Part shown: one piece after another, positions 1 through 33,011 of the stretch
How the letters are laid out: the number at the start of each line of letters is the position of its first letter
Position numbering within the stretch: the first letter of the stretch is position 1
NCBI GenBank assembly: GCA_012033055.1
Contig: JAAUPR010000009.1
Location: forward strand, 50,626-83,636
Origin: Limnothrix sp. RL_2_0
GTDB lineage: Bacteria > Cyanobacteriota > Cyanobacteriia > Cyanobacteriales > MRBY01
DNA: 33,011 nt
Reading direction: 5' to 3'
The notes under the pieces: model-generated
The model's database searches: none
Seen by the model: the letters and a program-made list of their open reading frames with translations, nothing else
What the model was told of the DNA's origin: nothing
Made by a program: the position numbers and the translations under genes

Positions 1-384
1 ATTCAAATTCTCGTTTTAGCAAGCGTTTTAAATAAGCTCTTTTATAAGCCTATCGGTCAAGTAATTGATGATCGAGCAGATTATATACGTACCAACTTAA
101 TTGGAGCGGAAGAGCGTCAGGAAAAAGCTAAAAGTCTAGCAATCCAATACGATCAAGAGCTACGTAGTGTTCGGCTCGAAGCTCAGAAAGTAATTGCAGA
201 TGCTCAGGCTGAAGCTCAAAGTGTAATTGCAGCGGAGATGAAATCTGCTCAAGAACAAGTTTTGAGCGAGCGAGAAAAAGTTGCTCTCGAAATTGAAGCT
301 CAACGAAATACTGCATTTCAATCCTTAGAGCAAGAGGTTGACGAATTAAGCCGTCAGATAGCCAATAAGCTTGTGGGTGCTTAA
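1..384 (+). CDS. atpF2: ATP synthase F0 subunit b' (partial, 5' end outside window)
   Basis: This is the last 127 codons of the second b-type stator subunit of the thylakoid F0F1 ATP synthase (named atpG in older cyanobacterial papers, atpF2 in UniProt). The frame is open from base 1 to TAA at 382-384. The fragment starts in the end of the membrane helix (IQILVLASVLNKLFYKPIG), then RADYIRTNL, and continues as a long charged, Ala/Glu/Gln-rich helix with the heptad pattern of the peripheral stalk. In photosynthetic organisms b and b' form a heterodimer, and the next gene downstream is b, as expected. The start codon and N-terminus lie upstream of the window. Confidence 0.93.
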   Translation: MQILVLASVLNKLFYKPIGQVIDDRADYIRTNLIGAEERQEKAKSLAIQYDQELRSVRLEAQKVIADAQAEAQSVIAAEMKSAQEQVLSEREKVALEIEAQRNTAFQSLEQEVDELSRQIANKLVGA

Positions 385-531
385 TCTTATTCGGTTAAGA
401 TAATACAGTTTTCGCTGTTGGGATGGGAACTAAATAAAAAATGAATTTTGATATTTTTTATATTTAGAGTGATCCAATAATTTTTAGATGTATACACCGT
501 AAGCAAAATAGCGCTGAGGTAGAGCGATATC

Positions 532-1059
532 ATGGGATTTTTTTCCTATCTTGCCACCGCATCGGAGGGTGGTTTTCATTTAAACTTCGACATTTTTGAA
601 GCGAACTTAGTTAACCTCGCAATCATTGTCGGATTGCTTGTGGTCTATGGCAAAAAGTTCATTAGCAATCTTTTGGATGAGCGAAAGGCAAAAATTGTTG
701 CTGATCTAGAGGATGCTGAAGCCCGTGCCAAAGCGGCGCAGGAATCCCTCACTAAAGCTCAAAAAGATCTTGAACAGGCTCAACTGCAAGCAACAACAAT
801 TCGTGATGAAGCGAAAGTTTCTGCAGCTAAGGCCAAGGAACAAGTCTTGATAAAAGGTCGTGAAGAGATTGAAAAACTTAAGGCTTCTGCTGTTAAGGAG
901 CTTGATACGGAGCAGGCGAAGGTAATGGTTGAATTAAAGCAACGTATTACTCAACTTGCTTTGGAAAAAGTAGAGTCTCAATTGCGTTCTGATTTGGATG
1001 AGTCTGCTCAATCTAGATTGATTGATCGCAGTATTTCTCAACTTGGAGGTAGATCATGA
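532..1059 (+). CDS. atpF: ATP synthase F0 subunit b
   Basis: This 175-residue protein is the b subunit of the F0 stator, which anchors F1 to the membrane. The N-terminus has the plastid/cyanobacterial type with an extra lead peptide before NFDIFEANLVNLAIIV. A single membrane helix (about residues 25-42, VNLAIIVGLLVVYG) follows, and after KKFISNLLDERK the rest is a long charged coiled-coil rich in Ala, Lys and Glu. A GAGG about 13 bases before the ATG is only a fair ribosome site. The 147-base gap after b' holds no convincing gene. The reading frame overlaps the delta-subunit gene by 4 bases, so the two are probably translationally coupled. Confidence 0.97.
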   Translation: MGFFSYLATASEGGFHLNFDIFEANLVNLAIIVGLLVVYGKKFISNLLDERKAKIVADLEDAEARAKAAQESLTKAQKDLEQAQLQATTIRDEAKVSAAKAKEQVLIKGREEIEKLKASAVKELDTEQAKVMVELKQRITQLALEKVESQLRSDLDESAQSRLIDRSISQLGGRS

Positions 1060-1610
1060 GTAGTGCAATGAATGCTCAGATTGTTGAGCCTTATGCAAGT
1101 GCGTTAATGGCATTAGCAAAGGATATTGACAAGGTTAATACTTTTGCTGAGAATGCTCGATCTTTCTTGGTTGCATTGAAGGAAACGCCAGAGCTGCAAT
1201 CTTTTATTGCCAATCCGATCCTCAAGTCTGAGGACAAGAAGGAAGTTTTGCAAACTATCTGTGGGAAGGGGATAGATACTTATTTCTTGAATTTCCTGTT
1301 GATATTAGTTGACCGTCGCCGTATTTTATTTTTGGCTCCGATTTGTGAGGAATTTGTTGCTCTACAAAGAAAGCTAAATAATATTGTTTTGGCGGAAGTC
1401 ACTAGTGCCACGGCCCTAACCCGTAGTCAAGAAGATGCGATCGCCGACCAAGTGAAGGCAATGGCAAAGGCAGATCAAGTTGAGCTCGATATCACAACAG
1501 ACACTGAGTTAATTGGTGGGGTTGTGATCAAGATTGGCTCTCAGGTCTTCGATGCTAGCTTAAGAGGCCAGCTTCGTCGCATCGGCATCGGTTTGATGGG
1601 CACAAACTAA
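1056..1610 (+). CDS. atpH: ATP synthase F1 subunit delta
   Basis: This 184-residue protein is the delta subunit (OSCP homologue; called atpD in older cyanobacterial naming) that joins the peripheral stalk to the top of the F1 head. The N-terminal half (VEPYASALMALAKD, then FIANPILKSEDKKEVLQ, then YFLNFLLILVDRRR) is the family's helical domain. The C-terminal part ending GGVVIKIGSQVFDASLRGQLRRI is the conserved signature. The start is fixed by a strong GGAGGT ribosome site at 1045-1050, five bases before the ATG, inside the end of atpF. The ATG lies within the last codons of atpF. Length is normal for the family. Confidence 0.97.
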   Translation: MSSAMNAQIVEPYASALMALAKDIDKVNTFAENARSFLVALKETPELQSFIANPILKSEDKKEVLQTICGKGIDTYFLNFLLILVDRRRILFLAPICEEFVALQRKLNNIVLAEVTSATALTRSQEDAIADQVKAMAKADQVELDITTDTELIGGVVIKIGSQVFDASLRGQLRRIGIGLMGTN

Positions 1611-1715
1611 GAGTAGTCCTCTGAGAGATTCCGGGGAGACCACAGACCTGTGCTCGTTGGAAAAGTGTCTTGCAAAGACTGTCCCTTAAATTAACCGTTA
1701 TTTAACAGTACAGAC
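1611..1715 (+). other. atpH-atpA spacer with a small hairpin and no clear ribosome site
   Basis: This 105-base intercistronic stretch contains a short 5-bp hairpin, GTCTT-GCA-AAGAC, at 1667-1679. No Shine-Dalgarno-like purine run lies at a usual distance before the atpA ATG at 1716; the bases just before it are TTTAACAGTACAGAC. atpA must therefore be translated by an SD-independent route or by a distant site. No ORF of note is present. Confidence 0.45.
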
Positions 1716-3233
1716 ATGATTAATATTAGACCCGACGAAATTAGTAGTATTATTCGTCAGCAAATCGAATCTTATGATCAAAAGGTTCAAGTCGATAATG
1801 TTGGCACCGTTCTCCAAGTTGGAGATGGTATTGCTAGAATTTATGGCCTTGAGCAAGCAATGGCAGGGGAACTGCTTGAGTTTGAAGATGGCACGGTTGG
1901 TATCGCCCTAAACCTCGAAGAGGATAATGTTGGTGCGGTATTAATGGGCGACGGTCGCGATATCCAAGAAGGAAGTAGCGTTAAGGCGACTGGTCGTATT
2001 GCAGAAATTCCTGTGGGTGATGCAACTGTTGGTCGTGTTGTGGATGCTTTGGCCCGTCCTATTGACGGCAAAGGTGACATCGAGGCTAGTGATACTCGCC
2101 TGATCGAATTCATGGCCCCCGGTATTATTGCGCGCCGTTCTGTCCATGAGCCAATGCAGACTGGTATTACCGCTATTGATGCGATGATTCCTGTTGGCCG
2201 TGGTCAGCGTGAGCTGATTATTGGTGACCGTCAAACTGGTAAGACTGCTGTTGCGGTCGATACGATTATTAACCAGAAAGGCCAAGATGTAATTTGTGTC
2301 TACGTTGCAGTGGGCCAAAAAGCTTCTACTGTTGCTCAGGTGGTTTCTACGCTTGAGTCGAAAGGTGCTCTTGAGTACACAGTGGTTGTTGCTGCGAATG
2401 CGAATGACCCTGCCACTCTTCAGTATCTTGCTCCTTATACTGGTGCGGCGATCGCCGAGCACTTCATGTATCAGGGCAAAGCAACTTTGATTATCTACGA
2501 TGATCTTTCGAAGCAAGCTCAGGCTTACCGTCAAATGTCCCTCTTACTCCGTCGTCCACCCGGACGTGAAGCTTACCCCGGAGACGTTTTCTATCTCCAC
2601 TCTCGCCTTCTTGAGCGGGCAGCAAAATTGAGCGATAAGCTCGGCGGCGGTAGCATGACTGCACTACCGATTATTGAAACTCAAGCTGGAGACGTTTCTG
2701 CGTACATCCCGACAAATGTAATTTCGATTACAGATGGTCAGATTTTCTTATCTTCTGACTTGTTTAACGCGGGCATTCGTCCTGCAATCAACGCAGGTAT
2801 TTCCGTATCCCGTGTTGGTTCTGCGGCTCAAACAAAAGCCATGAAGCAGGTAGCAGGTAAGTTGAAGCTTGAATTGGCTCAGTTTGCTGAACTAGAAGCT
2901 TTTGCACAGTTTGCGTCTGACCTTGATGCAGCAACCCAAAATCAGTTGGCCCGTGGTCAGCGTCTCCGTCAAATTCTCAAGCAAGCTCAGAACTCTCCCC
3001 TTTCTGTGGGTGAGCAAGTCGCCATTGTATATGCTGGCTTGAATGGCTACCTTGATGAAATTGATGTAGATAAGGTTGTGGACTTCACTTCTGGTCTCCG
3101 TCAGTACCTTGCAACAAGCAAAGCCAAGTATGGTGAAATTATTGCAACAGAAAAGAAACTGACTGACGAAGCTGAGACCCTCCTCAAAGAGGCGATCGCC
3201 GAGCACAAGCAGACTTTCTCCGTTTCTGCATAG
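1716..3233 (+). CDS. atpA: ATP synthase F1 subunit alpha
   Basis: This 505-residue protein is the non-catalytic nucleotide-binding subunit of F1. It begins with the N-terminal beta-barrel domain (residues about 1-95). The Walker A motif GDRQTGKT lies at 170-177, and [11 protein letters not shown] around residues 262-272 is the Walker B region. The family signature [23 protein letters not shown] follows, with the helical C-terminal domain ending near residue 505. The alpha-type start [18 protein letters not shown] matches the family, so ATG at 1716 is secure. Length is typical. The gene is part of the atp operon, and the beta and epsilon genes are not in this window, consistent with a separate atpBE unit in cyanobacteria. 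Confidence 0.99.
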
Positions 3234-3244
3234 CCGTTAAACCA

Positions 3245-3287
3245 GTCGTCTGTGGACTAACTACTTAATAGATAGAACACAGGCGAC
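3245..3287 (+). other. Intercistronic stem-loop between atpA and atpC
   Basis: Bases 3245-3254 (GTCGTCTGTG) pair with 3278-3287 (CACAGGCGAC) to give a 10-bp stem with a single G-U pair and a 23-base loop. No T-run follows, so it is not an ordinary terminator. It lies before the gamma-subunit ribosome site (AAGGGA near 3301). A role in mRNA processing or in setting the alpha:gamma ratio of 3:1 is an inference. Confidence 0.5.
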
Positions 3288-3315
3288 CCCAGAATCGAAC
3301 TAAGGGATATTATTC

Positions 3316-4260
3316 ATGCCAAACCTAAAGGGGATTCGCGACCGCATTCAGTCGGTCAAAAATACCAAAAAAATTACAGAAGCGATGCGTCTGGTGGCAG
3401 CAGCAAAAGTTCGTCGTGCACAGGAGCAAGTCACTTCCACTCGTCCCTTTGCTAATACACTCCTTCAAGTTTTGTATGGCCTCAAAAGCCGTCTCCGCTT
3501 AGAAGAAGCAGATTTACCTTTGCTAAAGCAACGGGAAGTGAAATGTGTGGGTCTGCTCGTGATTACTGGCGATCGCGGACTTTGTGGCGGCTATAACGCA
3601 AATATTATTCGTAAAGCTGAACAAAGAGCTCGGGAACTAGAAGCTGAAGGCATCAAGTATAAATTTGTGCTTGTCGGACGGAAAGCAACCCAATATTTCC
3701 AGAATCGTAAAGCACCCATCAGCAAGACTTACATCGGTTTAGAACAAATACCTTCGGCCGCAGAAGCATCTAGCATTGCAGACGAATTATTGTCTCTATT
3801 TCTCTCTGAGTCTGTAGATAAAATTGAGTTGATTTACACTCGTTTTGTCTCCTTGATCAGTTCCCAGCCCGTTATCCAAACCTTGTTACCGCTAGTACCA
3901 GAAGCATTGAGCAACCCCGATGACGAAACATTTAATTTGATCACTAGAGGTGGCAAATTTCAAGTGGAGCGTTCCAAGGTAAAAGCTGAAGTCAAGGAGT
4001 TGCCCAAAGATATGATCTTTGAACAGGCGCCCCAAGATATTCTGAATGCTCTCTTGCCTCTGTATCTCAGCAATCAATTGTTGCGAGCATTGCAAGAAGG
4101 TTCAGCTAGTGAGTTAGCTGCACGAATGACAGCAATGAATAATGCTAGTGAAAACGCATCTGACTTGATGAAAAAATTGACTTTGTCTTATAACAAGGCT
4201 CGTCAAGCGGCAATTACTCAGGAATTGTCTGAGGTTGTAGCTGGTGCGAATGCATTGTAA
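3316..4260 (+). CDS. atpC: ATP synthase F1 subunit gamma (atpG in E. coli naming)
   Basis: This 314-residue protein is the central rotor shaft of F1. The N-terminal helix [24 protein letters not shown] and the C-terminal helix ([31 protein letters not shown]) are the family's coiled-coil pair. [13 protein letters not shown] lies in the Rossmann-like middle domain. The insertion typical of photosynthetic gamma subunits is present around residues 198-235 ([24 protein letters not shown]). It lacks the regulatory cysteine pair found in chloroplasts, as usual for cyanobacteria, so no thioredoxin switch is expected. A ribosome site AAGGGA lies about 10 bases before the ATG. It is the last gene of the operon and is followed by a terminator. 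Confidence 0.98.
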
Positions 4261-4297
4261 ATAACGATAGGATAAATTAATAGTTAATCTGATTTTT

Positions 4298-4324
4298 AAG
4301 GGTGGTTTTTAACCACTCTTTTTT
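4298..4324 (+). terminator. Intrinsic terminator of the atp operon
   Basis: A 10-bp stem (AAGGGTGGTT with AACCACTCTT, one G-U pair) with a TTT loop runs straight into a T-tract at 4319-4324. It lies 38 bases after the atpC stop codon, as expected for the end of the operon. Confidence 0.88.
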
Positions 4325-4601
4325 ATTGGCTAAAGGAGGATTTTAACGCGCGACAGATTATTTTAGGATATCCTGATTTTTTTATCCTTTTGAGCTTAAT
4401 TCAATCGCGAAGATTTGGTAGTCGAAAGTTACCTTAAACTACAGCAGCTAAGAGGAGAGATTTGTCCACTATTCTCTAGATAACAGACTGGAAAAAGTGC
4501 TGAAATAATTATGATCTAGGGCGAAATAGCAAATCACCTTGGCAAATATCTCTGAAAAAGTAACAATAGGGTATTGAAGTGTTAATTTGTGGGTTTCATT
4601 T
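4325..4601 (+). other. Non-coding stretch upstream of thf1
   Basis: About 280 bases without a supported gene. It contains the perfect palindrome AGGATATCCT near 4366-4375 and a possible -10 element TATGAT at 4510-4515 with no good -35 partner. It presumably holds the thf1 promoter and 5' leader. I see no tRNA or known ncRNA in it. Confidence 0.4.
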
Positions 4602-5354
4602 GTGAGTCAAGTTCGTACCGTTTCCGATGCCAAACGGAATTTTTATGCTCACCATACACGTCCTATTAATTCGATTTTTAGACGGGTTGTGGAAGAGCTT
4701 TTGGTAGAAATGCATTTGCTGTCCGTCAATGCAGATTTTCGCTACGATCTCTTTTACGCATTAGGGGTTGTAACCTCTTTTGAACGATTTATGCAGGGGT
4801 ATCGCCCAGAAGCCGATAAAGCTTCGATTTTCGAAGGTATGTGCATTGCTGTGGGTGGTGATGTGAATGCCTATCGGCAAGATGCAACGGCGCTTATTGA
4901 GTTGGCAAAGCGTTGTTCTGGTCAACAATTGATTGATTGTTTTCGTAATGATCATGCTCCAGAGGGGGCGGAAGATCTTTGGGGTAAGGTGGAGGCGATC
5001 GCCAAAAATGAGAATTTTAAATATAGCCGTCTATTTGCCATTGGACTCTATACCTTCCTTGGGGAAGCAGAGCCTCAATTGCTAGAAGATGCGGAGAAGC
5101 GCGATGAAATGCTGGCTACAATCACTGAATCACTGAAACTGCCAGCAGAGAAAATGAAGAAGGATCTCGATTTGTATCGCAGCAATTTGGAGAAAATGAG
5201 CCAAGTGCTAGAGGTGATCGAGGATGCTTTGATTGCAGAGCGTCAACGCCGTGAGAAAGCAGAGGCAGAGGCCAAAGCTAAAGCTGAAGGCGAGACCCCT
5301 GAAGCAGATCAACCAGAAGAGACTGTTCCCGCAGCAGATGCTCCGTCAGAATAG
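4602..5354 (+). CDS. thf1: Photosystem II biogenesis protein Thf1/Psb29
   Basis: Thf1 (Psb29) is a cyanobacterial and plastid protein needed for photosystem II repair and for stability of thylakoid FtsH proteases. The diagnostic start VRTVSDAKRNFYAHHTRPINSIFRRVVEELLVEMHLL is followed by GVVTSFERFMQGYRPEADK. The C-terminal third is a charged coiled-coil (EKMKKDLDLYRSNLEKMSQVLEVIEDALIAERQRREKAEAEAKAKAE) with an acidic tail. I chose the GTG at 4602 (MSQVRTVSD) because homologues begin a few residues before RTVSD; the TTG at 4587 is an in-frame alternative adding five residues. No strong ribosome site decides between them. It is a single gene between the atp operon and a convergent lipoprotein gene. 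Confidence 0.93.
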   Translation: MSQVRTVSDAKRNFYAHHTRPINSIFRRVVEELLVEMHLLSVNADFRYDLFYALGVVTSFERFMQGYRPEADKASIFEGMCIAVGGDVNAYRQDATALIELAKRCSGQQLIDCFRNDHAPEGAEDLWGKVEAIAKNENFKYSRLFAIGLYTFLGEAEPQLLEDAEKRDEMLATITESLKLPAEKMKKDLDLYRSNLEKMSQVLEVIEDALIAERQRREKAEAEAKAKAEGETPEADQPEETVPAADAPSE

Positions 5355-5385
5355 GTTTCTATTCGGAACCCACTCAATAAATAAA

Positions 5386-5901
5386 TTAGCCTTGGTCTTT
5401 TGTTTTACTATCCTCTTTGTGGGGTAGAAGGTAAGGATCAAGGTTTAATTTTGGCTTTTCAATGGTGTTAGTGACGGGCACTGGACGGGTTGTCGCAGGG
5501 TCTAAGGCTGCTATTTCTGTAACGAATACTTCCCCAAAATCGTTTGCCCCTAAACGTAAATCATGGAACTTTAGTTCACCCAAAATCAAAACTTCTGTGC
5601 CAGCTCTGGGGAGAGGATCTTGGGTGATAACCCAAATTTTTCCGGTGGGATCTTGAACTTCGTAGGCTCCACCGTCTAGAAAAGGGGCACTCTGACTCAC
5701 GGTGCCGTTGATATGAATATTGCTGCCGGGGGCTTGGTTGAGAAGGGAAGCGATCGCCGCCACAGGGACTTCTTGTTTGGGAGCAATAGACAATGGCGAA
5801 TTTCGCTGCTGAGATAGAGCCGTCCAAGCATTACAACTCACCAAACTGCCCGCAGTAAAAAAGGCGATCGCCCAGCGACTAAACTTAGTGGCAACTGTCA
5901 T
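5386..5901 (-). CDS. Small lipoprotein with an OB-fold-like domain
   Basis: This is a protein of about 171 residues starting MTVATKFSRWAIAFFTAGSLVSC. The hydrophobic leader ends in a lipobox (LVSC), so it is probably a lipid-anchored envelope protein. The body contains INGTVSQSAPFLDGGAYEVQDPTGKIWVITQDPLPRAGTEVLILGEL, the beta-strand pattern of a bacterial OB-fold (nucleic-acid-binding-like fold) with the typical V-x-G-x-V opening. A proline-rich tail follows. An upstream ATG at 5934 would add 11 residues before the signal, so the ATG at 5901 is preferred. Its function is unknown; similar short lipoproteins recur in cyanobacteria. It is convergent with thf1. Confidence 0.72.
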   Translation of the reverse strand: MTVATKFSRWAIAFFTAGSLVSCNAWTALSQQRNSPLSIAPKQEVPVAAIASLLNQAPGSNIHINGTVSQSAPFLDGGAYEVQDPTGKIWVITQDPLPRAGTEVLILGELKFHDLRLGANDFGEVFVTEIAALDPATTRPVPVTNTIEKPKLNLDPYLLPHKEDSKTKDQG

Positions 5902-6093
5902 AACAAACTTAATTTCCGAAGAATAAAATAGCAAATTACTTATAGTGTACTTGACGGCTAGATTTCTGATTGGTTCTATTTTCGCCCAAATTCTCCACAG
6001 CGGCGACCCCCTTGTAACTAATTAAAAACTACTCTAAACAATTCTCTCTAATTCCTTTGATTCAATACAGCATCAGCAATATCGAAAAAATAG

Positions 6094-6108
6094 CTTGCTA
6101 GAATAAGC
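6094..6108 (+). promoter_or_regulatory. Possible extended -10 promoter of cimA
   Basis: TTGCTAGAAT at 6095-6104 resembles an extended -10 (TGnTAGAAT) about 35 bases before the chosen cimA start. There is no good -35 hexamer at 17 bases. A second candidate pair, TTGACG (5951-5956) and TTCTAT (5974-5979) at 17-base spacing, lies further upstream. Neither is proven. Confidence 0.3.
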
Positions 6109-6138
6109 ATCATTATTTTGGCAACCGCACAGCTCCCC

Positions 6139-7764
6139 ATGAGTCAAAATCAACCAGTCTGGATCTACGACACAACCCTAAGAGACGGTTCCCAGCGCGA
6201 AGGATTAGCCCTTTCTTTCGAAGATAAAATTCGCATCGCCCACGAACTAGATGACTTGGGAGTTCCCTTTATCGAAGGGGGCTGGCCTGGGGCAAATCCC
6301 AAGGACGTACAATTTTTTTGGCATCTACAAGAACATCCCCTCAAGCAGGCTCAGGTAGTGGCGTTCTGTTCTACTCGTCGTCCCCATGTTGCAGCCAAAG
6401 ATGACCCCATGTTAAAAGCGATTCTTGCGGCGAAAACCCAATGGGTCACACTATTCGGGAAATCTTGGGATCTCCATGTGACAGAAGGATTACATACGAC
6501 TCTTGCTGAAAACTTGGCGATGATTGAGGACAGCATCACCTATCTACAGCAGCAGGGACGACGGGTGATTTACGATGCGGAGCATTGGTTTGATGGTTAT
6601 AAAAACAATCCAGAATATGCTCTGAAAACGCTCAAAATGGCGGCGGATTCGGGGGCGGAATGGCTGGTTTTATGTGATACAAATGGCGGGACATTGCCCC
6701 ATGAAGTGACAGAAATTGTGGCGGGTATTCAGCAAGCTTTACCAGATCTAGAAACGCCGTTGGGCATTCATACTCACAATGATGCCGGGATGGCTGTGGC
6801 TAATGCGATCGCCGCTGTTCTGGGGGGCGCAAATATGGTGCAGGGCACAATTAATGGCTATGGGGAACGGTGTGGTAATGCCAATCTTTGTACATTGATT
6901 CCGACTTTGCAATGCAAATTACCTTATGAATGTCTCGACGAAAAAAAGTTGGTGCAACTCACAAAAACAAGCCGTTTAGTCAGCGAAATTGTTAACCTTG
7001 CTCCCGATGATCATGCGCCCTATGTAGGGAGATCGGCCTTTGCCCATAAGGGTGGAATCCATGTATCGGCAGTCAAAAAGAACCCTTTAACTTACGAGCA
7101 CCTTGTCCCGGAAACGGTCGGTAATCAGCGGCGTATCGTTATTTCGGATCAGTCGGGTTTGAGTAATATTTTGGCGAAGGCAGCTAGTTTTGGCATTGAG
7201 CTGGATAAAACAGATCCTGAATGTCGCGTAATTTTAGAACAGCTTAAAAATTTGGAACATGAAGGCTATCAATTTGAGGCAGCCGAAGCCAGTTTTCAGT
7301 TACTCATTCGTTCTGCGATGGGACACCGCCAAGAATTTTTCTCGCTCCAAGGATTTCATGTCCATTGCGAAGTGGGGGAGCCGACTGGTCAACATCAAGC
7401 ATTGGCGATCGCCACGATCAAATTAGAAGTCAATGGTAAAAAACTGTTGGAAGCGGCAGAAGGGAATGGCCCCGTTGCGGCGTTAGATCAGGCGTTGCGG
7501 AAAGCATTGACCAAATTTTACCCAGAAATTGCCACCTTTAATTTGACCGATTATAAAGTCAGAATTTTGGATGGAGCCGCTGGAACAGACGCAAAAACAA
7601 GGGTTTTAGTGGAGTCGAGTGATGGCAAAAGACGCTGGACAACAGTAGGCGTTTCCGACAACATTCTTGAAGCGTCCTATCGCGCTGTCGTAGAAGGTAT
7701 CGAGTATGGACTGTTGATGCATTCCCCCTATCCCTCTGTGCCATTGCCCGTATTTACCGCGTGA
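6139..7764 (+). CDS. cimA: (R)-citramalate synthase
   Basis: The protein is a 541-residue DRE-TIM metallolyase of the LeuA/CimA family. In cyanobacteria this branch condenses pyruvate and acetyl-CoA to citramalate, giving a threonine-independent route to 2-oxobutanoate and isoleucine. The metal and catalytic motif DTTLRDGSQREG is at residues 11-22, HTHNDAG at 211-217, and GTINGYGERCGNANL at 236-250. The C-terminal LeuA-type allosteric domain spans roughly 400-535 (FQLLIRSAMGH, then GNGPVAALDQALRKAL, then DYKVRILDG). The ATG at 6139 is preferred over TTG at 6118 because MSQNQPVWIYDTTLRDG matches family starts. Homocitrate or isopropylmalate synthase is less likely because of the DAEHWFDGYKNNPEYA segment typical of citramalate synthases. 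It is convergent with the B12 permease gene, with three bases between stops. Confidence 0.92.
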   Translation: MSQNQPVWIYDTTLRDGSQREGLALSFEDKIRIAHELDDLGVPFIEGGWPGANPKDVQFFWHLQEHPLKQAQVVAFCSTRRPHVAAKDDPMLKAILAAKTQWVTLFGKSWDLHVTEGLHTTLAENLAMIEDSITYLQQQGRRVIYDAEHWFDGYKNNPEYALKTLKMAADSGAEWLVLCDTNGGTLPHEVTEIVAGIQQALPDLETPLGIHTHNDAGMAVANAIAAVLGGANMVQGTINGYGERCGNANLCTLIPTLQCKLPYECLDEKKLVQLTKTSRLVSEIVNLAPDDHAPYVGRSAFAHKGGIHVSAVKKNPLTYEHLVPETVGNQRRIVISDQSGLSNILAKAASFGIELDKTDPECRVILEQLKNLEHEGYQFEAAEASFQLLIRSAMGHRQEFFSLQGFHVHCEVGEPTGQHQALAIATIKLEVNGKKLLEAAEGNGPVAALDQALRKALTKFYPEIATFNLTDYKVRILDGAAGTDAKTRVLVESSDGKRRWTTVGVSDNILEASYRAVVEGIEYGLLMHSPYPSVPLPVFTA

Positions 7765-7767
7765 ATT

Positions 7768-8832
7768 TTAACGATAACGCCGCAGGATCAAAATAATAAT
7801 AATGGGCGCACCGAATAGGGCTGTGACCGTGTTGAGGGGTAGGGTGAGTTGACTGCCGGGAAGCTGGGCAATGATGTCAGCTAAAAGCGCCAAACTTGAT
7901 CCGAGCAATGTGACAGCGGGTAATAAGAGGCGGTGATTAACGGTTTTCAAAAGTCCACGACATAGGTGCGGCACGGCGATACCGATAAACGAAATGGGGC
8001 CACAAAAAGCGGTGACGGTTCCGGCTAATAGGGCAGTGCTGACAATTAACAAACGGCGAATTTTCTTAAGATCTAGGCCGACACTTTGGGCATATTGTTT
8101 GCCGAGAAGTAGGGCGTTTAATGGTTTCGCACAAAGATAAGCCAAGCCGCCACCGACAGTAATTAGGGTGATAAAAATAGGTAACTGTTCCCGTTGAATT
8201 TGGGCAAAACTGCCGAATGTCCAACTTAGGTAAAGGCGCATTGCTTCGCTAGGACTGAAATGCAATAAAAGCGTCACCAAAGAATTACTGACATAGCCAA
8301 TCATTAATCCCAAAATGAGCAGAGTGGCGTTGTGGGGAACGCGGCGAGAAATGGCGAGGACAAGGCTAAGGACGGCGATCGCCCCGGTACTAGCAGCCAC
8401 GGCAATACTAAAATTCCCCAGCACCCCTCCGAGAAAGCCTGTCCCCAAAATTACCAGAGCCACTCCTAAACTTGCGCCAGAGTTGATGCCCAACACAAAA
8501 GGCCCCGCCAAAGGATTATTGAATAATGTCTGCATTTGCAAACCACCGATACTCAGAGCTGCCCCTGCAAATGTCGCGGCGATCGCCCGTGGTAGTCGAA
8601 GTTGCCAGATAATTTGTGTCCAGACAGAATTTTGTACGTCTTGGTGGGTAATAATCCTAAATACTTGATCGAGGGGAATGGCGGCAGAACCTAAACTTAA
8701 ACTCAATAGAAAAAGGCCAAACCAAAGCAGAATTAATCCCCCAAATAAAACGCTCACTGGACATCGCCACCTAGGCAAAAAAGAAGTCCCAGATAAAGCA
8801 TCAAAATAAGATTGTTTTAAGGATATTTTCAC
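7768..8832 (-). CDS. btuC: FecCD-family ABC permease, probably cobalamin (BtuC)
   Basis: This 354-residue polytopic inner-membrane protein is of the BtuC/FecCD family. WQLRLPRAIAATFAGAALSIGGLQMQTLFNNPLAGPFVLGINSGASLG is the family signature around residues 75-125, and about ten hydrophobic segments follow, with FCGPISFIGIAVPHLCRGLL near residue 275-295. The start is GTG at 8830-8832, five bases after the btuF stop, so translation is probably coupled. Substrate assignment comes from the locus: it is the last gene after the riboswitch, the TonB receptor and the binding protein. No ATPase gene (btuD) is adjacent, so the ATP-binding subunit must be encoded elsewhere. Family certain, substrate inferred. 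Confidence 0.88.
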   Translation of the reverse strand: MKISLKQSYFDALSGTSFLPRWRCPVSVLFGGLILLWFGLFLLSLSLGSAAIPLDQVFRIITHQDVQNSVWTQIIWQLRLPRAIAATFAGAALSIGGLQMQTLFNNPLAGPFVLGINSGASLGVALVILGTGFLGGVLGNFSIAVAASTGAIAVLSLVLAISRRVPHNATLLILGLMIGYVSNSLVTLLLHFSPSEAMRLYLSWTFGSFAQIQREQLPIFITLITVGGGLAYLCAKPLNALLLGKQYAQSVGLDLKKIRRLLIVSTALLAGTVTAFCGPISFIGIAVPHLCRGLLKTVNHRLLLPAVTLLGSSLALLADIIAQLPGSQLTLPLNTVTALFGAPIIIILILRRYR

Positions 8833-8837
8833 AACGA

Positions 8838-10037
8838 TTATTGAAGCTGACGATAATAATAAAGTTCGTGCTCTGGTAATAATTCTGGGTGAAAGATTTT
8901 AATCAAGTCAGCCAAAATAATATCAGGATTAGTGACTCCACCTTCCCAAAAATCATTTCCTCCATCAGTCGCTCTTCTGGCATTAGCAGCATAAACTTCC
9001 CCAGATAATGTGGCATCAAAAAGTTCATAGCGAGGATCTTCTTTTAAAATATCTTCTTTACTCTGCCAATCTTGGTTTACATTGATCCAAAAATCTGTAC
9101 TTTTTGCCATTGCTAAAACCCCTTCAAAATCTAAGGGTAAGCTTAATCTTTGAGGTGTTTCTTGCCATGGGTAATCAACATTTGCATCCCGAAAAAGTTG
9201 TGCAAAAAAACCTTGTCCTCCTGGCACATGCCATACACCTTGAAAAGGTGAACCACTAAGGATAACAGGTCGTTCAGAAACATTTTTAACTACTTTTTTT
9301 AATGCTTCATAACGTTGGGCGATCGCCGTAAATTCTTCGTTAGCTTTAGCCTCTTCATTAAATAATAAAGCTGTGAACTTTAGCCATTCTGCCCGACCTA
9401 AAGGTGACGCTTCCAAGTGTGCTGCATCAAGGACAACATTCATCCCCAAAGATTCTAGTAATTCTAAACCACTACTTTCGCTATCTTCTAGGCGATAACT
9501 GAGAATAACATCAGGTTGCAATCCTAAAACAACTTCATTATCTTGTTGTAAATCACCAACTTCTTTGACTTCGCCAGCAATAATTTTTTCGCGGATTAAT
9601 TCACTATAAATTAGACGGCGATCGCCTACTCCCACTAAGGTCTCTAATTGATTCAGTTTCTCAATATGTGGTAGATAAGTTGTGGACATCGCAATCACAC
9701 GATTCACAGGAATTTCAACAACTGTTGCATTAGGATAATTAGTTGGTGATGGTGTACCACATTGAACTAAAACATATTCTAAATTTTGTGTGGCATCTTC
9801 CCAAGGCTGTTTAACAGTGACAATTTTATAGTTTTTATGATATTCAACTTGAAAACCCAAGGCCACCTGAACTATCGATTTATCTGGAAAATAATCAACT
9901 TCTGGATCATAATCTTGAACACATTCTGTATCTTGTGAGGTTTGCTGATTCGGCTCAATAGTATCTATATTACGACAGCTCACTAGGCTCGTAATACAAA
10001 TTAAAACTGTACAGAAATAATTATTTTTCAGGTTCAA
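8838..10037 (-). CDS. btuF: Periplasmic cobalamin-binding lipoprotein (BtuF-like)
   Basis: This 399-residue substrate-binding protein is of the helical-backbone (Peripla_BP_2) family used by B12 and siderophore importers. A lipobox (SLVSC, Cys21) follows a short hydrophobic leader, so it is lipid-anchored. Family motifs include NRVIAMSTTYLPHIEKLNQLETLVGVGDRR, DLQQDNEVVLGLQPDVILSY and a C-terminal NPDIILADLIKIFHPEL. It is longer than E. coli BtuF because of an extra N-terminal region (about residues 30-105). The start is a TTG, and an in-frame TGA (the stop of the preceding gene) only five codons upstream leaves no ATG or GTG option. A GAGG overlapping that stop is about 14 bases away. B12 as ligand is inferred from the riboswitch-controlled locus. 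Confidence 0.87.
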   Translation of the reverse strand: MNLKNNYFCTVLICITSLVSCRNIDTIEPNQQTSQDTECVQDYDPEVDYFPDKSIVQVALGFQVEYHKNYKIVTVKQPWEDATQNLEYVLVQCGTPSPTNYPNATVVEIPVNRVIAMSTTYLPHIEKLNQLETLVGVGDRRLIYSELIREKIIAGEVKEVGDLQQDNEVVLGLQPDVILSYRLEDSESSGLELLESLGMNVVLDAAHLEASPLGRAEWLKFTALLFNEEAKANEEFTAIAQRYEALKKVVKNVSERPVILSGSPFQGVWHVPGGQGFFAQLFRDANVDYPWQETPQRLSLPLDFEGVLAMAKSTDFWINVNQDWQSKEDILKEDPRYELFDATLSGEVYAANARRATDGGNDFWEGGVTNPDIILADLIKIFHPELLPEHELYYYRQLQ

Positions 10038-10052
10038 AATAAGCTTTATTCC

Positions 10053-10829
10053 TCAAGAAAACCACGGGATTCGTTTGACTTCTGTTATTAACTTGCCGTC
10101 GTCTTGCAACTCTAGTAATCGAAAACCCGGTTGCTGCCACGCCTGAATTTCAGCTGCGGTAATCTCATGCTTGGCCGGTTTTACTTGGGTGCATGTAGCA
10201 GGGGTTCCCAAAAACTGAATATTGTTGTGTATCACATTTATTTCGTGGTGAATATGTCCAAAAAAAACGGTTTTAACTTGCGGATATTGATTAATAATTT
10301 CATGAAAATCGGAAGCATTTAAAACTGACATTTGCTCTAACCAATCAATGCCCGTTGAGACTGGATGATGGTGTAGGGCGATCGCCGTAAATAGAGAGTC
10401 TTTTTTTTCGTTTTCAGCCAGTTGATGATTTAGCCAATCCAGCTGCTCTTGAGAAATAATACCTTCCCCATATTTGGCATCAGAAAAACAAGAATTGAGT
10501 AATAAAATTTGCCACTTTCCAACCTTAAGAACTTTTTTAGCAGAGACAAATTCACTAGACAATTGCTTTGACATCACCTCTAAATTATCATGATTTCCCG
10601 GCAACCAACAACTCGAAATTTGAGTGGCATTCGCTAATTCAAGGAAGTTTAAATAGGCTTCTTTTTCTCCCTCGTGGGCAATATCTCCCGTGAAAATCAA
10701 AGCTGCTGGTTGGTGCTTTTTCACCTCCGCAAGAACTTTTTCAAGGGAATGCCAAGTTTTAACTTCTCGCATCTCTGCTTCTTGATCAGCGAGGATATGA
10801 GTGTCAGTAATTTGGGCGATGAGTACCAT
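10053..10829 (-). CDS. cpdA: CpdA-like calcineurin-type metallophosphoesterase
   Basis: This 258-residue soluble enzyme is of the cyclic-nucleotide phosphodiesterase (CpdA/GpdQ-like) class. The dimetal centre looks intact: D9-x-H11 (ITDTHI), GD at 48-49 (FTGDIAHEG), GNHD at 78-81, HHHP at 153-156 and GHIHHE at 191-196. It has no signal peptide, so it acts in the cytoplasm. It sits second in the B12 operon, between receptor and binding protein. The same gene content (btuB, cpdA, btuC, btuF) has been described under cobalamin-riboswitch control in Synechococcus sp. PCC 7002. Its contribution to B12 use is unknown: dephosphorylation of a cobalamin intermediate or a cAMP link are both possible. 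The substrate cannot be read from the sequence. Confidence 0.88.
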   Translation of the reverse strand: MVLIAQITDTHILADQEAEMREVKTWHSLEKVLAEVKKHQPAALIFTGDIAHEGEKEAYLNFLELANATQISSCWLPGNHDNLEVMSKQLSSEFVSAKKVLKVGKWQILLLNSCFSDAKYGEGIISQEQLDWLNHQLAENEKKDSLFTAIALHHHPVSTGIDWLEQMSVLNASDFHEIINQYPQVKTVFFGHIHHEINVIHNNIQFLGTPATCTQVKPAKHEITAAEIQAWQQPGFRLLELQDDGKLITEVKRIPWFS

Positions 10830-10854
10830 GGGTTAGGCTCTATGAAAATGGATG

Positions 10855-10886
10855 CTCCACCCACCATGCTAGCAAGTGGAGTCTCT
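10855..10886. repeat. Inverted repeat in the btuB-cpdA spacer
   Basis: CTCCAC (10855-10860) and GTGGAG (10876-10881) form a 6-bp stem, followed on the + strand by TCTCTTTTTT. It would look like a + strand terminator, but no + strand gene ends here. On the - strand it lies between btuB and cpdA without a T-run, so an mRNA-stabilising or processing role for the btu transcript is more plausible. Confidence 0.4.
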
Positions 10887-10903
10887 TTTTTATTAACAAT
10901 TAC

Positions 10904-12889
10904 TTACTGTAACTTGGCATTCACACCAATTTGGAAACGACTACCCTCGCCCGGAAATCCGGGGAAAACTTCAAAGTTTTCATCAAAAATATTTTCCCAA
11001 CTAGCTGTGAGAGCAACATTCTCATTGATCGGATATCGCGCACGAAGATCAACGTTGGTATAGCTGCTTAAAGATTGGGTGTTACTGTTATTCACTAGGC
11101 GATCGCCAAGATTTCTCACAAACAAGCCCACATAAATACCTTGGGGATTTTCGTAAGCAACACCAATATTAAAACTGTCTGCACCGGAGAAAGATAATTC
11201 ATTGCCCTCTACTGTAGGGTCTGCATCTTTAAGGATTTTGGTATCGTTTATAGTGTAGTTAACAAACCCATAAAAAGATTTAGAAATTTGTACATTCAGA
11301 GCCGCTTCTAAACCTTGAAATCTAACTTTGCCAACATTCTGGGGTGTGAAAGTGTTGAGGTCAAAATTAATCGCATCATCAACAACATTATTAAAATAAG
11401 TAAGGCGGAATAATGCGCGATCACCAATCTTTTGGTCAACCCCAATATCAAAACTATTCCCTACTTCTGGCTTCAGGTTAGGATTATTAAACGGTGCGAA
11501 AAACAGATCACCTCCAGACGGTACTCGGAAGTTGCGAGCATAATTAGCGCGGAGACTAGTACTATCCGTCACTTGCCAAAGCACACCTGCACTAGGGGAG
11601 GTAAATGATCCATCTGCTAAACTATTAAAATCTTGTCGTATACCGAGATTCGCCTGTAGTTTGGGGGTGACATCTAAGGCATACCGAGCGAAAATTGACC
11701 CTTGATTAATCTGTTCGTCATAGTTTTCAAGACCAAAACTTTCATTCGATGTTTGAATGTGACGATAATCGAAACCGTAGGCAATATTTTGGTTGGCGGT
11801 AAATTGCCAATTATGCTGAATTTGTGCCCCTAAAGAACGACTTTTTACTTCATCGTCAACGGGGAAAAAACCATCGGGATTTTTAAAATAGTAATTATTA
11901 AAATCGGCAAAAATCTTGGTATTGAGTTCCGAATTGTCACTATTTCCTAGGCGGGATTTAACCCCAAGGGAAAGCAACATGTCATTTGTATATTGACTCG
12001 CATTGGGGCTAAGGCTATTAAATGACCCTACGCCGCTACCAGTGGGAACACCGCCTGGTACACCCAAATCTTTGCTGAGATATAGCCCTTTAAAAGTTAC
12101 TTCATGGCGATCGCCAACCATCCCTAAGACTTGCAGATCTAAATTTTGCAGTGCAGCATCTGCGTTATCACGAGTTCCAGAAACACCAATATTCTCTAAA
12201 TCGTAGCCAAAGTCATTTTCCGCAGCGGTACGTTCATAACCTAAGCGAACAGCAATTTTTTCTGAACCATTACTTACCGAAATACTTTGTCGGTTATAAC
12301 CAAAACTGCCAATTTCTGCCCCAACATTGACCGTCGCTGGCTCGTCGAGATTCAGTTGGCTGGTTACAATATTAATCACTCCGGCGATCGCACTAGAACC
12401 GAATAAGGTGGAGCCGCCCCCCGGAATAAATTCAATCCGTTCAAGGGAGCCAACACTAATTTTTGAAAGGTCAAATTCACCAAAAAATCCCAGCTCATTA
12501 ATTGGGCGACCATCAAGCAAAATGAGGGATTGGGTAGAGCGTCCTCCCCGAATAAATTGACCACTTTGAGCACCTAGTTGTGTGCCAGCAGTGCCATCGG
12601 TAAAGATTCCCGGAAAATATTGCAAAGCCTCATTCACTGTGCGGTAGCCTTGGGCTTCGATCTGCTCGCGGTCAATCACATAGGCGGGACGACTAGATTC
12701 TTTGACTGTACCTTCCTGACGAAAAGGAGCATAAACGGGTTGGTTAAGAATGTCATCAATAATGTTGAATTCAAACTCATAAATTTCGAAGTCTTCTACT
12801 GGGGAAGTCGGGGTTTCTTCTTGGGCGATCGCCGCCGATGCGCTAGTGACTAAAAGTAGGGCAGCTAAAGATAGAGATTTGGTGATCAT
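10904..12889 (-). CDS. btuB: TonB-dependent outer-membrane receptor, probably cobalamin (BtuB)
   Basis: This 661-residue outer-membrane transporter has a signal peptide MITKSLSLAALLLVTSASAAIA with predicted cleavage near residue 22. The plug domain spans about residues 60-180 (PAYVIDREQIEAQGYRTVNEALQYFPGIF, FIRGGRSTQSLILLDGRPINELG, IEFIPGGGSTLFGSSAIAGVINI). The rest has the alternating strands of a 22-stranded barrel. The C-terminus reads FQIGVNAKLQ and lacks the usual terminal aromatic residue, which is unusual. There is no Shine-Dalgarno sequence before the ATG; the 20 bases before it are A/T-only except for one G. It is the first gene after the cobalamin riboswitch, which supports B12 as substrate over siderophores. 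Length suits BtuB-type receptors. Confidence 0.9.
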   Translation of the reverse strand: MITKSLSLAALLLVTSASAAIAQEETPTSPVEDFEIYEFEFNIIDDILNQPVYAPFRQEGTVKESSRPAYVIDREQIEAQGYRTVNEALQYFPGIFTDGTAGTQLGAQSGQFIRGGRSTQSLILLDGRPINELGFFGEFDLSKISVGSLERIEFIPGGGSTLFGSSAIAGVINIVTSQLNLDEPATVNVGAEIGSFGYNRQSISVSNGSEKIAVRLGYERTAAENDFGYDLENIGVSGTRDNADAALQNLDLQVLGMVGDRHEVTFKGLYLSKDLGVPGGVPTGSGVGSFNSLSPNASQYTNDMLLSLGVKSRLGNSDNSELNTKIFADFNNYYFKNPDGFFPVDDEVKSRSLGAQIQHNWQFTANQNIAYGFDYRHIQTSNESFGLENYDEQINQGSIFARYALDVTPKLQANLGIRQDFNSLADGSFTSPSAGVLWQVTDSTSLRANYARNFRVPSGGDLFFAPFNNPNLKPEVGNSFDIGVDQKIGDRALFRLTYFNNVVDDAINFDLNTFTPQNVGKVRFQGLEAALNVQISKSFYGFVNYTINDTKILKDADPTVEGNELSFSGADSFNIGVAYENPQGIYVGLFVRNLGDRLVNNSNTQSLSSYTNVDLRARYPINENVALTASWENIFDENFEVFPGFPGEGSRFQIGVNAKLQ

Positions 12890-12961
12890 ATAATTTAAAA
12901 ATCTTTTTTAATAGATGAAGTTTGTTTCAAGAATTGCATTGAGAAATCAAGTATTTTAGAT

Positions 12962-12990
12962 AAAAAATCTACAGCAAATTTACTCTGCTA
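12962..12990 (-). terminator. Weak terminator-like hairpin in the btuB leader
   Basis: On the - strand TAGCA pairs with TGCTGTA (two-base bulge) around a loop of about nine bases, followed by GA and TTTTTT. The stem is short and A/T-rich, so its strength is doubtful. It is positioned where a transcriptional expression platform could act, upstream of btuB. Confidence 0.3.
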
Positions 12991-13028
12991 ACCCAGTCAA
13001 AATCGGGTAAACAGATTGATTATTTCCA

Positions 13029-13058
13029 CTAAAAGATATCGACCTAAAAGATATCGAT
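13029..13058. repeat. 15-base tandem repeat in the btuB leader
   Basis: CTAAAAGATATCGA occurs twice (13029-13042 and 13044-13057) with a 15-base period; each copy contains the palindrome GATATC. On the - strand AAGATACGA can fold back on TCGATATCTT, so it may be part of an RNA hairpin rather than a protein-binding site. It could also be a simple slippage duplication. Confidence 0.55.
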
Positions 13059-13160
13059 AATTATTCGTATCTTGTCCTTAGCAAATAAGACAAAATAACA
13101 TGTTAGAAAATAGAAATTGCCTCAAACACTGAGCTGGCAACAGAAAAAGACTTCTAGACA

Positions 13161-13199
13161 TCACCTGTACCCCGCAGATGTTGATAAATGAGTATGCAT
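13161..13199 (-). CDS. Possible 12-codon leader ORF overlapping the riboswitch P13 hairpin
   Basis: ATG at 13199 opens MHTHLSTSAGYR and stops at TGA 13163-13161. The last bases overlap the ATG of the next small ORF as TGATG, the geometry of translational coupling. The coding part contains the whole P13 hairpin. There is no Shine-Dalgarno sequence (AAAAAAAC precedes the ATG), so translation is uncertain and chance occurrence is possible. Confidence 0.22.
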   Translation of the reverse strand: MHTHLSTSAGYR

Positions 13200-13329
13200 G
13201 TTTTTTTAGATCGGCGGGCATTCTGACTTAGAAGTGAAGGGCACTTCATCACAGTTGCGGGACAGCGATGGTTTCGCACCATTCTTTCCCCATTACTTTT
13301 GCCGACTGCTCCTCGACAAAACCGATAAG
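13162..13329 (-). promoter_or_regulatory. Cobalamin (AdoCbl-type) riboswitch upstream of btuB
   Basis: On the - strand the aptamer contains the family landmarks in order: GGTGCGAAACC (P4 region), GCTGTCCCGCAACTGTG (P5/L5, 13266-13250), AAGTGCCCTTCACTT (P6), and the B12 box AGTCAGAATGCCCGCC (about 13228-13213). The closing strands GTCGGC and GCCGA pair. Twenty-eight bases after the B12-box end, CATCTG-CGGGGTA-CAGGTG (13180-13162) forms a P13 hairpin. Its loop GCGGG is fully complementary to CCCGC in L5, the kissing-loop contact known from this class. High cobalamin should stabilise the off state and repress btuB-cpdA-btuF-btuC. The hairpin is far from the btuB start, so the read-out is unclear. 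Confidence 0.93.
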
Positions 13330-13333
13330 AACA

Positions 13334-13366
13334 TTATTATACAGCAGGCGATCGCCTTTACTGCAA
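13334..13366 (-). promoter_or_regulatory. Promoter of the btu riboswitch transcript
   Basis: A perfect -10 element TATAAT lies on the - strand at 13341-13336, preceded by TG one base before it. The -35 is poor (TTGCAG at 13366-13361 with a 19-base gap, or GCAGTA at 17). Transcription would start near 13329, just before the riboswitch closing stem and after the stop codon of the ATP-grasp gene at 13384. A HIP1 site GGCGATCGCC lies in the spacer. Confidence 0.6.
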
Positions 13367-13383
13367 ATCCTTTAAGTTTTTCT

Positions 13384-14535
13384 TTAGTTCTCTAGAAGTG
13401 CCGTGATATGGCTAATAATTCTTCTGTGATTGGTTAGTAAATAATCGAGGCGATCACTAATCAAAGATAAAATAAAGTCTTCGTAAGTCATGCCCTGCTC
13501 CGATAAACCTTGGGCTGTGAGGCTCGTCACATTTGCCGCAGGACGCTTCAGATCTGGCTTAGGATTTGCTTCGAGAATCTGAATGTTTCCATATTCATCC
13601 ATGCGGGCATCGATACGAATTAGAGTATTTAAACTAAACTCTCGATAAATTCTGGCGGCAAGTTTTGCTAGTTCATTTTTAACGGGTTCACTATCATCAA
13701 CGAGCTGAACTCTTTTGCCTGTAATAGCTTTTTTGTCCATCGAAGTGAAAATCTTTTCATCTGCCCCTAAAAGTCTTTCTAAAATAGAAAAAGTGAATGG
13801 TTCTTCGGGCTTTGTAAACACACCATTTTTATGGCGGACATAACCGCACACGGAGACACAAAATTCACGACCGGGTAAAAACGGTTCGATTAAAGCGGTG
13901 TTGTGGGTAACATGATGAATATCGGCGATCGCCTCGGTGAGATCTTTGGGATTATCAACAAAATGAATATTTAAAGAGGCACGACCAGAGACCGGTTTAG
14001 CCAAAAAACTGCCCGTATAATTGCCAAAAAGTTGTTGAAAGCGGGTATTTTTTCCAGCCATAAATTCCCCTTGGGCGGGATGCCAAATCATGAATGGCGC
14101 AGTGGGAAAACCGAGGCCTTGCAACTCTCGTTTAAAGGAATGTTTATTGTCCAGAATCGAGCTATTGAGAGGGTTATGTCCAACGTAGGGTACACCCAAC
14201 ATTTCCATTATCGCCGGGGTATGACACACCGGATTATAGCCTTGAACACCGCCCGTATTTAACCAAGCAATGTGAATATTATTGGTGCGGAGGCGATCGC
14301 CGAGGGTAGCATCATCAGGGATGACAAAAACATGTTTAAAGCCTAAATCCCGCAGCGAATTCGCAATATCATTAGCAACCACCTCATAAGTTTTAGTGGA
14401 GCGAGGATTATGGGTTTGATAAATAACAGCATTCTCAACCGTTTTATCACCACCGTGAACCACCGCAATCCTAAGTTTTTCGCGGAAAATATCGATGCAT
14501 TGTGGCAGTTGAGAAAAATCGTATGCGAGGCCCAT
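13384..14535 (-). CDS. D-alanine-D-alanine ligase-like ATP-grasp protein
   Basis: This is a protein of about 383 residues with a Ddl-like ATP-grasp fold. The N-terminal part has LRIAVVHGGDK followed by IAWLNTGGVQGYN and MEMLGVPYVGHNPLNSSILDNKHSFKREL, the typical Ddl linker into the ATP-binding domain. FLAKPVSGRASLNI, EPFLPGREFCVSV and the metal-binding ILEANPKPDLKRP complete the grasp. The ATG at 14535 (MGLAYDFSQLPQCID) is preferred to the TTG at 14556. It differs from canonical Ddl in lacking the GxxGEDG core after the glycine-rich start, so a true D-Ala-D-Ala ligase role is uncertain and another carboxylate-amine ligation is possible. It is divergent from comEC, with a 90-base shared upstream region. 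Confidence 0.8.
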   Translation of the reverse strand: MGLAYDFSQLPQCIDIFREKLRIAVVHGGDKTVENAVIYQTHNPRSTKTYEVVANDIANSLRDLGFKHVFVIPDDATLGDRLRTNNIHIAWLNTGGVQGYNPVCHTPAIMEMLGVPYVGHNPLNSSILDNKHSFKRELQGLGFPTAPFMIWHPAQGEFMAGKNTRFQQLFGNYTGSFLAKPVSGRASLNIHFVDNPKDLTEAIADIHHVTHNTALIEPFLPGREFCVSVCGYVRHKNGVFTKPEEPFTFSILERLLGADEKIFTSMDKKAITGKRVQLVDDSEPVKNELAKLAARIYREFSLNTLIRIDARMDEYGNIQILEANPKPDLKRPAANVTSLTAQGLSEQGMTYEDFILSLISDRLDYLLTNHRRIISHITALLEN

Positions 14536-14625
14536 ATTCAACCTGTGAATCAACAAATCTTGTGCAGCGATGATATTTTAGCCTAAGTAGGGCCTTGGCA
14601 TTTTGTTTATTGGCAACAGAAATTA

Positions 14626-16581
14626 ATGAATCTAAATCAGGGTGCAATTCTTTGCCTAGGATATGTTCTAGGACTTTTTTTGACGAGTCTTTGGGGGGGC
14701 ATCAATGCAAATCCTAGTCCTTGGCAATGGGGAATAATTATTGCGGCGATCGCCATTTTGACCACAGGTAGCGCGATTATTTTACCCCGTCATTTCTGGC
14801 AATTGCGGGCAAAATTTTGGGTAACCGTAGGGTTAATCGCATTGTTGGCGGTAGGCTACTTTCAAGTGAGAATGCCGCGACCTCAGGGCAGTCCAATTTA
14901 TACCCTCACCCAAACAGAATCAAGTCTCTTAAAATACCCCATCCAAATCACTGGAGAAATTATCGATCAACCCCAATCAAAAGAAGATGGAAAAAGCCGT
15001 TTTTGGTTAAACACGAAAACAATCACAACTAAATACGATTCCTTCACAACAAAAGGGAAACTATACACCACGCTATCTAATGATCAAACAACATTAAAAT
15101 CTGGAGATTTTGTCAGCTTAAAAGGTCGTCTCTATCAACCAAGAGCCAATCAAGATCCTTGGGCTTTTGACTTTGCCACATATTTACGAAAGCATAATTC
15201 TTTCTTCGGTTTTACAGCTTGGGAATCACAAAATATTCAATCCTCTGGTTGGACTATTAGTCAAATTAGAGAGCGCATAAAAAATGTCCATGCAAAATTT
15301 CTAGATGATAATCGCGGGACTCTATTAAGTTCCATGGTGCTTGGCAGAAAATCTGTAGACTTACCAGAAAATATTTACGATCTTTGGGTCAAATCTGGCC
15401 TAGCCTACACTATTGCAGCATCTGGATTTCATGTTGCTCTCTTATTGGGATCGATTCAGTGGTTTACCAAAAATAAACCTGTAAAAGTTCAACTCTTTAC
15501 AAGTATCAGTATTCTAATATTTTACATCCTCCTAACTGGATTTCAGCCCTCGGTTTTACGGGCAGCATTGATGGGAATAGCCGGATTAGTTGCTCTAGCA
15601 TTGGACAGAAAGACAAAACCGATTAGCCTACTATTACTCGTCGCCACATTATTACTGATTTTCAACCCCTTATGGATTTGGGATCTCGGATTTCAGTTAA
15701 GCTTTTTAGCCACATTCGGTTTGCTCACAACCTTAGCGCCGCTTCAGAAAAAGCTAGATTTTGTTCCCCCCACAATTGCGACGGCGATCGCCATTCCCAT
15801 CGCAGCGAGTCTTTGGACTTTGCCCTTAATTGCCTACCAGTTTAATGTCATTGCAACCTACTGTATCCCAAGCAGTATATTACTTACACCATTTATCTTT
15901 GTCGTCAGTTTAGGCGGGATGATTAGCGGAGCAGTGGGATTAATTATTCCAGATCTTGGTGCGGCGATCGCCTACCTTGTCGGTATTCCTTTAGGATGGA
16001 TGATCGCTATTGTTAAGTTAATCGTCGCATTACCCGGCAGCAATTTATCCATCGCATCATTACATTGGTCACAATTGGCATTAATCTACAGCACAATGCT
16101 TATTATCTGGCTCACAAAATGGGGTAAAAAGTATAGTAATACACTCGGATTTAGCCTTTTTTTCTTATTTGTCATTTTTCTCACCCTTAAAAACTTTACG
16201 ACAACACAGGTTACTATCCTAAATACCCAAAATAATCCAATTTTTATCACTCAATCAGCCGGGAAAACAATTATTTTTAAAGGTGAATCTGACACAGCAG
16301 ATCAATTCCCTTTGACTTCATTTTTGAGACAAGCTGGCATTAGTGAAGTAGATGCTTTTATCTCAACCGCCGCCGCCTCTACCACTTCCAGTGAAAATCC
16401 CCTTGGAACTGACTTTGCAATTGATCAAAAACTAATATTCTCAGCAACCGATAATCAAGAAATCTCACAACCACTACAGCCTTTTGAGTCAAAAAGATTC
16501 GGTGATATTACTGTCCAATTATTACAAAAGAATCCTTTTCTCCTTGCCATTAAAGTAAAGCAACAACTCTTTTATTTTTAG
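14626..16581 (+). CDS. comEC: ComEC/Rec2-type DNA-uptake channel, truncated by an apparent frameshift
   Basis: ComEC carries single-stranded DNA across the inner membrane during natural transformation. The first three hydrophobic segments (residues about 5-80) precede the soluble N-terminal domain (about 100-200), which has the OB-like stretch GDFVSLKGRLYQPRANQDPWAFDFATYLRK. The competence domain follows, with SGLAYTIAASGFHVALLLG at about 257-275, LLTGFQPSVLRAALMGI and LGFQLSFLATFGLL. After residue about 530 comes the metallo-beta-lactamase-like tail, with the usual DVGQGD replaced by ILNTQNNP, as is common in cyanobacteria. The ORF stops at TAG 16579-16581, but the family tail continues in the -1 frame (16578-16823). 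With one added T the product would be about 730 residues, a normal ComEC length. Confidence 0.88.
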   Translation: MNLNQGAILCLGYVLGLFLTSLWGGINANPSPWQWGIIIAAIAILTTGSAIILPRHFWQLRAKFWVTVGLIALLAVGYFQVRMPRPQGSPIYTLTQTESSLLKYPIQITGEIIDQPQSKEDGKSRFWLNTKTITTKYDSFTTKGKLYTTLSNDQTTLKSGDFVSLKGRLYQPRANQDPWAFDFATYLRKHNSFFGFTAWESQNIQSSGWTISQIRERIKNVHAKFLDDNRGTLLSSMVLGRKSVDLPENIYDLWVKSGLAYTIAASGFHVALLLGSIQWFTKNKPVKVQLFTSISILIFYILLTGFQPSVLRAALMGIAGLVALALDRKTKPISLLLLVATLLLIFNPLWIWDLGFQLSFLATFGLLTTLAPLQKKLDFVPPTIATAIAIPIAASLWTLPLIAYQFNVIATYCIPSSILLTPFIFVVSLGGMISGAVGLIIPDLGAAIAYLVGIPLGWMIAIVKLIVALPGSNLSIASLHWSQLALIYSTMLIIWLTKWGKKYSNTLGFSLFFLFVIFLTLKNFTTTQVTILNTQNNPIFITQSAGKTIIFKGESDTADQFPLTSFLRQAGISEVDAFISTAAASTTSSENPLGTDFAIDQKLIFSATDNQEISQPLQPFESKRFGDITVQLLQKNPFLLAIKVKQQLFYF

Positions 16582-16823
16582 GTGATCGCCAAGCAAAAGA
16601 AGACCCACTCCCCGAACTCAACAAAGGCTACCTAATCACCAAACCTGCCAACATTGACCTCAAACTTTGGGAGACATTCCGACCCCAAGGGGCGATCGCC
16701 ATCGGCAGTTCACGAGACCATTTCCTTGCCCCAAACTCCATCGTTTACTGGACAGCAGAAGACGGCTCAATTCGATGGACACCTCGCCATGGTTTGTCAA
16801 CAGTTGCACCAGATCTAAATTAG
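16578..16823 (+). pseudogene. comEC: Out-of-frame 3' end of comEC
   Basis: In the frame starting at 16578 this reads LGDRQAKEDPLPELNKGYLI and ends in RHGLSTVAPDLN before TAG at 16821. LGD directly after the ComEC segment QLFYF matches the LLLGD strand usual at this point in the beta-lactamase-like tail, and QGAIAIGSSRDHFLAPNSIVYWT fits its last strands. The break lies in TATTTTTAG (16573-16581), so a single T gained or lost in the run explains it. It has no start codon or ribosome site of its own. Sequencing error, real disruption and recoding cannot be told apart here. Confidence 0.75.
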
Positions 16824-16864
16824 CCCCTTGTCGCCCTATCCTGTCAGGCTTTAAGGTCTGGCCA

Positions 16865-16880
16865 TTGTGCTAAAATAGAG
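16865..16880 (+). promoter_or_regulatory. Probable -10 region of the gyrA promoter
   Basis: TAAAAT at 16871-16876, preceded by TGTGC, is a good -10 candidate 115 bases before gyrA. The -35 region (around GCTTTA, 16848-16853) is weak. The gap between the comEC tail and gyrA (16824-16990) holds no other feature I can support. Confidence 0.35.
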
Positions 16881-16990
16881 CCTAACAAAGCAGATAATCT
16901 CAATAGCAATTTCGTGCGAATTTTTCCAAGTATTTTGCCGTTCATTGCGCGATTATCAATCATTTTTTACGTATTCGGAGCCAAAAACCT

Positions 16991-19573
16991 ATGATCTCCC
17001 CTCAGGAGCGCATTATTCCCACTGATCTCAGCGGAGAAATGTCTCGTTCATATCTCGAATATGCAATGAGCGTGATTGTGGGGCGGGCGTTACCCGATGC
17101 GAGGGATGGTCTCAAACCCGTTCACCGACGCATCCTCTACGCGATGTATGAATTAGGTCTGACCCCAGATCGACCCTTTAGAAAATGTGCCCGTGTTGTC
17201 GGTGAAGTACTCGGTAAGTATCACCCTCACGGCGATACCGCTGTGTACGATGCCTTAGTCCGGATGGCGCAAGATTTCTCCATGCGCGACCCCCTGATCA
17301 ACGGTCACGGTAATTTTGGCTCTGTTGATAACGATCCCCCCGCAGCAATGCGTTACACAGAGAGTCGTCTACAAACCCTCACCACTAACGCGTTATTAAG
17401 AGACATCGAATCGGAAACAGTTGATTTTGCAGATAACTTCGATGGCTCCCAACAAGAACCCGTTGTTCTACCCGCCAGAATTCCCCAACTATTAGTAAAT
17501 GGTTCCTCCGGTATTGCCGTAGGTATGGCGACTAATATCCCTCCCCACAACCTCGGCGAAATTATTGATGGTGCTGCCGCTCTGATTCGGAATCCCGAAA
17601 TTTCAATTCAAGAATTAATGCAGCTTATCCCTGCCCCCGACTTCCCCACCGGTGCGCAAATTTTAGGGCGTTCTGGCATTCGCGATGCCTACATGACGGG
17701 TCGTGGTTCTATCACCATGCGCGGTGTCACTGAAGTTGAAACGCTACGGCAAAATGGTCGGGAAAAGGAGGCGATCATTGTTACAGAGTTGCCCTATCAA
17801 ACGAATAAGGCAGCTTTGATCGAACGTATCGCCGATATGGTCAACGAGAAGCGACTCGATGGGATTTCTGATATTCGCGATGAAAGCGATCGCCAAGGAA
17901 TGCGCATCGTTATTGAACTAAAGCGTGATGCCTATCCCCGTGTTGTCATCAACAATCTCTACAAACATACCCCCCTCCAAAATAACTTTGGGGCAAATAT
18001 GTTGGCGTTGGTGAATGGCGAACCCCAGCTACTCAACCTGAAGCAATTTTTGTCAGTCTTCCTCGATTTTCGAGTTGAAGTCATTACCCGCCGTACCCAG
18101 TACGAACTGCGCAAAGCCCAAGAACGGGATCACATTTTGCAAGGTTTATTAATTGCCCTCGCTAATCTGGACGCAGTTATTCATCTCATTCGTCAAGCCG
18201 CTGACTCCGTGACCGCCCGCACCGAATTAATGGAAGGCTATGATCTCAGCCAATCCCAAGCGGATGCCATTTTGCAGATGCAACTCCGTCGATTAACTGC
18301 CCTCGAAGCGGACAAGATCGAAGCAGAACACGAGAGTTTACAAGAGAAAATCATTGATTTAGAAGATATTTTGGCGCGGCGCGAACGCATTAACGTCATT
18401 ATCGAAGAAGAGCTAGCCGAAATTAAAGCCATCCACCAGAGCGATCGCCGTACCGAATTAGTATTTGACGATGGTGATTTGCAAGATATTGACCTAATTG
18501 CCAACGAGCAAGCCGCCATTTTATTAACAGAGCAAGGCTATATCAAGCGGATGCCAGTGGATACCTTCGATGCCCAGAACCGAGCGACTCGCGGCAAAGC
18601 AGCCACAAAAATGAAAGAAGATGACGGCGTTGATCATTTCTTAACCTGTTGCGACCACGATAAAGTTTTGTTCTTCACGGATCGCGGTGTGGTCTATTCC
18701 CTCCATGCTTACCAAATTCCTAAGAGTTCCCGGACGGCAAGGGGTTTACCCGCCATTCAACTGTTGCCAATTCCGAAAGACGAGAAAATCACGTCGATGA
18801 TCTCGGTGAGCGAATTCACTGAAGATGAATATTTGGTGATGCTGACGACCAATGGCTACATCAAAAAAACTGCGCTGGCGGCCTTTGCCAAAATTCGTTC
18901 CAACGGTTTAATTGCCATTTCCCTCGAAGAAGGCGACCAATTGAGCTGGGTGCGTTTGGCGCGGGAAGAGGACAGTATTATTGTTGCCAGTAGTGAAGGG
19001 ATGGCGATCCATTTCCAAACCGATCACAAGCAACTCCGTCCTTTGGGTCGTTCGACGCGGGGTGTACGGGCAATGAAACTGAAGTCCGACGAGGATAAAC
19101 TCGTGAGCATGGACATCGTTTCGGCACAAATTACGGCGGCGATCGCCGCTTCCAGTGAAGCTGATGACGATGACGATGAAATGGAAGAAGTCACCGAAGC
19201 TGTGGATCAAGGGCCATGGGTCGTGGCGGTCACCACAAAAGGCTTTGGTAAGCGGGTGCAAGTGGGTCGCTTCCGTCTCCAAAATCGCGCCGGTGTCGGT
19301 CTCAAGGCCATTAAGTTCAAATCAGAGGGCGATCGCCTCGCTTCCCTACGCATCGTGAACGCCGCAGATGAATTGATGTTGGTGACCAATCGCGGCATTA
19401 TGATTCGTCAAGCAGTAGAGTCCATCTCACTCCAATCTCGGAATGCAACTGGTGTGCGGGTACAGCGTCTCGATAAATCTGATGCCATTGTCGCCGTTGC
19501 CCTTGTGCCCCCCGCTGCGGAAGAAGAAAATGATGAAGCCACAGATGGTGATGGTGGTGGCGAAGAAGAATAA
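16991..19573 (+). CDS. gyrA: DNA gyrase subunit A
   Basis: This 860-residue subunit of type II topoisomerase breaks and rejoins DNA during negative supercoiling. The catalytic tyrosine is Tyr122 in PPAAMRYTE. The quinolone region reads [20 protein letters not shown], with Thr83 where E. coli has Ser and a conserved Asp87. A coiled-coil arm (about 420-470) follows. The C-terminal beta-pinwheel (from about residue 500) contains a degenerate GyrA box, QNRATRGKA. Two acidic stretches are notable: an insertion [16 protein letters not shown] in the pinwheel and the tail [17 protein letters not shown]. The start [29 protein letters not shown] is standard. GyrA is preferred over ParC because of the box and the six-bladed repeat region. 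Confidence 0.97.
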
Positions 19574-19599
19574 AAAATAATCACCCTTGATTAACCCCG

Positions 19600-19640
19600 A
19601 TAGCTCGTTAATTTCCCCGAGAAGTTAGCGAGCTATTTTT
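19600..19640 (+). terminator. Intrinsic terminator after gyrA
   Basis: ATAGCTCG (19600-19607) pairs with CGAGCTAT (19629-19636), and the inner bases TTAATTTC and GAAGTTAG extend the stem to about 16 bp with a few G-U pairs, leaving a CCCGA loop. T5 follows. This is the strongest terminator in the window. Confidence 0.92.
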
Positions 19641-19710
19641 GTAAAACATAATTCTTGCAAAACCCATAGAACAATAAATATCCTTCCTTAAAACCCTTAC
19701 AAGATAAGCC

Positions 19711-19746
19711 CAAGAGGAGAAATTTAGACTTATGCAAGAGGTCTAA
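19711..19746. repeat. Short inverted and direct repeats, possible mobile-element scar
   Basis: TTAGAC (19724-19729) and GTCTAA (19741-19746) flank TTATGCAAGAG, and CAAGAGG occurs at 19711-19717 and again at 19735-19741. The block resembles the ends of short cyanobacterial insertion elements, but no transposase remnant is beside it. It could simply be the terminator region of the - strand ABC gene. Confidence 0.28.
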
Positions 19747-19776
19747 TAAACCAAGTCAATCGTCAGGATTTATCGG

Positions 19777-21546
19777 CTATACGGCAATCTTCGCGCCAGT
19801 TTGTACCTGCCATAGATTGTTATAAATGCCGCGTTTGTCTAATAGTGCTTCGTGGGTTCCCTGCTCAACAATTTTGCCTTGATCCATTACATAAATGCAG
19901 TCGGCATGGCGGATGGTCGAGAGTCGATGGGCGATCGCCACGGTGGTGCGATGTTGGGTGATTTTTTCGAGGGATCTTGCAATAGCCGCCTCGGTTTCAT
20001 TGTCCACCGCAGAAGTGGCTTCATCCAAAATGAGGATTGGTGGATCCTTGAGAATGGCACGGGCGATCGCCAATCTTTGCCGCTGACCACCGGATAATTT
20101 TTGTCCTCGCTCCCCAACGATGGTGTCATATTTTTGGGGCAGAGCATCAATAAACTCATGGGCTTCCGCTAGCTTTGCCGCTTGGGTAATTTCAGCGAGG
20201 GAGACATCGGGATTTCCGTAGGCAATATTTTCCGCCACTGTGCCATGGAATAGGAAAACATCTTGGCTAACCAAACCGATCGCCCGCCGTAAATCTTTGA
20301 GATAAATGTCCCGAATATCCAGCCCATCAACGGTGATTTCACCCTGGGAAATTTCGTAAAAACGCAGTAACAATTTCACAATCGTACTTTTGCCGGAACC
20401 CGTTGCCCCCACAATGGCGATCGTCCGTCCCGCCGGAATGGTGAGCGAAAAATCTTCGAGAATAGGGTTGCGATCATGATAGGCAAAGGAAACATTTTTG
20501 AGGGTAATATCGCCCTGTACAACATGGGTCGGCAGCGCATGGTCACCGGAACGAATTTGAATCTGAGTATCAAGCAAGCTAAATACGCGATTACTGGAGG
20601 CCATTGCCCGTTGATAGAGATCGAGGGTTTGTCCCAGACGGGTGAGCGGCCACAATAAACGTTGGGTCATAAACACCAACACGCTATAGGTTCCCACCGC
20701 CAAAATCCCGCGCTCTACCTGCAAGCCGCCGAAAAATAAGATGGCTGAAAATCCAATTAAAATGGCGATGCGAATTAACGGAATAAATGCCGCACTGAGG
20801 GCGATCGCCCGATTATTACTTTTGAGATAAGCATTACTGTCAAAGCGCAACCGTTCCAGTTCATAACGTTCCGTCGTGAAACTTTTGATGGTGGTGATCC
20901 CGCTGAGATTATTGGACAGTCGGGCACTGAGCACACTCACCTTTTCCCGCACATCTCCATATAATGGCGCTAACTTTTTCTGGAAAGCGATGGAACCCCA
21001 AATAATTACCGGGACTGGAGCCAAAGCCATCCATGCCACCGTCGGCGTAAAGTAGATAAATAATCCCCCCACCAGCACAACAGTGGTCAGTACTTGCAGA
21101 ATTTCGTTCGCACCGACATCGAGAAATCGTTCTAGTTGATTAATATCGTCGTTTAACAGCGCCATCAATTCCCCGGTGCTGCGCTCTTCAAAATAGCCTA
21201 ATTCTAATTCTTGTAAATGGCTGTAACCCTCTAGCCGCAATTCGTGCTGCATTTTCTGAGCCAGATTTCGCCACAGCCGTTGGTATAAATATTCAAAAAA
21301 TGACTCGGCACTCCAAATCAAAAATGACAGGAGGCAAATAACAAATAGTTGCCCCGGAATGCTGGTCACGCCGAATCGCGCCACAAAGGAATCGCCCCTT
21401 TCTACAACTGTATCCACTGCCATGCCGATTAATACCGGGGGAGCTAAGTCGAACAGTTTGTTTAACACCGAACAGGCGATCGCCTGATTGATCTGAGTGC
21501 GGTAGCGATCACCATATGTAATTAAACGTTGGAGAGGAGAAGTCAT
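19777..21546 (-). CDS. MsbA-like ABC exporter (fused membrane and ATPase domains)
   Basis: This 589-residue half-transporter has six membrane helices (about residues 20-300) followed by a nucleotide-binding domain. Walker A GATGSGKST is at about 380-388, the signature is LSGGQRQRLAIARAIL, Walker B is ILILDEATSAVD, and the switch histidine is in IAHRLSTI. The membrane part has the exporter-type GYFEERSTGELMALLNDDINQLERFLD coupling helix. The ATG at 21546 (MTSPLQRLITYGDRYR) is preferred to a TTG 24 bases upstream. It probably works as a homodimer exporting lipid or drug-like substrates; the actual cargo cannot be told. Many cyanobacteria carry a close single-gene homologue. It is convergent with gyrA and divergent from the phosphoesterase. 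Confidence 0.93.
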   Translation of the reverse strand: MTSPLQRLITYGDRYRTQINQAIACSVLNKLFDLAPPVLIGMAVDTVVERGDSFVARFGVTSIPGQLFVICLLSFLIWSAESFFEYLYQRLWRNLAQKMQHELRLEGYSHLQELELGYFEERSTGELMALLNDDINQLERFLDVGANEILQVLTTVVLVGGLFIYFTPTVAWMALAPVPVIIWGSIAFQKKLAPLYGDVREKVSVLSARLSNNLSGITTIKSFTTERYELERLRFDSNAYLKSNNRAIALSAAFIPLIRIAILIGFSAILFFGGLQVERGILAVGTYSVLVFMTQRLLWPLTRLGQTLDLYQRAMASSNRVFSLLDTQIQIRSGDHALPTHVVQGDITLKNVSFAYHDRNPILEDFSLTIPAGRTIAIVGATGSGKSTIVKLLLRFYEISQGEITVDGLDIRDIYLKDLRRAIGLVSQDVFLFHGTVAENIAYGNPDVSLAEITQAAKLAEAHEFIDALPQKYDTIVGERGQKLSGGQRQRLAIARAILKDPPILILDEATSAVDNETEAAIARSLEKITQHRTTVAIAHRLSTIRHADCIYVMDQGKIVEQGTHEALLDKRGIYNNLWQVQTGAKIAV

Positions 21547-21673
21547 AAGGGGCAAATCCACGGGCAACAAAAGCTAGATCATAACTTGTTCAGTTGCCAA
21601 AACTAGCGTGATGAAGCCCCCAGAGCAAACCATAATCAACTAAATTCAGTGGGAGAAGCACTCACCGTTTGCC

Positions 21674-22585
21674 ATGGTCATCAAATTTTTTTCGCGCCAA
21701 AAACTTAAGTATGCAGCCTTCGGACTCACCGGGGCGATCGCCACATTGGTCATCTGGAGTTTTATTGAACCCTATACCCTCAACATCGAAAACGAAACCG
21801 CGACCATGCCGCACCTAGATCCTAGTTGGGACAACACAACCATTGCCCAAATCGCTGACTTACAGATCGGCCTCAAAAGAGGTAACCCCTCAACAGTCCG
21901 TCGCAGCATCAACAAAATTGTCGCCCGTAAGCCATTTGCCACAGTCATTAGCGGTGACTTTCTCTACCATGCCACCCCAGCTCCCCAACCCCAAATTGAT
22001 AAAGTAATTGAGCTTTTGACTCCCCTCACAGAAGCCAATATCCCCACCTATGTTGTCCTCGGCAATCACGACTACGGCATGAGTGGCAAATCAGAAACTC
22101 CCGATCTCCAACTCGCTGACAGACTTACTACCGCTTTAGAAGATCTGGGTATCGAAGTCCTGAGTAACGAGTTTGTCAAAATTTCCCATCCAGACAACGG
22201 TTCTCCTCTGTATATTGTGGGCATCGATTCTAAATGGGCAAATCAAGAGGATGCCGAAAAAGCTTTTGAGGGAATTCCAGAAAATAGCCCCCACATCGTG
22301 ATCATGCACAATCCTGAATCTTTCAAAAATCTACCCGAAAATTCTGCAGCCCTTGCTTTGGCGGGTCATACCCATGGCGGTCAAGTGCGTATACCCGGTT
22401 TTCCGAGATGGTCATGGCTGCAATTAGTCAAAGACAAGGAAGTCTATGCAGATGGCTGGGTTGAAAATTATGGCAAAGAAGGAAATCGTCTCTATGTGAA
22501 TCCTGGTATCGGCATGAGTATTGTGCCCATCCGTCTATTTTGTCCGCCAGAATTGGCTTTCTTTAATCTGCAATCTCAACCCTAA
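21674..22585 (+). CDS. Membrane-anchored metallophosphoesterase (YkuE/YaeI-like)
   Basis: This 303-residue calcineurin-like enzyme has one N-terminal membrane helix (residues about 12-32), so the catalytic domain is probably periplasmic or lumenal. Metal-binding motifs are AQIADLQIG (Asp62), SGDFLY (Asp95), GNHDYG (Asn131, His132), IMHNPE and AGHTHGGQV. In the first motif the usual D-x-H is D-L-Q, with Gln64 replacing the histidine. The closest classes are YkuE and YaeI, which act on lipid-A precursors or nucleotide-like substrates; the real substrate is unknown. A GGGAG lies about 20 bases before the ATG, which is far for a ribosome site. It is transcribed away from the ABC exporter. Confidence 0.85.
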   Translation: MVIKFFSRQKLKYAAFGLTGAIATLVIWSFIEPYTLNIENETATMPHLDPSWDNTTIAQIADLQIGLKRGNPSTVRRSINKIVARKPFATVISGDFLYHATPAPQPQIDKVIELLTPLTEANIPTYVVLGNHDYGMSGKSETPDLQLADRLTTALEDLGIEVLSNEFVKISHPDNGSPLYIVGIDSKWANQEDAEKAFEGIPENSPHIVIMHNPESFKNLPENSAALALAGHTHGGQVRIPGFPRWSWLQLVKDKEVYADGWVENYGKEGNRLYVNPGIGMSIVPIRLFCPPELAFFNLQSQP

Positions 22586-22648
22586 GCTAGCCTCAGAAAT
22601 AATCGTTTGGCAATTCTAAACTAATGGGAAAACCATGGGCGATCGCCG

Positions 22649-23077
22649 CTAATCATCACCCGGTTCAAGCACCTGCACATCCACCACCCGAGCAGTTGTT
22701 GATTCTGCACTGACATCTACTGCGTCTACTACAGCTACATCCACTGTGCCAGCCGGAGTTTGCCGTTGAAAAGACTTATCCACAATTTGCACCACCTCGC
22801 CACAACTCGGACAGCGGGCGATGGAATTATTTAGCCCCGTAAACTGATGACTACAGACCGGGCAAGCATCTTCGATAATGTTGCGCTTCAGCCACCACTG
22901 GAACCCGAAAATCCCTAAGGCGATCGCCACCGGAATCATCACGAGCAAAATAATAAAACCATTGACGAGCCAGCCGAGACCCACCGAAGTCAACAAGCCC
23001 GCTATCAGGATGAAGGTCAAAAAACAACCCAAACCCGAAGAATTGAACTGAATATTACGAGAAAAAGAATCCTTCAC
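22649..23077 (-). CDS. Small membrane protein with a zinc ribbon
   Basis: This 142-residue protein has two hydrophobic helices (about residues 15-35 and 37-60: CFLTFILIAGLLTSVGLGWL and GFIILLVMIPVAIALGIFGF). They are followed by a four-cysteine zinc ribbon, CPVC and CPSC, separated by about 16 residues. The last 40 residues are Val/Asp/Glu-rich. The start is GTG at 23077 with AGAAG six bases before it. No function is known to me; the ribbon suggests a scaffold or a protein/nucleic-acid contact at the membrane. It is divergent from hemE. Confidence 0.78.
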   Translation of the reverse strand: MKDSFSRNIQFNSSGLGCFLTFILIAGLLTSVGLGWLVNGFIILLVMIPVAIALGIFGFQWWLKRNIIEDACPVCSHQFTGLNNSIARCPSCGEVVQIVDKSFQRQTPAGTVDVAVVDAVDVSAESTTARVVDVQVLEPGDD

Positions 23078-23180
23078 AATACTTCTTAATAATTGTTAAC
23101 CGCTTGCTGTAGTTACTCAAGTTTATTTCACAAACCGAGATGATAAGCTTACAAATGCACAAAAATTATTTTAATAAACC

Positions 23181-24233
23181 ATGTCGGAAAGCAAAAACGC
23201 ACCACTCTTATTGAGGGCTGCGCGGGGGGAGAAAGTCGAGCGGACACCAGTCTGGATGATGCGCCAAGCAGGGCGTTATATGAAAATCTACCGTGACCTA
23301 CGGGAGAAATATCCTAGCTTCCGCGATCGCTCAGAAAATCCAGATTTAGCCATCGAGATCTCCCTCCAACCTTGGCATGCTTTCCAGCCTGACGGTGTGA
23401 TTATGTTCTCGGACATTCTCACTCCCCTACCCGGCATCGGCATTGACTTTGACATTATCGAGAGCAAAGGCCCCCAGATTACCGACCCCATCCGCACCCA
23501 AGCCCAAGTGGATGCAATGACGGATTTTAATCCCGAAGAGTCGCTGCCTTTCATCAAAACAATCCTCAATACCCTACGGGATGAAGTGGGTGATGCTTCG
23601 ACGGTATTAGGTTTTGTGGGCGCACCTTGGACTTTAGCCGCCTACGCTATCGAAGGTAAAAGCTCGAAGAATTATTCGGTCATCAAAAATATGGCGTTCT
23701 CTGAGCCTGCCATTTTGCATAATTTCCTCGGAAAAGTTGCGGATGCGATCGCCCAGTATGTTTGCTACCAGATTGACTGCGGTGCTCAGGTGATCCAGAT
23801 GTTCGACTCTTGGGCCGGACAACTCAGCCCCCAGGACTATGACATTTTCGCGTTGCCCTACCAAAAGCGCGTTGTCGATAAAGTTAAAGCAATTCACCCA
23901 GACTTTCCCCTGATCCTCTACATCAGCGGTAGTGCGGGCGTGCTAGAACGCATGGCTAAAAGTGGTGTCGATATCATCAGTGTTGACTGGACGATGGATA
24001 TGGCAGAAGCCCGTCAGCGCCTTGGTAAGGAGATGCTTGTGCAGGGTAATATTGACCCCGGTGTATTATTTGGCTCCCAAGAATTCATCAAAAACCGCAT
24101 TATTGATACCGCCCGCAAAGCCGGAAATTGGGGTCACATTATGAACCTTGGTCATGGTGTGTTGGTAGGTACGCCTGAAGACAATGTACGTTTCTTCTTT
24201 GAGACTTGCAAAAATGTTCAGAGTTTTCTCTAA
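23181..24233 (+). CDS. hemE: Uroporphyrinogen decarboxylase
   Basis: This 350-residue enzyme removes four acetate carboxyls from uroporphyrinogen III to give coproporphyrinogen III, the step shared by haem and chlorophyll synthesis. The signatures are [19 protein letters not shown] (about 23-41, with the substrate-contacting Arg residues), [19 protein letters not shown] (about 74-92), [31 protein letters not shown] and the C-terminal [20 protein letters not shown]. Length and start [19 protein letters not shown] are typical. It is a single gene with its own upstream region after the divergent zinc-ribbon gene. Confidence 0.98.
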
Positions 24234-24277
24234 ATAAAAACGAGTAACCTGATTACGAAAAATAAAAGACAAAAAAT

Positions 24278-24321
24278 AGAGGGTGTTCTGAGATTTCAAA
24301 GATCTAGAATGCTCTTTTTTA
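24278..24321 (+). terminator. Possible terminator after hemE
   Basis: AGAGGGTGTTCT and AGAATGCTCT can form an imperfect stem (AGAG/CTCT and TTCT/AGAA with an internal loop), followed by TTTTTT. Position, 45 bases past the hemE stop, is suitable; the stem is imperfect. Confidence 0.42.
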
Positions 24322-24432
24322 TAGGAAATACAATGTTGATCATGGCTAGAAAGTTCGAAGTAAACGCTAGTTTTTTAGCCTTGGCAGTACACTAGAAAAA
24401 TGATGATTGTACTGTTTTAAAGTTTGATCCCT

Positions 24433-26049
24433 ATGAAATTACTGTTGGTAGATGACGACCCAATTTTTCGTCTTGGATTTTGTACTGCATTGGCGCAGGA
24501 GACGGATTGGGAAATTGCCACAGAGTCTTTTGACCAGATTTTGAATAGTCCACCCCGTCGCAGCATTGATGTGTTGTTATGCGATCCCGGCTGGCAGGGC
24601 GATCGCCGTTGGCTACGTTACCGGGAACTGCAAGAAAAATATGCCAATATTCCCCTAGCGTTACTGACCAGCCAACTCGATGCTGAACGTCTTGCCCAAG
24701 CGAAACGGGATGGTGTGGCTGGTTATTTTCCGAAAGGGATGGCGATCACCGCATTACAACCCCAATTGGTGGCGATCGCCGCCGGAGAAAAAGCTTGGTC
24801 AAACCGCCTCCAGAGCAAAAATCAAAATATTTTAGCCAATATCCGTCGCCGGGGACTCAGCGATATTTATCAAACCTTAGATGCAGTAGACGCTTATTTA
24901 CTCCGGGAAAATCTATCTAGCATTAATCGTTTTGTCGGGCAAGGTCGTCGCCGTGAATTAAAAGCCGCCGCATGGGTCGTGCAGCGATTATTACCCCAAG
25001 CCAGCTTAACCATTGAAATCAACCAGCCCAACGAAGCTTCCCCAGCCCAAACCAGTCAGATTATCCCCTCACCTCCCATCGTTCTCACCAATACCAATAC
25101 CCGTTGGCAAACATTACTAGAACAGACATTTATTAAGCTCAACGGCAACTTGAGAAATGCCACTAAATCGACCATTGAATTAGATATTTTATCCGTCGAA
25201 AAACGTCGAGAACTTTGCTACATCATCCTGCAACAACTGAACCTCATTTTAAACGATGTGCAATGGCAACAAATTGAGGGAGATAGCCAATTTATTGAGC
25301 GCCATTACCGCAGCCTGCGTAACCTCTGGAAATACAGTACCCAAGAATTTATCAGTCGCTATAATCTCGAAGAAGATACCCAATCAGAGTTATTTCTTGA
25401 AATTTTAAATCGAGGGGCGATCGCCGTCGATCAAGAGATACTATCAAAAATTCCTCACAGCCTAGAGTTATTCACCTACTTACTAAAAGATCGCTCTCTG
25501 ATTATTGATCATGTTGCTTACCGTCCCGAAGCAAAAGAATCTTTAGATCGGGCACAACTTATTTTAGAAAACTTACTGCTTAACATCGCTAGTGGGACAC
25601 TACAATTCATCCTCAATACCTTTGGAGAATCGGAAATATTCAAGCATAATTTGTATAGTCCCAAAGTTCGCTCATCCCGAGATGTCGCTCGTTTTCGCAA
25701 TGATTTATCGTGGCAATATCGTCGTAAAAAATATCTTCTAGAGCCAAAAGCCATCTTCGAAAGTAAATATCAAATATTAGCCTTCTCTCACCTTGGTATT
25801 GTTCAGAAAAACATTTATGCGCCACGCCATGAAGAACTAGAAAATCTAACCGGATTAGCTTGGAGCGTAACAATGATTTTTGAGCTACGGGATGCCCTTG
25901 CACCGAGAGTTAGATCCTTGGTTGCATGGCTGGGGGAAATCGTTGTTTATTTACTTACCAACGTTATCGGACGCGCCTTAGGATTAATCGCCCGTGGCAT
26001 TTCCGATGGGGTTGGGTCAAGTTGGAATACAGTAAAAAAAAGCCAATAG
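24433..26049 (+). CDS. Response-regulator receiver fused to a Ycf55/DUF3685 domain
   Basis: This 538-residue protein starts MKLLLVDDDPIFRLGF. The N-terminal 120 residues have an intact receiver signature: acidic pocket Asp7-Asp8, phospho-acceptor Asp51 in DVLLCDP, Thr79 in LLTSQ, and Lys101 in YFPKG. From about residue 200 the sequence is the DUF3685 family (the plastid Ycf55 protein is a relative), found only in cyanobacteria and some algae. The C-terminus (LVAWLGEIVVYLLTNVIGRALGLIARGISDGVGSS) is amphipathic or membrane-seeking. There is no DNA-binding helix-turn-helix. The ATG at 24433 is preferred to TTG at 24424. Its biological role is unknown; a phospho-controlled, thylakoid-associated function is an inference. 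Confidence 0.88.
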   Translation: MKLLLVDDDPIFRLGFCTALAQETDWEIATESFDQILNSPPRRSIDVLLCDPGWQGDRRWLRYRELQEKYANIPLALLTSQLDAERLAQAKRDGVAGYFPKGMAITALQPQLVAIAAGEKAWSNRLQSKNQNILANIRRRGLSDIYQTLDAVDAYLLRENLSSINRFVGQGRRRELKAAAWVVQRLLPQASLTIEINQPNEASPAQTSQIIPSPPIVLTNTNTRWQTLLEQTFIKLNGNLRNATKSTIELDILSVEKRRELCYIILQQLNLILNDVQWQQIEGDSQFIERHYRSLRNLWKYSTQEFISRYNLEEDTQSELFLEILNRGAIAVDQEILSKIPHSLELFTYLLKDRSLIIDHVAYRPEAKESLDRAQLILENLLLNIASGTLQFILNTFGESEIFKHNLYSPKVRSSRDVARFRNDLSWQYRRKKYLLEPKAIFESKYQILAFSHLGIVQKNIYAPRHEELENLTGLAWSVTMIFELRDALAPRVRSLVAWLGEIVVYLLTNVIGRALGLIARGISDGVGSSWNTVKKSQ

Positions 26050-26112
26050 CTCTGCGAGTTCTAGATGCTTATAGTTTTATCTCTAGCAAATAAACTCAGA
26101 TAAATTTATCAA

Positions 26113-26826
26113 TCAATCTTCTTTAATTATCTGGAAACAAAACTGTCCACAGAGACTCAGTTTCATGACATTAATTCTACTATTGTGATATTTTTTGAGT
26201 CTACTGAAAAAACTTATTAATTTATTTAACGGAGATTCATATATCCAATATCTATCTAGAGAAGAAGCTGCTTTTACTCTTAATCCAGATCTAATAATCA
26301 AGGTTAAAGAGTCAATACTTGGCCGAATTTTTTTTAACGTCAAGCCAGCATCTTCTGCTAAGACTTTAAATCCATAGGGGGTGTAATTCCAATAACTGTA
26401 TGAATGGAATGGTTCTAGATGTGAAACAGAGCCAATAAATGAAGCCCCCGGTTTTAGCACTCTAAATACATCCTTTAATAGTTTTTCGGGATGTCTAACA
26501 TGTTCAAATACTTGATTTGAGTAGATAAGATCAAAATAATTGTCTTCAAACGGTAAGTGAATGCCATCGAAAGTCAAAAATTCACCATCTGTACGCATTC
26601 TAGAATCAACTTCGGGAGAACTATCAATATCGACTCCAATCCATTTAATGTTCTTTGATTTACTCTTGAACAAATCGATTGATCTGCCATTGCCACAACC
26701 TAAATCTAAGACTCTAATGTCTAAATCTGATTTTTGATCAAGAAACTGATTGAGCATTTGCTCGCTATTCACTTGTCTGCTGTGATCATCTGGCAGCGCG
26801 TCTTGTAAAAGATTTTCTAGTATCAT
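26113..26826 (-). CDS. Class I SAM-dependent methyltransferase (Methyltransf_11-like)
   Basis: This 237-residue soluble enzyme contains the SAM-binding motif VLDLGCGNGRS (about 39-49), acidic VDID after the second strand, FDGIHLPFEDNYFDLIYSNQVFEHV (motif II/III), and RVLKPGASFIGSVSHLEPF (motif post-III). This is the pattern of small-molecule or glycan methyltransferases. The gene is visibly more A/T-rich than its neighbours and contains no HIP1 octamer, which hints at transfer. Its ATG overlaps the stop of the upstream 63-residue membrane protein by four bases (ATGA). The substrate is unknown. Confidence 0.85.
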   Translation of the reverse strand: MILENLLQDALPDDHSRQVNSEQMLNQFLDQKSDLDIRVLDLGCGNGRSIDLFKSKSKNIKWIGVDIDSSPEVDSRMRTDGEFLTFDGIHLPFEDNYFDLIYSNQVFEHVRHPEKLLKDVFRVLKPGASFIGSVSHLEPFHSYSYWNYTPYGFKVLAEDAGLTLKKIRPSIDSLTLIIRSGLRVKAASSLDRYWIYESPLNKLISFFSRLKKYHNSRINVMKLSLCGQFCFQIIKED

Positions 26827-27014
26827 CCGTTTTGCACTATTACTAAATCTATTTGTGTTGCACTTGCCACGGTTAACTCATGATGTGCCTCTGATATTGG
26901 AGCTGGCTTCATCTCACCCCGGAAGTCTAGGACTTGGACGAGCACTAGATAGGCGATCGCCACGAGTAGGGAAATCGCTCCGGTAACAATGGCTGTAATT
27001 TTTCCGCGAGGCAT
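26823..27014 (-). CDS. Conserved small membrane protein (63 aa)
   Basis: MPRGKITAIVTGAISLLVAIAYLVLVQVLDFRGEMKPAPI has one membrane helix (about residues 8-28) with a basic start, followed by a short polar tail. Proteins with this layout and the LDFRGEM motif are, to my knowledge, common in cyanobacteria but uncharacterised. The gene has a GAGAG ribosome site about 12 bases before its ATG and a HIP1 copy. It overlaps the methyltransferase start by four bases, so the two are co-translated even though base composition differs. It is divergent from rpmB. Confidence 0.75.
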   Translation of the reverse strand: MPRGKITAIVTGAISLLVAIAYLVLVQVLDFRGEMKPAPISEAHHELTVASATQIDLVIVQNG

Positions 27015-27091
27015 AGACTTTAACTCTCTTCGATAATGCCCTATGATTGTAGATTGGATTGCTTATTATAGAAATTGTTAGGAGATTTGAT

Positions 27092-27328
27092 ATGTCCCGT
27101 AGATGCCAAATGACCGGCAAAAAGGCCAACAATGGCATGGCTGTGTCCCACTCTCACCGCCGCACCAAAAAATTACAACAAGTTAACCTCCAGTGGAAAA
27201 GAGTCTGGTGGCCTGAAGGCAATCGCTTTGTGCGCCTCCGCCTCTCCACTAAGGCGATTAAGACCATCGAAAAGAAAGGTATCGATGCAATGGCAAGAGA
27301 AGCTGGCATCAATCTCAATAAGATTTAG
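27092..27328 (+). CDS. rpmB: Ribosomal protein bL28
   Basis: The 78-residue protein starts [27 protein letters not shown] and continues with the conserved [29 protein letters not shown], which identifies L28 of the large subunit. The correct start is ATG 27092, preceded by TTAGGAG eight bases upstream; a start further upstream (27059) would add 11 residues with no family support. It is a highly basic, single-copy gene, as is typical. Confidence 0.97.
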
Positions 27329-27373
27329 ACTGCCCAATAAATTTTATAAGAATTTACATCTCGGCAATAGTGA

Positions 27374-27405
27374 CTCCTGCGGAATTCTGTGGGGGTTTTG
27401 TTTTT
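27374..27405 (+). terminator. Terminator after rpmB
   Basis: CTCCTGC (27374-27380) pairs with GTGGGGG (27389-27395) using several G-U pairs around an 8-base loop, followed by TTTTGTTTTT. It lies about 45 bases after the rpmB stop. Confidence 0.55.
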
Positions 27406-27447
27406 GGCTAAGATGGGACAGCTGTTCGTTTTTCGGCTCCTCACACT

Positions 27448-30057
27448 ATGGGCGATCGCCTGTTTTCTTTCCTAATTCCAACCCTCGGCATTGTGGCTTT
27501 CTCAAGTTATGCATGGTTTACGCTGATGCCGGACAACCACAGTTTTATGGTGGGGTTCCCGTGGGTTTATCTCGTGCAATTAGGCTTTTGGAGCGGGGTA
27601 CTCTGGGCGATCGCCAAGCTTTGGTTACCGCGAAAAGAGACTGAAAAAGTAGGTTTAAAATGGCTCGGTGGCGGCCTAGATTGGGTGATTTTTTGCTGGG
27701 TCGGAACCTTATGTTTGTCACTGGTTTTGAGCGAATTTACCCAGATCACCTTTCAGTACAGCATCATCAATTTTGCCTACATCGGCATTTTGTACGGACT
27801 CCAGCACTCCCTCGGCGATCGCCCGAAACCTTTACTCAAAGAACCGCTGGTGATTGCCCAAGGAATTTTATGTTGGGCATTTATTGCGACTAGCTTGGTG
27901 CTCTGGGTCAAAGATACAGTATTGCCAGAATTGCAGCGCATCGAGAGTTTAAAAGCAATTGGCATCGACGCAACATACAATCTCTCAGCCATTACCCTAC
28001 GGAACTGGGCAACCTTCGGGCATCCAAATTATGTCGCCGGATTTTTATTGCTTGCCGTACCGTTATTAGCAAGTTTGGCGATCGCCGCAAAATCTTGGGT
28101 GCGTTGGTTTGGGGTGAGTGGTTTCGTTTTAGGGCTAATTGATTTTTACAGTACAAATTCGCGCGGGGGTTGGCTAGGTTTATTGGTTGCACTAGTGGCG
28201 ATCGCCGTTTTACTCCTCAAAAAAAGCAGCCTGCCAAAACGCTGGATTAGTCTGGGAAGTCTAGGCAGCATCACCGTGCTCCTAATTTGGGCGGTGCAAA
28301 ATGATCGACTGCGACGTACCTTTACCGGGCTTTTCAGCTTGGGACAACAGGGCGGCGAATTTGCCTATCGCTGGATTACCGCTTACACGGGCTGGCACAT
28401 GGGCTGGAGTAAACCCATCGCCGGGAATGGACTGGGTTCGGTGATGATGCTTTACCAAGAATTTCGTCCCCATTGGGCTGGCCTCGAAGCAGAAATTTTA
28501 TTTCAACTACACAGCACCCCGGTACAAATTTGGGCGGAATTAGGTTTGTGCGGCATCGCTACTTTAACGCTGGGATTATTGCTCCTCAGCAAAATGTGGT
28601 GGCGGTTACTCGCGGCAGACGTTTGGCAAAAAATAGATCCCGCAGATCAGGTGTTGATTTTCGGTTTGGGGGCAGGTGCTATCGGTTATGGGGTGTTGGC
28701 GCTCACGGATTATCAACTGGATGTGTTGGCGATCGCCGGATTTTTAGTTTTAAACATCGCCTTACTCTCCACCTTGCACCACCGTTATGTCACGCAAACA
28801 GAGCGCATGAAGCCCATTTTTCAGCCCCTTGCCCTAATGATGATCGCCATGACCCTTGTGGGTTCGTTAATCTGGCTCATTCCTTTTAACCAAGCCTATG
28901 CCTATTCTGAGAAAGGATTTCAGGCATTGCGGGACGAAAATTTAGAAGCCTTCGCCACAGATCTCACCCAAGCCCATTTCAAAGCGCCGTGGCAACCCTA
29001 TTACGCCTACCAATTGGGCTGGACGCTGGGAGAACTAACCATTACCAACGCTAATGATCCTGCCGTGCAACGGGATTTAAACGAACAAGCAATTTTGTGG
29101 TTTCAGCAGGCGATCGCCGTCTCCCCCAACTACGAATTTGGTCAGAGTAATCTCGGTTGGCTAACCCTATCAACGACCCCCACCGCCGCCACAAAATACT
29201 TTAGCCGTGCCGCTGAACTGATGCCCGCCCGCCCGATGATCATGAATGGTTTGGGACAAAGTTGGCTAAAACAAGGTGATCGAGAAAAAGGCATAGAGGC
29301 GATCGCCCTCGAATTTGTCCGTTCCCCCGACATTGCGACCAGTCCCCAATGGCAAAACCCCGAATGGGAACCCTACTATTTCGATATTTTGCAGCGCACC
29401 GATCAGATTTTCACCGAATTAATCGAACAAACTAGCCCTGAAAATAAAACACTTCAGCAATGGTTGCATCAAAATCGTGGCGCATTGCGGTGGTATATCG
29501 GCAACGATCCCCAAGCCTTAACTGATTTTCAGGCAGCAAATCATCCCATCGGTGAATTAGTCATCGCCCTAGAGTCCAACACCCCCGACGCATGGCAAAA
29601 AGACTTAACCCCTAAGCAAATTGACTATCTCGAAAACAGCATCAACCAAAAGGAAAAATGGGCATTGGCGATCGCCGCATGGCTCTACCCGAACGAAGCC
29701 GAAACCTACCTCACCACAGCATGGCAAACCACCGACCAATCTCAAACTGATCCCGTTGTTAAAAATCTTGTGAGCACTCTCCGCAATAGTAGTAGCCTAC
29801 GGGACTGGCTCCGCATTCAACAATCCGTGCGTCCCCGTCGCATTAAACGAATCGGCTTTAACGTCACCTCCCGACACCTCGGCGGCAATCAACCCTCGGA
29901 CTTCGGTTTTTTCTTCGAGAACATTCCAGTAATGTACTTTTTCAACAACATGTTTACGACGTTGCGCTACGAACCGGAGCTTGATAAAGCTTTAGAAATT
30001 TACCGCCAACCCCTATTGGATTTAGAGGCCAAGGTCGTTCCTGAAATTGACCCATAA
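27448..30057 (+). CDS. O-antigen-ligase-like membrane protein with C-terminal TPR region
   Basis: This 869-residue protein has roughly 12 hydrophobic helices in the first 470 residues. The Wzy/WaaL-like region contains FYSTNSRGGWLGLLVALVAI (around residue 235) and the large loop before HSTPVQIWAELGLCGIATLTLGLLLL. These are marks of the O-antigen ligase/polymerase superfamily (also IctB-like). The C-terminal half is soluble, with TPR-like helical pairs (EQAILWFQQAIAVSPNYEFGQSNLGWL, then AATKYFSRAAELMPARPMIMNGLGQSWLKQGDREKGIEAIA). The ATG at 27448 sits inside a HIP1-containing GGGCGATCGCC and has no clear ribosome site. It probably acts on an exported glycan; the TPR part may bind partners. Substrate unknown. 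Confidence 0.8.
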   Translation: MGDRLFSFLIPTLGIVAFSSYAWFTLMPDNHSFMVGFPWVYLVQLGFWSGVLWAIAKLWLPRKETEKVGLKWLGGGLDWVIFCWVGTLCLSLVLSEFTQITFQYSIINFAYIGILYGLQHSLGDRPKPLLKEPLVIAQGILCWAFIATSLVLWVKDTVLPELQRIESLKAIGIDATYNLSAITLRNWATFGHPNYVAGFLLLAVPLLASLAIAAKSWVRWFGVSGFVLGLIDFYSTNSRGGWLGLLVALVAIAVLLLKKSSLPKRWISLGSLGSITVLLIWAVQNDRLRRTFTGLFSLGQQGGEFAYRWITAYTGWHMGWSKPIAGNGLGSVMMLYQEFRPHWAGLEAEILFQLHSTPVQIWAELGLCGIATLTLGLLLLSKMWWRLLAADVWQKIDPADQVLIFGLGAGAIGYGVLALTDYQLDVLAIAGFLVLNIALLSTLHHRYVTQTERMKPIFQPLALMMIAMTLVGSLIWLIPFNQAYAYSEKGFQALRDENLEAFATDLTQAHFKAPWQPYYAYQLGWTLGELTITNANDPAVQRDLNEQAILWFQQAIAVSPNYEFGQSNLGWLTLSTTPTAATKYFSRAAELMPARPMIMNGLGQSWLKQGDREKGIEAIALEFVRSPDIATSPQWQNPEWEPYYFDILQRTDQIFTELIEQTSPENKTLQQWLHQNRGALRWYIGNDPQALTDFQAANHPIGELVIALESNTPDAWQKDLTPKQIDYLENSINQKEKWALAIAAWLYPNEAETYLTTAWQTTDQSQTDPVVKNLVSTLRNSSSLRDWLRIQQSVRPRRIKRIGFNVTSRHLGGNQPSDFGFFFENIPVMYFFNNMFTTLRYEPELDKALEIYRQPLLDLEAKVVPEIDP

Positions 30058-30089
30058 TCATCTTCAAAAATTGCTTAATTAAACGATGC

Positions 30090-31037
30090 CTAAAAAACAT
30101 AAAAATTGAGCCAAAGGTTAGCGAGCAGCGTACTCAAGCACAGCAAAATACTAAGATACAACAACGCTTTGGGGCGAAAGGTATTGACCATCAACACTAA
30201 ACTCGGAATTGTTAGAAATGCACTCAAAAGCAGCACGTTAATGCTATTTCCTCCGTTGCCATACTCGAACCAATAGGTGGCGATCGCCGTATTTTGAAAA
30301 AAGCCGAGGGGAGCCGTCAATGTTGTGCTGTAAATAGTGAAAAGATTTGCTTCTGTCCATAAGGCACTCGGCAAAAAAGTAGAAATAGTCGCGGTGATTA
30401 GACAGCCAAATAATAGCCATGTTGACCATTCCACACATTCTTTGACGATGTTAAAAAAGCCCATGGACAGACGTGATTTCTGAGAGACAGGCAAAATATT
30501 CAGCTTGGCAGTAGGGAGGGTGCTGGTATTGATGGGGGCTAGGGCAATGCGGTAGGAACTGGGACGGGTGATCGCCGGATATTGGGTCACCTCTTTATCC
30601 TGATGCCTGTGGGTAATTTGCTGCCGTTGCCAAGTAAAAATGCTGCCGATTATCGCCACAATCACCACACTGAGACCGGTATAAAAAAAGCAAACACCAT
30701 GATTTTCGGGGAAAGCCTGCCAGATTTGCCAAAGAATGAAGGGGTTTAGAGACATGGCACTGAGCCAAAAGGCGATCGCCAAACTAGAGGAGCCACTCTG
30801 CCACATCAAACGACGGGTGACCGGGAAAGCGCCACATTGACCCACAGGTAAAATCAACCCTAAACCGAGACCATACAGTAACTGTAGCCAAGGACTCTCC
30901 GGCAAAAAGGATTCCCAGCGATTGCGGGGCACAAAAAAGAACAGCCCATTCGCGACAAACACCCCCACCAATAGCCATGGCAAAGCAATGAGCCATTGAC
31001 TCATCAGAAGGGTAAACCAGTGTTGCAATGCCACCAT
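30090..31037 (-). CDS. Permease of the DUF318/ArsP type (PF03773-like)
   Basis: This 315-residue protein has eight hydrophobic helices in two groups of four, separated by a polar loop (about residues 140-205). LPVGQCGAFPVTRRLMWQSGSSSLAIAFWLSAMSLNPFILWQIWQAF matches the repeated core of the DUF318/ArsP-like permeases, in which a Cys-x-Cys-Gly motif is often found; here only QCG remains. The second half ends in LTIPSLVLMVNTFRPKALLYL. The family handles small organo-metal or related compounds, but no arsenic or metal genes are near, so the substrate is unknown. It is convergent with the O-antigen-ligase-like gene. Confidence 0.75.
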   Translation of the reverse strand: MVALQHWFTLLMSQWLIALPWLLVGVFVANGLFFFVPRNRWESFLPESPWLQLLYGLGLGLILPVGQCGAFPVTRRLMWQSGSSSLAIAFWLSAMSLNPFILWQIWQAFPENHGVCFFYTGLSVVIVAIIGSIFTWQRQQITHRHQDKEVTQYPAITRPSSYRIALAPINTSTLPTAKLNILPVSQKSRLSMGFFNIVKECVEWSTWLLFGCLITATISTFLPSALWTEANLFTIYSTTLTAPLGFFQNTAIATYWFEYGNGGNSINVLLLSAFLTIPSLVLMVNTFRPKALLYLSILLCLSTLLANLWLNFYVF

Positions 31038-31210
31038 GACGCTTAATATCTACATCAACAAAACTTTCCCATCTACCCTACATGATCCCCATAGTTTTGG
31101 GCGTTATCCCGCGATGAAACTTCCCCTCAGCCATGGCGATCGCCCCCAGTACACCCCCGCCAAACTAGGATTTTCCACAAAAATGCCTCTAGAGCAGACA
31201 AGCAGATGGG

Positions 31211-31224
31211 GTATTAGTATAAAA
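31211..31224 (+). promoter_or_regulatory. Probable psbY promoter -10 region
   Basis: GTATAAAAT at 31217-31225, about 50 bases before the psbY ATG, contains TATAAA (31218-31223). No clear -35 hexamer lies at 16-18 bases. A GAGG ribosome site is at 31259-31262. Confidence 0.4.
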
Positions 31225-31272
31225 TTGAAAAACTTTGTTTATCATCATTTTTTAGCACGAGGAATTAAGAAC

Positions 31273-31389
31273 ATGGATTTCCGTATTGCCTTAGTTTTAG
31301 CCCCCTTGGCGATCGCCGCATCTTGGGCAATCTTCAATATTGGCGCAGCAGCTTTGGGCCAGCTCAAGAATATGCAGACCAAAGAATAA
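31273..31389 (+). CDS. psbY: Photosystem II protein PsbY
   Basis: The 38-residue protein MDFRIALVLAPLAIAASWAIF... matches PsbY, a single-helix peripheral subunit of photosystem II: start MDxR, one membrane helix (about 5-22), then a short polar Gln/Lys tail. The GAGG ribosome site (31259-31262) ten bases upstream fixes the start at 31273, not at any of the earlier in-frame ATGs, which would add 79 residues without homology. It is followed by a strong terminator before trpC. Confidence 0.93.
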   Translation: MDFRIALVLAPLAIAASWAIFNIGAAALGQLKNMQTKE

Positions 31390-31439
31390 TCCTTCCTTTT
31401 GTTTTGCCCCATAACAAAATTAATTTTTAGATGAAATAG

Positions 31440-31464
31440 AGCAGCCCTATTTGGGTTGCTTTTT
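31440..31464 (+). terminator. Intrinsic terminator between psbY and trpC
   Basis: AGCAGCCC (31440-31447) pairs with GGGTTGCT (31453-31460; one G-U pair) around a TATTT loop, followed by T5. The T-run ends 16 bases before the trpC ATG, so it also lies within any trpC leader. Confidence 0.87.
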
Positions 31465-31480
31465 AATCAGTAGAGAATTT

Positions 31481-32368
31481 ATGCCAGTCCAAATCCGTCG
31501 CCAACATCCCAGCCGTCCGATCAATGTGAGCATCTTGCAATACCAAGTCGCCCTCCCGGATGCAGAGCCACAACATATTCTCGAAGAAATTGTTTGGCAT
31601 AAAGAACTGGAGATTGAACGCCTACGGGATCAAACGCCCCTAATCCAACTGCGCCAACTGGTGACGACGGTTCCCCCAGCAAAAGACTTTCTCTCTGCCC
31701 TCGTTAACGGTAAAACTAAACCTGCCCTCATCGCCGAAGTCAAAAAAGCATCCCCCAGTAAAGGGGTAATCCGAGAAGATTTTGACCCGGTGGCGATCGC
31801 CAAAGCCTATGAAGCAGGTGGTGCGAGTTGTTTATCGGTTTTGACGGATGAGAAATTTTTCCAAGGGAGTTTTGAAAATCTGAGTTTAGTGCGGGAGGCG
31901 GTGGATTTACCGTTACTGTGCAAAGAATTTATTATTTATCCCTACCAAATTTTTAAAGCTCGACTCCATGGCGCGGATGCTGTGCTATTAATTGCGGCGA
32001 TTTTGTCGGATCAAGATTTAGAATATTTTGTCAAAATTGTCCGTGGCCTGCATATGGTTGCCCTAGTAGAAGTCCACACCGCCGAAGAATTAGACCGTGT
32101 GATCAAGATTGAAGGGGTCAGTCTTGTGGGCATCAACAACCGCAATCTCGAAGATTTTTCTGTAGACCTCGACACCACCACGATCTTGATGGAAACCTAC
32201 AACGATGCATTCAAAGCGAATGGTATCCGGGTGGTCAGTGAGTCGGGTATTCATACGCCAACCGATTTAATGTTTGTGCGGGAAGCGGGTGTAAAAGCGG
32301 TACTAATTGGGGAATCTCTCATCAAACAGGATGATCCAAAACAGGCGATCGCCGATCTTTTTGCCTAA
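31481..32368 (+). CDS. trpC: Indole-3-glycerol-phosphate synthase
   Basis: This 295-residue TIM-barrel enzyme of tryptophan biosynthesis closes the indole ring from 1-(2-carboxyphenylamino)-1-deoxyribulose 5-phosphate. Key motifs are KKASPSKG (88-95), the loop with the catalytic lysine CKEFI (Lys148), LVGINNRNL (215-223) and VSESGI before [10 protein letters not shown]. The roughly 30-residue N-terminal extension is usual for cyanobacterial TrpC. ATG 31481 ([11 protein letters not shown]) is preferred; an earlier TTG at 31451 would fall inside the terminator hairpin. It has no trpF fusion. Other trp genes are not adjacent, as is common in cyanobacteria. Confidence 0.96.
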
Positions 32369-32436
32369 GGTTTAAAAGTCAGGGATTTAGTAAAAATCTG
32401 TTCAATATATAAAGGATTAGGAGTTTTGGATGACTT

Positions 32437-32545
32437 CTTTTTCAAGCTCCCCTCCTCGGATGTGCTAGGGGTGGGTTTTCAGTAAGTTGCAACATCTTAT
32501 CGAAACCCCTTCCGCCCTTCGGGCACCTTCCCCAAGGAAGGACTA
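32437..32545. repeat. Structured palindromic repeat before the TPR gene
   Basis: The block contains several nested stems: CCCCT/AGGGG (32449-32453 with 32467-32471), GGGTTTTC/GAAACCC (32473-32480 with 32502-32508, one bulge), GCCC-TTC-GGGC (32514-32524) and CCTTCC-CCAA-GGAAGG (32526-32541). The composition and the CCGCCCTTCGGGCACC core resemble dispersed palindromic elements of cyanobacterial genomes. Only one copy is in the window, so its multicopy nature is inferred. Confidence 0.45.
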
Positions 32546-32588
32546 GAGGACATAGAATGTGGCAAAAGCTCTAGGTCGAAAAAACGCG

Positions 32589-33011
32589 ATGAACGGTTGG
32601 CAAAAGCTTTGGGTGACAAGTCTAGGGATTTCGGTGTTGTGGGGAACTCCTATCCTCGTTCAATCTCAAAAAGTCATCGCCCAAACAGAACAAAACATTA
32701 AACAACAAGCCGACCAGCTTTTACAACAAGGCATTCAGCAATATTACGTGAGTGATTTTCGGGGCGCATTAACCTTTTGGGAAAAATCATTAGAACTCTA
32801 TCGTCAAATCGGTGACCGACAGGGAGAAGCCAATTCCCTTGGTAATTTGGGCATTGCTTACCGGAGTTTGGGAGAATATCAGCGGGCGATCGCCTTCCAT
32901 CAGCAATCCTTAGACATTGAAAAAGAAATCGGCAACCGACAGGGAGAAGCAGCTTCTCTTGGAAGTTTGGGCAGTGTTTACGACAGTTTGGGAGAATATC
33001 AGCGGGCGATC
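32589..33011 (+). CDS. Secreted tetratricopeptide-repeat protein (partial, 3' end outside window)
   Basis: From ATG 32589 the frame reads MNGWQKLWVTSLGISVLWGTPILVQSQKVIAQTEQN, a signal peptide with likely cleavage near the IAQ at 30-32, then helical repeats of 40 residues: ALTFWEKSLELYRQIGDRQGE, followed by GEYQRAIAFHQQSLDIEKEIGNRQGE and another copy. The repeats are almost identical at the DNA level (120-base period). This is the TPR_12-like, NB-ARC/CHAT-associated type common in cyanobacteria; what follows the repeats (for example a CHAT protease domain) is beyond the window. Protein-protein binding outside the cytoplasm is the likely role. Confidence 0.82.
   Translation, partial: MNGWQKLWVTSLGISVLWGTPILVQSQKVIAQTEQNIKQQADQLLQQGIQQYYVSDFRGALTFWEKSLELYRQIGDRQGEANSLGNLGIAYRSLGEYQRAIAFHQQSLDIEKEIGNRQGEAASLGSLGSVYDSLGEYQRAI

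Follow-up and report, generated by a model that had tools for sequence, protein, structure and literature searches.

In the enterobacterial btuB riboswitch, the P13 hairpin masks the ribosome site of btuB itself. The stretch of Limnothrix sp. RL_2_0 DNA analysed here (33,011 nucleotides; hereafter the window) raises the question of what such a hairpin does when it lies far from its gene. The ATG of btuB at position 12889 is located 273 nt past the end of P13, and it has no Shine–Dalgarno (SD) sequence. The preliminary description of the window had given the distance as about 270 nt and had noted the missing SD sequence. Both points agree with the measurement, and the SD sequence is absent from all six btuB genes of the genus. 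The features of the locus are collected in Table 1. The btuB gene and the cpdA-like, btuF-like and btuC-like genes that follow it (to 7768) likely form one operon.

Table 1. Features of the btuB locus in the window (all on the minus strand)
Feature	Position	Strand	Basis or remark
TATAAT, probable -10 element	13336–13341	-	identical in 6/6 genus btuB leaders
Cobalamin riboswitch aptamer	13196–13341	-	RF00174 match
CCCGC of loop L5, predicted kissing partner of L13	13257–13261	-	sequence
B12 box AAGUCAGAAUGCCCGCC	13229–13213	-	sequence
P13 hairpin CAUCUG-CGGGGUA-CAGGUG	13162–13180	-	sequence; conserved pairing
GCGGG complementary to L5	13175–13171	-	sequence
GGGG in L13, SD of the leader ORF (GAGG in relatives)	13170–13173	-	sequence
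Leader ORF (uORF), GUG 13164 or in-frame AUG 13161 to UAA 13080–13078	13078–13164	-	
Candidate weak terminator-like hairpin within the uORF (UUGCC/GGCAA, then UUCUAUUU)	13116–13141	-	terminator scan
Gap between uORF stop and btuB, 188 nt	12890–13077	-	poorly conserved
btuB-type TonB-dependent receptor, 661 aa, without SD	10904–12889	-	PF00593, PF07715
cpdA-like phosphoesterase	10829–10053	-	PF00149
btuF-like periplasmic binding protein	10037–8838	-	PF01497
btuC-like FecCD permease	8832–7768	-	PF01032

The riboswitch and the frame that opens in P13

The covariance-model search with RF00174 gave a full-length match at 13341–13196 with 55.9 bits (E = 1.7e-11; the gathering score is 31.5). This is the sole RF00174 match in the window and the sole one found in the 4.13 Mb draft genome. 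According to the score and the complementary letters of L5 and L13, the element is a cobalamin riboswitch whose ligand binding and response are predicted. The preliminary description had made the same assignment, and the B12 box, the L5 loop and the downstream P13 hairpin that it had recognized were all located.

The very start of the match is a TATAAT sequence, which we take to be the -10 element and which is invariant across the six genus genomes. Because of this identity, the transcript probably begins near 13329, with the aptamer at its 5′ end. The promoter scan detected no minus-strand promoter. As the scan also overlooked the conserved TATAAT, it is a weak test and no proof of absence. 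In the same weak scan, the region downstream of 13160 likewise gave no minus-strand promoter; a transcription start there would have spoken against the reading of the preliminary description. Just upstream of the TATAAT, a GGCGATCGCC palindrome (window positions 13347–13356), presumably HIP1, is shared by all six leaders of the genus. A D-Ala-D-Ala ligase-like gene ends about 42 nt upstream of the aptamer match.

The 3′ arm of P13 ends in GUG, an AUG follows next in the same frame, and the loop carries GGGG. The frame that opens here has 28 codons from the GUG or 27 codons from the AUG, and the peptide from the AUG is MSRSLFLLPAQCLRQFLFSNMLFCLIC. The arrangement of these letters indicates that P13 masks the SD sequence and the start codon of the uORF, not the ribosome site of btuB. 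Since P13 thus covers a ribosome site, even though it is that of the uORF, the switch itself is an ordinary translational one: the next frame has its ribosome site masked, but that frame is not the regulated gene. What is unusual is how the signal is relayed from this ORF to a gene lying 188 nt downstream. The preliminary description had implied that the ribosome site of btuB is out of reach of the hairpin and had stated that the read-out may be unusual. This part stands, but it had overlooked that P13 does mask one ribosome site, that of the uORF.

The other five genus members have the same order of aptamer, CAUCUGCGAGGUACGGAUG, an ORF of 28–33 codons, a gap of 151–236 nt and btuB. This comparison of leader lengths had been proposed in the preliminary description, which would have been weakened by conservation ending at the aptamer; conservation instead extends through P13 and the open frame.

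Cobalamin riboswitches of other cyanobacteria

The survey covered 111 loci, including that of the window, from 100 genomes of nearly all the same order. The loci are a part of the matches listed, picked roughly from the best score downward, and neither the loci nor the pairs formed from them are phylogenetically independent. Two distant loci from a separate search for related loci were left out. The P13 motif was found in 110 of the 111 loci, and the exception (L004) was dropped. The six pairs of P13 are formed in 110, 108, 108, 104, 90 and 77 of the 110 loci, and exchanges of G-C with A-U and of C-G with G-C are observed. The pairs kept and exchanged over these loci indicate that P13 is beyond chance; folded alone, the hairpin of the window has a predicted energy of -4.3 kcal/mol.

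The CCCGC of L5 occurs in its context in 103 of the 110 loci, and the CTGTCCCGC context in 101. L13 is GCGAGG in 102 loci irrespective of the gene downstream, and GCGAG in 106. The exact complementarity between GCGGG and CCCGC reported in the preliminary description is present in the window. However, P13 is closed by G13175, and a fifth kissing pair would need P13 to be opened at this base; the pairing of CGGG with CCCG needs no opening. GCGAG retains four of the five pairs with CCCGC, as against five of five for GCGGG. Since GCGGGG occurs in the window alone among the 110 loci, the exact complementarity is a local peculiarity. The base concerned is 13172, a G in the window and an A in 108 of the 110 loci; the G would make the kissing with L5 firmer, yet gives a wobble in the SD sequence. 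At four loci (L061, L065, L082 and L084), the P13 loop is GCGAGUU, a weakened SD sequence, and the 34-codon uORF is nonetheless well conserved among them.

With a start-codon rule that prefers a long frame, the frame opened in or just after P13 has at least 100 codons in 43 of the 110 loci (direct class) and is shorter in 67, comprising five frames of the small gene cbtB and 62 short ORFs. Pfam domains were tallied on the first long frame called, and some of these calls are possibly wrong frames. The tally for the 62 short-ORF loci is CbiM 12, MetE 11, TonB plug 11, HupE 9 and DUF1636 6; for the 43 direct loci it is HupE 13, CbiM 11, DUF1636 6, CobW 5, CbiX 4, TonB plug 2 and MetE 0. All 11 metE targets and 11 of the 13 TonB-receptor targets therefore belong to the short-ORF class: the sampled metE genes are always, and the TonB receptors mostly, reached via a uORF. 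An SD sequence is present at 17 of the 62 downstream genes of this class. Since a TonB receptor opens directly in P13 at L044 and L086, and since uORFs of 7–8 codons exist (L024, L040, L087, L100 and L154), a uORF is not required for the control of TonB-receptor genes.

A second set of 69 further loci, some of them near copies of other loci and the set hence not fully independent, was searched with a slightly wider P13 pattern. The pattern was found in 62 loci, with a long frame in 33, a short frame in 26 and no start codon in three. Four cbtB frames and a 95-codon frame (L185, no Pfam match) were set aside, leaving 21 short frames. Among the seven loci without the pattern, L170, L171, L173 and L183 have P13-like variants by eye. 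Three second-set loci outside the class yet with the pattern are likely chance matches. For L117 and L172, the frame begins unusually far from the SD motif, 17–18 nt past it. Three metE loci from other orders (L116, L124 and L137; PF08267) likewise have uORFs, of 18, 31 and 37 codons.

The cbtB frames of 61–66 codons begin in P13 (L016, L019, L030, L076, L090, L114, L168, L187 and L189) and are a real direct client that is mistakable for a uORF. Four of the five frames in the first set and two of the four in the second were tested, and all six matched PF09489 at E ≤ 7e-5, three of them below the Pfam cut-off; the others were assigned by likeness. At six loci (L025, L040, L091, L095, L105 and L109), a protein family of about 145–155 aa (WQxxxGYWQxxF...), not prominent in the Pfam tally, follows the uORF. 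In the metE leaders L013, L048, L049 and L060, the gap is partly conserved: by eye, an AGGG/CCCU stem bridges the uORF stop codon and a second stem (GUUCACU...) lies beyond it, with apparent pair exchanges.

The length of the uORF is confined to a narrow range. Among the 62 short frames, 55 have 17–53 codons, three are longer, four have fewer than 10 codons and none has 10–16. When the following 300 nt were shuffled (n = 200), a mean of 22.9 and a maximum of 31 frames fell in the 17–53-codon range, and each of the remaining two reading frames gave 15. The result was similar under a cruder start rule, and 18 of the 21 short frames of the second set are in this range. These counts indicate that the narrow length range is not due to chance. 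At loci with other outer P13 pairs (CAGAAUCAUG, CAGAUUAUG, CAGAUAAUG), the AUG is still retained immediately outside the stem, and thus it is no mere by-product of the pairing.

In 11 of 12 related pairs, the identity of the uORF is higher than that of the following 140 nt, with p < 0.05 in six. The same tally was obtained with the gap length set by the gene call, where the pair L061/L065 is inflated. Alignment-gap columns number five in the uORFs versus 23 in the 140-nt stretches. The nearest btuB leaders (L005/L007) share 96% identity in the uORF, 96% in the aptamer and 77% in the following 140 nt. In nine close pairs (L005/L007, L014/L018, L014/L034, L018/L034, L021/L031, L025/L109, L036/L095, L048/L060 and L069/L081; one identical pair and spurious pairs of distant loci were excluded), the 93 changed codons comprise 27 synonymous and 66 nonsynonymous ones. 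The changes by codon position are 35, 37 and 59, in what is a weak test. The frame is kept and the peptide hardly, a pattern that indicates little selection on the peptide and suggests that what matters is the passage of ribosomes.

Against a functional leader ORF, the uORFs of the genus have a mean identity of 0.41, little more than the 0.34 of the gap, and six of the 12 pairs are not significant. The uORF might accordingly be a relic or side-product, left by an ordinary riboswitch that lost its gene or bypassed by a second btuB promoter in the gap, and the two loci with a directly opened TonB receptor would fit. A decaying frame is expected to have random lengths, however, which is not what the 17–53-codon range and the empty 10–16-codon class suggest. 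The pair identities and the -10 sequence invariant before the aptamer also argue against a relic, and we consider it unlikely. It is very improbable that the uORF product has a function of its own, be it as a small protein or as a sensing leader peptide. Several families have a loose MxVxSxF start in common, and residues are shared within related pairs, but the genus peptides are barely alike except for L005/L007, and nonsynonymous changes at least equal synonymous ones in the close pairs.

The proposed route from the leader ORF to btuB

The preliminary description had also stated that cyanobacteria lack Rho, so that polarity is not available. In the genome of the window (97% complete), the best match to rho has 23.4 bits versus a cut-off of 509, and none of the 40 genomes searched exceeds the family cut-off, which eight of 14 controls exceed. 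As no rho gene was found in this genome, Rho polarity is not available as the relay. An Rfam search of the 188-nt gap gave no match at E ≤ 1, and the aptamers were the sole matches at gathering scores in 20 loci. Folding of the whole leader of the window was no better than that of shuffles (z = -0.63).

On the basis of the P13 arrangement and the recurrent uORF, we consider it probable that the element is a cobalamin OFF switch with a translational platform whose direct client is the leader ORF, and that translation of the uORF decides the fate of the mRNA. Since the same module of SD sequence and start codon in P13 works directly on genes in 43 of the 110 loci, the switch should work on the uORF. 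When cobalamin is bound, L5 would kiss L13 and P13 would be shut, so that the SD sequence in the loop and the start codon in the 3′ arm would be closed to ribosomes. When cobalamin is low, P13 would open and ribosomes would read the 27–28 codons of the uORF. The passage of ribosomes, not the peptide, would then let the full-length btuB-cpdA-btuF-btuC mRNA build up. In the most likely route, the untranslated leader would be degraded or its transcription would be cut short.

Transcription might be cut short by intrinsic termination under the control of translation: ribosomes on the uORF would prevent a terminator from folding, and transcription would otherwise stop before btuB. The terminator-like hairpin of the window was matched by one of 15 shuffles and outscored the other 14. 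In 40 loci, the best terminator score exceeded that of shuffles by 1.5 ± 0.7 (s.e.m.). Five loci (L009 of the same genus, L017, L018, L036 and L099) beat all 15 shuffles and five more were equalled or beaten by one, about twice the chance expectation in total. The four related metE leaders that retain the stem across the uORF stop codon by eye would fit, and a terminator function has been postulated for the riboswitch of Synechococcus sp. PCC 7002, according to PMC10878165. On the other side, the mean excess is small, 10 of the 40 loci have no candidate, the positions vary between loci, and the best candidates in the five other genus leaders sit elsewhere than at 13141–13116. No common terminator element or place was found among the 40 loci. 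The structure metagene around the uORF stop gave no common hairpin; the uORF is slightly less structured than shuffles, and the region 40–70 nt past the stop slightly more. A terminator of this kind is thus possible but doubtful.

Translational coupling, in which ribosomes leaving the uORF start again at btuB or those on the uORF unfold a structure covering the btuB start, seems unlikely, although the absence of an SD sequence at btuB would suit it. The uORF stop overlaps the next called start or lies within 15 nt of it in eight of the 62 loci, as in Mycobacterium tuberculosis ppe2, with doubtful TTG starts in three (L047, L068 and L110). In 47 loci, however, the gap is at least 100 nt. Re-initiation can serve the few overlapping or adjoining loci, but hardly a gap of 188 nt. 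When the uORF was blocked, the predicted access of the gene start changed by 0.017 ± 0.010 in 40 loci; in the 28 loci with a control, the change was 0.029 versus 0.017 for a blocked control segment. General refolding of the gene start on uORF blocking was not found in the 40 loci. We infer that decay of the untranslated leader and early loss of transcription are the relay candidates left for a uORF whose translation decides the fate of the btuB mRNA.

Known systems and implications

The nearest described precedent for a leader ORF controlled by a riboswitch appears to be the ppe2 riboswitch of M. tuberculosis. According to PMC11260477, its L13 hairpin masks a uORF (uPPE2) that PPE2 requires, chiefly because ribosomes re-initiate where the two frames overlap at AUGA. 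In both systems, the L13 hairpin contains the SD sequence and start region of a short ORF, and the downstream gene has no SD sequence; the ppe2 gene depends on the uORF, as proposed for btuB here. The uORF stop does not adjoin the gene start in the window: the AUGA overlap and Rho of the ppe2 system are replaced by a 188-nt gap and no Rho found. A further difference is that the aptamer here matches RF00174 over its full length and that the layout occurs across many genera and targets. The enterobacterial btuB riboswitch shares the aptamer, the L5–L13 kissing letters and a P13 that masks a ribosome site, but the masked site here is that of the uORF.

The riboswitches of Synechococcus sp. PCC 7002 and Anabaena PCC 7120 are similar in RNA class and in their cyanobacterial targets of B12 uptake and related functions. 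In the available part of PMC10878165, the Anabaena riboswitch has an effect at the mRNA level, with the alr4027 transcript behind it about 100-fold higher without cobalt; the mechanism is only postulated there, and that part mentions no uORF. RNA polymerase peaks near the riboswitch in S. elongatus (PMC3219970). The cyanobacterial RNA-level effects, which come from other loci that may or may not have a uORF, would fit the relay without proving it. Transcription-level activity of cobalamin riboswitches is described for ten of 15 Gram-negative taxa (PMC12121620). Among the open full-text matches listed, titles and abstract openings name no uORF under a cyanobacterial cobalamin riboswitch, and such a report may be in print.

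More tentatively, and with somewhat less than even confidence, the relay may be lineage-wide in cyanobacteria, which lack Rho. The same module would be placed either on the gene or on a disposable frame of 17–53 codons located 100–500 nt upstream, and the translation of that frame would determine, by a Rho-independent route through decay or elongation, whether metE, btuB or cobalt-transport mRNA is present.

The leader ORF gives an explanation of the role of a P13 hairpin that lies far from its gene. The counts (62 of 110 loci, then 21 of 62) suggest that the first client is not the next large gene in about half of the riboswitches examined. For tools built on cyanobacterial riboswitches, a reporter fused at the gene start and one fused at the uORF start may disagree. 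The general question of how leader translation may control a downstream mRNA in bacteria without Rho is thereby made testable.
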